Assembly (NCBI GenBank): GCA_039545315.1
Contig: BCIM01000013.1
Coordinates: 248,001 to 312,000 of the forward strand
Length of the DNA: 64,000 nt
Reading direction: 5' to 3'
DNA from: Kondoa malvinella
Lineage: Eukaryota; Basidiomycota; Agaricostilbomycetes; Agaricostilbales; Kondoaceae
The notes under the pieces were generated by a model that was given only the letters and a program-made list of their open reading frames with translations, was not told the origin of the DNA and made no database searches. Each line of letters begins with the position of its first letter. Positions within the stretch are counted from its first letter, which is position 1. This document shows positions 1 through 64,000 of the stretch, piece by piece. A program made the position numbers and the translations under genes.

Positions 1-137
1 CCAAACCCCGAAGGACTATCCATTAGAAATAATATATACGCAGTTCTTCCTGAATCTCTTTTTGCTCCTTATCAGCTAGTACCAAAGGAGAGTATGAGCT
101 GATTCTCGAGTTGATAGGTTGAAAATTCGACTCTGCA

Positions 138-1842
138 ATGCAATGTCGACGCTTTTACTCTGTTCAACGGACGATAGACAAGTCTTTTGATGTCCTGCCG
201 CGCTTCTCGGCCAAAGGTAACCAGCTACGCCTGTTGCAAGGCCCTGTTCAGTTTCATGATTGGCTGCTCGTGAGGCACGGGTCGACGTTCAATTTGCATG
301 TCTGGAACTAAATTCCGCTGGTTTAGCACAAGATAAGCACTGCACAACGACGGCTCGTCTTTGCTACTTTGTATTTGGGCAAAGAAGAGCATCAGCTTGT
401 CAGTCCAGTAATTCCGAAATCCGAGCCAAGGCTCATTCCAGGTATACTCCGTTGACAGGTCTCTGCCATCCACGATGCACTCAAGAAGAACCCTTCTCTG
501 ACTTTCCATTACATTTCCGACTTTCTTCGCTCTACACGAGAGCACCCTCGAAAATGTTCTGCTTCTTTGCTCGCACCGCTCAAAGCTTCTTTTCCCGATC
601 GAGTCTTTTTGAGCTTGTATCACACTCCGAACCTCAATGGGATAGTCAAGCAACTTGTACCAAGGCGATTTGACGAAGGATGGGGTCTGTGGCATGCGAA
701 AGCCTACATTGCGGACGATGATGTACTGATATCCGGGTCGGTGACCATTGCCTCAAAATGCATCATTAAGTTTCTCAATACTGTTGTTGCATAGCGCAAA
801 CCTTTCGAAAGACTACTTTACGAATCGCCAGGATCGCTACTTGCACATTACCGACCACCCGCGATTGGCAGACTATTTCCATGATTTTGTTCAAACTTCT
901 CAATCTATCTCTTATTCGCTCGACGGACAGCAGTCTACTTCTTGGCCTGCATCGAATCGAGTACCAGAACCTTCTTGGTCCAAATGTAACGAAAACAAGG
1001 AGCGGTCAGCCGAATTGTACAAAGACCTGCAAGCTCGGTGGATCACGAATGAAACCGACGAAGGCACAGATACGCAGATGAGGCCGTTCTTGCAAATGGG
1101 TCACTACGGTATAAAGGAAGAGACGGATCTGTAAGCGCCAGTCTTCCTACAATCCGCTTGTTTGACATGCAATAGTGTGGTGCCCGAACTGTTGGAGCTT
1201 GGCGATGAAGGCGTGAATCGGATCGATTGGACGTCCGGCTACTTTAGCCTGGATCAAGCCAATCAGCGACGCTTGCTTGATAGTCCAGCGAAGGAGATCA
1301 AGGTTGTTTGCGCTTCTCCTTTAGTACGCTTGAACCTTGGCTTTCTCATTTCTGCTGATGTGAGACACAGGCAAACGGCTTTTACGGAAGTGCTGGTGTT
1401 AGCAAGTATATCCCACCGGCGTATACCCGGGCGGAGCAGCGGTTCTGGACAGAAGTAGAACGCAGGCAGTTACAGGACAAGGTCGAGCTGCGAGAGTGGG
1501 GTCGAGAAGATTGGACGTATCATGCGAAAGGTCAGCGCACTGTCCTAATTAGTCGACGTATCTGAACTCTTTGCAGGTATATGGCTCTCTGCTGCCAACG
1601 ACCAACCTTTCGCGACTGTTATTGGTTCATCGAATTACGGTCCGCGCTCAGCCACTCGAGATATGGAAGCCAATCTGCTGGTCACGACTTCCAATGCAGA
1701 TCTGAAGCAGCAGCTTGGGAACGAAGTGCGCAAAGTAACCGAACATGCTACCAAAGTCGATGCGGCGACTTTCGAAGCACCGGACCGGAAAGTTGGCTTG
1801 GGCGTAAGGTTTTCAGCTTGGGTCATTCGTGATATGCTCTAG
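138..1842 (+). CDS. PGS1: CDP-diacylglycerol--glycerol-3-phosphate 3-phosphatidyltransferase
   Basis: Makes phosphatidylglycerol phosphate from CDP-diacylglycerol and glycerol-3-phosphate, the first committed step of cardiolipin synthesis in mitochondria. I see seven exons, with introns at 270-326, 399-458, 737-794, 1131-1175, 1324-1370 and 1531-1576, all GT/AG; joining them gives one continuous frame. The phospholipase-D signature is present twice: HAKAYIAD followed by ISGANLSKDYFTNRQDRY (across the 737-794 intron), and HAKGIW followed by IGSSNYGPRS. These blocks match PGS1 rather than other PLD-family enzymes. The ATG at 138 opens a short basic and serine-containing stretch (MQCRRFYSVQRT) fitting a mitochondrial presequence. 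A 156-residue open frame on the other strand at 225-695 is a shadow. The family call is firm; the first exon is inferred from frame and conservation. Confidence 0.93.
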
Positions 1843-1983
1843 CTGTCCATCTGTATGAATCAATCTGTGTTCTTTTACGCCTTCATTCTTTTCTGTTAAT
1901 TTCGCACGGTCCTCCTTCTCTTACGACCTCGTTCGATTTTTTCTCTTCCCTGCCTTCTGACAACGAACTTCTTGGTGTCAGAC

Positions 1984-3127
1984 ATGACGGACGACCTACA
2001 ATTCAAGGACTTCTCAGTGGATACCCTCGTACAGCAACTTGCTCAGAGTCGCAAGAATGGATTCGATGGCAGGTTCAGGCTGATAGTTCATAGGTCTTAT
2101 TACCGCTGTCCTGTCGCGGATTGCACGTATTATAGTACGTAAAATGGCTCGAAAGTATGCTGCACTTTTTGACTGAGCTCGAGCAGCTGGCAGTCCCGCT
2201 GAACTCAAAAGACATATACTGGGCGACCAAAGGAAGCACATACCTCAGCTCAGCGAGTGCGGAGAAGCCTTAGCTGGTGACATGGTAGTCATCCTTCGAA
2301 GTATGTTTGTCCCCTGGTCTCGCTTGACGGGCATTTAGCTGAAAGCGCCGCAGAGCCGAGGAGCAACGCTTGCGCCGACGAGAAGCAAGTCCGAGATGCT
2401 CTCGCACTCGCAACAAATGCTCATGCTCTCCATCGCGTCTACATCGTGTAAGCCTTTGCAACGTACCTGTTTTAGTTGCTGAACCCTTGGAATCACCAGC
2501 AAGGATCCGGACGCTAATCCAGCAGCATCTAGAGCTGCACCTCAACCACGAAACAGCAAAGAAACAGCACGACCAGCACGCGCTGCACAAATCGTGCCGA
2601 CTCTGGTCAAGCGCACGGTGCCCAAGGTAAATTTGCATCTGATCGGCTATAAACATGGCTGATACGCCTAGCAGCGAACTTTTTATCGAGTTCAAGCGCC
2701 TGCTGCTATTCCGCGGGTCACAGCTACACCAGTTCCTAGGTCCCCTCAGCCGCGGCCGGCTGCTATTCCCGCAAGAGAGGAAGAAGAGGAGGAAACTAAG
2801 CCTATTGTTCATGCTGTGGACGACGATGAGGAGTCCAGGATCGGTGCGCTACACCTTTTGTAACTGTACCAGCCTGATTTTGCAACAGAATCCTTGGCCG
2901 ACTTCTATTCTACCCAAGTCAATGGCGTTCGTCGAGCGACTGGTATCCCTCAGACCACCTTCGACCAACTCGAGAATTGCTGGATCAACCCTGTCTCGAT
3001 CGCCCAGTGCACCTCAGAACGGTACAAATCGCTGCTCATGGACTCCCCGCAGCTCGCTGGTATTCCTCTTGGCCAGCGCTATGTTCTTTGGACTGGGGTT
3101 GAGGCGGCCTACTTCAAGCGGCAATGA
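1984..3127 (+). CDS. C2H2-like zinc-finger protein, function unknown
   Basis: Six exons joined by introns at 2135-2186, 2301-2338, about 2454-2502, 2627-2674 and 2844-2888. Near residue 50 there is a single C2H2-like finger: YYRCPVADC, then a spacer, then ELKRHILGDQRKH, so the spacing is C-x4-C and H-x7-H. The middle is rich in Pro, Ala and Arg and ends in an acidic run (REEEEEETK), typical of a disordered nuclear linker. The C-terminus is better ordered, ending GQRYVLWTGVEAAYFKRQ. The finger and low-complexity middle suggest a nucleic-acid-binding or chromatin role, but I do not recognise the family. The 38-nt intron at 2301 is unusually short. The start at 1984 is the first ATG in frame with the finger; the 3' end could include another exon. 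Confidence 0.7.
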
Positions 3128-3804
3128 ATGTATTGGCAACCTTTTTGATGTATCAATTTGCGGTAACCTCAGAATGTCTTGGCCCGGTTCAGGCTACCTA
3201 TTCCTCCTCTTCTTCTTTCTGCTGTACTCGTCTTATTGCGCGCCGTATGAATAACAGCCTCTCCCGTGCCTCGTTCTTCCTCGCGAGGAGTTCTAAAAGC
3301 ACCTTGTCTCATGTCTTGCCTTACCCTGCTTTCGTCGTGCCTTTATCTGTCCTTCTAGGCAGTCTCCTCCGCGTTCGCGTGAGTACTAAACTTACCTGCC
3401 TTCTAGGGAGTTGTGTGTTGTCACCAGAGCACATACAGCAGCTCCGGTCTTTGGCTGAGAAGGTCTAGCAATGCTGCTTGGACGTCGTGCGCTCGCCAGT
3501 GAAGTACAAGCCTGGTCTCACTATGAAAGCTCCTACTTTATGGGATAGCTTAAAGAAACGGCTTGGAAGCGTGCCAATTGGATTCAGGCCGTATGTTACC
3601 TCAACGATGTATGCTCGGTTACAGTCTGTGTAGTGTGATAGCCCTTCCGTAAGTACTTCGTCTTAACCGCTTAACCCTCGACAGGGTTTAAGATTGAAAT
3701 GCTTGACGCATTCTACGTCACTTGCGCTGCCTCTTTTCTGCTTCAAACCGCCTCTCAGCCTCCCGAAAACCAGTCCCAGCACTTCATACACTTCTTCAAG
3801 TAAA
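3128..3804. other. Gap with unassigned exon-like open stretches
   Basis: No gene could be assembled here, but three plus-strand stretches look protein-like. The ATG at 3247 opens a Ser/Arg-rich, presequence-like frame that leads into LSPEHIQQLRSLAEK by 3465. A second frame just before and through 3523-3633 reads SPVKYKPGLTMKAPTLWD and then stops. They may be exons of one small gene, or an extra 3' exon of the upstream zinc-finger gene, or chance. The rest would be the promoter of the small membrane protein starting at 3805. Confidence 0.35.
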
Positions 3805-4218
3805 ATGGCAACCCTCATAGGCTCTTTCATCCAGTTATTCCAGACCATCCTTGTCCGTTATTTGACCTGCGCTTTGACGCAGCTAAACTGACGCCGTTCG
3901 CAGGGCCTGTTCGCCAAGCTCTTCGCAGACATCCTCGGCCTCTTCACTGGCATTATTGGCTTCTTCTTTGGTCTTGGTCAAGCATTCGTCACTTTTGTCT
4001 TGCGTGAGTCTCAATAAACACAGCAAGGTGTTCTCCATCTCATCCACATCTGTAGAAAACACCCTTCTCCTACTCCTCGTCGGTGGTGGATACGCCGGTG
4101 CGTCTAGCCTAGGCGGCCGGAATGTCGGACTGACTTTGGCGCAGGATGGATCTACATCCAGCAACAAAACGCAACAAAGCCCAGCACTGGCAAAGTGCAA
4201 GTCAAGAAAGACACATGA
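3805..4218 (+). CDS. Small four-exon membrane protein, function unknown
   Basis: Exons 3805-3852, 3904-4003, 4056-4097 and 4145-4218, with introns of 51, 52 and 47 nt, give a protein of about 87 residues. Residues 1-58 are strongly hydrophobic, with many Phe, Leu, Ile and Gly (GLFTGIIGFFFGLG; then NTLLLLLVGGGYAG), enough for two or three membrane passes. The tail is short and polar with a lysine cluster (KVQVKKDT). All three junctions restore frame exactly, and the tail follows the hydrophobic part with no stop, which is unlikely by chance. No known family was recognised. It is too fragmented to appear as a long open frame, so automatic annotation could miss it. Confidence 0.7.
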
Positions 4219-4251
4219 TCAATTCACTGCTCGTCATACAATAGCACGAAG

Positions 4252-4497
4252 CGAGAACGCAGGAAAAAACAAACTTAGGCGCACTATTTTGTACATGTAT
4301 CAGAGGACGCTAATGATATCCGATTTATGCACGCTTTCCTCTCAAACTGATGGCATTTACGCTTTGAACGCGGCTCTATCAGTTCCCCTGTCCTTTTTCT
4401 GAAACGTGATCTTTCTTTCTGCTCTCTGTTCCGAAGTGTTAGTTGTGCTTCTTGTCTTCCATATATGTACTCACCAACGCAAATTGCACTCCTCCGA
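4252..4497. repeat. Direct repeat copy 1 (diverged duplicate of 6031-6271)
   Basis: About 240 bases that line up by eye with 6031-6271 in the same orientation. Shared blocks include ATCCGATTTATGCACGCTT, GATGGCAT, TCTGAAAC and CAAATTGCACTCCTC in the same order with similar spacing; I estimate roughly three quarters identity. The copy sits just past the 3' end of the NmrA-family gene (minus strand, stop at 4590), so it is probably that gene's 3' flank. Confidence 0.75.
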
Positions 4498-4589
4498 TCG
4501 CTACTCGGTCGCCATGTCAGTCGTGGGGTCCAGAGTCAAAGCTATGAAATGTGATGAACCGTTCGGAAGGAATTCAACCTCATCTCATG

Positions 4590-5646
4590 TTACAATTGTT
4601 CTCCCCACGCAATTCGTACAGCTTCCCTTACTTTAATGGGCTTGATATCCGGAAACTCTTCGTTCCTCAGCCCTTCTTTTGTGACATCCATGACGCCTCT
4701 GATTGCCATCTGCCCAAATTCGGCCCAAAGATGCTGCAGAGCTTCGGCGTGCATCTGCATGGACCCTTCTTGTTGTGGCAGAACTGTTCCGTTACCAAGC
4801 TCAAGCGCTTCCGCCGAGTCGTAGACCACGTCCCATTTGCTTTCTGTTCGGAAAGTCAGGCAGGCGCTCATGCTACTGCAGATGAATGTACGCACGAGTG
4901 ACTTCTTCAGCCAATGCAAGCAATTCGCCCCAAGACATGCGATCACTTGCCAAAGGACTAAATTCAGGCCAGTGATCTTGTTCGAGCATGGCAGCCAGAT
5001 ATTTGGCGAGATCGTTTGAATGCAGGAACGAGACCTGTTGCTTGCCATCACCTGGAATCGCAGCTTTTCGATGATGAAAGTCGATAGCGTAACTGAAGGG
5101 CTTCATGTTTGACGGAACACCTGGGATGCAGTAATGATCTAGCGTCCAGCCTAGGATGATACGGGTGAACTGTAGATGACTGCTTCTGAGGAGATCGGCA
5201 GCGTCGAGCCACCATTGAGCTGCAGGGTGATAAGAAAGCATCTCTTCTGTGTAGCGTATACCGAATTCGCTGGGAATGAACGTCTTGACGGTACCGGACT
5301 CGATAGACGCGCGGATGAGGTTCATCTGAGCATTGCTGGATTCTTGCGAGAAGAGCCCCAGAGCAGAGATCACGACAGACACATTGTGCTCTTTCAGGAT
5401 GCTCTTCAATGCCGCAGTATCGTTGTAGTCCACTGCTGCACCTGTCGTCCCAGCCAAAGCCGTGGTAGGCTGCCAGTAGCTTTATATCTCAGCTCGATTC
5501 CAGCTGCTGCGCAAGGACCTTACCGTGCGACTAAAGACCACGACGTTGTATTTGCCTTGCCTCACGAGCTCTTGGACAATGGTTCGACCTATACCCCCTG
5601 TACCGCCTGCGACTATCGCTGTAGGTAAATCGTTCTTGGTTTGCAT
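4590..5646 (-). CDS. NmrA-family / isoflavone-reductase-like NAD(P)-binding protein
   Basis: Three exons with introns at 5470-5523 and 4844-4895 give a protein of about 315 residues, normal for this family. The N-terminus carries the Rossmann dinucleotide motif VAGGTGGIGRTIV. Further on are VSVVISALGLFSQ, KTFIPSEFGIRYTEE and a C-terminal helical part, as in NmrA-like and isoflavone-reductase-like proteins. Family members are either NADPH-dependent reductases of phenolic compounds or non-catalytic redox sensors. The family's catalytic lysine is not obvious, so the activity is open. The start at 5646 directly precedes the nucleotide-binding strand. The gene lies inside a tandemly duplicated block: direct repeats on both sides and a relic of a second copy's C-terminus at 6271-6360. 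Confidence 0.88.
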
Positions 5647-6030
5647 ACTTGATCAAAGAGCAGGTGCAGTCAGTCAGGTAGTGGTACTTGATTGAAAAGG
5701 AAAGCAAGATCTGATGAGTCGGGTGCCGGTAGCTGTCGCAAGGTGTCGCAAGGCTGATCTGACCGGTGCCAAGACGCGACCGGCATTGCTGCTTAATGGT
5801 AGCATCGACGCGAGATGATGCAGCATCTGAGATGCTATAGAGAAGAGCAAGAGGCAGAAAGAGATAATCAACTTTCTGCAGATCTGAGAGGTGAGCGCAT
5901 ATGACCCGAGTGACGAGGAAGGAACGAGCATGTTTGCTGCAACGTATGTGACAGTGATGCACTGAGCGCAGCGCATAAGACTCAAGCCAATGCAATGAGG
6001 GTAAGCTTCAGATGAGACACAGACGATGTG
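5647..6030. other. Upstream region of the NmrA-family gene
   Basis: About 380 bases with no supported gene. It should hold the NmrA-family promoter, reading leftwards. The two open frames of over 100 codons on the minus strand are low-complexity and overlap the gene's first exon in the wrong frame. Confidence 0.5.
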
Positions 6031-6271
6031 GGACGCAGAAACGACCTGAGCGCATTATTTTGCGCACGTCTAGAGAACAACATCCGATTTATGCACGCTT
6101 GCCTCTCAATCTGATGGCATGTACATTCTCAGGTGCCGCTCTATTAAGTCCCCGATTTTCATCCTGTCTGAAACTTGATCCTCTATCTCGGCTCTCTATC
6201 TTAATGTGTCAGCAGTGCTTCTCCCTTGCATTGAAGGTAATCACCAAAGCAAATTGCACTCCTCTGATGAC
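6031..6271. repeat. Direct repeat copy 2 (diverged duplicate of 4252-4497)
   Basis: Second copy of the repeat described at 4252-4497, in the same orientation. It is followed immediately by a short relic resembling the C-terminus of the NmrA-family gene, which is also the order found at copy 1. Confidence 0.75.
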
Positions 6272-6360
6272 GATACCGTATAGATCTTTGAACGGTGGGT
6301 CATTCTTCAAGACTCCTCGACCCGTCAATGCAGCCATGACCATCTTTTTGATCATCTGCT
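6271..6360 (-). pseudogene. Relic of a second NmrA-family gene (C-terminal fragment only)
   Basis: Read on the minus strand this stretch begins QMIKKMVMAALTGRGVLKND and continues into a region with FKDL and IVIR. It aligns with the intact neighbour's C-terminal segment QMAIRGVMDVTKEGLRNEEF followed by PDIKPIKVRE. Position relative to repeat copy 2 matches that of the intact gene relative to copy 1. Everything further N-terminal is missing; the next gene's stop lies at 6379. This is inference from about 30 residues and the shared flank. Confidence 0.55.
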
Positions 6361-6378
6361 GTATACATCAGAACTTTT

Positions 6379-7688
6379 TTAAAGGCTGTCTCCAACACTC
6401 ACAGCCTTGTTCGACTCTTTGACCGACCCATCAGCAGGCTGCACACTCACGCTCCTCCTCAAACCCGTCGGACTAGGCGGAATGAATGACATATCCGGTA
6501 ATTGATCCATATCCTCATCTTCAACCTTGACCGCCAATTCCTCAGGCTCAGGTTTAGGTGAAAACTTGATACGTTTCGCACTTCGACCTTTTCCTGGAGT
6601 AGGCGGTCCACGTTTTGGTTGAGCGGCAAAAGGGTTCCGAGCTGAGATGGGTGGTTTAGAAGGTTGTTTGGCAAATAGTGTAGTTGAAGAACGGGAAATG
6701 GGTCGAGCGAGGGGTTTGGTCGAGGAAGCTGTTCCGAGGGAGAGAACTGGTGTTGAAGCTGATCTGCGGAGTTTTTGTGTGAAGAGTGATTCTAATGTCT
6801 GGTTAGCGGTAGATATAAGAACGGCAAGGGAAATATACCTCGAGGTAGAGGATCGTCTGGTCTAGGTGGTCTAGCCTTTACTGGGACTTTACGTCGAGCG
6901 AGCCGCAGTTGTAGAGCAGATTCGGAAGAGAGTGACGCGTAAATGATGATATCTGTAGAGTCGTTGCTGTCTGTGATTTGTTAGCCTTCGGAAGTGTTGA
7001 TGAGTGATGTAAAGTCACCGATAGCTTCACCTAACGAAATTAGAAGTCCTCGAGGTGACTTGTTGTCCGCATCGAGCTACCCAAACCATCAGTACATGTG
7101 GGTCACGCAAGCAAGGACGTACCTCATCCAAACAAAAGCGGTTCTCGAACCAACGTTTGGTCGAGAGACACCTCGGATCCAAGTAAACGCGCACATCCAT
7201 CTCCTCTGCAGCATTCTGATCAATCTCAACTTTCTCTTTTCCCTTTTTGAGCAGCTCAATCCGATTCTTGAGCCCTCGTTTACCCTTCGAAGCACTAGGA
7301 TTGCTTGTAGCTGCTAGATCAACAGTCCGCTGTACAGCCAGTTCTTTATGCCGCAGCATCTCGAGATCGAGAAAGAGGTCTGTATTGCTACTGGATATTG
7401 CATTGGGTGAGAACGGGTCGTCGACTTGATGCGTTGACGATGAGGAAACAGTACGAAGAAGGTTCGGACGTTGTGAAGAGGGCTCATCTGCGCTGACTGG
7501 TATGTGGGCGATGAATGCGATGCCTGTCTAGCGGCATCAGTGTTTTCGGTCTCAAGATGTTCGTCACGTCACCTACCGTGTAATCTCGTAGAATCGACGC
7601 TGAGACTGCCTCTCCAGAGCAATCTACAGTCTGGCTTGCTCTTGACGCGTGAGGTAGACGCAGTAGGCGCGCTTTCCACTTGTTCCAT
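6379..7688 (-). CDS. Lys/Pro-rich protein, probably nuclear, function unknown
   Basis: Five exons with introns at 7524-7576, 7077-7122, 6971-7030 and 6792-6838, all restoring frame. The N-terminal 150 residues look folded (CRLLWRGSLSVDS; later GIAFIAHIPVS, weakly like a SPOC-type fold). A lysine-rich helix follows (KNRIELLKKGKEKVEI), then MDVRVYLDPRC. The C-terminal 150 residues are disordered, Ser/Pro-rich, with basic nuclear-localisation-like stretches (KGRSAKRIKFSPKPEP). That composition suggests a nuclear protein; I do not recognise the family. The ATG at 7688 was chosen because a longer open frame upstream lacks an ATG and is in another frame. Its start lies only 60 bases from that of the divergent gene at 7749. 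Confidence 0.72.
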
Positions 7689-7748
7689 TTTGCGAGGATT
7701 TTGACGAATACACTTGCTTCACCACAGACCACGATATTGCTGCTCAAG

Positions 7749-9270
7749 ATGTCCTACGCTGTTTCTTTCCCGGCCCTCCTGCTGTTGGCTATTGCTGCGT
7801 CTTGGGATTGGTCCCTTTATGTAGATCGAAGCTTGCGGAAGACACGCTTCTCTTTGTTGCCTTGCCATTCTGAAAAGTTTCTTACCTCTTGCATTCTTTT
7901 CCTATTCTGAGCCCTGAGGCTGGCTACTGCGATATGTCACTCACGGCGCAGGAACTCGCTTCCGATGGATCAAGCATGACGGCGTCATACACCAAGCGCT
8001 CTGCACCTGTTCTCATCTGGTCAATCAGTCTTCTTCTTACGGGTCTGTTCCTGTTGGCGTATTGCAAGAGAGGATGGAGAGTCACTACGGGAATAGGTTT
8101 CGGCCTCATAGCTTCCCTAGCAGCTTGGGGTATTCTGGTAGGCCAAATTCGTATCCCATCTGCCTGCTCTGATAATAAAATAGGTCGCTGCTATGCCAGC
8201 TAATGGCGTTTACACCGGATCCGTCATAGTCTCAGATCTCATTATCGCAATAGCCACCATGTCCATCTTCCTGCTGTTTGCCTTTATTGGTATATTCTGG
8301 GCGTGGCCGCTAGGGATCGTATGTTTGGGCGCAAGCGGTGGTTTCAGCTTTGGACTTTCGGTCTGCCTCATGGCTCAGGATGCGATCTTCGAGCAGGACT
8401 GGGCGAGATATGTCTTCCTCGGGTCTGTCATCTGCCTGACTTATCGCTTGCTTGCTGATCTGCCTTCTTTATCTTAGCGTGTTGACAATTGTTGGAGTAC
8501 TTCTGGTCGTGATACTGCTCAACTACGCTATCGTACCACTCGTGAGTTCTGTTCTACTTCGTTTGACCTTTCTGATCAAGATTGCAGGGTACAATGTCTG
8601 GCGCTTTCTGCTTATTCCTAGCCATCGACTTATTGTCGAACGAAGAGAATGGACTGTCGAGAGGATTACGCTATATCCTGGACAGCAATTCTTCACACCA
8701 ACCTGTAAGTCGACGAAAGTACACCAGAACATGCAACTCACTTGCTTGCAGGGTTTGACATTCTATCAACCGAGACTTTCATCCAGGATATTTATTGCGC
8801 TCATGTGGGCTTTCGCGTAAGTCTCTGTCTATTGTGACCAGTCTTGTCTGACAATTCTGTACAGGGTCATCTGCGCCGCGGCTCAATTCTACCTCTTTCG
8901 AGGCAAATTTATTCCACCAAAGCGAAAAGCGACACCCGTCAGCAGCGAGAAACGCATCAGCATCGTTTCGGCCGTCTCTACTACCCCATCTAGTGTTGTC
9001 ATTCCGATCCAGAATCACGACATGCCACCAGCAGCGGAAGACCGAGACCTCGAATCGCTGCATTCAATTCATTCAGTATCTAGTGTCTCACATTCGATGT
9101 TCTCGGCTATCACACAGCAAGTAAGGCAAGAATGGTCCGGAGCACTCAGTCAATACTCTAGCATGACCGATCTTGCTAGCCGAAGATCAAGCATTATGCG
9201 TCCTTTTAGAGTCTACGATGATGAAGACAGCCCGCCGCCTTTGCCAAGATTGAGAGTGATGAATGAATAA
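7749..9270 (+). CDS. TM7S3/TM198-like multi-pass membrane protein
   Basis: Begins with a signal-peptide-like stretch (VSFPALLLLAIAAS), then a long intron by local standards (about 7811-7911), then a run of hydrophobic segments: PVLIWSISLLLTGLFLLAY, FGLIASLAAWGIL, IAIATMSIFLLFAFIGIFWA and others, about seven in all. The Gly-rich paired-helix pattern and the ASGGFSFGLSVCLMAQD block fit the TM7S3/TM198-like domain of fungal plasma-membrane or ER proteins of unknown role. The C-terminal 120 residues are cytosolic-looking, Ser-rich and end in PPPLPRLRVMNE. The intron ending in VAAMPANG and the one before the FDILSTET block are clear; the first intron and an in-frame alternative near 8541-8586 are not. 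Confidence 0.72.
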
Positions 9271-9439
9271 CGTATTTGGTCTTGACAATTATAATTAGAG
9301 GGTACTTTATAATGAAAGGGCAATCAGGGATTATGGGTAATTGGCTGCATTTCTGGTACTGTATGATTACGACGATAATGACTTGAGATACGACGAAGCC
9401 CGTTTGACGATGACTCCGTTGATGATGATATATAGCCTG

Positions 9440-11625
9440 TCAAATCGTAAATCGTAACTCAAGCAGATACTGATAGAAAAGCGTTGACTTCATACTCATC
9501 AGACGTGGTTTAGAGTAGCATGTTTCGAGCTCACGCAAGATGCTCTTCAGGTCCACTGCAGAGAAAATTAGCTAGCGAACATGTGAGACTAATTTTGACG
9601 TACAGATATTCTCCGCAGCGTGCTGTCGCAGATCATCAGACACAGCAGCGATACGATCTATGCTCAGGTGATTGACAAAATCACAAGCTGTCCGGACATT
9701 AGAGTCAACTGCTCTGCTGATCGCAATGGCCTACCGATTTTGATGGTGCTGCGGAGGTTGCACACCTGATGGAGAGCATTTGCGGGGATAATGATCATGT
9801 CGCCAACTTGCTGATGGATCTCATAGCTCTTGATCCCAGCGCTCGCTAACTCTGATAGATCGTCGGCAGTCAAGTAGCAATGACTACCCCAGATTGGATC
9901 ATCCGCCAGTTCTCGCCATGCCTCGAACGACAGAGTCGTATGCAGAGCGGCGAAAGCTTTGCGCAAGAGGTATGTACGGATAGCCAAAGTATGCTGAGGC
10001 TGAAAGATATGCCAAAGAGCTGATGCCTGTCCTTCTTCCGCTGACCACACCATCAAGTTGAAGGCATCGCATGCATCCAAGTGAAGTCGCGTCGTCCCTC
10101 TGCTCGTCGCATCGCCCGCTTGTGCGCTGTACATTTTCGGACCAATATCTGGCTTGCGGAGAGAATGAGATACGAGATTCATGATGCCGTCTACGCGCAG
10201 GAATTTGCCTGCTGGGAGAGCTTGAGCGAGATCAGCATACAGATCAGGTCTTGCTTGAGCAAAAGTTTGATTCATCGGCCAGTCCTAGTCAGAACATCAG
10301 CACTGCCCACTTGCTCTAACTTGAAGACGCACTTTGAGGCGCCAAGCAATCTTAGTGTCGCCTGTGCGGGCGAGTGTAGCGAGAAAATCGCGTAGTCGGA
10401 CTTGCTTCGACAGGATCTGACCTCTGACCAGCTCGCTGCTCTCGACCGTCACCAGTTCACTAGATCCAAGCAGCTCAGGGTTCCATGTAAAGCACAAATC
10501 GTTCGTCACATGCCGAATCACGAAAGGGTTGCCATCCAATAGTGAGAGAAAAGCTGATGAGCTGACATTATCCTTTGCGATGAATCTGACAGAGTGGGAT
10601 GACGAGGTCGAGGCTGATTGATAGACGTCGTCATAGTCTGCGATATGAAGCGCCGGAACGCCGCTGAGATGTAAAGTCGGTCGCAATAGCTCAAGCCAGT
10701 GTTTGAGCTGATCAGCGGTGACTGAAGTTACGCGTATAAGGCTTTCGGAGTCCGGCTCGCAGCACATGCACTCGTCTTCTGAGCTTGATGACTTGCCATC
10801 AGCTGTACAGTCGATGCAATAGTCTCTGTGACGGGTATCAGAACAATTCAGCGTCTTAGCTTTCAGCAACTTACCGGCCACACAAGATGCAGAAAGAGCA
10901 AGAAATGAAAATGCTCGTATGACAAGAATCGCAATATGCTCGCTGGTCTACGTTTGCTCGATATGCTAAAACTGCAGCTGACGGTCGCGTGATGTGTTGC
11001 AGAGCCTGGTTGAGGTACTGGATCAGTTTAGGCGCAACGAATGAGCGGATGGTTCCTGCTGATTTACGCTGAACGAGTTGGACGACGAAGCCATCGTAAG
11101 GGGCACAAGCGGTTGCGGGTGTGCCGAACGAGACTGCAAGGTCATCGGCTGATAGACGCTCGAAGCATCTGAAGCTCAGAAAAGCACAGTCTTTGGTAGA
11201 AGTGCCTTCTTCTTCGCAGCTGCAGCTGTTGTTCAGCGCCATTGATTGTACAGCTGCGTGAGAGCTTACATGTGACAAATGCCATAGTTCTCCACAATGC
11301 TAGCATCAAGCTTTGTGCAAGGAAGTGATTGACGAATGTGTGCGTCTGCCTGCAGAGACAGACTTGACATAGAAGCGGGTTCCAGTACTGAAGGGCTTGT
11401 TGTCGCGTCTGCTGAAGCATCAAGGGTCAAGACGTCGAGGTCCATCATAGCACCGCTCGATTGTCGCTGCAGAGCCGGCCGAGTCTCTTGCAAGGGCTTG
11501 TGTCCAGATCCATTGCGGACCAACTTCGGCTTCTTACGTTGAAGTGACAAGAAAGCATTCTCGCTCGCTATGCGCTTGCGAGGCATCCTCGGTACGCTGC
11601 GTACTGGAGACGTCTGTACATCCAT
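9440..11625 (-). CDS. JmjC-domain histone demethylase, KDM3 (JMJD1) type
   Basis: Six exons with introns at 11226-11269, 10826-10874, 10285-10332, 9688-9734 and 9556-9603. Fe(II)/2-oxoglutarate demethylase that in KDM3 members removes methyl groups from histone H3 lysine 9. The JmjC domain shows the iron-binding HxD in TTRLHLDACDAFN and the distal His in ALHQVCNL. Flanking blocks are typical of KDM3: LKDWP before the domain, ALWHIF, and KIACDFVNHLS at its end (the last made by splicing). N-terminal to it is a Cys-rich zinc region, including CHICSCEEE and CILCGRDYCIDC, as in the KDM3 zinc finger. The first 120 residues are disordered and basic (PRMPRKRIASEN), fitting nuclear import. Substrate specificity is inferred from the family only. 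Confidence 0.88.
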
Positions 11626-11704
11626 AGCACAAGCTTCGATACTGGCTCAGGGGGATGCAAATGAATGGCGGCTCGGGAGGAACCCCAATCCGACAGTGCA
11701 AGCT

Positions 11705-13855
11705 CTATGCGACCCAGCTATACATCTTCCATAGAATACCAGCGCGTCCCTTTTCTCTACGCGCGATCTGTTCATCATCCGCGATGTCTTCTGGCGTTTC
11801 TTCATGTCTACCCTTGTCAAGATCTATCTCATGTAACTTGGGGAAGGGCGGCCGCTTTATCAGTCTCCAGATGATGTAGAGTAGAGCGAAAGCGGGCAGC
11901 TCGACTGTCAATGATTCAGCGGGTGTCGGCAGAAACACGAATCAGGTAAGCTCACCGTAGCTGGAAACGAACGACAGAGCATCAAAGCCGCCATCGAATG
12001 CAGACCAGCCTTGTACAATGAACGAATCAGGCAAGCTCACCATAGCTGGAAACGAACGACAGGGCATCAAAGCCGCCATCGAATGCAGACTCACCTTGTA
12101 CAATGATGATGAAGGACACAGAAGCGATCACGATGTGCGGCGCAAACTTCCCAGCCGGGTTTCTGAATTTAAGATCTTCAGGCGAGCGGCCTTGAGCTTT
12201 CCATGCGCGTCTGAACCGTAGAGAAGCGATACCAATACATAGCCAAGCGATCTGGTTGCTGACTCCGACTAGGTTTTGCGCTGTGCACTGCATTAGTTCA
12301 GCTGTGCTTCCACGGACTGAGCAAGAAGACTCACCCCATGTAAAGATTTCCGCTGCGCCTCCAGGAAGAAAAGAGATGCCAAAGAAGACCAGAGCCAAAG
12401 ATGCAGTAAAAAGGACGGCTGCCCAGGGTACTCCGTTTCTTGTTGTCCTTAAAAATATCTTTGGCGCCATCTTGACCGAAGATAGACCGAAGAGTATACG
12501 ACTGCCAGCGAACAGTGCATGATTTCCAGCCGATAGTACCGAGGTCAATACGACAGTGTTCATGAAGCTACCGGCGACTCTTGATCCAAGCATCTGGAAG
12601 ACAAGCGTGAACGGCGATGTCGACACTCTCTTCTCTTGCAAATCGGGATAGTTGTACGGTATATTGAAGCCAATGATGATGACTGTAAGGATGTAGAATA
12701 TGATGATACGCCAGAAGACTCTTCGGATGACACGGGGCATTGTCCTTGAAGGATTCTTCGTTTCTCCCGCTCTGCATTTGCGGTCGCTATCAGTCCGGGT
12801 ATCAAATCTGACGGGAAAAGTGAGCCTTACGTTACTCCTATCGACTCGGTCGCACCATATGCGAAAGAGGCTGTGACAAAGAGGGACGCAAAGCCCGCAA
12901 AGCCATTGACAAAGGGAGCAGAACCCAAAGTCCAGTTCTCGCCGCCGACTAGATGACACAGTAAGCAGCGGTATCACATGTTTCAAAAGACACTCACTAT
13001 AGCGGCCTTCAGAGTTTGCACCAACATTGACTGCTATCCCAACAAAAAAGAAGACAACAATCGATGCGACTTTGAGGAGCGAAAGCCAATACTCCAGCTC
13101 GCCATACGCCTTGACGTGGATCATGTTGAGGCCGGTAAGGAAAAAGAAGAAGCAGAGACTTGGAAGCCAGGTCAACTTGTCCGTCCAATATTCCATCAGG
13201 ACTTGAGCGGCCGTGAGATCACCAGCATACGACACGGCGTCATTGACCCAGTAATTCCACCCAATTGCAAACCCAAAAGGCTCGTCCACAAATCGACTCG
13301 AATACACCACAAAGGAGCCGGCAATCGGAAATTCTGTACTGCACGGACATAGATCAGCTGTTGTGCAGATACTAGATGCAGAACAAGTACCTCATTTCGC
13401 CTAAGCACAGCATTACGAGGTAGACCAGAGCTCCAACGAGGGAATAGTTGATCAGTAGAGATCCGGGACCGCCTTGACTAGTTGTCCACAGCAGAGGTCA
13501 GCGGAATTGCAACCGATACTGGAGATGTGACGTACGCCAAACTTCTTCCAGTCCCTGTAAACGCATATTGAGTCAGAATAGGTGCCAATAGCGAAACAAC
13601 TAACCCAAGAACAAGCCGGTACCTATAGTCCCTCCCTGACATGAACGCAATGAGCATCGGAACTGATCGAAAGTCTGTAACACTGAGGCTCACGATCGCA
13701 ATCATCGATATTTGCCTTGAGCTCAGGCCCCGCTTGAGTCCTTCATCTGCGACCGGCTCTACGAAACCCGCTTCGAGTGCTGGTACTGTTGCCGCCTTGT
13801 CATCTAGTTGAGCGTCTTTGACTTTGTGTCCATCAGTTGTCGTTGCGTCTGCCAT
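11705..13855 (-). CDS. Amino-acid permease (YAT/AAT family)
   Basis: Plasma-membrane proton-coupled amino-acid transporter. Ten exons with introns at 13636-13693, 13555-13604, 13478-13535, 13339-13390, 12949-12997, 12772-12830, 12281-12334, 12010-12094 and 11905-11955. Spliced sequence shows the family hallmarks: SSRQISMIAIGGTIGTGLF in TM1, GPGSLLINYSLVGALVY, LCLGEM, then FGFAIGWNYWVNDA, and RVFWRIIIFYILTV. The tail ends in a cytosolic acidic/basic stretch. Introns 12010-12094 and 11905-11955 sit in an 85-bp tandem duplication: the upstream copy of an exon now lies entirely inside an 85-nt intron. Retaining that intron would give a stop after 24 codons and lose the last membrane segment. Substrate range cannot be read from the sequence. 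Confidence 0.93.
11938..12107 (-). repeat. 85-bp tandem duplication of an exon-intron segment inside the permease gene
   Basis: Two head-to-tail copies, 11938-12022 and 12023-12107, differ at about six positions. Each carries the codons for SAFDGGFDALSFVSSY plus the first bases of the following intron. In the copy transcribed second (11938-12022) the exon begins GCTGG; in the copy transcribed first it begins GTGAG, a good splice donor. An intron from that donor (12094) to the AAG acceptor at the start of the second copy (12010) is exactly 85 nt and restores the family sequence VQGWSAFDGG. Confidence 0.9.
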
Positions 13856-14374
13856 GATGGTATGCGATTGAGCAGCGTACGCTTGTGTAACAAGGTATGG
13901 CTGTATGGCTGTCGCCTTGAATTTAGATTAGCACGCAATTGCGCGCATGTGATGCCAGACTGGAGCTCCGGATTAAATTAGGTTACTCCAAGTTTCGCGT
14001 CAACAAGCGGCTTTCCAGATTTAGCGCAGCAAGAGCAACGCGGGCGTAGATGAAGAGGGAAGAGGAGGTGAATGAAGGGAAGAGGAGTGCAGGAGAGGGG
14101 TAAAGCATCGCGGGAATGAGAGGAACATCCGGACTGCACTGACAGACTGAAATCATGGTATTGGTATACAAGGCGCAAAAACGGAGGCGCGCCGTAGCTA
14201 TGCATAATGCATCATCCAGGACACATGGGCTCCTTCCCCTAAATAGCTGCGAGGGCGCAGCCTGGAGTAGACGGAATTTCGAACACGAAGTATAGAAGGC
14301 TGATTCTGGCCTAGAGCATTCAATCCTCAGTTCACCGAGTCAGTGATCGGTGATAGAAGGCGCACCTTGCGAAA
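13856..14374. other. Intergenic region upstream of the permease
   Basis: About 520 bases between the permease start and the stop of the next minus-strand gene. Expected to hold the permease promoter and the F-box gene's terminator. A 75-codon open frame at 13978-14205 is low-complexity and was not accepted as a gene. No repeat or RNA gene was seen. Confidence 0.5.
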
Positions 14375-15825
14375 CTACCACCAGCCGACCCGCTCCTTCG
14401 CTTTTCTGATTATGTCCTGTTTTATGACGTCGGTCTTTTCCTCGCTGATGGCCTGATGCTTGGTCCATTCGATCGCATCCTTCGATAGGAGCCCGTCTTT
14501 AGCTGTAATCTCCAACGAGCCCGTCAAAAGGTACGCGAAGTCGAAGCAGAACTCGAAAGTGATTTCGAGAGCTGGTTTCTTGGACGATATCAGAAGCAGT
14601 CTTGTCTTTGACAAGCACACCTCAATGGACAGCTCCTCTTTTCCCTCCTCTGGTTCCTCATGGAAGCTTCCGCAGCGCACGTACAGTAGGTTAGGAAAAG
14701 TGGGCGGAGACGTTGAAAGCAGCGACCAATCTTCATGCTGGGTCCAGCTATAGCTGTAAATCGTAAGCGAACGGAGACTCTTGGCAGATTGGTATCTTGA
14801 TAGCGCCTGAAAAAAAGAGTCGTGTTCTTCTTGTAAAGCGTACCCATCGATGTTAAGATCATAGAGATCGGGCATTAAGACCAAGAGTTTTCGACAGACT
14901 GCGGCATCACCCATAGCACATAGGTTGTAAATAAGGAAGCCCGTTTTGTCCAGGCCCAACAAATCTGTAACTTCGTCCCCGTTGATCGACCACGAGTGCC
15001 AGTCGTAATAGACCATGTTTGGCATCATCTGGTAGCGCACACGGAGTGTGTAGACCAATTCATCAGCCGAGGATAAGGTGGTAAGGTCGACAGCAGTGCC
15101 GTCAAGACGGGTGATGGCCTCGAAATCAGATGCATCTGCTTTGGCGGCGACGTCCGGGTCCGAGATCGCGACAAAGCTCAAAGAGACAGAATTGGCTAAC
15201 TGTTAATGAGCTACTTGAGAGCTGGAACAAGTCCCGACTCACCAAAGTCAAGAGACAAATACTTGACATCCGGTAATACATCGAGTATGCTCAAGCATTC
15301 GACTAGGCAGCTCAAAAGGACATCGCTGGAATAGACTTCGAGCTTGGTGACCGGTTTAAGACCAATCGTCATTTGCGATTGGCGAGACCAGATGTCATCA
15401 AGTTGCCCGCGAAGAGCTTTCCAGGACATGTTGAGGTAATTATCCGCGAGAATGCGGATGGTTGCCAAACTGTCGCAAGGTTTCCACATTTCCACTACAT
15501 CCTGGACCTCACTCTGCACCCATTCGGCCTTACGACGGATAGACCAATCTTCATCGTCCACACTTGGCCAGTCAATCTCGATTTGGCGTACGAAAACTGC
15601 CAAAGCAGGATTCCCAGCGATGGAATCATGCAAGGCTAATTTGCTGGTAACGCGACTGCTGAGCTTGCTGTACAGCTTTGAGCGAGAAATCGCAACGAAG
15701 CCTCGACAAATGAGAGCCGTGCGAGCGAGTTGGGCATAGTGTTCGGCTTTTGGCCATTCGTCGCGCTTGGTGGGAACAGCAAAGTCGAGGATTCTATCGA
15801 GTAACTCAACCGGATAGCTGTTCAT
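14375..15825 (-). CDS. F-box-like protein
   Basis: Two exons joined across the intron 15196-15242. The N-terminus MNSYPVELLDRILDFAVP is a typical F-box start (P-x-E-L-L-x-x-I-L), followed by TALICRGFVAISRSKLYSKL, matching the second half of the motif. F-box proteins of this kind recruit substrates to SCF ubiquitin ligases through Skp1. The remaining 400 residues contain loosely repeated leucine-rich elements (LEVYSSDVLLSCLVECLSIL; SLRSLTIYSYSW), as in fungal F-box/LRR proteins, which are rapidly diverging. The target is unknown. The start at 15825 lies right at the F-box, as usual for such proteins. Confidence 0.8.
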
Positions 15826-16042
15826 GGCGAGAAGACAAGGTGTCGTCGGTGAGTGAGGCAGGTGGGAGCCGAGGTCAATTAGGTCTGTGAATGTGCTGCA
15901 AAGGCAAAGCGGTGTGATGCGCGAGATGCTTGGACGAGCTGAATGCTGAAACAAAGCGAGTCCTGTCGTGGTCTCAAGGCAAAGTGACAGATTCGAGAAA
16001 CACAATAGAGGCCAGCTCTACAACATACATCCTGCAAAGACT

Positions 16043-16930
16043 CTACTTCCAATAATCCTTCGGACTGCCTGCTATTGAATATGACTCCGGTATTGGTGTG
16101 CCAGGGACATTCTGCGACAGGGGAATCACGCCCGTCCAAATTCGCTCGGTGAGATCTGGGTTCGCCTTGTCCTAATCAAATTATACATATTGAGTGAAGG
16201 ACTATCTTTCTGTGGATCAAGAACTCACAGCAGGCTGATCACCCGGGCCTCCAACCCTGATCTTGGCACTGGCTGACTCGATCCTCATTTTGACAAAGCC
16301 AACGTCCTTCGTCTCCATTATGCTTGGAAGTCGTGCTTCTTCATACCTGCCAGGAACTGCGCTACACTTAGAGCGAGTCGAAGCATCGGGGCGAGGTGTG
16401 GACTAACTAATATGGTCCACTATCCGCTTGATGAGGACGGCCTTCTGCTCCATATCGTCCGCTTCCACTATCTCATGTACATAACCATGTACGACAGCTG
16501 ATCGATCTGTAGCAGTATTCTCAGCTTTCCAACAATGACAATATTAGCGTGACTAACAGTTATAAGAATGACTCTTCACTGCCAGACCGAGCACTCTCCC
16601 ATCCACATGAGTAGCAGAGACACATAAGCGAGCATTCAGTTGCGAGTTGGTCTTGATAAAGCGCGACTTTTGATAACCTGCTCCACTGTCAATCCATGTA
16701 TACAGCACGACGTGTCACTGACCATGCAGCAGAACATAGTATCCATCTTCATCCCTATCCACCTGACCATTCATTGGTATGATTTGAGGTAATCCCTCCT
16801 CATCAACGAAAGCGACTTGGACGAGCAGAGCTGAATTGATGATGCCATGCACAGTCTCTTCATCATACACGCCGCGACTGCTTGTCCTGCCTCCGACCTT
16901 GTTCAGCGGAGTCTTTGGATATTCTGTCAT
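16043..16930 (-). CDS. Pyridoxamine 5'-phosphate oxidase-like flavin split-barrel protein
   Basis: Five exons with introns at 16678-16722, 16507-16557, 16347-16407 and 16172-16228. The spliced protein (about 230 residues) has the order of the flavin-reductase-like split-barrel family: TPLNKVGGRTSSRGVYDEET, LLVQVAFVDEEGLPQIIPM, GYYVLLHG, YNYRSAVVHGYVHEIVEADD, KDVGFVKMRIESASAK and WTGVIPL...VPGTPIPES. Bacterial relatives are annotated as FMN-dependent nitroimidazole reductases or PNPOx-like proteins; fungal members have no firm role. The start at 16930 was taken at the first ATG; an upstream open extension lacks one. No sign of damage. Confidence 0.85.
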
Positions 16931-17132
16931 CCTGGCGGAATGGTGGTTGTACGAAGTCAAGAAAGTCGAGTCATTTTTGTAATTCTGGGTCTTGCTCAAC
17001 TTTAGCCGATCAGTACCACCGGTATCTACTTGACTCCTACGGACGGGACGTGGGCCAAGAGTGACAGCGAGATTGACAGCTTGGAGCAGCTCGCTTGTTT
17101 AAAGATCGGAATGCGGGGCCCGGATTGTTTAA

Positions 17133-18335
17133 TCACTCTTTAGAGCGCGATGGGATGTTGGAGGTGTAGGCCAGCGTGCCAGGCGCCTCGGGCAGCACAA
17201 AAGCCTTATCTGGTGCTTCAACATTCAGCTTTCTCTTCCTCATAACAGCTGCCATCTCTTCCTCCGTCGGCTGCCATCCTTCGAAAGCTATGCTACCCAT
17301 CTCCATCGCCGATGATGACAGCGCTTTCATCAAGCCTGACCGAAGGTGAGGGACTTTCCACCTAATATCGCGGATCTCCAATATCTTGACTCGGGAATTA
17401 GACAAGCGATGTAACAAAATAGCCAGGTCGGGCTTCTTTTCTGGGGATATATTGGTAGATTGTGAAGCTCGGCCGGAGAGGAAAGGTACAGATGAGGTGT
17501 AGTTCGATAGCGAGATACTGAGGAGCTCTAGCGCACTAAACGATGTCTTGGTAGAGAAGAGCAGGCGAGCTAATGCCCGGCCATCGAGAAACTGGTGCAG
17601 AGGCAAGTCGAGATGCTCTAGAGTATCGCGAGATTCGGCCAATATGCTTCTGAGATCCAACAAAGAGACAGCGAGTGTATTCAGCTTGAGCGTGTGTAAC
17701 GATAAAGCTGGAAGAGCCTCGAATATGCTCGTTGATGGATGATGACAGATTATATTGCGGATTTCGAGCTTCTGAATTGTCGGACAGAGGAGCGAATCAA
17801 GAAGTCTCTTCAAGCCCAGTCTGGACATAGGGACATCCGCCTCGATGCAATCGCAACCAGTAATGTATAGCTCTTCTAAAGCATCAAGGGATAATCTTGG
17901 AAGTGAAGGGAGCGTATACAATCGATGCAGATAGAGCTCCAGGCGGAACACAGGATCTTGGACGGCTTTGATAGAGTGCAGCGCTGGATACTTGCTGGGT
18001 GTATCGTCGCACGACAGGCCAAAGCTGTAAGTCCACAGCTGAGGTACGTCTTCCTCTATCGCTACAAGTGCCTCGTCTTCCGGCAATCCTGCCTCGAGGT
18101 ATCGACCAATCTTGACGCTGCCCAAGTCTTCTGCTTCTGCCTGGCCATACAATCGCTCGTCTGCTGAGACGCTCGTTGGCACCTCTATCCAGAAAGCATC
18201 TACCCTCGCTCAGAATATCAGCTCTCTTGTGATATTTTGTTTGATTGTCCCACCTTCTGCTCGCACCTGCTTCAATGAAACTTGCCCTATCAGCTCAACC
18301 GGCCTACGCTTCTGCGTCTGCTGCTTCGGAGCCAT
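17133..18335 (-). CDS. Leucine-rich protein, function unknown
   Basis: Two exons joined across 18200-18253. A short basic N-terminus (MAPKQQTQKRRPVELIGQ) leads into a 350-residue body with irregular leucine-rich repeats (LEELYITGCDCIEA; IQKLEIRNIICH; HTLKLNTLAVSLLDL; VKILEIRDIRW). It resembles the LRR part of fungal F-box proteins but I see no F-box. The intron call rests on exact frame restoration between AED and AFWIEVPTSV. Its start is 93 bases from that of the divergent alcohol dehydrogenase, so the two probably share a promoter region. Confidence 0.68.
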
Positions 18336-18428
18336 AGATCTGCCATTGAGAATATCTGCTTGCACTGGGTATCGCTGTCCGTTGCAAACCCTTGCTGTAT
18401 TGTCCTCTAGCGACCACGTACAACCAGA

Positions 18429-19768
18429 ATGGAGACCTTACGACCTGCCTTTGCAGACAGGCCAAAGCCAGAGATCTCCTATGGCCTTGATTTCCCTCAA
18501 GCTTGCTCAAACGCACTCAAGAGGTTCAATGCTTCCAAAGCCTATATCCTTTGCTCTGGCTCTTTAGCGAAAAACACAACTGCTCTGCAAGATCTTCAAA
18601 AGGCGCTGGACGAGGAGAACATACTTGGTGTGCGCAAAGGCTTAAAGTCGCATACGCAATTGCCAGAAGTTCTCGAAGTGATTCAAGAAGCCAAAGAAGC
18701 CGATATCCTCATCACGTTAGGAGCTGGAAGTCTCACAGACGCAGCAAAGATTGTTTCTTTCGCTCTGGCCAATCAAGCCAACACTCTGGACAAACTCTTA
18801 CAGCTCACGACCGATTCACCAAACCGTTTAAAAGACATTCAGCCTTCTCGTATCCCAATAATCTGCATACCTACTTCACTTTCAGGCGGCGAATACAGCT
18901 GGTTCGCAGGTGGTACTTTGAACAATCGAAAGCACTCTTTTGGCAAACCCTGTAGCTGTCCAGCACTAGTCATCCTGGACGCTGCGCTCACTAGAACGAC
19001 ACCCGAATCCATCTGGCTATCTACCGGCGTTAGAGCGATAGATCATTGTGTTGAAACAATATGTTCACTCCAAGCAGATGAAAACAGTGAAGCAGACGCT
19101 CGAAAAGGCTTAGCTTTGCTCGTCCCTAATTTGCTCAAGACAAAAGCGGACCCGGATGACTTGAAAGCGAGACATGATACGCAAATGGGCGTTGTACATG
19201 CTATGAGCGCGTGTAGTCGAGGTGTACCGCTCGGCGCGTCGCATGGAATCGGACAGTATGTCTCCTTTCGCTTCTTGTGTTAGTTAGCACGCGTCTGAAT
19301 ATGATGTAGTCAGTTGGGTCCTTTGGGCGTAGGCCATGGCGAAACTTCTTGTATCCTTCTACCGGCTGTAAGCAAGTACAACTCTTCGCATAACAAGCCA
19401 CAACAAAACAAGGTTGTTCAAGTACTCTGGGACTCTCCCGTGAAAGATTTGCTGGAGAAGGAATTGTCCAAGGAAGCGGATTTAGGTGATGTGTTGGATG
19501 TGCTGTTCAGGGCTTTGGGCATGCCTAGGCGATTAAGTCAATTTGGGATAGGAAGGGACAAGCTTGATGCTCTGGCAGGAAATGGGTACGTCTTGTTGTA
19601 CTGTCGCCTGATTTTAGCTCATGATCCTTTAGTATGCATGATAGATGGGTCCAGACGTGCGTACTCATCACTGTAAATCAGACAGAAGCTGACCAAGTAT
19701 CTGCTGCCAGTAACCCAAGGCCACTCAAGAAGGAAGATGTACTAGAGATACTGGAGATGTGTCTGTAA
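18429..19768 (+). CDS. Iron-containing alcohol dehydrogenase / maleylacetate-reductase-like
   Basis: Four exons with introns at 19256-19309, 19586-19632 and 19657-19710; about 395 residues, normal for group III alcohol dehydrogenases. Nucleotide-binding part: ILITLGAGSLTDAAKI, then IPTSLSGGEYSWFAGGT. Metal-binding region: STGVRAIDHCVE, ASHGIGH (made by splicing) and GPLGVGHGETSCILLPAV supply the expected His residues. The C-terminus TNPRPLKKEDVLEILE is also typical. The overall pattern is closest to the maleylacetate-reductase branch, which acts in aromatic-compound breakdown, but the true substrate is unknown. Its stop is only 42 bases from that of the convergent SCI1-like gene. Confidence 0.9.
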
Positions 19769-19810
19769 TAATGTAAAGGGACTGTACGATCCAATGTAAA
19801 TGCTGCCCAA

Positions 19811-20840
19811 TCACTCATACCGCACGCCGACCGAATCTTTGACAGTCCCACCCAATCGCTTGATTCTCGCGCTGTCCAAACGTTCTCTTTGAACTTTTTG
19901 TAATTCCAGCTGTTTCTCGAGGGTCAGTCTTAGCTCGGGCATCGCATCCAAAACTCACGAGCTGATCTCGTGACAAATGTGATTCAGGCTCCTTCTTCTG
20001 CGCATTCCCTCTTCTGAATGCTACTTTGGCCGCTGCCTCGTCTGCTCGTGGGTCATACCCAGCTTCTTCTACAGGCATATCTTCACCCATCCTTACTGCT
20101 CGCATGCGATTCTCATACGCATCTAAGGCATAATACTTTTCATGCGGTAAAGTTGCCGTATCTATGCGAGTGTCAGTAATTCGGTCTGTGTGAGATGCGC
20201 GGCAAGAACTTACTGTAATCTTCAATGAATTTGATAAAGAGTTGCTTCATTCTGTCTTTGGGTAGAGTCTCCATGTTGACGCGAAGCTCTTCAGTCAGCC
20301 AAGTGCGACTAGATTATCACGATCAGCTGGTTGGGAGAGCTTGTAAGACTCGTGAACTGACAATTCAGCATCCTTTGTGTAGATACTAGGGCTGTCAGTG
20401 TAGCTTGAGTACTGGGATAGGAAATGGCCTCACTCTACTTCTGTAAGAATACCATATTTCCCATACTCGCTGATGACACCTAGTTTCGCTTTGCGTCTGT
20501 CGTCCTTTGCAGCTCTCTGCGTATGATTGATCAGTATATGCAGACAACAGGTGATTAGCTGACGCACTTTTGCTTCCTTAGCTTTACGTCGTTCCCTTTT
20601 CGCCTGTTTCCGCTCTTTCCGCTCTGATTTGCTCTCATCTCTTCTGCTACTCTTGTGTTTCCTTCGATCATCTGACCCTGAACTGGATGCACTGGCTGAC
20701 CGCTCCCTTCGAGACCTGCTTTCATCTCTTCGATCAGGTGAGCGGGACCTATTCGAGCGAGAAGGTCGATGGTCGTCTCTGTCTCGCTCTCGTTCGTATC
20801 GCCTGCTACTGGATGGCTCTAGAGATCGGTCGCGAGGCAT
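19811..20840 (-). CDS. SCI1-like RS-rich nuclear protein
   Basis: Six exons with introns at 20517-20577, 20386-20433, 20309-20361, 20162-20213 and 19916-19958. The first 90 residues are Arg/Ser/Asp-rich (RSRSPDRRDESRSRRERS) and then Lys/Arg-rich, like splicing-associated RS domains. The rest matches the conserved core of plant style cell-cycle inhibitor 1 and its animal and fungal relatives: EYGKYGILTEVDIYTKDAEF, TWLTEELRVN, FIKFIEDYNTATLPHEKYY. The C-terminus is a charged coiled coil. The role in fungi is not established; nuclear location and a link to splicing or the cell cycle are inferences. All junctions fall inside conserved words, so the model is firm. Confidence 0.83.
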
Positions 20841-21054
20841 TGTAAAGGGTTGCTGGAGTCGCTGCAACGAGATAACAAATGCGTCAAGCTATTATCCTTA
20901 GACTATGTGATTGGAATGCAAGTCGTTGGACGCGAGACCACAGTGTACGAGACCATAGTGTAACAGCTAGTAGATATACAAGGTTAAAGAGCATAGCCAG
21001 GGTCAACGTTGCCGTTGTTTTGATTCGACCACTTCTGCGATTCCCACGGATGCT

Positions 21055-24000
21055 ATGAACGATACCAGGTGGAAGCCCATCAGTCCGGCCATCCACGGCT
21101 TCTGCATCTTGCCATATGAGCCGCAAGAGGATGCTTTAGATGCCGCCCGACAAATATCGCTCGAGCTGTCTGATGAATTCTATGCTTTTGAAGAGTATGG
21201 CACCGCATGGTACAGAGGCTATGTGATCAAACAAAACAATGCAGCTTGGACAGAAGAGACGAGAGAGCATTTGGACATTGGCGTGTTTCCTAAATCTCAC
21301 TGCAAGATTCGAGGGACTGTGCCAGACTCGCCAGCTGTGCAGCAGGATCCCTTTCGTACCAGCCAATCTGTCACCTATCAATCACCCGAATATGGCCTGA
21401 AGAGAGCTATGCATCCGCTTGAAGAGGAAGACGAAGAAGAATCCAGCTTCCCTCGAGTCCCAGACTCGCCCAACAACTCCCTTGCGCCTTCTGTACAAAG
21501 CCCAACTACACCTTCTAGAACGCGAAAACTCAGTAGCAACCGTAACTCAGTCATCTCGTTACAGAACGCATCGGCCTATTCTCTATCTGGCGCTGACGGT
21601 CGCAGACTCTCATCTGCTTCCTTCGCATCAAGCCATCATACTCAGAATGGTCTATCGTCCCCAGCCTCGGATAGACCAGTACCACCTCTTCCATCTCTTC
21701 GCAGCACAGACGAAACTTTAGCTGGACAAACCGAACCTCTCATTGATGAAATCTCGGCTGCTCTGAGAGAATGGCAAGCTATGATCTATGTTCATCTGAA
21801 AGCCTGCAAATACGCTCTGATAGAAGAAGTCAATGGCTACATCCAAGTCTTGCATGCTGGTCGTCGACAATTGCTTTCGGACTCGCTTTCGAATGAAGAG
21901 ACGATTGCTTTACGTAAAGAATTGGTGCAGGTCTTGCTAAGGGGTAACTTGGCACAAGGGTTGGATGTGATTGTGCGACATCCGGAAGCGGGCGGCTTAG
22001 CAGATGTGGATGGATTAGGACCGAGCAGCATGTCGCCCATCCGCATGTACAGCTTACAAGTCAGATCAGCCTACGCCGCAACACAAAAAGACAGCGGCAC
22101 TACCCATGGGACTGATCTTCTGGCTATTTTACCTTCCACAGCGAGCAATCTCAAGCCATCGGAAAGCAAAATGTCTCAGCTGGACAAGAGCAACTCGGCT
22201 CCTGCCAAGCCTGTTTTCGAACATGTCTATCTCGACTTGCGCGCTTTTGTCGCCAACCCTTGTGATCCTGGTGAACTTTCAGAACTATACTTTTCGCTAT
22301 ACAGCCAAACAGAGTCCAAGTTTCTTACTGGTACGCCGGACTCCTTCATGTTGAGTTAGATCTTGTTGATATGATTATGACAGAGGACTTTTGCGTCATT
22401 CTCAATCACAATGGCGTACCAACCGCAGAAGGACGTTTAGGCCGTATGCGAACTCTGTTCAAAGATCTGAGCGCCTCAGATCTGCAAGACCAGCTCTTTC
22501 TAGTATGCAGAATAGTCAAGAATGGAAGCCTCAAGTCGAATGGACAGCAATTGCAATCATTGCACGAGTACAATGGGTCCAGCACCGAATTATCACCTAG
22601 AAGCTCTGATCGAGAATTTGATTCTGGATCAATTAGATCTGCTACGACGGGCGGTGTCGATAGTTCGATGCATGAAGATTCAACCAACAGTATGCTTTGG
22701 ACTTCTCGTTCTGGCAGACAAACGGTTCGAAGACCTTTCGGTTGCGCCGTTTTGGACCTCACCAACATCCTCAAGCAAGATCATTCCCGTCGAGAAGCCA
22801 TGTCACCTGGTCCTGGACCGTCTTCCAACGCATTTCAACGTGAAGAATACAGCATGCCAATCTTTGTTCCGTACAATGAAGCTACTTTCTCTACTTTGCA
22901 CGAAGACATTATCGCTTCTAGGACAAGAGAATTCACTAGCAGTTCGAGAGCTAAAGTCCTCACTGTTCATGCGCGGGCTCTGCATGGTAGTCTCGACCAA
23001 GTCATAGAACAGAATCAAGGCTTGTCGTTGAGTGAGACTGCAGTCACGCAACGACTTGGCTTTGCAGATGTAGTAGATCCGGATGATGCGCGCAATGATC
23101 TATACAGTCAGTCAGGTGGATTATCGTATGCTTGCGGAAACTGATGTTCGCATTCCAGTCAAGCTTTGGTCCGGTGACTTTCCTTCACAAGGTCTCAATG
23201 CAAGCAATACTGGCAGTCTAAGATTTGGGAAAGGACTACAACAGCTGAATGGGACCTCTGGAAGTTCCAAGTGCATCGAGATCACCGCGGAAGTCCGGGA
23301 TAGAAATGGGTCAGTAATAGAGAATTGCGTTGCGCGAGGAAGCGGAGAGAGCAATGTGCACCGATACACCTCTATGGTCTACAAGGGCAATTCCAAACCG
23401 AGTAGGCAAGTATCTTACAGCTCCTTGCCTTTTCTGATCTTCTGCAGCATTTGGCGAACTATTCAAAATTCAAATACCGCATCACGCTCAGTGTCATATC
23501 TTTCTCACATTTCGCAATCGCCAATGGAAAGATCGGGCTGGTGTCTCGGCTGCAGAACGCTCGCCTTTCGCTTTTGCCTACTTCCCTCTGCTGGTCGAGA
23601 CTACAGCTTTTCTGTCTGATGGATCGCATGTATGTGTTCTCGAGAGATATCATACTTCCTCTCAATCGTGTTGCAGTCTTTGGCCTTATATCAGTACAAT
23701 CGAGCAGCCGAATCACCAGCTATCTATTTCACTGCGCCGCATTTTGCAAGCTCTCAATCAGGGCAGCTACCGCCCCACATTATGCCTCTCCGCGATAGCC
23801 TGATCATTCGCACTTTTCTCTGCTCAAGTAAGTCGGAGTCGAGTCTGAGAGGTTGGTCCTGACGCGTGTTTCCAGCTCAATTCACCCAAAATGAAACACT
23901 TCTGCAACTATTCTCCTGGGAGCAGCGAATTTCGAATCCATCGAACCTTCTGGCTACGCTTACAAGTCTACGATATAGTAGCGAAGCAGAAATTGTCAAG

Positions 24001-27000
24001 CATTTGCGTGCTGTTTTGGATTCTCTTTTTGGCATATTGGCTGCACCTCAAAATGATTCAGGCGATTTCAGTCGGCCAGTCTTCATCAATTTGGTATCAA
24101 TCCTGGGCATTGTGGCAGATCGTCGCTTCCAGAACTTCAAGCCTGTCTTGGACACTTACATCCGCGATCATTCGACAACCTCAATCGCTCATTCGCATAT
24201 CCTGAAAAGCATGCAATCGCTTATTGCCGATCACAACACCAGCGGCGAAGTCGCACAGAACTTACGCTCAGCCCTCAAAGTCATCTCTCCTCTGTTCCGG
24301 ATCATACTGCGATCGCGGGAAATACAGCGAACCCGTAACCTTGGCAGCGGTGTCACTTCAGATCATCTCGAAACTGCTTTCAAGAGGGATGTCGATTCTC
24401 TACTCGCTCAAATTAACGATCTCATGATCTCGAAGACCCCGGCATCTGTCCTTGGCACGCAGGTGCTAGTCCTACAGCACATCGCCGGCATCATTCCTAT
24501 GCTTATCACCATCTTTGGCAATCAAGAATGCGCCAAACGAATGTCAACCTTCTGCGACTGTATATCCAGCTACAGCGGAAAGTCTGCAAGCCGCAAGCTT
24601 CTTCTGCTTGCACAGATAGTCACCAGCCCTTTGCTCGATAGCCCTGCTAATCGGGCAACACTCATTCCTAATCTTGTCGCTTGGCTCAAACCGCATTTCG
24701 TCAAGTATGAGACAGCCTCTATGCAAACATCAGCCGAGGCACGGAACAGCGCTCAAATCAATTGGCTCGAAACCATTCGTCTGGCAAACACTGTTGTTGC
24801 GGCGATAGTCGACAGGCTCCATGATAGTCTGCTCGATCCAAATCTGAAGGCCGAAAAAGATCTCCTCGTACAGGAGCAAGACAATGCAGAGTACAGTCTC
24901 TCGCTCTTACCCCGCATAGTCGATATCTACCTGGAACTCGGCTCGTCCACTTATACGGAAACAATACTGCAAGCGAGAAGTTCTGCCTCGATCATTTCGG
25001 CCAGTCCTGCTGTATTTCCGGTCTCTCACCCCTTTTGGCTTTTATCCAAATACCCGCAATCAACCTCCGACCTTCAAGACCACATATCGACTTTCCGTGC
25101 CGATCAAGGAGAACTGGGCGTAGTCGTTCTATCGCTTCTGCGGATTGTTCCGCCATCGGTCTTTCGGAACTTTGTGGATGCAGCGATGCAGGTTGAGGGT
25201 CGAGAGCGGTTCGCCCGCTTCCTGTCCCAGCTCTTCCGCACCTTGCACTCTCTGCTATCTGGTCAAGCGTATCCCTCGACCTGGCTCAGTGTCAGCTCCT
25301 TAGCCCACTCTGTTGTCATCAAATTAGCGGGGCCCGTGTCTTTCCTGCTCGAAGAGGAATTTGTCCCGCGACAAGCAGTCTCCCACTCGTTCGATTTTGT
25401 CCTGTGGAAGTCGTTCTTTTCGATGTACATGCAAGCTCTTGCCAGCGGGCACCTGGACGTAGAGGACTTCTATCCACAGAAACGCCGCAGCATCTGGAAA
25501 AGTGAGCACGAGGTCATTTTGCTAATTTGCTTGCTGACCGCGCGGTACAGCGACTGGCGACCCTCGTGCAAGCTCTGCTACTAGGCTGCTGAAGCTGTGG
25601 CGCATGCTTGGCTGGCAGCAGCAGCCTATGCGACAAACGAGCGAAATCTTTACTTTTGGCGGTTTCCAAGTGCAGCTTACTCCTGGATTACTCGATCTAG
25701 TGTTGGACCTATGTTTAACACGGAATGACAGCCTGAGGGCGACAGGCACTCGAATGCTCTTTTCGATGATCATTGGCGAGTATGGCATTTCTTCTGACTT
25801 TGCCAAGATACGAAACGCCGTAATCGATAAATTCGACAAGATGTTTTCTCAGCGCAAGAAAGATAGCGTGTGAGTCAGACTGCTTGGCACGACGCAAATC
25901 TTGCTGACCCAAAGATGAAGCTCAAGAGCCATGTTCATCTTACAGCTCAGTGATTTATTCGACGCTGCATCTATCACCCAAAATCTGCGCGATCATGTCG
26001 ACGCCTTCATTACCTCCGCAAACACTTTTCTCGGTGCGCAGATAGTTCTGATCCCATTAACAGCTTGCTGATACGGACCTCGTCAGACCTACTATTCGGT
26101 GTGTCCATGCTGCCAGATGGCGAAGAATTTCAGGATGACCGCATCATATCGACGCTTCGCCTGATGTCTTACATCCGGGATATCTCCAGCCCTTCAGTCT
26201 TTACAAAATACGTTGACCGCCTCAAGTCATATCACGTTAGAGCCAATAATTTCACCGAGGCTGCTCTCGTGCTCAAGGTAAGTAGCATGCTTCCTGTTGC
26301 CGCATGGTCAATGATGACCGTGCTTGTAGCTCCATGCCGATCTCTATAACTTTGACACATCAAATACTGTTGAAGCTATGCCAGACGCAAATCTGCCGAA
26401 ACAAAGCGAATTTTCTCGTAAAGAGACCTTGTATCTCCAAACTCTCGAGCTGTTGGGCAAAGGGACGGCCTACGAAAGTGCTCTTGTGTTGTGCAAGGAG
26501 TTGCAAGAGCAATACGAGACCCAGATCTTCGCTTACCAGCGACTGAGCGAGATATTGGCACATCAAGTATGTCGAAACCTACCCGCAGTTGCAATCCTGA
26601 CTTGATCCGGCCAGAGCGAATTGTACAAGAAAATATTGTCGGAAACAAGACATTTTGCTCAATGCTTTCATGTCGGCTTTTATGGCAGAGGCTTTCCAGC
26701 TGTTTTGCAAAACAAACTATACGTGTACAAAGCGAACGATCACGAAAAGCTAGGCGGGTAAGTACTCTACTCTGCAGTATGTTGCTCGGCTAATATTCAT
26801 CATAGCTTCACAGAAAGGATCCTCAACTTGCACCCAAATGCCACTTTGGTTGCCGAGGATCAGCCGTTGCCCAGCGAAACGTTTGACTCGGATGGGCAGT
26901 ATTTGCAAATCTTTGCCGTCAGTCCACAGCCCGACCGATCTTTCCCAATCTTTACGAATCCAGATGTGCCTCAAGGTATGTCCAGATCAATACTCAAGAT

Positions 27001-28176
27001 AAACCTGACCGTATTTGCAGCTGTGCGTGCTTACTACGACATGAACGGGACCAACCGATTCTCCTACTCTCGCACCTTCACCAAGAGCGAAGAAGACAAC
27101 ATTTACAACTCCATCTTCCCGAGCGAATTCCTGTCGAGCTGGACCGAAAAGACGACTTTGACTTGCGCTGATGCCTTTCCGACTGTACTCAAGCGGACCG
27201 AAGTCGTCGATCGCGAGGTAGAAGAATTCACGCCGCTTGAAATATCGCTGGAAAGCATCGAGAAGCGGACGATTGGATTACTCGCTCTAGAGAAGCGATA
27301 CACTGCTCTTAAGGAATCTGGGTCGCCGAAGATCAACACCAATCCCCTCGCGATGGCTCTGAATGACGCAGTAGACACAGGCAGCGCTGGGATTCCTTTG
27401 TTTCGCAACAGTACGCCTTACTATCTCTCTGCCGGATTTAAAGGCTGATCAGAGACAGTCTTCCTCAATCCACTCTATCGAACCGCATACCCTCATCACG
27501 TCGAGCTGGTGGACAGATTAGAGCAGTCAATAGATGACCAGGTAAGCTTCATATTGCCTTTTCGCGTATCACTGACACTTTCTTGCAGGTGCAAGTCATA
27601 CATAGAGTGCTATACTTGCACGGACGACTTTGCTCGCCAGACATGCAGAGCTTCCAAGCCACATTACAGAAGTGTGAGTGTGCCTCTGTTCTACCACTGA
27701 TTGCCTGCCTGACAACGTCCTTCTCAGTCTTTGCCAAAAACGTAAGCCGTCGTCCAAAGCTGCAGAGCGTCATCCTGACAGCTTTGTCCTAGTTTTCGCA
27801 AGAGGTCAAAAATTTGCAACCTATAGCATCGCCGACTTCAGACAGCCTTCCAATCCCACGGACCAGCATAGACTCTTATGCTACATCTACCGCTGACGCA
27901 GACGGCGTTTCTGTTCGATCACCGCAACCTCATCACATGCCTAGCATACAAAGCAAGACCAATGGTCACCTTTCACCGTCTGCTGAAGCATCTCGCTTTT
28001 CTACAAATTTGGTGTCCGTCGACGAAACTCCGCCTCGACTGTCTGGCCAGACCATAGTCAGATCGCCAAGCTTGGACGTAGCATTACAATCACCTTCGGA
28101 ATCGCTACCAAAGCCTAAAAGACCTCCTTCTCTCCTCAGTTCGCGCTTCGGTTCGCTCAAATGGAAGCGAGGTTAA
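21055..28176 (+). CDS. DCK1: DOCK-family guanine nucleotide exchange factor (Dock180/Dck1 type)
   Basis: A very large multi-exon gene of about 2100 codons. Activates Rho/Rac-type GTPases, normally together with an ELMO/Lmo1 partner. N-terminal SH3 domain (TAWYRGYVIKQN; IGVFPKSHCKIRG), then the DOCK-A/B helical region (LREWQAMIYVHLKACKYAL), the C2/DHR-1 domain (DLYIKLWSGDFPS; FLTFRNRQWKDRAG; PFAFAYFPLL), a long helical scaffold, and the catalytic DHR-2 domain (FYGRGFPAVLQNKLYVYK; TERILNLHPNA; FSYSRTFTK; VLKRTEVV). The last 130 residues are Ser/Pro-rich. Introns read clearly at 22331-22383, 23107-23158, 23402-23447, 23630-23676, 23828-23875 and 25502-25550; at least eight more follow. Exact borders after 26 kb are less certain, the overall call is firm. 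Confidence 0.9.
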
Positions 28177-28301
28177 TTTCTGTATTACATCTGTGCGGGG
28201 GCGTTGGTTGTAGGGGCTTCAGTTCAGATACATTGTCACAAGATATCAAGCATTGATACATTCATGTAATACTATGCACATTTGGGTTTTCGCTTCATGT
28301 C

Positions 28302-29421
28302 TCAATCTGACCATTTCGGTTTGCGTTTCTCTGCGAAAGCAGTCATCCCTTCTTTCTGATCGGCCTGTGACGCGTATCTGTCAATGAAGAATTGCGTGGA
28401 CTGTGCAGTCAGACCCACACTGCCAAACAAGGAGTGGAACACCCGTTTCTCAAATTGGATGCCTTGTGTCAATGAAAGCTCGTCGGCTTATCGCAGCATC
28501 ACTATCGATCTTTCTCTCATAGAGAAGAGACCCACCAGCTTTGATAGTCTCCTTGGCCGCCATGGTAGCCAGTCGACCTTTGCTGGCAATCACACCAGCC
28601 GTTTTGACAGCCTCGTTCACCACCTCGTCCTCTCCATCACCTACGACTTTGCTGACCAAACCCCATTGAGCAGCTTCTTGAGCAGAAAAGTTTCGTCCAG
28701 TCATTATGAGTTCCATTGCCCTTGATTTACCAATAGCTCGGATCAAACGTTGACTGCCTCCTGCGCCTGGAATGACGCCCAAATTTATCTCGGGTTGACC
28801 AAATACTGCTGTTGGTGAGGCGTAGATGATGTCGCACCTGTTTTATATGGTCAGGTTCCAGCTTTCAAGGGATTTCGCGTCGAGCTCACATCATGCTCAA
28901 TTCACACCCGCCGCCGAGCTGATAGTATAGTCAGAGACGGTATTCGTGCGGTGGTAGTAGAAGTCTTACAGCATACCCACTGACAGCAGCCAAGGTAGGT
29001 TTGCGAAACTCGTAAAGCTTGGTCCAATGACCGAGCATGTCGTTGCCATAGACATCACTGAAGCTTTGATCCTTCATCTCCTTGATATCGGCGCCTTTAA
29101 GACACATTGCAGCCCTTGAGACGAGTTCATGAGGGGCTCCCAAATCATGTGCGACTGACCAGCAGCAAAAGCTTTCGCATTTCCCGTAATCACGACTGCT
29201 CCTACAGACTTGTCACTTTCAAGGCCAGCCAGTGCGTCGTTGAGGTCGGCGAACAAGGCATTGCTGAGCGCGTTCAAAGCTTTAGGGCGATTCAAGCGAA
29301 TCAAGGCAACACCAGTTGAAGGTTTCGATAATTGGATATTTTGATACTCTGTTGCTCTTCGCACAGAGGTCGAGAAATTCCTGAAGGCCGCTCGAGTAGG
29401 TAACACGCGCGCGAAAGGCAT
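28302..29421 (-). CDS. Enoyl-CoA hydratase, mitochondrial
   Basis: Hydrates trans-2-enoyl-CoA in beta-oxidation. Six exons; the clear introns include 28487-28535 and 28365-28418. The start at 29421 gives a basic Ser/Ala presequence ([20 protein letters not shown]), fitting mitochondrial import. Crotonase signatures are complete after splicing: [11 protein letters not shown] (oxyanion hole region), [12 protein letters not shown] with the first catalytic Glu, and [16 protein letters not shown] with the second. The C-terminus [16 protein letters not shown] is also classic. Start codons of this gene and KTI12 are only 42 bases apart, head to head. Confidence 0.94.
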
Positions 29422-29463
29422 CTTTCTTCTTCTGCTCTCGTTGTCTGTGTCGTTCGCAAAAAT

Positions 29464-30479
29464 ATGGCTCTGGTCACGCTGTCCGGCTATCCAGCTTCGG
29501 GCAAAACAACAAGAGCTTTCCAGTTGTCCAAATTCCTTGAAGCGTCTCAAAGTCTCTCTGTGGTTGTGTTGAATGATGAAAATCTTGGACTGCCTGCGTC
29601 GGCATATGACAGTGAGCTGTTGGTTCAGCGAAGCAGCGGCAATGCTGATGGGGCACTTTAGCTGCGGCGACGGAGAAGATAGCACGAGCGACTCTCATGT
29701 CTGCTGTGATCAGGAATCTTGGAAAGGACAAGATTGTCATCATGGACGGCATGAATTATGTCAAAGGCTTTCGCTACCAGCTGTACTGTGCTGCTCGGGA
29801 AGTTGGAGTGCGGACATTAACGGTATGGCATCAGCTCAATAGTGTGGATATTGCTGAGGAACAAAAGCAGATACATGTTGCTGCCCCGAAGGACAAATGC
29901 ACAGAGTGGAACAAGGCTCGCGAAAAACAGTATGCCCATGCAACGTACGTTATCTTCACTGCTATCAATGCTATGTGTTGAGATCGCCTCAGTTTGGACA
30001 ATCTAATGTCCCGCTTTGAAGAACCATCTTATGCGACTCGCTGGGACACGCCATTGATCACCCTGCCTTGGGATCAAGCTGATCTACCAGAAGAAGAGAT
30101 TTTGAATGCAATACAAAAGGGCGAGCTCAAGCCACCTACGGGCGCAGTCGTTCCAGTATCAAGATCCTCTGGCGACTATTTGCAAAGACTGGAAGCTATC
30201 ACCAACGCAGTACTGGAAGCTATTCTGTCGACGCAAGCGATACAGCCAGGAGGCGGTCAGAAGACTGTTCCAGTCACACTACTTTCCAGCTCTGCTCGTT
30301 TCTCCATCTCGCTTGCTTTGCCAAGCACCAGAACAGTCAATGCGTCTCAACTCCAAAGACTTCGACGACAGTATACAGCACTCAACAAGCAAGCCATGGG
30401 CAAACAACCTTCTGCTGACGTACCTGATCAACAGCTCGCTCATCTCTTTGCGGAATACATCGAAAGTCAGCTGGCTTGA
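29464..30479 (+). CDS. KTI12: Elongator-associated protein Kti12
   Basis: Three exons with introns at 29612-29661 and 29945-29992. Kti12 binds the Elongator complex and is needed for wobble-uridine modification of tRNA; it is related to the tRNA kinase PSTK. The P-loop is at the very start ([15 protein letters not shown]). Further family blocks: [44 protein letters not shown] (the substrate-binding region) and the C-terminal [13 protein letters not shown]. Length of about 305 residues is usual. The start is the first ATG and directly precedes the P-loop strand. Nothing odd apart from the tiny shared promoter with the hydratase gene. Confidence 0.93.
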
Positions 30480-30833
30480 TACCGAAAAAAACATGGACAT
30501 GCAATGTAAATGAGGCCCCTACAAGCCTGGCCAGCATGAGCTTCCTAGCGCTAGAAAATGACAATGTACAACGAAGTGTGTGCGTTTCCCTTGATAAAGC
30601 TTGTCATTTTAATTGACCATTTCGAATAGAATCGTATCGTAAAACCCAAGAATTGTTTTCCTTAACATTATACATGAAACGTGTAGTTGCTGGTGCCGGA
30701 AACAGTGTGTGCATAGAAACTGAAAGAGAGAGACATTTTGGTGATTTCTTCGGGCAAATTGTATACAGGAAAAGACTATCTTGAGAAATTGTGCCTGTCG
30801 GACGACCTGTTCAGCCAGTGATCGACGCTGGCG
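30480..30833. other. Intergenic region between convergent KTI12 and HMG-box genes
   Basis: About 350 bases with no supported gene. It is relatively A/T-rich and should hold both 3' ends. Confidence 0.5.
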
Positions 30834-32547
30834 CTAAGGTTGAGGCGCGTCAAGCGATTGATGAGGAGTCTGGCGATACTCCGGTCTGTCGTAGGTGACA
30901 TGCTGAGCAGAGGGTTGAGAAGGTTGATTAGCCGGAGCGTACTGGGTTGGTACGGTTGAGAAGTACGTTCGGAACTCCCGCCCTTGCTCGATTGGTAGCT
31001 TGCGCCCCTCATCGTATCCATCCTGCGCATATCCAACCGACTGATAGACTTGACCAGCATACTGTTGAGGATCGGACCGAGAGGACGACCAAGATGGCTG
31101 CCTTAGAGCTGGCATGCGGTAGTGTGGAGATGGCGATGGACCAGCGAAAGTATAGTGCTCTCCAGGACCGGTGGTTTGGTAGTTTGTCTCTTCAACAGTC
31201 GTCCGGCCGCGAGAAGAGCTTGTAGAGTGTGAGAAAGGCGAGCCGAAAGAAGAATAGAAACCAGCCTGGTATTGCACCGGCTGAGGTTGCGGCGCGGGCT
31301 GAGTTCGTTGATAATATCCTCGAGCTGCCATCTGATCATAAGAGTCAGGATAGTGGGCAGGGGGCTGAGGCGGAGGTGGTGCGTAGCCAAATGGACTTTG
31401 TTCGTCTTGCTCATAGCTTGAATCTGACGAGTACGAGAGAGAGTGGGATCTCGGAGCTGGAGAAGGCGTCCAAGGCAGGGAGGCCGGACTTCGCACTTGC
31501 TGATAATCACCATTACCGTATGCAGCGGAGCAAGAACTACCGACAGAGTAACGCTCAAAGCGAGAGCCTAGATAGCCAATGTCTGGCGAAGTCATGCGAG
31601 GAGATAGCGAGACCGAGCTTCCAGAGCTGTCCAGGCTGATAGCATCGCTCGAAGCTGACGACCTGCGCGAAGAGGGTCGCACGGGCCTGGACTTTGAGGT
31701 TTTGCGTCGCTTTCCTGCTCCGTTGCCTCTGCGCTTGAAGACATAGTCTGATTTACAGCTATAGGTGAGCTCGAGTACTGAAATTGACAGTGCAGAGCTT
31801 ACCTGGATGCTTCTTATGGAAGAACTCCTTCAGGACCCTCGCATGCTCATGATAGGTTTTCTTTTGCACCTGTTTCGTCAATGAGCCAGGCATTCGTGAC
31901 TAGGAGTTGTGGCTTCTTACGTCTCCCAAGCTTTTCCATTCGTCGCTGAGCAAGCCTGATATCTCTCCTGTTTTCATCGCTGGATTTTGCCTCTGTAGAG
32001 CTGGCCGACGATGACGGGAAAACTTGATAGCAGACCCATCAATAAGTGACGATTGTATCAATGAAGGCATTACGCTTACAATCATGAAAGAGTTCATTGG
32101 CCGCTTGGGCTGGCCATCCTGATGCAGCTCTTGGTGCAACAGATCCGGTCGCATTTCCAAACCAGTATGATCACGAAGAACCACTGACGAGGTGTTGGAA
32201 GAACCTTGAGAATCAAAGCTAGAATCGCTGTTGGCGTAAGTCGGCACACCATAAGGTCTGAAAGGTTGATCTGGCGTGAGAAAAGAAGTGCATGAGCATA
32301 AAATGTTTCAGCTGTCACAGAACATCGGAAGCTGACCAAGTACTGGCGGCATTTCGTCAGACTGAGCAAATTGACCTGCTAGGTAGGAAGTTGAAGGCTC
32401 GGTCTGCTGATCTTCGTTCATATTGTTGAAGCTTTCCACGCCAGGAAGGCGATAGGCGTGGCGAGGCATATTCTGCCATTCCGACCAAGGCGGCTCTGAG
32501 AAAGACAGAGGCTCCGCAGGATGATCTCGCTCGTGATTGCTGTCCAT
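30834..32547 (-). CDS. Sequence-specific HMG-box transcription factor
   Basis: Five exons; the first intron is 32271-32336 and three more interrupt the HMG box. Assembled box: KRPMNSFMIFSRHRRPALQR, then MKTGEISGLLSDEWKSLGD, YHEHARVLKEFFHKKHPDYV and FKRR. RPMNSFMIFSR and the HPDY ending mark the SOX/MATA-HMG class, which bends DNA at specific sites, rather than the non-specific class. The N-terminal 160 residues are acidic and Ser/Gln-rich. The C-terminal 270 residues are disordered, rich in Ser, Pro, Gln and Tyr, as in activation domains. In basidiomycetes such factors often act in mating or morphogenesis, but I cannot assign this one to Prf1, Rop1 or another known gene. Confidence 0.88.
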
Positions 32548-33188
32548 CTAGAATATACGATACTAGATTCTGGAGACCTGATAGACGAGATTGACTGGGG
32601 TCAATGAATGTCCTCATGTGCGAGATTGGGTCAGCTAATGACCTTTGAGTAAGTTTTGGGACAGCGGTAACGTGGTTTGAGATGTTACGAAGGAAATAGA
32701 GAGGTCTGTCGAGCGGTCACCTTCGGGCGTCTACTGCTTGGGCCGGCTCTATTGAGTAGACGGGCTGGCTTACGTGAAACACGCACGGCACCTTCTGAAG
32801 CTTGACGGTGGATGTGTAGGTAGCTGCCAACGGGAATGACAAGTGAGCATAGAAGAATATACGGCGCTCAATCTTCTGGGCGCAGCTAGGCGCTTTTGTC
32901 CTCATTGTCATGACATGGAGATGAAACGGAATAGCGACGCCGATCATGGCCAGCCAGACATTGTAACAGTCCGCTGGTCGCGACAGCTTGAGAGACACTG
33001 TAGTGCGTATTGTAGCTGCACAACTGCCGTTTCACAGTTTTGAGTATTCGGGGTACTTCGATTGTTTGTGCGTTCGCGTAGGCACCTGCAGAGAGGTGCA
33101 TTTAGACGACCACAGCACCCTCAGCATCGATGTGAGGAACAATCTTTGAGCGAGACAAGAGGCTGACGGGCTTGCCCAGAACGAAGAC
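32548..33188. other. Divergent promoter region between the HMG-box gene and CGI121
   Basis: About 640 bases with no accepted gene. Open frames of 60-115 codons exist on both strands but look like chance: they overlap each other and carry no recognisable motif. Regulatory elements for both flanking genes should lie here; I could not identify any. Confidence 0.5.
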
Positions 33189-34033
33189 ATGGCAGAAGTG
33201 GAGACATGGAACTTCAGAGCGCTGCCCGAAGAGTTGAACACAGCGTATCTCGGATTGTTCGATGTGAGGCGCGCAGCACGCAAGGATTCTTCGAGCTGAC
33301 ATGCTTTGCAGATCGCCGAAGGCCACGGTGATGCGTTGCAGAAAAGGCTCATAGGTATTGGAGCCTGCATCAGTCTCAACTACATGCTAAAGTATGCGAC
33401 AGCCGCGAGTCGAATGGAAGGGCAAGATGGAGATAGCGAAAGAAGCTCTGTCGACTTTGCGTTTCTGGACGGCAGCAAGGTCACTCTCTTTACTCGCCTG
33501 TCTCTGTGCTCGCATGCTGATGATGCATGCTGTCAGATCCTGTCTGGTAGACACATCTTCTCCGCTGTCTATGCTGCGCTGCTCGCTGCTTCCGCGCAGA
33601 CTCTCCGTACCGCGACCGTCGTAGGTCGGTAGTGCAAGTCTTCTTCTCCTCCTTAACCTGCTTGATAGCACTCGGAGATCATCTACAATGTCACTCGTGG
33701 GTATTCCCTAAGTGTGCAAGCTCTTATGCTCATGCAAGGCCTGCAGTCTCTTCGAACATAGGCGACGGTTTGCGATCTTTCGGAGTGGGCAACGCAACGA
33801 GATCGCTTCTGTTGGTACACGTGCCGACTACTGGCCGTGATGCTGCTCTTGTTTCGCGGCAGATGCAAGACTTGGCTCAAGCACCTTTCTTGCCCATCAA
33901 CCAATTAGGGCAACATGCTTCCTTAGCTGCAGTCAAGAAAACGTACAAGCTGGGAGCAGATACTGCATTGCAAGACAGGCGAAAAGTGGATGATGTAGTG
34001 ACGTCGATAGTCGCTTCCAAAACTGCTGCATGA
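33189..34033 (+). CDS. CGI121: KEOPS/EKC complex subunit Cgi121
   Basis: Six short exons with introns at 33264-33311, 33355-33402, 33480-33536, 33621-33668 and 33697-33761. Cgi121 is the KEOPS subunit that binds the tRNA 3' end during t6A formation at position 37. The spliced frame gives VDFAFLDGSKILSGRHIFSA, then VHSEIIYNVTRDGLRSFGVG (the conserved E-I-I/V-Y-N element), ATRSLLLVHV and a C-terminal helix. Length of about 190 residues is normal for fungal Cgi121. No single exon is long enough to reveal the family alone; the assignment comes from the assembled order, which is convincing. Confidence 0.85.
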
Positions 34034-34248
34034 ATGCTTTTGTTGTAAAAACGATGGTGCTTGCATTTGATTTCCTTGTTGCGTGTGTATGGATATGATG
34101 CGACTACTCATTCACAATTTTGACCCCCTTTGATGCTGACACAACAACCCAAAAACCATGAGAGACTTGAACAAGATTAAAATGCTTTTTCTGTTCGAGG
34201 CATGAGCACAAAAGCTCTCATATACTTGCAAAGACGCACATACATTAG

Positions 34249-37200
34249 TTACACTGGCTGAGGCGATTCCGCGCTTTGGGGCTGACTTGAGGTGTTTATC
34301 TCGACTGGTGAAGGGCCAGGCCGGGTGTCAGACGAAACGGCTGCAGAGAGCAAGCTTTGATCGTATTCTGCCGCAAGCTTGGGATCGCGTGTTGCCGACT
34401 GTATCAGGCTGTCGTCCGATGTCCGAAACTCGTCTAGCGAGTCTACCGTCTTGGGCGTGTCTATCACAGAAGGAAAGGACGTCCCTGTTGGCGGTGTGAT
34501 TGCCGCTGGTGGCGTGGAGCGATCGTGACCCACTTTCGAATCAATGTGAAGGCGCGAGGCTACCTTCAAAGCCTTGGCTTGGGCACTTTGCCGATCGAGA
34601 AAAGAGGAGCCGAGGGGTTGTTGGCTCGAGCTGGAGCTTTGTCGTAATCTCTTGAACGAAGAGAGAATTGACATGCTGCCCCATTCTAGCAGCTTTTGCT
34701 GAAGCCATTGCAACGACACCGGTTTGGTGATGAAGTCGTTACAGCCTGCAGCAAGCGCAGCAAGCCTATCGGATTGAAGTGAAGAAGCCGTCAAAGCGAC
34801 GATGATGACAGGTAGCTGACTCGGAGAGGTGACCGGAGACGCACGCTGAATAGGCGGAAGATCAAAAGTGCGTGCTTCAGTCGTCGGAGTGATTTGGCCT
34901 TGAATGTTGTTTGCGTGCTCCATTGCTCTGATTTCCATTGTGGCCGTAATACCGTCTTTAACAGGAAGCTGGATGTCCATCTGGGTGGCAAGCGTCAATA
35001 TGGTTCGGCGGGACAGAATACGGCACTGACCAGAACCAGATGGAAAGCACCTGCTTTCCACTTGTCTACTGCTTCCTGCCCATCTTTAGCCACTGCATAA
35101 CGTATACCCTTCCGCTTCATAAAGGTGGACAGAATAGTTTGGTTGATGGGGTTATCTGTGAGAGCAGGTAAGCTTCGGAAAGCTGTAATCGTGCGCAGAC
35201 TTGCCTTCGACGATCAGCACATTAATAGGTGGAACAGCGACTACAGGGGGCTTGCGGACTTTGGGAGTCTTCTTCGACATGTCCGAGCGAGATGTAGACC
35301 GCCTGTCGCGCTTCTGTACAGCCGGTGCTGCAGACATCGGCGCGGGACTCCCGTCGCCAGAAAAGGGCGTGAGCTGAGGAGCTGCTGTACTTATTGTCTG
35401 GTGCTCGACTGGTGCAGAAAGAGGTGTACTCGATAATAGGCGCGGCGGAGACTGAGCCAGAGGCGATGCAACAGTTGATAGCGACGATAGCGCAGCTGAA
35501 GCGGTAGGCATTCGCGAAAAACCTGGATGTTTTGGACCAGAGGAAGTTGCAGTATCGTCTGACTTCATTGCCAATTCGTTCAAAGGTAGGGCACGAGCTA
35601 CTTCGGCCGGCGGACTCAGGATTGGCGTATCGTGATCTTGCGAGCCAGGCGACAGCGGGTTTGAGGAAGATGTTGAAGCCAGCGGAGCTTCGTCCCCGTC
35701 GAGCGACACGGGACTGCCATCATGCAGATCGTCGCCATTCGTGTCCGCGGGAGCGGGAATGTCAACCTTCTGGCTGCGCAAATCTTCTTCGCTAGGCTTG
35801 GCAGAAAGGTCCGCGGTTGCTAAACGGTCTCTGACCATCCTGCTGCTGCTGGTCGAACCGGCTCTTGATACTCGTGCCAGCATAGTTGATGGCCCGCGCT
35901 TGACAGGCTGGAAGAATAGGCCAGAAGGTTTTCCATCAGGACTCTGAAGCAGAATACCAGCGCTCGCAGTATTACTAAAGTCGGGCGTGGTTTTTGACAT
36001 GTATTCGATGTACTCTCGAGCTTCTGCTGAAGTCGCTCGAGGGCTTGAGGGATTGGACGATGGCTGGATAGTGATAGGTGGTGTAGAAGGACCTGGATTG
36101 AGAGATGCAAGTAGGCTCGAGGGCAGATTCTGCTGCTGTTCGATGCGAGCTTCTGCGAAGGCGGAGTCAAAGTCCTGCTGCAGAGAAGCTGCCGGACTTG
36201 GTCGTCCACTATGCGAGCCAAAGTAAAATTGCCCCTCTGCAGATGATGGAGAAGTAGCGATAGGCGTGAACGAAGGGTCAAGGACGGGCCGTTTGACTGC
36301 AGTATGCATGGTGGTGAGCAGCCGCCGAGGTCCAATAGGCTTTGGCAGAACCAGAACCTCTGGTAAGAAAGAGTTGCCGCTTGCAGTCTTGAATATCGAC
36401 TGAACGATCTCGCGGATAAAGCGATAGTTGCTGGATGAGGTGAAATGGATGATGGCTACCATTGAAGAAGGTTGGATAGTCCGTATCTGCGCTGTAGAAC
36501 GTGTTCGCCGACCAAGACCTGGCCGTTTGTGTAGAATAGTGTTGTTGAGGTGCAGACCGGGTTGACTGGCTTTCACAATTGCAAGCTGACGTCGCAAGAC
36601 AGAGATGTCGTCGTCAATGATAATAAAGGACACTGAGGCATCGAGTTGAGCGGGCACTTTGCCCTCGGCAATGCTGGGAGGTCGATTGCTGGCTTCAGGT
36701 GTGTTGCTGGGCGGACTTTGACTGTCGCTACCGCCGAATCCGGAATCGAATCTGCCTATAGAGTTTCTTGCTTCTGCATTCCTGCTCTTGCTCTTGCTCA
36801 ATTCTGATCGGCCTGTATCGCCTTCCTGCTCTGATGACGTCTCATCTGGTACAAATGCTACGTGACTGATGTCCATTCCCCAAGAGGTCAAGTAGCCTGT
36901 GAGGTGTTTCGCAAAGACACTGCTCTCAGTGGAATGCAAGACAGCCTTCTTACGCTTGAGAAGACTGTCGGCAAACTTGAAGAGCTCTGGCAGAGCTGGA
37001 TCTTTCGCCACATCAGATGTTCGCGACCGTGCTCGAGATGGCAAAGATAAGGGTGTAGGAGGAGGAGGAGACATTGATTCTGGACTTGTGGGGAATGTGG
37101 CTTCGGTTAAGCGTGTTGTTACAGACCAGGTGCAGCGTGTGGAGTTTTCTGCTATACCGCTGCTGAGAGCAAGGTCGAAGGTTTGCAGAAGAGCGGCAAG

Positions 37201-40200
37201 AACTGGTTCGCGAGCCAGTGTATCGACCGCGCCAATGGCAGATGAAGGATAAGCCGGAGAGAAGGTCTGCGTGATGGTGAGCGCCATAAACCAATTTCGG
37301 ACAGGTGTGACGCTGTCGACTTCTGAATGACTTGAAGTGTTGGTTCTCCGGCGTGTGAGAGGGTCCCGAGGCGGAGTCAGCTGAAGCCCAACCTCGATAG
37401 TCGCCAACGGTTTTGTCTGGGCCATGATGTGGCTCAATATCTAAAGGCAGACATCAAAGTCAACTCCTATATCGTGATCTGTCACTTCAAACATACCGCA
37501 GTGATGGCTAGACCGAGTCCAATCTCATCTCCTTTACAGTGCAACTCTTGTATGCCATTCTCCATCTGCAGAGCACGCTTGCTTTCACTCGCAGGATGTT
37601 CCCCATGATACAGCACCAGCTCGACTCCAAGGTGTGCTGCATAGCTGCCTAGGACATCCGCAACGCCTTGCAACATAGCACCAATCTCAAAGGTGCCAGT
37701 TGGAAATTGTGGAACTTCTTCTGCTGAAGAAGGGTTGGTGTTGAGTCCAGGCCGAGTCTGCCGAGATCTTTGGCCCAACGCTAGGTCCAGCACCTTGCTG
37801 TGTTCTTGTATCCAATCTAATGTACATAGAATTCGCCAAAGAGCAGAGATACTGGTTGTAGGCATTGAAAGAGCAGAGGCAGCAAGTTGTTCGCCATTGA
37901 CCATTGATATTGAGGCACCGCTGCGAGCTGTGTTGTGGGAGAAGGGTATCGAAGATGTATTCGTGGGCTGGTGAGACGAAGCCGAAGTTGCGGCGTATTC
38001 GGATGTTGATAGATATGTTGCCAGAGAAGTAGTGCTTGGCACGTTATGAGTATATCCAGGGCCAATGATCGATTGAGGTTGACTTTGGGCAAGGATGCTT
38101 TGTGGTGCTAATTGAGTAAGAGCAAGACAGGCTGGCCGAAGAAAGAGCCTCATCAAGTTGTTCTGCAGGTACAAGTGTTGCATAGCCTGAGCTTCCTGTA
38201 TCGGTGGCGAGGATGCCCGGGGAGTAAGCGAGCTAAAGTATGGATTATGCTGCATGGGTGTATCGTCGGCTCGATCTTGAGAATTCCTTGTGAGGGTGTG
38301 CTGACTGTCGGTAATCGATCCATCGTTCGCAGATGCTGCAGTCTGTACGAGCAGTAAATCTCTTCGATTCACAGTGCCAGGACTGCTCGGAGATGGAGAA
38401 CCGATTGACGTATCATGCGAATTGTAAGAGGCTGATGAACCTTTTCTCGACGTGCTCCTTCTCGGAAACAAGGGTCGACCAACACCCAGCTTGTTGCGCA
38501 TCGTGCTACCCAGAGAATTCTTGTTCTTGACCTCTGGTCTAGGTTTCGGTAGCTTTTCAGTTGAGGCCATTTTGCTCAACGTGCTGGTCGACTTGCTCGC
38601 CCATTGTGTTGCAGCTGTGGGAGGCGAGCGCGAAGAAGTCTTGTCTAGGACAGAAGTAGAAGGACTGAGATTAGATCTGGCCGAAGCAACATTTTCCGTC
38701 GAGCCTTCGCCGTCACGAGCTCGCCTCGATCCCGAGGCCCAATCTCCGTCCGAATGAGATCTAGTGATTTGCGGCCTGAGGTTAGCTAGCCATCGCGACA
38801 GCAAGCCTTCTGCAACAAGGGCCGGGTCACTAATGCACGGGATATATCTAATGACATGTGCAAATTTACCTGCTTGAGGGTTCTGGTTAGAAGCAGAAGA
38901 CACAGAAGAGGACAGAGAAGGTTCTTGAGCCGAGCGTGAAGGATCCAGCTTGACGAGAGTAATGCAGGAATTTGGGCTTGTCAAAGCGCAAACTAGACTG
39001 CCAGACCTCTTGCTGCTGTGTTTGCTGGTTGGAGACCGACGAGCTGTTCAGAGGGGGAATCGGTCTATGCTACACTTGGCGGGTATCTATAGCTGAACTG
39101 TTGGTCGTCAACTTTGAGTCTTTGACGACATCCGAGAAGCGGATTGCAAAGCTAAAAATTGCTACATATTGCTATGTGACTACATTGTGGCCTTTCGTCT
39201 CCTAGTACTGCCAAATAAAAACGAGGGCGCGCTGTCGGATGATGAACGAGCGGAGTTGCTTTCCACCGACTCGATACTCGCCGGCCGCGACAGCTCGATC
39301 GACATCTCTCTTATCGTCGTTCGGGCTTCTTCGTTGCCCATTGGCGCAGTGAACGATCTAGCTCGGCGAGGAGATGGTGGAATCAGCATTGGCGCGTGAT
39401 AAGTTCGGGGTAGAGGCAGAAGTCCGCGCTTGGATATTGATCGGCGTAGAGAAGTGCATCGCGACCTGACTTTCGATTCGCCAGCATCTCGCAATTCTGC
39501 TAGAACCGAAGCCGAATCTTCTTTTGCTACTTTGCCATCGACTGTGAGAGTGTAAGGAAAAGATGTTGACGGAGAAGAGCTGCCAGAAGAGGCATTTCGA
39601 CGTGAAGAAGGTGAAGCTGGAGCGCTTGGAGGCTCGGAAGTCAAGGAAGGCTGACAGCAAAGCTTGTATTGCTGCCCTCGATTCGCCATGATGCTTCGCT
39701 TGATGACTGCGAACGAAGGAGTGAATTTTGCAATCACAAGACAAGACGGCCAGCTTACTAGCTTGTCGCCATTTCAGCTGCGCTTGACCGCTCGCACATC
39801 CACTGAGTATGCCCTCTGGACCCGCAACCGATTGAATTGAAGCGAAACCAGCTCCGTCGCAACACAATAGCACCACTACATCTATTGAACCGGTTTGCGG
39901 ATTGCGAAAGTGTAATACCAACACGGTTGAAACAGTCGAGGTCATCATCTTGTCCACTGGTGCAATCACATATGATAGCGGCCGAAGGAAGGAAGCGCTG
40001 GCGGGCAGTATAAAGTGTGCTGGATTGATAATTGCCTCTTTAGCTTTTAGGGGAATGAAGTGCAGCTGATTATGATGGATGCCGAGCTGGTATTTCTTCC
40101 AAGTGCCGTGTACTGTGCTGTCTTCGAAACCGGGGGAGAAGCTGGAGAAGATCGCATAGACTTTGACTTGGAAAATAGGTAAAGGAGACAGCGTGGCAGG

Positions 40201-40771
40201 ATAGCTGCGCCGACCCTTTCGTTGGATCATCAACAGGTCGAATTCAGCGCAAGCGTCTCTGACTTGCTGTACGTCGGAAAGCATGAAACCGCTGGTGCAG
40301 CTTGATAGCGTCCAGTCCACATATGTTGTTTCTTGCTCTCCAGCAGGAGCAGGTTGAGAGTTTGTGAGCTCGGCGACTATGCTGGTTCGACGAATGGCAG
40401 ACCAATTCTCGAAAGGGCGATATGCTGAGAATGGCACATCGGTGACATGCTCAGCAGAGAGGTCCTGTTGCGGATCGCGCACTTCCAGGTGAGCCTTTGA
40501 CACGATCTGTCGACTTCATCAGCCTGAAGTTCAGCATTTCTTTTGACAAGCTTACTTCTGCCTCTTCCAGAATTAACGTCTTGAGGTGTCGCACAACGGC
40601 ACATGGATGGACGGAAAGAAGTATCCAGCGGCTGCACAGTGGTCAGGGCAGCCGTTCGAGCTTTGGTCACCGAACTTACTCGTATGGAATGACACAGACC
40701 GCTAGGCGATACGGTTGTATGGCTGGCGTGTTTGGCAAAGTGGGTCCAACGACGAGATGCGCTGTATCCAT
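34249..40771 (-). CDS. SSK1: Ssk1-type response regulator with long N-terminal extension
   Basis: Ssk1 takes phosphate from the histidine-kinase relay and controls the HOG MAP-kinase pathway. The receiver is C-terminal and split by introns: NVLIVEDNPINQTILSTFMK, GIRYAVAKDGQEAVDKW, FHLVLMDIQLPVKDG with the phospho-acceptor Asp, and a Lys in FITKPVSLQWLQ. A long insertion precedes VIIVALTASS. Upstream are a degenerate kinase-ATPase-like part and a second pseudo-receiver start (SFIIIDDDISVLRRQL). Introns: 34981-35030, 35156-35204 (GC-AG), 37441-37496, 39044-39112, 39152-39208, 39707-39758, 40507-40555 and 40632-40679. The region above 39.1 kb (MDTAHLVVGPTLPNTPAIQP onward) joins in frame through a 39-nt exon. 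Alternatively it is a separate gene ending at 39108, leaving SSK1 without an obvious ATG. Confidence 0.78.
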
Positions 40772-41014
40772 GCCAGACTATGTAGAGGCAAGGGAGCGCA
40801 ATTGGCTAGATAGCTGCATTCCCGCAATGGACAGAAGGAGCTGGAAGGCATCACAGCTCAGAAGAAGTGACTAAGAGCCAACGAGCGCTATTGTACTGTT
40901 GAAGGTATAGACTGTAAAACGGATGACTGCTTGTGCACAAGCATACATTTCCGGCAACATTTTCGCACTCAGCTACCACCTTCCCTCCGCTGCTGCAAGC
41001 GCGGCACACGACTA

Positions 41015-41550
41015 TCATTGATCGGCTCTTGGAATTGATGAATTGCTTTCGGACGAAGCATATTTGGAATCGGCAGATGATGATGTTGACAGTGTGGTGG
41101 TAGTCTCTCGCATTGTTAGGTCGTTCGAGGTTGATGCTGAATCCGTGCAGTGCTTAAAGTACAGACCGAGAACGTAGTTGTTTATTGTGAATTCGCTTAT
41201 GCGTGTATTTGGAAGACCGATTTGCTCTCGTAGCATGGCGTTGTCTGAGAGTAGTCTGTTCAGCAATGAGCAACAACGCTCAGAGACACGTAGACAGCGC
41301 ACTCATCGAGGAGAGGCAGCATGATCTGACATTGCGCTTCAAAAAGAGAGGTTTCTTTATAGAGATATTCATATCGTTGCTGCCTCTTCTCGCAGAATGT
41401 CTTCTGCGCTGCTCTGTTCTGTTCTTTTCGCTTGGCAAGGGGATCGCATGGGGGTCCGAGACGATGTGGTCGTTCGTTTGACGTAGGTAAGACTCGGCTG
41501 GCATAGTATGGTGTCAGCGGATGTTGAGTAGTATCTTGAACCGGAAACAT
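41015..41550 (-). CDS. Small AP-1/Yap-like bZIP transcription factor
   Basis: The start at 41550 gives a short Pro-rich N-terminus, then the basic region AKRKEQNRAAQKTFCEKRQQ. That resembles the fungal Pap1/Yap1 signature N-x-x-A-Q-x-x-F-R but with Cys in place of the last Arg. The zipper starts YEYLYKETSLFEAQ and continues in another frame as LRCLRVSERCCSLLNRLLSD and NAMLREQIGLP. Joining them needs an intron of only 29 nt (GTCAG...GATGAG, about 41335-41363), or else the gene has a frameshift. Hydrophobic heptad positions (Leu, Phe, Leu, Cys, Leu) stay in register across the join. The C-terminus is Ser/Thr-rich. Whole protein is only about 170 residues. Confidence 0.65.
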
Positions 41551-42014
41551 TGTGTTAGCTGAGCGTCGTCTCAGTCATTGTCAGGTATCTTGTATAGCCA
41601 ACGTACTCGAATAGCCATCACCTTGCCTGTACTTTGCATCCGAATTTATCAGCGCAACACTTGCAAGACAGCGCAGCCGCGAGTCGTTTCCATCACGGCG
41701 ATTCATAATAGACTACCCACTTCTAGGGTGGCTCCGCCAGAGTTAGCAAGCGCAGGAGAAATGCCATGTCCCGCTAAAAGTGATTGGTGGACGGGAATTG
41801 GTCACGAGTGACTTTAAGAAAAGAGGGCCGAGCTGTTGAATACGAATTTGGCCAATCTCGCTACGTCTTATTATATTCAGGTGATCGGCCGGGTCGAGCT
41901 TTTCTTCTGACCTTGCACTAAAGCTGTGGTGTGAGCTTTCAACGGGAAGGTGATGGACCAATTCGCGCGCCGCCGATGCTCTTGCTTCCCTATCGGCCAA
42001 AGGCGTTCTTACTT
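41551..42014. other. Intergenic region, possible pseudogene downstream flank
   Basis: About 460 bases. A 91-codon minus-strand frame at 41743-42018 follows the decayed oxidase directly but carries no motif I know. Otherwise it should hold the bZIP gene's promoter. Confidence 0.4.
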
Positions 42015-43488
42015 TCATGGCTTGGCTGCAATTGCTTTCACCGAGGGAAAGATGCCTTGTGGATCGATGACCATCTTGAGCTGTTGCATGATTTTGGCAC
42101 CAGCGTTGTCCGTGCTGGTCGGTACTTCAGATGTCGCGGCGACATCTACGAAGAATCCATGAGAGTGCTTTAGATGGTCCAGGTGCTGCTCACCTTCGTG
42201 ACCAGTCTTGGATTTTTGGCTGGACTTGACCGGTTGAACTTTCAGAGAAGCCTCTACGATCAAGCCTAATGATCCACTCGTGCCAAGGAATAAGCTGTAG
42301 ATTCTATGAGGGTTGCTCGGGTTGCGAAGACATGCCTGCATACCTTGTCAAATTAGGGCCAGATCTGGAAAAAGCATCCAGCAGACAACTCAACGGAAGT
42401 CCAAGCAGCATACCTTGGATCCGAAGAGGTGTTCAATAAATCTCCGTTGGGTAGAACAACCTTTACAGACGACACACAGTCTCGTATGCTGCCGGCATCA
42501 AGCGCATCCAAGAGGGTCGTATTTCTGCTTCGCTATTAGACGCCGTCTAGAAAGTTGTCTGTATTTCCACATACGAGTCCGGTCTAATCAACGGGTTCAG
42601 CTGCAGCATTCGCCAAAGAAGAAGAAGGACGCACAGTGCAAGATTGGAAACGAGGGCTAGTGAGTGCTTGTTCAGCACCTCTGTCAGGTCCTTCGTTGTG
42701 ATACCAGGCTACAAGATAGTCAGTGACACGATAATAGACCTTAAGCGGACTGACCTGCAGCGTCAACAGTCCGGCTGCTCTCGAGGTTGATTTCATACGA
42801 GCAGTAAAGTCGAGCTGCGCAATGCATTAGCGGATAGGACAGCAACTAGCAGACCACTTACACTGATTGAATATCCTGGCATACTCAACGCTTGGTCTTG
42901 TAGTTTCTCTTGAGCTGTTGGAGGTGCGGTCGAATTCCGAGAAGTCACCAGTATGCAATGTTTGGCCGCTATCCTGACAATTGCAGACGCGTCCTCGGCT
43001 GAGCGCGGTAGGAGTGTGAAAGTCTCGAGGTCTCCAGCTTGATTGGATTCAGGCAAAAAACACCTGAGCCGATCGATAAGCGGAGACTTGTTGTAAGAGC
43101 CATTTGAACATACTCTGCTGGCAGGGCTTTCCGCATGTCCTTTATAGCTGCGAAGAATGCCCTTCGTGCCGCTTCAGGTGAAGAATTCTGAAGCTGTTCA
43201 CGAGAGGGAAACTGGAAACTTGACGCGACAGCTGGCTTCTCTCTTCTGGTTGGTGGTTGAACCAGCAGTGGGAAGAGAGCGAATGCGCCCACAGTCTACG
43301 TTGCTTTGATCAGCCTCACATTGAGCAGAAGACTGGTTGCTTACAATAGCAGCTGCTGCAAAGATGGCCAAACGAGCTTGTGAAGGTACTATCCAAGCCT
43401 TTGCAGCGCTCCCGGAGACTTTAGAAGAGAGGCCACGCTTGTGTATAGGCCGCAAAGCCCTGAAGGGAGACCGCTTCATCGCTGACAT
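42015..43488 (-). pseudogene. Decayed mitochondrial FAD-linked oxidase (D-lactate dehydrogenase-like)
   Basis: Pieces appear in family order on the minus strand but cannot be joined into one frame. They are: a basic presequence and membrane anchor (LRPIHKRGLSSKVSG; LAIFAAAAI); LLPRSAEDASAIVRIAAKH from the FAD-binding domain; LQPGITTKDLTEVLNKHSL; RSGPNLTSLFLGTSGSLGLI (across a clear intron near 42296-42344); and the C-terminal NAGAKIMQQLKMVIDPQGI. The glycine-rich FAD pyrophosphate loop expected after the first domain is missing, several stops interrupt the middle, and about 180 residues of the substrate domain between VEASLKVQPV and the tail are gone. Old intron borders are still visible. Family assignment is by pattern only. 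Confidence 0.7.
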
Positions 43489-43841
43489 TGATTTGTTTTG
43501 GCTCTTCGGTTCGAACAGCGATGAGCAGCAGATCTTTGACCTGTACAGCTGAAACGGGAAGTGGTGCGCTTGCTGGTGTTCTATACTTTCTCAGCAAGAA
43601 GATCAGACCGTCATCGCGGAAGAAGCGTCGACTCGCATGACATGCACCGCTGGCCTTTCTTCTCGATTTCCTAGACTCTATCTGCCTCGTGCTGTGTGCT
43701 CACCTAAGAGCGTATATCATGTTTGCTTGGCTCTACGAAGACGCTTTGCACTGCCGAAATTCGTCCTTTCCAGGCGATGTTCTTGCGGTGCTTCAATAGG
43801 CCTATGACCTAAACGTGTTGCGGCTTCTTCTCTCCCACCAC
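43489..43841. other. Intergenic region
   Basis: About 350 bases between divergent genes with no accepted gene or repeat. It would hold the promoter of the F-box gene at 43842. Confidence 0.5.
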
Positions 43842-45175
43842 ATGACTGCGACTCAAGTCAGGCGCTCAAGGTCTCGCTTCTCGACGCTTCCCCTACCCTT
43901 ACTCCTGCAGATCCTGAATCAGCTGCCGCCCAGTGATCTTCGGCGAGGCGCAACCTTGTCCAAGTCATGCACCGAACCAGCCCTCGCGTGTCTACATCAT
44001 GCGCTTAACCTCAAGTACTCCGACCTGGACCGTTTGCTCGAAGCATCGCGTTACTTTCGCAAATTGCATACAGAGCGATCAATCTACGTACATCGCCTGC
44101 GCATCAAGTACGACAGAAAGTCAGAAGACTTGGACGAAGATCAAAAGGCCGATGTAAGCTTCATGCAAGCTTATAGATTCGGCTGATGGATGCTTGCAGC
44201 GAGACTGTGTTCTAGCAGAACTCTTTCGAGTCTGCACGAACGTGTTCGAGCTCACTCTCGCCTGCTCCAAAGTAATGACCTGCTCGATGCCTGGACCAAT
44301 ATTGTGGCAAGCCCTACAAAGGCATCGCGGTCTGAATACTCTTCATATCGATCGAGGTTGCCTGGAGATGCTTCAGACTGCGGTTCGCTATCACGCATGC
44401 AGTGTTGCCAAAGGCTGATTTGCATATCAGACAAAGCAAATCCCCCAGCTTACCGACCTGACATGTACCAGCGTCAAGGTTGAATGTCGCTCACATTCGA
44501 TATATCAGACGAACCCTCTCATCCGACCGGCTCTAGTCTCCCTCGATCTGATCAAGTGCGACTTTTCTATCAGCGCTCTACAATGGCTCTTCCGTCTCTG
44601 CGCCGGCACTCTTCTCCATCTTCGCGTCGATCCCTTCAAAGCTGAACGACCAGAACTTCGCGAATGCTTCAGTATCGTCGGTCCTCGTCTCCAATCGCTA
44701 GTTTTAGGGAAATGCTCCACCCACACTGAAGATAAACAGCTATTAGAACTCATTGCCGTCCTCTGCCCTCGACTTATGCGATTGCAACTCGGTCTGGGCT
44801 GGCAACCCGCGGTTCTGAAGCATGTGTTGAGCGATTCACCAGCAGACTCAACAGGTCAAATTCTCATACCGGCTCTACCATCGTCTCCCGTGCGTCGTCG
44901 TAGCAGTGAAGTTGAGGCGATGCGACCTACTTCGAGCAGAGGTCGACGACTACTGATCAAGTCAGTTCGCTTCTCTTACCCAGAGATTAAGATACTAACT
45001 GTGCTTTAGACTGAAGGAAGTGGCTATGGAGACAGATGGAAGGGCTAATGCGCAACATGTACGAGATCTGGCTGTCATTTGCGCAAGTCGGAGGATTGCC
45101 TTGGAGATTCTGAGGGAAGGAGAGAATGGACTGGCTATAATATGGTCGCAGAAGGCGGATTTCCTGAAGAAGTAA
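43842..45175 (+). CDS. F-box protein, leucine-rich
   Basis: Four exons. Introns: 44154-44199, one at about 44387-44453 with a weaker GTTCGC donor, and one ending just before the KEVAMETDGRA exon at 45010. The F-box is near the start: FSTLPLPLLLQILNQLPPSD followed by RGATLSKSC. It is followed by leucine-rich elements (FELTLACSKV; GLNTLHIDRGCLEMLQ; ALVSLDLIKCDF; RLQSLVLGKCS; RLMRLQLGLGW), so this is an F-box/LRR-type substrate receptor for an SCF ubiquitin ligase. Target unknown. ATG 43842 is the first ATG in the frame. Confidence 0.8.
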
Positions 45176-45256
45176 CGCAGTGATAGCTATGCATTAAATG
45201 CCGATAATAGGATAGCGCTCCCGATCGCAACGTCCAACAGCATTATAGATACCCTC

Positions 45257-47102
45257 ATGAAACGTCCTAGGAAAGGCAAGAGTCCAGTAGAGGATGTGGG
45301 CACGCTCAGCCTGGCGCAGATGAGGTGAGAAGCTCGGCAGATATGCACGACAATCGCTGAGGATTGGATATCATAGCGAGGAAGTGCTGATACACATTCT
45401 GACTTGCCTGTCACCGCAAGATTTGGGTATCGTCGCCTGTCTCAATCAGACATGGCACCGATTATCCAGCGACGCTATGGTTTGGCGGAGATTGTTCATG
45501 CAAGACTTCTCGAGCAGCGCAGAGCTCGTGCCTGCCAGACTTGCATCTTCTCCTGATTGGAAAGCTCTATATCGTCTGCAAACGAATGTGAGCTCTTCTA
45601 CTTGCGCTCTGCGACAGCATCTGATCCGTGCGATAGTGGCAAACAGGGTCGGTGTCGACGAGTTCAGTGAGTACGAAATGCTAGACGGCAACACGAGCTT
45701 AGAGCTATACAGTCGCTACGCAACACCGTACTTGCGCAACCTCCGACCGATATGAACTTGCATAGCGCATCTTCACCCAACAAGCCTGTCAAGACTGAAC
45801 CGACAGAAGATGCTTTTCCGGTACATGCTGCACTACGAGAAAGACCAGAGAACAGACCAGATACTTTGGTATCATTCTCTGGCAAATACTTTTTCCTTTG
45901 CTCTAAAAGGGCAAACTCTTCTACACCCGTACCAGCTGTTTCGCTCCATGTGACTAAAACCGATGGCTCTACAACAAGACTCGGATCTATTCGCTCATCG
46001 ACATTGGAAGAATACTTCCAGCGACGTCCTCATCTACTGAATGCTCGAGCGTTGACCATCACTGAAATGAAGATTGACGAAAGCCCAAATACCGACAGCC
46101 AAGTCTTCCGGCTTGCTGTGTTTTATTCGCTCGGCCAAGCTACTTTACTTACTGTCAAAGTCAAAGACGACCACACATACACTGTGATCGAAGACTATGT
46201 AGCTTTAAACGACACGGCGAATTCGAGTGCTGACCCAATATGGTCGGCGAAATACCAATACCCGGTCCTCTTCACCTGCAGTCGGAACTTTACTCTCAGC
46301 TTCTACCATATCACGACTTCGAAAACAGGTCAAACCAATGTGGGCTTGATGCGCGCACCGTTATCTTCCGCAGCCTGCTGGCGACCTATGGTCTTGACAC
46401 TCAAGTCTCTTTCACCTCATTGCTTCGAAGCAGCCATCGCCTACGCCACGCCCTTCTTCCCTTCTTCATGGAGCGTAGCTTTGCAAGTCTTTCACCTAAC
46501 ATTACCTTCCGAAGAATCACCTTCGATCGAAATCAACACTCAATCTGCGCTTTGTGTCCCACCACCTCAATTCGCTCATACATCGCCTCTCGTTACTGCA
46601 ATTCAATATGCCCATCCTTACATCGTCACAAGTAGGAATGACAATACGATTGATTTACACGAAGTGATATCAGCTACAAACCATGATCCGATGCGAATAG
46701 AATACAGAAGATCGCTTTTTGGTCATACATCTTCTGTTCGGAGTATCAGTGTAGCAGGTTCAAGATGCATAAGCGGAGGAAATGATGGCAAAGTCAAAGT
46801 TTGGACATTGGGTCATGAAGAGGACGATGAATTGACAAAAGGCAGACGGAAAGTGAGGGATCTGATGGTTGATGTGAGAGAGCCAGAAGAAGATGCCGAA
46901 AGCGATGGGGAACAAGGCTTGTCACAATGGCAAAAGGCGTTCGCACGGCGGAGACAGAAAGGCGTTGAATGGCTGGCTTTTGACAGCGAAAGAGTGGTCA
47001 TGGTGTCTCACGAGGAGGATCATGATGAAGTAAGTTCCGTCTAGCTGCATTGGTCATGTCACTGATACAGACTAGGAGGTCAAGGTCCTCAGCTTCGTTT
47101 AG
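45257..47102 (+). CDS. F-box and WD40 repeat protein
   Basis: Four exons with introns at 45325-45376, about 45729-45766 (38 nt) and 47030-47075. The N-terminal F-box reads MSEEVLIHILTCLSPQDLGI, then CLNQTWHRLSSDAMVWRRLF. After a Pro/Ser linker the C-terminal 400 residues look like a divergent beta-propeller; the last blade is the clearest (FGHTSSVRSISVAGSRCISG, GNDGKVKVWTLG) and the very end supplies VKVLSF. Such proteins recruit phosphorylated substrates to SCF ligases. Without the 38-nt intron the two long open frames overlap out of phase; joining them there restores one frame. It is much less conserved than Cdc4/Pof1-type proteins, so the substrate cannot be guessed. Confidence 0.82.
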
Positions 47103-47199
47103 ACTACATTCGATAGCTTGGCTCAATGTACATCAGGGGTTGTAGTTCGTGTACAGGAGGTTGGTGCATACAGTATGTACAATGTAGATCAATGAATGT

Positions 47200-49243
47200 T
47201 CAAGCTTGTTGTCCCAAATCAATGTCGTTTAGTCCTCCTTGCCGCATAAAGTGTGGATTGATGTCGTTCAAAGTCGGATCAATGTTGTCCACAGTCGCAT
47301 CGATGTGAGGCTGCATGTTGGCATCTTCGGTAGCTGGCGAACCGACTTGATCGGCTGACTTGTATTCGCAGAATTGCCGTCCGCCTCTGCCTTTACAGTC
47401 CTGGCAATGTTATCATTCAGCTTGACTGCATCCGAGTGACTGTAATAACAAACCTTTCGCATGCATACTTTACACGTACGAGGCGCTCGATCAGACTTCT
47501 TCTTCTTGGCTGACTCTGTCCCAGAGCCCCCGCCTTCTTCTACCGGTGGCTCCTTTCTCTTCTCCGCTGAGCTCATTCTGCTCGGTCCAGCTTCAGGTGG
47601 CAGAACGGGTTGTTGAAAACGAAAAGTAGCGCCAGGCGGAACCCATTGACCATCTTCGACAGTAATGTCAGCTAAATTCGGGCGATCAAAGACTTGAGTC
47701 GAAGGCGGGCCGACGCTGACTGAAGCTGGTCCAGCTTGAACTGAAGCCTGTCTGGAATGAGGTAAAAATTGTCCGAGTACAGGCGAAGCTTGTTTGGCGC
47801 TGGGTCCTGGTCGAGCATGATGTGCTGGAATGTCTTCGTTGAAAGCTGGACAATGTCTACGTCCACCTGTGCCTGGACAATCGATAGAGTTACAGATGGC
47901 GCACTTTCGTCGGCCTCGCTTGCGAGGTGGTTGAGAGTGAGCTTGATCTGTTTCGATGGTTTGGACGGCAACGTTCTCGGCTCTCTTGGCTGCTTGTTCT
48001 GTCTCGGGTCGACGACTGACATAGTCTGGCTAGTGCATTAGCTTTATCCTTCACAGCGATCGAGAACTGCTTACAGATGACCGCTGGAGGATGCGTAGGT
48101 ACAATAGCTGGATCGATCGGTCCGTACAAGGTCGGTAGCTTGTTCATTGCTGTCGGATCAGGAGGCAGGATGACGAAGGGTCCAGCTACGGTTTCCTCAG
48201 GTCGTCCGGGAGCTGACTGATTGCGCAGAGCAGAGTTTACAGCGGAATGTGCAAGCTCGAAATTGGATACAGAAGTCCACCCAAGCGCGGAAGTACTGGG
48301 GTCGAACGACTGAGTTGCGTTCGAAGCGGGCGTTCCGAAAAGGCTAGAAAGAATAGTCGTCTGTTCAGCTGCGCTGGCTGGACTTTGCCTTTGCAGGCCG
48401 TAGGGCTCCAAGAGCATGTGCTCTTCAGGTAAGTGCTGCTCGGGCATCCCCTCCTCTGGTAGATTTCGCTGGGCTCCGTGATGGTCAGGAAGAGCGCCAA
48501 AGATCTGTTCAACGAGATCGCTGTTCGTACAAGGACAACGTCAGAGCGGACCCTGCTGCAGTTGTGATACATACTGGGCGGATAGATTAGTGACGAACGA
48601 CACTAATGCATTCGAGCTCACCTTTGGCGTCCGAAGTGAGGGATCAATGTTATAGCCCACGCGTCCATCCTCGTCCAGCTCATCCACTTCCATAGCACCA
48701 AGAAAGTCATTGCGCTCAGCGCTGGTGTCAAGAGCATCAGCAGCCGCAGTCTGCGGCACAGCGGCCGCTGCTATAGCTGCGAGGTCCAGATCGATAGAGG
48801 CGCCATTCGTAAGTGTAAGGCGCAGATGAGCGGTCTTCTCGTCGCATGCTTGTCCAGCAAGACGACAAACGGCTGTTGTTGTTCTCCTTGAGCAAGTGTG
48901 CAATTTCGAAGAGACAGACTTACCGTTCAAGGCAGTTTGCAATCTGTCAATGATTGCTGCAGGCTCTGGAGAACCGCTCTTGGGCTTTCTACCAGCACCA
49001 ACTCGACTTCCGCCTTGATTGCTGTTTTGTCAGATTTGGCGCGATATTGTAAGGATGACTCACCAGCACTTGATGATATGCCGCAGCATGATCAGCTGTA
49101 CGCCCTCGACAATGCGAGTGCTGGCATGCTCACCGATGTCCAGGCGAGTTGCGGCTACCTGCAGAGCGAGTCTCGGTCAGACTTCCATTGCAAAAACCAC
49201 ACCACGAGCCACAACTCACCTTCTGTGCCAATAGACGACTCAT
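47200..49243 (-). CDS. Protein with two fungal zinc-knuckle motifs, function unknown
   Basis: Assembled from seven or eight exons. N-terminus MSRLLAQKVAATRLDIGEHA and a helix-rich start; a middle with LTLTNGASIDLDLA, then a long disordered Pro/Ser/Ala-rich region (PSTSALGWTSVSN; FVILPPDPTAM). Two Cys-rich knuckles follow: RKCAICNSIDCPGTGGRRHC at about two-thirds, and TCKVCMRKDCKGRGGRQFC near the C-terminus, both C-x2-C-x4-C-x-G-x-G-G-R-x2-C. The second is created by removing an intron in its middle. Basic stretches beside both (PPRKRGRR; SAKKKKSDRAPR) suggest nuclear location and nucleic-acid binding. One junction needs a 31-nt intron near 48510-48540. The two related motifs make the gene model believable; the function is not known to me. 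Confidence 0.72.
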
Positions 49244-49393
49244 GATCAGTGATGCTACGGTCACAACGGTCAAACAAACTAGGACGGGCCATGGTGCGGC
49301 TGCTTAAGTCGACTTAGTGATGGTTGGAGATTAAGGGGGCATAGCGGCAAAGTAGATACGAGCAAGCTGCTTATTTACACAGTACAAGTACCC

Positions 49394-49433
49394 CAGTCCT
49401 AAGAGAACGAATGCAGTCCTAAGAGAACGAATG
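49394..49433. repeat. Perfect 20-bp tandem duplication
   Basis: The unit CAGTCCTAAGAGAACGAATG occurs twice in a row with no mismatch, in the 250-base gap between the zinc-knuckle gene and the TBC gene. It is probably a recent slippage event in non-coding DNA. Confidence 0.95.
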
Positions 49434-49495
49434 CAGGTGTAGACTTCCATAGAAATGAGTGTATTCACAAGAGGCGTGTCGGAATGCAAATGGAA

Positions 49496-51890
49496 TTATT
49501 GAGGTGTTGTGACCGGCGGAGGCTGTTCAGTCGCTCTCCAGCCCCAAGTTGGCTTGCTGTATGACAGTAAACGTGATGAGTCTCGATCAGACACAAGACC
49601 ACAGAGACATACGAAATGCCAAAGAATGAGTTTGAGCCAGACGATATCGAGGGAGAAGTGACCCGCTGGATCGAGGGACTCGTTGACCCAGACCCGTTCG
49701 TATTGGTTGCGCCCTCTGACGCATTCCGATGTGATGCCTCCGCGAGCTATATGAACAAGTCAGTCTGACCTCTATCCAATCGAATTTGAACTCACTGCTA
49801 GTTTGCACTTGACGAGCTCATCTTCCACTTCTTCCTTCTCCAGCTTGGCCATTACCAGCTGCTTGACCAGGTCGCACTGTTGCAACTCATCGGCAGGGAC
49901 TACAGCACAAGCACGAAAACACTCACATGCTCCTCATTGATCTGAGCAAGACTGCTTTCCAACCCTCTGACCTGGAGACTCAACTGCGCATTCACCCTCC
50001 TCAGACCTTCCACTTCAGTAGCATGCGCCGTTTGCTCTTTCCTCATCGTCTCCCATTCACCAGCAAACTGATCCAAAAGCATCGGCGTAATCTTAACCGC
50101 CAGCGCATCCTTGACGAATTCAGCAGCTTTGTATGGTGTAGGTGCATCTTCCTCTGTAGCACGCCATGGTTCAAACATGCCATTCTTGAGGAAATCGAGC
50201 AAGTTTTCGAATTCAAGATCAAGGATTGCGGCTTCGTTCTGTCGTAGTAGCGAGACTGAGAATCGGAAGACGGCTTCTACTCCTTCGGCAAAGACGAGAT
50301 CCATGACTGATGCCACTAGCTCGAGCGGGAATCGATACCTGTGCCCGAAGTCGGTCATCTTAGCTAGCATATAGCTAATCGACGCATCACGCACCCGAAC
50401 AATGTGAGGAACCACTGAGAAGCATACATGCTGCTCTTGACGCCTTGTCTAAGCAGATGCATGAAGACAGCTGGGACCATCTCTTCCACCAGCCGATCGA
50501 ATTGAAACAGTCGCAATTGTAGACCGGGCATGTTCGGTTCGTAGTGGGACCGCAAGTTGTAAGACTTCATCAGCCGTACAAGGACGCAGAAGGCTTCTTC
50601 ATCTGGCATCTGTCAAGGCAGCATCTCCCATGTCAGCAGAAGCCGAAATCGAAAAGCATACCACTGACATTGAGCAGCAGTGGCCCGACGATGAACTGCA
50701 GCCCTTGACAATATCCGACATCTTCATCGTACAGACTATAGGCCTTGACGACGTTGAAGAGGTTCTCTTGTCCTGTTCCAGTTCCAGGTTCGCCGCCTTC
50801 TTTAAAGTATTCATGATTAGGGAACGTTCGGCTGAGATCTCGCATGATTGCTTTCTCGTGTGGTGAAGTTTGCTTGAGCAAGGTAGAGTAGGTGGTTTCT
50901 AGTTCCATGTCTTTCGAGGATGACATGAGCTGCCACATCATCCCTCTGTACGATACTGAGCTACGATCGACGTGGTCATCATTTAAGTTACCTTAGTGCT
51001 GACGGTATGCCCCGCTGTATCGCTCTCGACAACTGTTTCGCTGTACGTCAAATACCTTCAGCTTGCATCAAGCAGAGACAGCTACTGAACGCACGTTTCT
51101 CCCTAGCCACAGATTCATAATCACTGATCACAGCCGACCAAAAGTCCCAATCAATCTCATCCGTCGCGCCCAGCTCTTCTTGAATCCGATCAAACCCTTC
51201 TTTCAGCTGAGCCACGCTCCTCCTTCTCGCCTGCTTACTTTCTTTTGCTTCTTGATCTTTTGCATCCAGTCTTTGGATTAAGAAATCAAAGTTGTCGTTC
51301 CCACCGCCGGTTGAAATGGAAGACATCGAAGCGATTGTTCGACGTTTATAAGGCTTGAGAGTAGCTGAGGGCTCGTCTTCTACTTGAGTCAGGGCGGGTG
51401 AGAGAGGCATAGAGTTGCGCCATTGAGCAGCAGCAAGTGAAGGCGAGCGATCGTCAAACGAGCGAGTTTCGAACCCTTCGTTTAGGGAAGCGAGGGCGGG
51501 GGATTTAGACAATGTCCGCGAAAGATGATGGTCGTTGATTGATACTGGTCGAGATAAGATGCTTTCCGTATCCAACGCGACGTCTTGCAGGTCAGAAGTC
51601 GCTGAAAGGTGCTTCATGTCTTCAGGGTCTCCTGCGCTGGTCAGCGATGATTGGCGCGACACATCAGGCTCGAAATCTTCCACTGATGTTGTGGAATGTG
51701 TAGATGATCTGCCTGACTCTGTGATAGCGCCATTGGACGAGGAGGGTGGCAGCAGAGAGGTGTTGTCAACTTCAACTTCTGCAGCCTCTTCAAAGATTTC
51801 TTCGCTTTCTGAAGCAGGACTCGATTGCGTGGAAGGTTCAGCCAATTGAGCCTCTTCCTCTTTCTTGTGCTCCTCTCCGTGTTCAGACAT
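49496..51890 (-). CDS. TBC-domain Rab GTPase-activating protein (Gyp5/Evi5-like)
   Basis: Accelerates GTP hydrolysis on Rab GTPases in membrane traffic. The TBC domain shows both catalytic fingers: AIMRDLSRTFPNHEYF with the Arg finger and EDVGYCQGLQFIVGPLLL with the Gln finger, then MPGLQLRLFQFDRLVEEMVP and the ASQWFLTLF block. N-terminal to it is a 200-residue acidic/Ser-rich region and a short EIDWDFWSAVISDY start. C-terminal is a coiled coil (VEGLRRVNAQLSLQVRGLES; LVMAKLEKEEVEDELVK) and a Ser-rich tail ending VTTPQ. The order TBC plus coiled coil fits Gyp5/Evi5. The start at 51890 is the first ATG before the acidic region. At least seven introns; those near the 3' end were checked. Confidence 0.88.
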
Positions 51891-52527
51891 GTCTTGAAAA
51901 ATGGCCAGGCTGTCCAAAAAGACAGAGGTCGCGTCTAGCTCAACGCGTGTATGTTACGTGCTGGGCGTAATGTTGCGCCGATTGAGAGCGTCGTGAATAG
52001 CAGGTCCAGCCTTAGTCGCTTCACAGGGCGTGTATATGGTTCGGGACAACTTCTTTGAGGAAATGGGTCTCAGTAGGCTCACCCAGCCACGGCCACCTGT
52101 ACTGTGTTTGCGCTAACGCTAAGGACGACGCGCTGTTCTCTCTCTTCTTCAAGAAAGCTTCATTATTTCAAATTTTCAATGTTCATCTGTCTCGATTCTC
52201 GAGCGGCTCGAGCGAGCGAGCTCACCCTCTCAACGCTGCGGCATCATAATAGTCTCTGCATGCCTTGTTCTCATCTTTTCTCTGGCTTTTTCTGCGTGGT
52301 CTATCTGGTCTATCTGTCAGCCTTGCGCACGGTGCTGCATTTGTATGCTTCAAATGTCAGCCTCTTGAGCTCGAACCGCGACAGCGATAAGCCTCTGTTG
52401 AGATACCGTCTGGACTTATACCCAAGCACCTATACCGTTGGACTTCATACCAGGGTTTCAAGCTATCACACTTTCGCAAGATAACTTCACAATACTCGCG
52501 CCGAAGACTCCTAATCGCAATCAGCAC
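51891..52527. other. Divergent promoter region between TBC and MYND genes
   Basis: About 640 bases. An open frame that runs into the MYND gene from 52438 lacks an ATG until 52528. Another at 52104-52484 reads like hydrophobic chance sequence. No motif was identified. Confidence 0.45.
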
Positions 52528-53687
52528 ATGGCAACAGCAACATCTTCTCCTTCTCTAGCAAATGCTCGCCTTCAATACCTTCCCGACCACGTCATGGCAG
52601 CGCTTCCGACATTAACATCACATTACTTAGAAGCGCTTGAAACTTTCGATTGCTGGGTGTTTTGTGGAGACGAAGTAGCCTGGCCAGGGACTGAAGTGAC
52701 AGTAACCGACAACAAAAGCCACCAGCGAATCCTTCTGCGGCTCATCTATTGTCGTCTGGTCGCGGAATCGCCTCGTCTCTGCTTTTCTTTCCATCAACAG
52801 ACGTACGCAAAGATGTGGATTGACTCCCAGTACTTCGTCGAGAACACCTTCTTCTGGACGGAATTCGCGCACAGCTTTCTCCCCTCCAGCAATTTTCTGA
52901 GGACCTATAGCGACGACGAAGCTATCTGCATCCTATCTTCGACGATCATCAACTGTTTGTACATGCTTATCTGCGTCCTAGGCGATGCCGATGTAGACAC
53001 AATTGACGCGTTCGTCGCTCAAGAAAATTTTGCACTCGCTCATCGCGTCTTAATTCGAATCTTGGCAATCTTGGACAAGAGAAAGGACCTTTGCGAACTT
53101 TTGAAGGCCAAGGTCAAAACAAGATCATTGTCGTTGTCGCTTCAGGTTCACAACATTCTTTGCTGGACTCCCACTCCGGCCCAGCAAAACGGTATGCCCT
53201 ATCTGCCCTATCTGCCCTATCTGCCGAACGCCATGGCCGCCGCCGCTGCCCTTCGTGTATTACTGGCCGTTCCGATCAATGCTCAAGCGAAGACTTGGAA
53301 TGCAGGGGCCTCGTTATTCTACATAAGCGACAAGACTTTGGCGGAGACGCCATCAGCTGAATTACGTTTCGGCGGTAAGCTTTTTTCGCATGGATCGGAA
53401 GTGTGGCGGAACGCAACTAATGAAGTTAAAAATCTGCGCATCGATGGATTAGCTGCCTGCTTGCACTGCTCTGCGCATTTGCCGCGGAAAGCGCATTTTA
53501 CTGGACAGAGGTCGAAGGACTTTAAGTTCTGCTCAAGGTGTGTACTGCTTATCTGCTTGCTCTCTACTGATGCCTCAACAGCTGTCATGCAGCGGTTTAC
53601 TGTAGCAAGCGATGCCAAACGATGGACTGGAAATTGGGTCATCAGGAGAAATGCTCGGGACGGCAGAAGGTGGCTGCAAGCGCTTGA
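52528..53687 (+). CDS. MYND zinc-finger protein
   Basis: Two exons; a single intron at about 53539-53581 breaks the finger itself. Spliced C-terminus: ACLHCSAHLP, then FKFCSSCHAAVYCSKRCQTM and DWKLGHQEKC, a complete MYND finger (Cys pairs followed by H-x3-C), normally a protein-interaction module. The 330 residues before it are helical and mostly unannotated, with a proline repeat (PYLPYLPYLP) near residue 230 that comes from a 12-base tandem repeat at about 53190-53222. Many fungi have families of such C-terminal MYND proteins of unknown role. If the intron is ignored the frame runs on for a few codons and the finger is lost. Confidence 0.85.
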
Positions 53688-54057
53688 AGAGACTCCTCGT
53701 GAGTCGGCTTCATGACGTGCATGATCGTAGCTCACGGCACTAAACTACAGCTTTGCAACATCTGAATATCCGAATGCTCAGACTATCGAAGCAAAATGAA
53801 GTCAGTCTCAATGCAGGCCCATGCCATTCGTCACAACCCCTTATCGCCGCACTGTAAACGCTCAGAAGGTTGTCTGTGTATATCCATGCACCAGACTTAC
53901 CTCCCTTGGTTTCGAGGCTGGACAGAGCTGCCGTTCTGTTCGTGTGCCTTGCTCGTACATACATGCATTGTCGTCCCTTGCGCGTGTTTCCGAAATCTGT
54001 ACCGCCCTTGGTAGACATTCAGACCAGTTAGAAGGCCAAAGCCATGCCCAAGTCTGA
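53688..54057. other. Intergenic region between convergent genes
   Basis: About 370 bases with no accepted gene; several overlapping open frames of 67-92 codons on both strands look like chance. It should hold two 3' ends. Confidence 0.45.
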
Positions 54058-54742
54058 TCACCCAAAGCTATTCATCCCCTTCATCAGATCATCCATCATA
54101 GAATCGTCGCCCATTTGCAACACGTCCGTCCGCTTCCACTGCGTTGCAAATTCTTCCGCCGTAATCTCTTCACATGTATATGAGGATAACAGCTGTATGC
54201 CATGAGTAAAATCGCGAGCGGGAGCTGTTCTGACTGACTTCGCGCTTCTCCAACAATTCTCCCTGATACGAGTGATCTGTAGGAGCATAAGATGAGTAGC
54301 ACACAAGTCTAAGAGTGGGGCTCACAGAGGTTATCGACATGTCTCAGCGCTTCCTGACCATTGCCAGCTGCATACGAGTCAGCCAGCCGCTAGCACTAAT
54401 GACAGAGCACATACCAAACTGCAAAGCAGACTGCGGATCCGAGAAAAAGAGATCCACTTGAAATAACAAGCCTTTCAACTGTTCGACGCAAGCTTCCATC
54501 TTGACCAGCTCCTGCCTGATACCAGCCAAAGAGTCTTCTATCGCCTCTTGTAATTTCACCAGCGTCCGATCCCGAATACTGCTAGGCTGTGGATTGCGAG
54601 CGATCAGGTGTTGCAGATTCGTTATTTGACTGCTCGATGCATTCACGAAAGAGGCGAGTCGAGCTGCGTTGTCGTGTGAAGCTCGAAAGGAAGGTGCGAG
54701 AGCATCTGCTTGATGTAGCAGAGCAAGAACTTGCGATTGCAT
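54058..54742 (-). CDS. Small coiled-coil protein, function unknown
   Basis: Four exons give about 180 residues. The first 110 are helical with heptad-like hydrophobics (LALLHQADALAPSF; LVKLQEAIEDSLAGIRQELV; CVEQLKGLLFQVDLFF), then AGNGQEALRHVDNL, a short helix ending LLEKRE, and a conserved-looking acidic tail (CEEITAEEFATQWKRTD; DDSMMDDLMKGMNSFG). The last junction (intron beginning GTCAGTCAG near 54241 and ending at about 54195) was chosen because it alone links the helix to the tail in frame. The layout resembles small kinetochore or autophagy scaffold subunits, but no family was recognised. Confidence 0.65.
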
Positions 54743-55033
54743 TGGTTGGCTGTTGGTTGCAGTCTCTGGAGAGCGGTAGAAGGGACACGAGCAAGATCAT
54801 GCACTTAGACTGCCGCACCAATGCCAGATCTGCTATCAAGGTGAGTGCAGTACATGCATGCATGAAACAAGACTGCAGAGCATGTCGATACATTCAAGCT
54901 AAAACGATTGCGATGACCTCTATCGAGCCAAAGCTGTGTTGTCGGTCTGTCACGAGCCTCCATGCCGCCCATATGACCCTTCCGTCGTCTGTCAGAGATG
55001 TTCCACGAAGCGGGAGCCAGCGACCTGCTTGCT

Positions 55034-55707
55034 CTATAAGTCTCCGAGGGAATCAAGAAGGAAATCTGAACTAGCAGCTTCCATAAGCGTTTCTACTGGC
55101 TTCGCTCTGTCACTATTTGCTTCTTCATTAACCTTATCAAGCGACAACAGGATCTGAGAATGAAGGACGTGAGGATACGCCAAAGTTGGACAATGAGCCG
55201 AAGGTTTCTTCAGGACTCGATGCTTAGGACGACAGGAGGGAGGAAATATGAGCGGCCTGCTATTGATGCTGCTATCTAGCACAGAAAGAGCGGAGGGGCT
55301 GGCGTCATTTGGTTTGCTCGACTTTGACTTGACAACGGTTGATCTAGACGAGATCGAGTTGAACCAATGAAATTTGCTCTTCTTGCTTGCTCTCTGTAAT
55401 GAGAAGGTCTGCAACTTTAGTATGAAAGATAGAGGCGAGAAGCATGCTGCCAGAAAGACGATTGCTGCAGAACAAGACTTGGAAGCGATTTCGACAGAAA
55501 AGCATCGAGAGGCTGTGTGCTTTGCCAGGCCGCGAATGCATTGGCCAGACAGGCTTTGTACGCAGCAGACACGACTGCTGCAAGTTTTAAGTGGGAGACA
55601 TGGTGATTGCTTCCCAATGTCAGTGCGTAGTCGGCAATTCCAGAAATACTGAAGTGGAGCAAATCAGATATAGGCAGAAGAATCGACATGGGGCCAAGCA
55701 AGCTCAT
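55034..55707 (-). CDS. Protein of unknown function, two exons
   Basis: The first exon opens with MSLLGPMSILLPISDLLHFS and is mildly hydrophobic through KLAAVVSAAYKACLANAF. The second is polar and Ser/Lys-rich (FHWFNSISSRSTVVKSKSSK), ends LLDSLGDL and reads as a disordered tail. The joining intron (about 55424-55489) has a good branch site (TACTAAAG) but a weak GTTCTG donor. Part of exon 1 and the intron resemble non-coding DNA at 57965-58180, suggesting an old duplication. No family was recognised. Confidence 0.5.
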
Positions 55708-55952
55708 TCAGTCGCTAACAGCTCTGTCGGCATGCACAATGAAAAGGCAACAAGAGGCCAAAGGAAATGCGTCAGCCAAAGATGAGAGTTCTTCATCCAA
55801 GAGAAGCAAGCCATTATGGGAGCCTGATGATCATGCCTGTAGTCGATGTTGAACTTGCAGCAAGTGGGGGTAAACCATGCTGAACAATGAGATTTTGGTT
55901 GGCTGCCCATTTACCCCGACAGAACCGAACAAAACAGAAAGGAACTTCAAGG

Positions 55953-56859
55953 TCAGGACGGTCGCGCTTTCTTCTTGGGCCGAACATCCGGCCAAACCAG
56001 TCCACTCAATCGTGCTTCCTCTGCGGTGGCACCTCGTCCACCTAACCCATGCGGCGTAGTGTTCAGAAAGACAGCAGCAGCTTCTTTTAGAGCTTGGTAT
56101 TTTGTCTTCCAATCTGAAGTCTGACGGAGCTGCTCATGGAGATTCAGTTCATGAACAGTCTTCAGGTGCTTCTCTGTGTTTGCGTGTCGTGTGTTGATAG
56201 AAGCAATATGTACATCGTACTAGAAGACGGAAAGGTTAGAGTTTCGACAAAAGTAGCCACAAAAAAAGCTACCAATAGCTGACAACCTTTCGCCCCAAGA
56301 CTGGGCAGATATTCAAACGGTGTCAAGGTGAAAGGTTGATGGCGCGCCGCTTCGACCTTGTACGCGTCTCGTAGCATCTCGTCGCCGACTTTACAAGCGA
56401 GCTGATAGACAGCGAAAGCCTCGGCTGCAGATTCAGGGCGCCTAGGTAGCACCTAGAGTCAGACAAGCATATAACGAGAGAGGTCAATACACACCTAGCA
56501 GCCAGAGCCTGTCCACTAGCTTGTACCACCTTGCTGATAGCCCATTTATCGCCCATCTCCATCATTCCGCAAAGGCGCTCGAACGGTTCTTCAAGGAGTA
56601 CAGGAGCTTTGACATTATAGAAGAATGGGCAGACAAGATGCAAAACAGCGGCCGTCTCGCTTCTGAGGTCGGTCAGGGTCAGCTTGATTGGTTCGTTCCG
56701 GTCCCCTTCGTTTGTCGCCGATTCGAGCATGTCGCTGATCAGATCTGAAGCAACCTCCAGGTTCTTGAGATGTAAATTGAAGCAGACTCCATCAGAAGAT
56801 ACGAGAGTAATGTCGGACTTTCCGGCTGATGCTGGTGTAGCGTAAGCTGTTTCTGCCAT
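55953..56859 (-). CDS. BTB/POZ-domain-like protein
   Basis: Three exons, about 245 residues. N-terminal 130 residues follow the BTB pattern: KSDITLVSSDGVCFNLHLKN, LEVASDLISDMLES, IKLTLTDLRSETAAVLHL, then PFERLCGMMEMGDKWAISKV (the KTD-like helices). The rest is helical with RRPESAAEAFAVYQLACKVG and a short basic end VRPKKKARPS that could be a nuclear signal. Many fungi carry families of such BTB proteins with unclear roles; here no kelch, MATH or other partner domain follows. Intron borders were fixed by frame: one ending in CTACCTAG and one starting GTAGCT after KGCQLL. Confidence 0.75.
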
Positions 56860-57514
56860 AGGATCGAGCGCAAGGGAGATCTGAAGGGGAAGATGCTGGC
56901 AGAGTTGAAGTCTGGGAATGCCTGGTGGTTGAGGAGATGTATCAAGATGTATAGCGCTGCGCTCAGATGGTAGATAGAAGTGCGCAGGCTACAGAGGCTC
57001 GAGATGCTGAAATGATTGGTTTCGCGCTTGGCCAATCTGAAGAGCACAGAGGAGATTGCAGCGTGGTATCTCAGCTGAAAGATTCTTCGCACGTAGCTGA
57101 GTCCTAGCTGATGTGGTGGATTTGCTCAAAAGTCGCTGTGCATTTGCTGACACAGTAGTAGTACAGTTATTGTTATTCCCGTGAGTGGTTCACGGCGCGT
57201 GTGATGTCCCCTCGCAAAGAGCGCGCCCGGTCGTTTGAGGTCGACAACAGCGTTAATGCACATACCTGTAGCCGGTCTACTGATCACGCTACATCGAGCT
57301 AACAACTGTCAGCTGTACGAAGCAGTCATGTAGGCGAGGCTCAGAGCACAAGGGCACTCATCAATCTATTGGACCACTGCAGGAGAGCCCATTGAAGGTA
57401 ATCTAGGCATACTGATAGACTGTGTTGCTGATTGATATATGGAATTACAGATGGATATACGAGAGCACAAGTGGGTATTGAGAAGATTTCTCGCATGAGA
57501 GTATCCCATGCCTG
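56860..57514. other. Intergenic region
   Basis: About 650 bases. A 117-codon minus-strand frame at 56739-57092 overlaps the BTB start out of phase and was rejected. No repeat or RNA gene was seen. Confidence 0.45.
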
Positions 57515-57921
57515 CTAGTTGAAATCATGAAGATGCTCGGCAAAGTTCGAATCAGCATGCTTGCGGAATTCAGGTTTAGCTGGCTTCTTGACAGACAATG
57601 GCTGGCTCGTGGCAGAACCGTGGGAAAAGCTAATAGACGAAGCCAGAGTCGTCAGCTCGTCGCGTGATTAGAAGTACGCATGATTTACCTTTGGCTGCCA
57701 CTAGAGCCGGTAGAGGAGTGCGAAGACTGTCTCATAGTCGAAGGCTGGCTGGAAGCTGGAGGTCGTCGTGAAGATGGCTTCGACCCAACAGCACCGCCCG
57801 TGCTCGGTCTACTGTTCGACGTCGCAAAGCTGGCGGTAGAGTTCTGCTTGTGATGAGGTCCGCTGAAGGATTTCTTAGATCCCTTGCCGCGAAGATGGAA
57901 AAGGTCAGATAGAAAACCCAT
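57515..57921 (-). CDS. Small serine-rich protein, function unknown
   Basis: Two exons with an intron at 57631-57688 (58 nt, clean GTAAAT...TATTAG) give about 115 residues. It starts MGFLSDLFHLRGKGSKKSFS, so residue 2 is Gly in a possible N-myristoylation context (M-G-F-L-S-D), followed by a basic patch. The middle is almost pure Ser/Pro/Arg (NSRPSTGGAVGSKPSSRRPP). The C-terminus is more structured (KPEFRKHADSNFAEHLHDFN). Membrane attachment by lipid plus basic patch is an inference. No family was recognised, but the second exon continues the frame well. Confidence 0.6.
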
Positions 57922-57964
57922 GTCGAAGAGCTTTGCTATGATACGGCTGCTTGTAGAAACGGAT

Positions 57965-58300
57965 GGATCACTGGAATAGAAGCTGATGAGGGAAGAGATG
58001 AAGAGATGCAAAGATGATCGCTGCAGAACAAGAATAAGAAGTGATTCCGAAGGAGAAGTCATTGACAGGCTGTGCTACTCTACCGGACCGATAGCGAAGA
58101 GGCTGAAGAGGTGCTGTACTTCGAGCGCAATTGGATAGTAAGCAGACAGGACTGCTGCAAGTAAGTAGTAGGAGGCATAGACAAACTGATCGCAGAAGGA
58201 CCCGTGATTGACAAGGATGCCTAAAAGATCTCTGGCAGCTCGTTGGCAGGATGCGGCTTGAGCTAGAGCAGTCTGCAGGCCTGCCTTGACGCGCTTGCAA
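57965..58300 (-). other. Non-coding stretch resembling exon 1 of the gene at 55034-55707
   Basis: Read on the minus strand it contains CTTGCAGCAGTCCTGTCTGC and CTTGTTCTGCAGCGATC in the same order as CTTGCAGCAGTCGTGTCTGC and CTTGTTCTGCAGCAATC in the other gene. Spacing differs by about 20 bases. There is no ATG-started frame. It may be a gene fragment, or an upstream exon of the small gene at 57515-57921 that I cannot join. Confidence 0.4.
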
Positions 58301-58809
58301 GGTTCATTCGGCCACGAGGTGCACTTCTTCAATCATCCAAAATTGCACAGCATGCATACGTCTTTCGCGTACATGCCTTTTCTTCGCCCTGTGGAGCCTA
58401 GCAAAGCAGACCGAGTATCTTGACGCGTAATAAAGAGTTGTTGTTTTTGTTGACTTGCCAGAATACACAAGGTTTGGCCAGAAGCGATAACAAAGGCAAA
58501 TTGCAAGAGCCGCGCAAAGAAGGCAGCAAGGAGGAGATACTGACGACCAGCTTACGACACTCACGCCCACACGGCAAATTTCACGATTTATACTGCGGCT
58601 TTGGCGTTTCGAAAGGCTCTTTGTTGTGCTTGAATTTTGGCTGTACAAAGCAATAGGACGCCTTTCGCAGACTCTGCCTTTAGGCTCTTGGATCTGGCGT
58701 ATTGCAGCTTCAAGATAGGTAGCTGCAGGATATATAGTCTGTTGACAAAAACAGTGAGTACATGTTTTTCAGAGCTCAAGTCAAAAAGCGCTTATGAACG
58801 ACAGCTTGC
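58301..58809. other. Upstream region of the serine-rich membrane protein
   Basis: About 500 bases with no accepted gene. Open frames of 63-114 codons on the minus strand have no motif. Expected to hold the promoter of the gene at 58810. Confidence 0.45.
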
Positions 58810-60702
58810 ATGACCTCTATAGCTACCAGTCAGCATGGAAGATTGGCACCGCAGCAACAGTCTCTTCGCTTGACGCGCTCAACCGATTCAGTGATGCCGC
58901 CTTCACCAGGTCTCACCTATGCATCCAGCGAAAGCAGCCATAACGGATCTCCTAGAGTGCTGCACAACATGCACAGCTTCTCAGATGCTTGGGGCCAACA
59001 CAACGATACCAATGTACCGCCTTCATTTTCAGATTCTTCTCTTGAGCGGGTCATGGCGCCGCCTTCCAACGCTGCGAAACATAATGCAGCTCAGCCATCC
59101 GTCACTATGATTCCCTTAGCGCCCAACAAGCGACGTCGCATACGCGTCGAAAGTACTCCCAATCACACTCAGCCTGGATTTCCCTATCGCAATTCAACCA
59201 ATTTACTACCCAGATGCTCTCAAAGCAGTCGGTCAAGCGGCGATTCAAGTGATGAGGTGGATTTGGATCTTTCATACGACTATGAACCTGTCGTCCCGGT
59301 CATTGACTCCCGAGCAACATCAGCAATGAGTCGCAATCGTTCCGTCTCGCGACTGGATCCGTACGATGAACAAGAAGATCCTGGTACAGCAGAAGATACG
59401 CTCGTTCCCTTAGATCCGACAGCAGGATGGAGCTATAATTCGACACCTGCGCTTGATCGATCCCTCTCGCCTTACACAGATTCCGAATTCGGCGAATCAC
59501 TGCACAGCAAGCGACGCGGCGTATCACCTCTACGTATCTTGTTGGGAAGTACAAGCTCTTCCCGTGCCTCATCTGCAGCCAGCACGCCTACTTCATTCAA
59601 CTTTCGCAGAGGTTCAAAAGGAACGGAATTATCAAGTCCTCTTTCGGATGCAATGCGTACGCCTAGAACACCTACCGATATCCTTCATTCCAGCGTGCGA
59701 ATAGCAGATCCAGACAGTATAGGCAGCAGCCGAGGTCGATCCGTCAGGTCAGTACAGCAGTACGAGATCGCCGAATATCACAAAGCCGTTTCTCCGACTC
59801 GCGCTGCCTTCCCCTACAGTCTATTCAGCAGTCTTCGATCTCAGCCTAGCACTTCACAAGCCAGTACGCCGACTTCTTATCATTTCCCCGCTCCTACCAC
59901 AGTCGATATAGACGAAGGTCCGGCCCTTCCAAAATCACTCAGACCTGCAGATATGGCTGGTCTAGGCTTCGACTCAGCCACTTATCCGCCTAACAATATT
60001 TCCGTGCCTTCTTTGACCGTCATTCAGTCAGCAGAACCTCAACAACCTAAATCGCCTCTTAGTCCATCATCACCTGCATCACTTTCACCAGGTTCGCCTC
60101 TACTAGGCGCAGAAAGTGGTCCTGCAGTTCATTTCGATGCTGACCCATATCAAGATGTCCTTCGCGAACCATCACCATCACCATCAGGTTTCAAACCTCT
60201 CTGGCTAGTCAACAACCATCAACGAACAGCTTCTTCCGTTGGCGCCCATCGTCATAAACGTTCGCTCTCTCGTAAACTATCTCGACGCTTCTCTGTCTCT
60301 AATTTGCGCCATCACGCACCATCAACGGAAATCTTGCCTGCTCGATCATTGTTCCTCTTAGGCTTCTTGTTGGGACCTTGGTGCTGGTTGATAGGCGGTT
60401 TCTTTTTACGACCAGATGGCGAGATGTACGGCAGCAGGAAGGAAGTCTGTCGATGTGGACCGGGTAGCAAGACTTGTCCTGTGGAAGTGCAGAGGGAAAT
60501 GAGGTTGATGGGCGTTTACTCGAGTGGGGATGGATTGGCCTGCGATATGATGCAGCTTGATCCGCAAACGAGGAAGGCGATGCATGTGCAAAGAGGGAGG
60601 CAAGGGCATGTGCTGGCCAATCGGGCGGCGGCGGTCGTCGGTGGTCTTGGTGTTAGTGCGGTGTTCTGCTTCGCCATTTGGATGGTCATTATGCATTGGT
60701 AG
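58810..60702 (+). CDS. Serine-rich protein with C-terminal membrane hairpin
   Basis: A single uninterrupted exon of 630 codons, unusual here since most neighbours are split every few hundred bases. The first 510 residues are disordered and very rich in Ser, Pro, Arg and Thr with many Ser-Pro and Arg-x-x-Ser sites (SPLSPSSPASLSPGSPLLG; RSLSRKLSRRFSV), suiting phospho-regulation. Near the C-terminus come two membrane segments: SLFLLGFLLGPWCWLIGGFF and VVGGLGVSAVFCFAIWMVIM. Between them is a loop of about 80 residues with four Cys (CRCGPGSKTCPVE; LACDM). The second segment ends three residues from the stop, as in tail-anchored proteins. I do not recognise the family by name; likely an ER or plasma-membrane regulator. 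Confidence 0.8.
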   Translation: MTSIATSQHGRLAPQQQSLRLTRSTDSVMPPSPGLTYASSESSHNGSPRVLHNMHSFSDAWGQHNDTNVPPSFSDSSLERVMAPPSNAAKHNAAQPSVTMIPLAPNKRRRIRVESTPNHTQPGFPYRNSTNLLPRCSQSSRSSGDSSDEVDLDLSYDYEPVVPVIDSRATSAMSRNRSVSRLDPYDEQEDPGTAEDTLVPLDPTAGWSYNSTPALDRSLSPYTDSEFGESLHSKRRGVSPLRILLGSTSSSRASSAASTPTSFNFRRGSKGTELSSPLSDAMRTPRTPTDILHSSVRIADPDSIGSSRGRSVRSVQQYEIAEYHKAVSPTRAAFPYSLFSSLRSQPSTSQASTPTSYHFPAPTTVDIDEGPALPKSLRPADMAGLGFDSATYPPNNISVPSLTVIQSAEPQQPKSPLSPSSPASLSPGSPLLGAESGPAVHFDADPYQDVLREPSPSPSGFKPLWLVNNHQRTASSVGAHRHKRSLSRKLSRRFSVSNLRHHAPSTEILPARSLFLLGFLLGPWCWLIGGFFLRPDGEMYGSRKEVCRCGPGSKTCPVEVQREMRLMGVYSSGDGLACDMMQLDPQTRKAMHVQRGRQGHVLANRAAAVVGGLGVSAVFCFAIWMVIMHW

Positions 60703-61060
60703 CCTCAGGTATGCCTGCGCTGAATTGAGTAATCGGATTCTGAAGTGTCAAACAGAGAAGAGTCCCCACCGTCGAATTTCGTCAGGCATTCTGTCACTGC
60801 GTAGATCAAATACTTCATATTCCCTCAAGTGCTACTGTAAGTTTGGACCGCTTGACTATCGCTTTTGGCTGACATTGTTTCCTTAATAAGATTATGCTAT
60901 GTCCACTACCACTTGCATTTATGACTTCTTCTGTGGTCAGGACGCTATCCTATCTCTCTACCTCTTATCTACCTCATGTGCCCTGTCTGCATCGTCATGT
61001 CTGCCTGAAGGCTTAATACTTCTGATTGATGCATGTCTCAAATAGCCTTCCCAGGATAAA
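60703..61060. other. Intergenic region between convergent genes
   Basis: About 360 bases with no accepted gene; holds two 3' ends. Confidence 0.5.
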
Positions 61061-61812
61061 TTACTTCCGCCCATTCTCTAACACCTCCCCCAAACGCCTC
61101 GCTACAAATTCCATGCCCCTGTGTGTCGGATGAAACGGAGCAATGCCTTTCCAGAGCATGTCCACAGAAAAGCCGCAAACCCATCACTGACATCTACCAG
61201 CTCGCATATACCTTGCCGTTGCTGATGGGCTTTGATATAACATTGCCTGAGCCTTTCGGCGACTTTTACGGATGCTTGAATTTGCTCATGCGACAATTGA
61301 GTGTTGAATCCGGGTTGAATATGATCTCCCAAGCATGTGAGATAAGTGACGAGCAGGATACGAGCTTTAGGCACAGCTTGATGGATCGCATCGATAGTTT
61401 CGACAAAGCGTAATGTGAGTTCTTCATCGGTCGCAGGAGCAGATTGGCTGGATGTCATGTATTGGCACAGCAGGTCGAGTAGACCGCCTATCCATGCTGT
61501 ATTTGATGCAGCTTGACGCATCAAAGTACCGATGTATTGGAGATCGTTACCCCCGCCTGTCAAAGTGACAATGTCTGCATTGGCTGGGATCTGGCTGGTC
61601 TGGGGAGGAAATGTAGTAGATCCAGAGACTTGGTCCTCACGCAAAACGTTGAGCAGTGTTGCGCCAGACACGGTGAGGTCCGCCAAGGTCGCCCCGACTG
61701 AGCTGGCCAATAGATGCGCATAGTTGACCGAGGAGCGCTTGGCTGCTGCGTTTGCGATTGGTTTGAGGCCAGGGCCAGCAGCAAAAGAGGATCCCAAGGC
61801 CACTATATGCAT
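61061..61812 (-). CDS. SGNH/GDSL-type hydrolase, probable frameshift near the 3' end
   Basis: Esterase/lipase of the SGNH fold. Block I: MHIVALGSSFAAGPG with the catalytic Ser; block II Gly in DLTVSGATL; block III VTLTGGGNDLQYIG with the Asn. Block V (catalytic Asp/His) should follow near the end. The open frame instead reads into FLWTCSGK and stops at 61102, while the next frame over contains APFHPTHRGMEFVARRLGEV, exactly the expected His block, ending at 61061. Moving by one base at the A-run 61168-61171 (plus strand) would join them. No GT/AG intron of sensible size fits. So this is a one-base deletion (dying gene or strain variant) or a sequence error. Single exon, no clear signal peptide. 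Confidence 0.8.
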
Positions 61813-62816
61813 TCCGACTTGAATTGGATTTGCGGCTCTTGTCCTGTTTCCGCCTATCTCAGCGCTCTCAGCGCTGTTTCCTCTGCTGAAGCTGTGAATA
61901 TTCTACCTCTCGTGACTTCAGCACTGCAAGCGGTGACAGGCGACGCCGGCTTCTTGCCTTGGTAGGCAGCCGGCGTTGACCAGAAATTAGAATGAAAGAA
62001 GAGTCACAATCTCTTCCCTTCTATATCGTCAGCCTTCTGTATGCGGACAGCCGTGCCAAATTCTTTACTCAGTCAGATTGCTCGTCTTATCGGTGCTGGT
62101 TGATTGGGCAGTACATTAGTATGGAACAATTTCGATGGCAGGAGTCTTCCTCTGCTCTGGTCTTCTCCCGTGCTTTAGTCCACACCGTCCTGTTCTTTTG
62201 TCCATCCCTCGCTTTTCAATCGGTAGTTTCGCGTTCCAGCCTCTCTCGAAACGAATGAACAGGCTCGCCGTCTCCTCGAATGTCAAGTGGAAAAGTGACT
62301 ACACTTCTTTTCTGATCAATTGCAGAGGCTGCTGAGCCTCGTCGTCGTGCTCGCTTCAGGCTTTACAAATATAGCCCTGTCTGTTTGCACTCAAGCTGTT
62401 GTCTAAGCGCAATCCAAGAAAGTGCCCATACTGTAACAACCGGTCTATGAGCTGCTCAAGACTGTTGGGCTCGCTCTACATGACTCTGCCTGCGGAAACA
62501 AGTACAATCACACGGCTGCTCAAAAGGTATTACTTCAAGAGAGCTCATGGACATCGATCTAAAGGGCTACCGGAGCAAGCGGAACTTGGTCGCAGCATCG
62601 TACATAGACGACTGACGTACCGTTGACTGTTACCATAGCTCGCAGAGCTCATTACCTGTATAACGGCCGTCCCGCTACCCCGGATTTTTCGGCAAACACT
62701 TTTTTGAGCGCAATCGATGGAATCGCATGTTACACCTCTACGACCTTGCGCGACTCAATCTGTGCTCTTATACCGTCGCTTGTGTGAAGAGCAAAGCTAT
62801 CAAGGACCAGGGATCT
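61813..62816. other. Divergent intergenic region upstream of the hydrolase and MFS genes
   Basis: About 1 kb, the longest gap in the window, between two genes transcribed outwards. It holds an imperfect inverted repeat at 61941-61978 and a GC-rich stretch with inverted CGG/CCG triplets near 62660-62690. Open frames at 61992-62258 and 62399-62626 carry no motif. Confidence 0.5.
61941..61978. repeat. Imperfect inverted repeat, possible regulatory site
   Basis: Arms CGACGCCGGCT and AGCCGGCGTTG pair at 10 of 11 positions around a 16-base centre that itself holds TGCC...GGCA. It lies about 130 bases upstream of the hydrolase start and 840 bases upstream of the MFS start. Could be a dimeric transcription-factor site; nothing more can be said from sequence. 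Confidence 0.6.
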
Positions 62817-64000
62817 ATGCCCACGAGCATTCATGAAGAAAAGGCTGTAGAGCAAGATGCACCTCAGACAGACAAGAAGGACAAGAAGAAAGGCCCAGCT
62901 GGCCAGTCATGGTCTCAAGTCAGCTCAAACCTACGAGCTAGTGTCCTTGATTCTGATCCGGTGTTATCAGAAAGAGGTCCATGACATACCAAAGAATAAC
63001 TTGATCGTCGTCTTTCTTGGTCTGATGCTGACAGTCTTGTGAGCTCTTCTTGTTCCAATCCGCCCGGCTGTGCTCATACATGTGGTTCCTAGTCTCGCCG
63101 CGCTGGACCAGACAAGTAGGTTCGGTTTGGATGCAGTGATTATGCTCATGCTTTGTATAGTCGTGTCTACTGCTCTGCCCGTCATTGTCACAGAGCTACC
63201 TGGTACTGGCTACACATGGATTGGAGCAGCCTACCTCCTGTGAGTGGAATATGCTGGCCGATCTAACCTGTTACTCAGACTCGTCACTCGCGCAGAGCTG
63301 CATCTGCTATGACCCCACTCAGGTACAACTTTCCTTGACAGTAGCTCGCACAAGCTCATGGTTCATTGTAAAGTGGAAAGATTTGCGATAGTTTTGGCGC
63401 CAAATACGCACTCTTCATAGGTATAGCGATTTTCCTGATCGGATCAGCGTTATGTGGAGCGGCACAGACAATGACATGGCTCTGCGTCTGTCGAGGTGTA
63501 GCTGGAATAGGCGGCGGTCTGTTGAGTAAATTGTCTGCTATCTCGGGACGCTCGATGTGCTGACTTGTGAATAGTGACTTCATGCCAAATCATCATCTCG
63601 CAGATTGTCAGTCTTGAAAAGAGAGGCAAATACGGAGGGTATGGTCCGATCTGCACTGGCGATGATTTCCTCATGCGGCGTGCCTTCAGAGCTCTCGGAG
63701 CGACCTGGGGTATCGCTAGGTAAATACACAACCTCTTCGTCAGCGGCTTGTGATGCTCATGCCTCAATCTGCGACTGCTTTAGTTCGATTGGCGTGAGTT
63801 GGGCCGCGAGTCCCATAAACTTAAACCTGACAGAGAATAGCCCGTCATTGGTGGATCTCTTGCGGACGCTGGTCAATGGCGTTGGCTTTTCTGATAAGCG
63901 TCTTCATCCCCAGATCATATCAAGGGCTTATTCTTGTCTTACGCTGAATCTCCCAACCGGCGCCTTGGGTAAGTCTGCAAGCCTTTGCAGCATCAACCTC
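62817..64000 (+). CDS. MFS drug-efflux transporter, DHA2-like, 3' end outside window
   Basis: Proton-coupled multidrug or toxin exporter of the 14-span type. Starts with a Lys-rich cytosolic stretch, then FLGLMLTVFLAALDQTIVST and ALPVIVTEL (the LDxTIVxxALP signature), AASAMTPLSGKICDSFGAKY (motif A, GK-x2-D-x2-G-x-K), CRGVAGIGGGL and PVIGGSLADAGQWRWLF. Introns: 62919-62970, 63039-63092, 63116-63160, 63240-63295, 63323-63373, 63526-63574, 63639-63689, 63720-63783, 63794-63840 and 63894-63942; another starts at 63969. Exons 63690-63719 (30 nt) and 63784-63793 (10 nt) are tiny. The intron at 63894 starts AT and ends AC; only these borders restore the expected LFWLNLPTGALG. Substrate unknown. Confidence 0.88.

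Follow-up and report, generated by a model that had tools for sequence, protein, structure and literature searches.

A recent tandem duplication across an exon-intron junction and its predicted splicing outcomes in an amino-acid permease gene of Kondoa malvinella

Among described cases of intron gain by tandem duplication, that of the potato RdRp gene (PMC4974935) shares two features with the amino-acid permease gene of Kondoa malvinella reported here, as far as the available part of that paper goes: the duplication crosses an exon-intron boundary, and the new donor is of exonic origin. There are 10 differences between copies in potato and 6 in the permease. The potato unit, however, runs from the 3′ part of an intron into the 5′ part of an exon, an arrangement of which the permease unit is the mirror image. 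Branch point and acceptor were inherited ready-made in potato, whereas the permease donor appears to have been made by mutation and its candidate acceptors are an exonic CAG and an exonic AAG. Splicing was demonstrated by RNA-seq in potato but is predicted from sequence in the permease. Duplication of the Rogers type (Rogers 1989; Hellsten et al. 2011 for ATP2A1, both as presented in the available part of PMC4974935) yields an intron equal to one repeat unit and leaves the protein unchanged. The same would hold for the permease if an 85-nt candidate intron were used, and it does not hold for a rival 49-nt cut. In the Rogers type the duplicated exon contains AGGT, whereas the corresponding permease site reads AG|GC.

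Introns born of tandem duplication in Drosophila arise at duplicated AG/GY proto-splice sites, according to the accessible portion of the source (PMC2891723), a usage that the 85-nt permease cut would match; in contrast, the permease unit spans an exon-intron junction and lies in a fungal host with very tight intron spacing. Intronization is described as rare in Cryptococcus (PMC2740785), a case that shares with the permease the prospect that, in a basidiomycete, part of an exon may turn into intron. A duplicate that keeps the coding sequence does not figure in the excerpt of that report, whereas permease copy 2 preserves it. In the stwintrons of Lipomyces (PMC7138796, also in excerpt) a duplicated donor element gives competing splice choices, as in the permease, but these are introns nested within an existing intron, whereas the extra permease donor lies in a duplicated exon. 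A literature survey made up mainly of titles and abstract openings returned no duplication across the donor side of an intron, which does not amount to proof of absence. Because the strict AGGT feature is absent, the permease locus would be placed as a variant, with predicted splicing, within the broad class of intron gain by tandem duplication.

The window analyzed is a 64,000-nt stretch (positions 248,001 to 312,000 of the forward strand of contig BCIM01000013.1) of a host assembly comprising 19.1 Mb in 20 contigs (GCA_039545315.1). A gene for an AAT-family amino-acid permease (PF00324) occupies 11705..13855 on the reverse strand, with its start codon at 13855 and its stop codon ending at 11705; all gene features given below lie on this strand. 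The gene has 544 codons once an 85-nt piece is excised. Its match to the PF00324 profile scores 430 bits against a curated cut-off of 24.6, which places the protein in the family. The best ten matches in the database come from Sporobolomyces, Rhodotorula and Rhodosporidiobolus; they are 66-71% identical and align over 93-100% of the permease length. Among solved structures, 9eyd, a lysine-specific permease, is nearest in sequence. Introns were positioned by eye, guided by family knowledge. Eight introns other than the candidates were placed, of 49-59 nt, six ending in CAG and two in TAG. Seven lie upstream, among them intron 7 (12281..12334, 54 nt); the last, pre-existing intron (11905..11955, 51 nt, GTGAGC...GACAG) has its first 19 nt inside the duplicated unit. 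The homologue model from Rhodosporidiobolus microsporus carries extra residues (SY/VE) exactly at the position of this last intron; they resemble an unspliced intron, which suggests that the position is old. Permease paralogues in the same genome are too diverged to reveal the presence or absence of an intron at the duplicated position.

The twelfth-ranked homologue, at 68% identity, bears the label Mycena galericulata although its neighbors in the ranking are from Sporobolomyces and Rhodotorula, and a Coprinellus protein and a second Mycena protein rank slightly below it; transfer, paralogy or contamination could explain this placement. Elsewhere in the window, exons of a DOCK-family protein (Pfam matches DOCK_N and TPR_DOCK) lie at 21055-25584 on the forward strand. 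Part of a response-regulator receiver domain lies at 34249-35061 on the reverse strand, adjoined by a 761-aa open frame with no Pfam match at E 0.001. Short perfect repeats occur at 49394-49436 (20-bp unit, 2.2 copies, 100% identity) and at 53195-53225 (9-bp unit, 3.4 copies, 100% identity), the latter encoding a Pro-Tyr-Leu repeat in the open frame 52438-53715.

TRF identified a single 85-bp array at 11937-12106 (2.0 copies, score 303), so that the two head-to-tail 85-bp copies described in the earlier note were recovered one base away from its 11938..12107. Copy 1, which is transcribed first and carries the new donor, occupies 12022..12106. Copy 2, at 11937..12021, has retained the codons for the conserved Gly-Trp as well as the last intron's donor. 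Both were delimited by TRF and by an ungapped comparison at lag 85, and copy 2 also by the homologue alignment. The repeat unit joins the final 66 nt of the exon to the opening 19 nt of the last intron. At lag 85 the copies are alike at 79 of 85 positions, and the six mismatches agree with the count of about six given previously. Three of them are adjacent (12091-12093 against 12006-12008) and constitute the GCTGG/GTGAG change; the other three are single, two exonic, at third codon positions of the normal frame, and one intronic. A chance repeat was ruled out by the TRF score and by the finding that, among 12 arrays in 173 kb of host sequence, no other has a period of at least 30 bp; TRF on one neighboring 10-kb piece returned no arrays. 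A 170-bp query against the 19.1-Mb assembly found one place in a search that scores best candidates only, and an introner or mobile element, which would be present in many copies, was ruled out on that result. The tandem duplication is genuine, and its recent origin within the permease gene, as previously proposed, is supported. It is very improbable that the real genome has a single copy and that the second is an artefact of assembly or haplotype, given the 6 differences in 85 sites between the copies and the lack of any comparable array in the 173 kb.

The ancestral state of the duplicated site was read from an alignment of 120 listed homologues out of 7444 matches. Gln-Gly is kept in 119 of these 120, the remaining row being a gap, and Trp is present in 115, with Tyr in four and a gap in one. 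In none of the 120 listed homologues are Gln and Gly, or Gly and Trp, separated by an insertion; two of them show a single additional residue two positions upstream. Because Gly-Trp is conserved among the homologues, the GCTGG of copy 2 is evidently the old state and the GTGAG of copy 1 the derived one. At the new donor (GTGAGT, 12089..12094) copy 1 reads AAG|GTGAGT where copy 2 has AAG|GCTGGT. Three adjacent changed bases (12091..12093, CTG to TGA in the sense direction) yield the GTGAGT, and the donor-making change in the first copy is thus as the earlier note had described it. The ancestral-like copy 2 reads AAGGCTGG (AG|GC), GT at the site is confined to copy 1, and the duplication alone therefore created no GT donor. 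An exact 26-mer search of viral and genome contig collections returned no sister locus.

The proposed 85-nt intron (12010..12094, GTGAGT...TACAAG) would restore the 544-aa protein. Its candidate branch CTGAT (12026..12030, adenosine at 12027) lies 67 nt from the donor and 17 nt from the intron end, and stems from the 5′ portion of the old last intron. The 49-nt rival (12046..12094, GTGAGT...TTTCCAG) ends in a CAG preceded by a pyrimidine-rich run and leaves 36 nt, or 12 extra codons; its excision would give an in-frame product of 556 aa in which Gln is followed by the insertion AMVSLPDSFIVQ. The sole branch candidate found in it is TTGAT (12066..12070); the adenosine, at 12067, has the donor 27 nt and the intron end 21 nt away. 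Copy 1 also retains the old donor GTGAGC (12035..12040, GTGAGCTTG at 12040), in agreement with the earlier observation. From this donor, splicing of a 31-nt intron (12040-12010) would yield a protein of 562 aa with an 18-residue repeat. Joining to the last acceptor would give a 136-nt intron, its branch at a donor distance of 98 or 124 nt, and a 544-aa product with Glu for Trp. Unspliced, copy 1 brings an in-frame stop and a product of 482 aa, which bears out the stop predicted for retention. The only CTRAY branch adenosine of the 31-nt intron lies 13 nt from the donor, against 30-44 nt in the host, and the 18-residue repeat form was dismissed on that spacing. Mutually exclusive duplicated exons were rejected as well, since the stretch between the copies is this same 31-nt intron. 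Three in-frame products had been listed earlier: skipping of the first copy (544 aa) and the Glu-for-Trp form hold as reading frames, whereas inclusion through the 31-nt intron is implausible. Six forms were compared against a profile built from the 120 listed homologues, and scored 921.4 bits for the 85-nt cut, 915.5 for the Glu form, 912.0 with 18 and 899.4 with 12 extra residues, 857.5 with both copies skipped and 831.5 with copy 1 retained.

Intron rules of the host were taken from motif counts with broken or reversed controls, as intron finding by coding potential gave too weak a signal (8 candidates, and in a second run 115 candidates, of which 8 were selected). In 173 kb, GTRAGY donors were counted with a CTRAY branch and the first YAG, using TGRAGY as the control. 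Distances of 30-44 nt from donor to branch adenosine were found 86 times against 11 for the control, those of 25-29 nt 3 times against 0, those of 5-24 nt 9 times against 6, a small excess, and those of 45-89 nt 13 times against 15. At 90-129 nt the count was 33 against 17, falling to 22 against 16 once donors having a near branch were removed; the excess therefore comes largely from neighboring introns, and some longer spacings may still occur in this host. The mode of intron length is 45-54 nt. Host introns are unusually uniform, with the branch adenosine about 30-44 nt from the donor. CTYAY forms a second branch motif, present at 41 of the 327 GTRAGY donors that have no CTRAY and at 5 of 372 controls. 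For TTGAY in the proper position the figures are 19 of these 327 donors and 9 of the 372 controls. GTGAGT-TTGAY-CAG with near-intron spacing occurs at 139 places, some of which also hold CTRAY, against 16 reversed; TTGAY is at most a minor branch motif.

Acceptor use was counted over the whole genome with the pattern GTGAGT-N22-48-CTRAY-N7-16-NAG and its reversal as the control. With this short gap, CAG was found 1766 times (reversed 114), TAG 1110 (reversed 142), AAG 522 (reversed 150) and GAG 421 (reversed 153); AAG with the donor broken to GTGACT was found 146 times (reversed 168). With a long gap, placing the branch 62-86 nt from the donor, CAG was found at 122 places (reversed 113), and at 200 (reversed 144) with the broken GTGACT donor; introns with such a gap leave no genome-wide sign. 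In a sample consisting of the first 80 of 100 listed places among the 522, AAG is the first AG after the branch in 40, and 36 of these are 44-55 nt long. The corresponding figures for the broken donor are 17 of 40 examined, 7 of them 44-55 nt long, and GAG is the first AG in 4 of 40 examined. Scaling these shares gives about 200 AAG introns beside about 2600 CAG or TAG introns, and therefore an estimated AAG share of very roughly 7%; AAG acceptors thus seem to be used in the host genome. Local counts for GTRAGY donors suggest some AAG use: of 136 first AGs, 19 are AAG and 7 GAG, compared with 307 and 175 among 1040 elsewhere. A looser local count for GTRNGY shows no AAG enrichment (51 of 302 vs 275 of 874 elsewhere).

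The repeat unit contains the palindrome TTGTACAA, located at 12011..12018, just before the last base of the AAG acceptor, with a twin at 12096-12103, just before the new donor. The two copies can therefore pair, which makes the tandem repeat an inverted repeat as well. When 231 nt are folded, the minimum-energy structure pairs the two palindromes and joins the ends of the 85-nt piece, whereas the centroid fold is without this helix. Among 200 shuffles, 56 equalled the fold of the 85-nt piece by itself and 60 that of the 231 nt, with z-scores no stronger than -0.56 and -0.47, and the end-pairing fold is given little weight.

The permease departs from only 1 of 152 alignment columns that are at least 95% conserved, and the median among homologues is also 1. 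Neutral decay was simulated with the ends of the 85-nt piece treated as essential too. At 0.019 substitutions per site, which is half of 3/80, the chance of remaining intact was 1.2% with an assumed indel rate and 16% without indels; at 0.004 with indels it was 36%. The gene seems to be maintained, a reading that depends on an age taken from three differences, and it is argued that some in-frame form would therefore be made.

The reading we put forward, at a little short of an even chance, is a nascent and possibly two-form intron gain in which the 49-nt cut would be the main one and the 85-nt cut a minor one supplying the ancestral protein. The 85-bp tandem duplication took in the 3′ end of the exon and 19 bases from the start of the next intron, and the extra 85 bases, left unspliced, introduce the in-frame stop. 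Copy 1 then gained a strong GTGAGT through three adjacent changes at AAG|GCTGGT, in an order and by a cause that we infer. This donor has two in-frame partners, the CAG 49 nt away and the AAG 85 nt away. The shorter cut would remove a piece of normal host size and add 12 residues beside a putative late membrane helix, which we take from family knowledge to adjoin the insertion point; the longer would remove exactly one repeat unit and restore the ancestral protein. The 49-nt cut is expected to predominate because host intron architecture favors it, its length being the commonest in the host and its acceptor a CAG. Against it stand the absence of a CTRAY branch and the position of TTGAT in the short tail of the spacing distribution; a 12-residue insertion at this site is present in none of the 120 listed homologues and lowers the family-profile score by 22 bits (899.4 vs 921.4). 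Splice signals thus point to 49 nt and protein conservation to 85 nt, and both predicted cuts could be inefficient. A more specific proposal, that the one new donor is spliced to both CAG (49 nt, 12 residues added) and AAG (85 nt), and that rigid donor-branch spacing rather than missing splice sites holds back the completion of duplication-born introns, is unlikely enough to be offered as a conjecture.

The earlier note had instead taken the 85-nt intron (12094-12010) as the main form, with the first copy wholly intronized and the protein unchanged, and this we consider rather unlikely, though a serious candidate. Its excision restores the conserved protein exactly and gives the best of the six family scores (921.4 bits), its CTGAT is a perfect branch 17 nt from the end, AAG is apparently used genome-wide (522, reversed 150, vs 146, reversed 168, for the broken donor), TTGTACAA is paired at the intron's ends in the minimum-energy fold, and the gene looks maintained (1.2% under neutrality with indels, 16% without). 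However, the 67-nt donor-branch distance belongs to a class without genome-wide excess, the length is far from the host mode of 45-54 nt, AAG is a minor acceptor that the GTRNGY local count does not show to be enriched, the CAG lies upstream in the path, and the fold does no better than shuffles (60 of 200) while its centroid lacks the end helix. The splice sites, including the AAG ending at 12010, and the unchanged protein on excision hold up, but use of the one-unit intron is unsupported. Because the 85-nt piece is off the host spacing and length and the overlooked 49-nt CAG intron fits the host better, intronization of the whole first exon copy is at this point hypothetical. It is more doubtful still that the gene is mostly disabled, either with copy 1 kept and translation ending at the 482-aa stop or with the 136-nt intron and Glu for Trp, an outcome we hold to be improbable. 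Both new introns are imperfect by host standards, after a young duplication the remainder of the gene would still be expected to look intact (36% at 0.004 substitutions per site), the Glu form loses only 6 bits (915.5 vs 921.4), and spacings of 90-129 nt number 33 against 17 controls (22 vs 16 filtered). Yet a perfect GTGAGT from three adjacent changes is hard to regard as neutral when the other 82 sites show three differences; the permease is otherwise intact, and in the 136-nt intron a donor-branch distance of 98 or 124 nt would be unusual.

Under the preferred reading of a nascent gain with competing 49-nt and 85-nt cuts, the birth of an intron as exactly one repeat unit is a possible component. 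The locus would be young, a mirror image of the potato case in which both copies can still be read and the splicing outcomes compete. A duplicated splice-like site may not suffice for intron birth, in that the spacing rules of this genome predict a cut other than that of the one-repeat-unit model.
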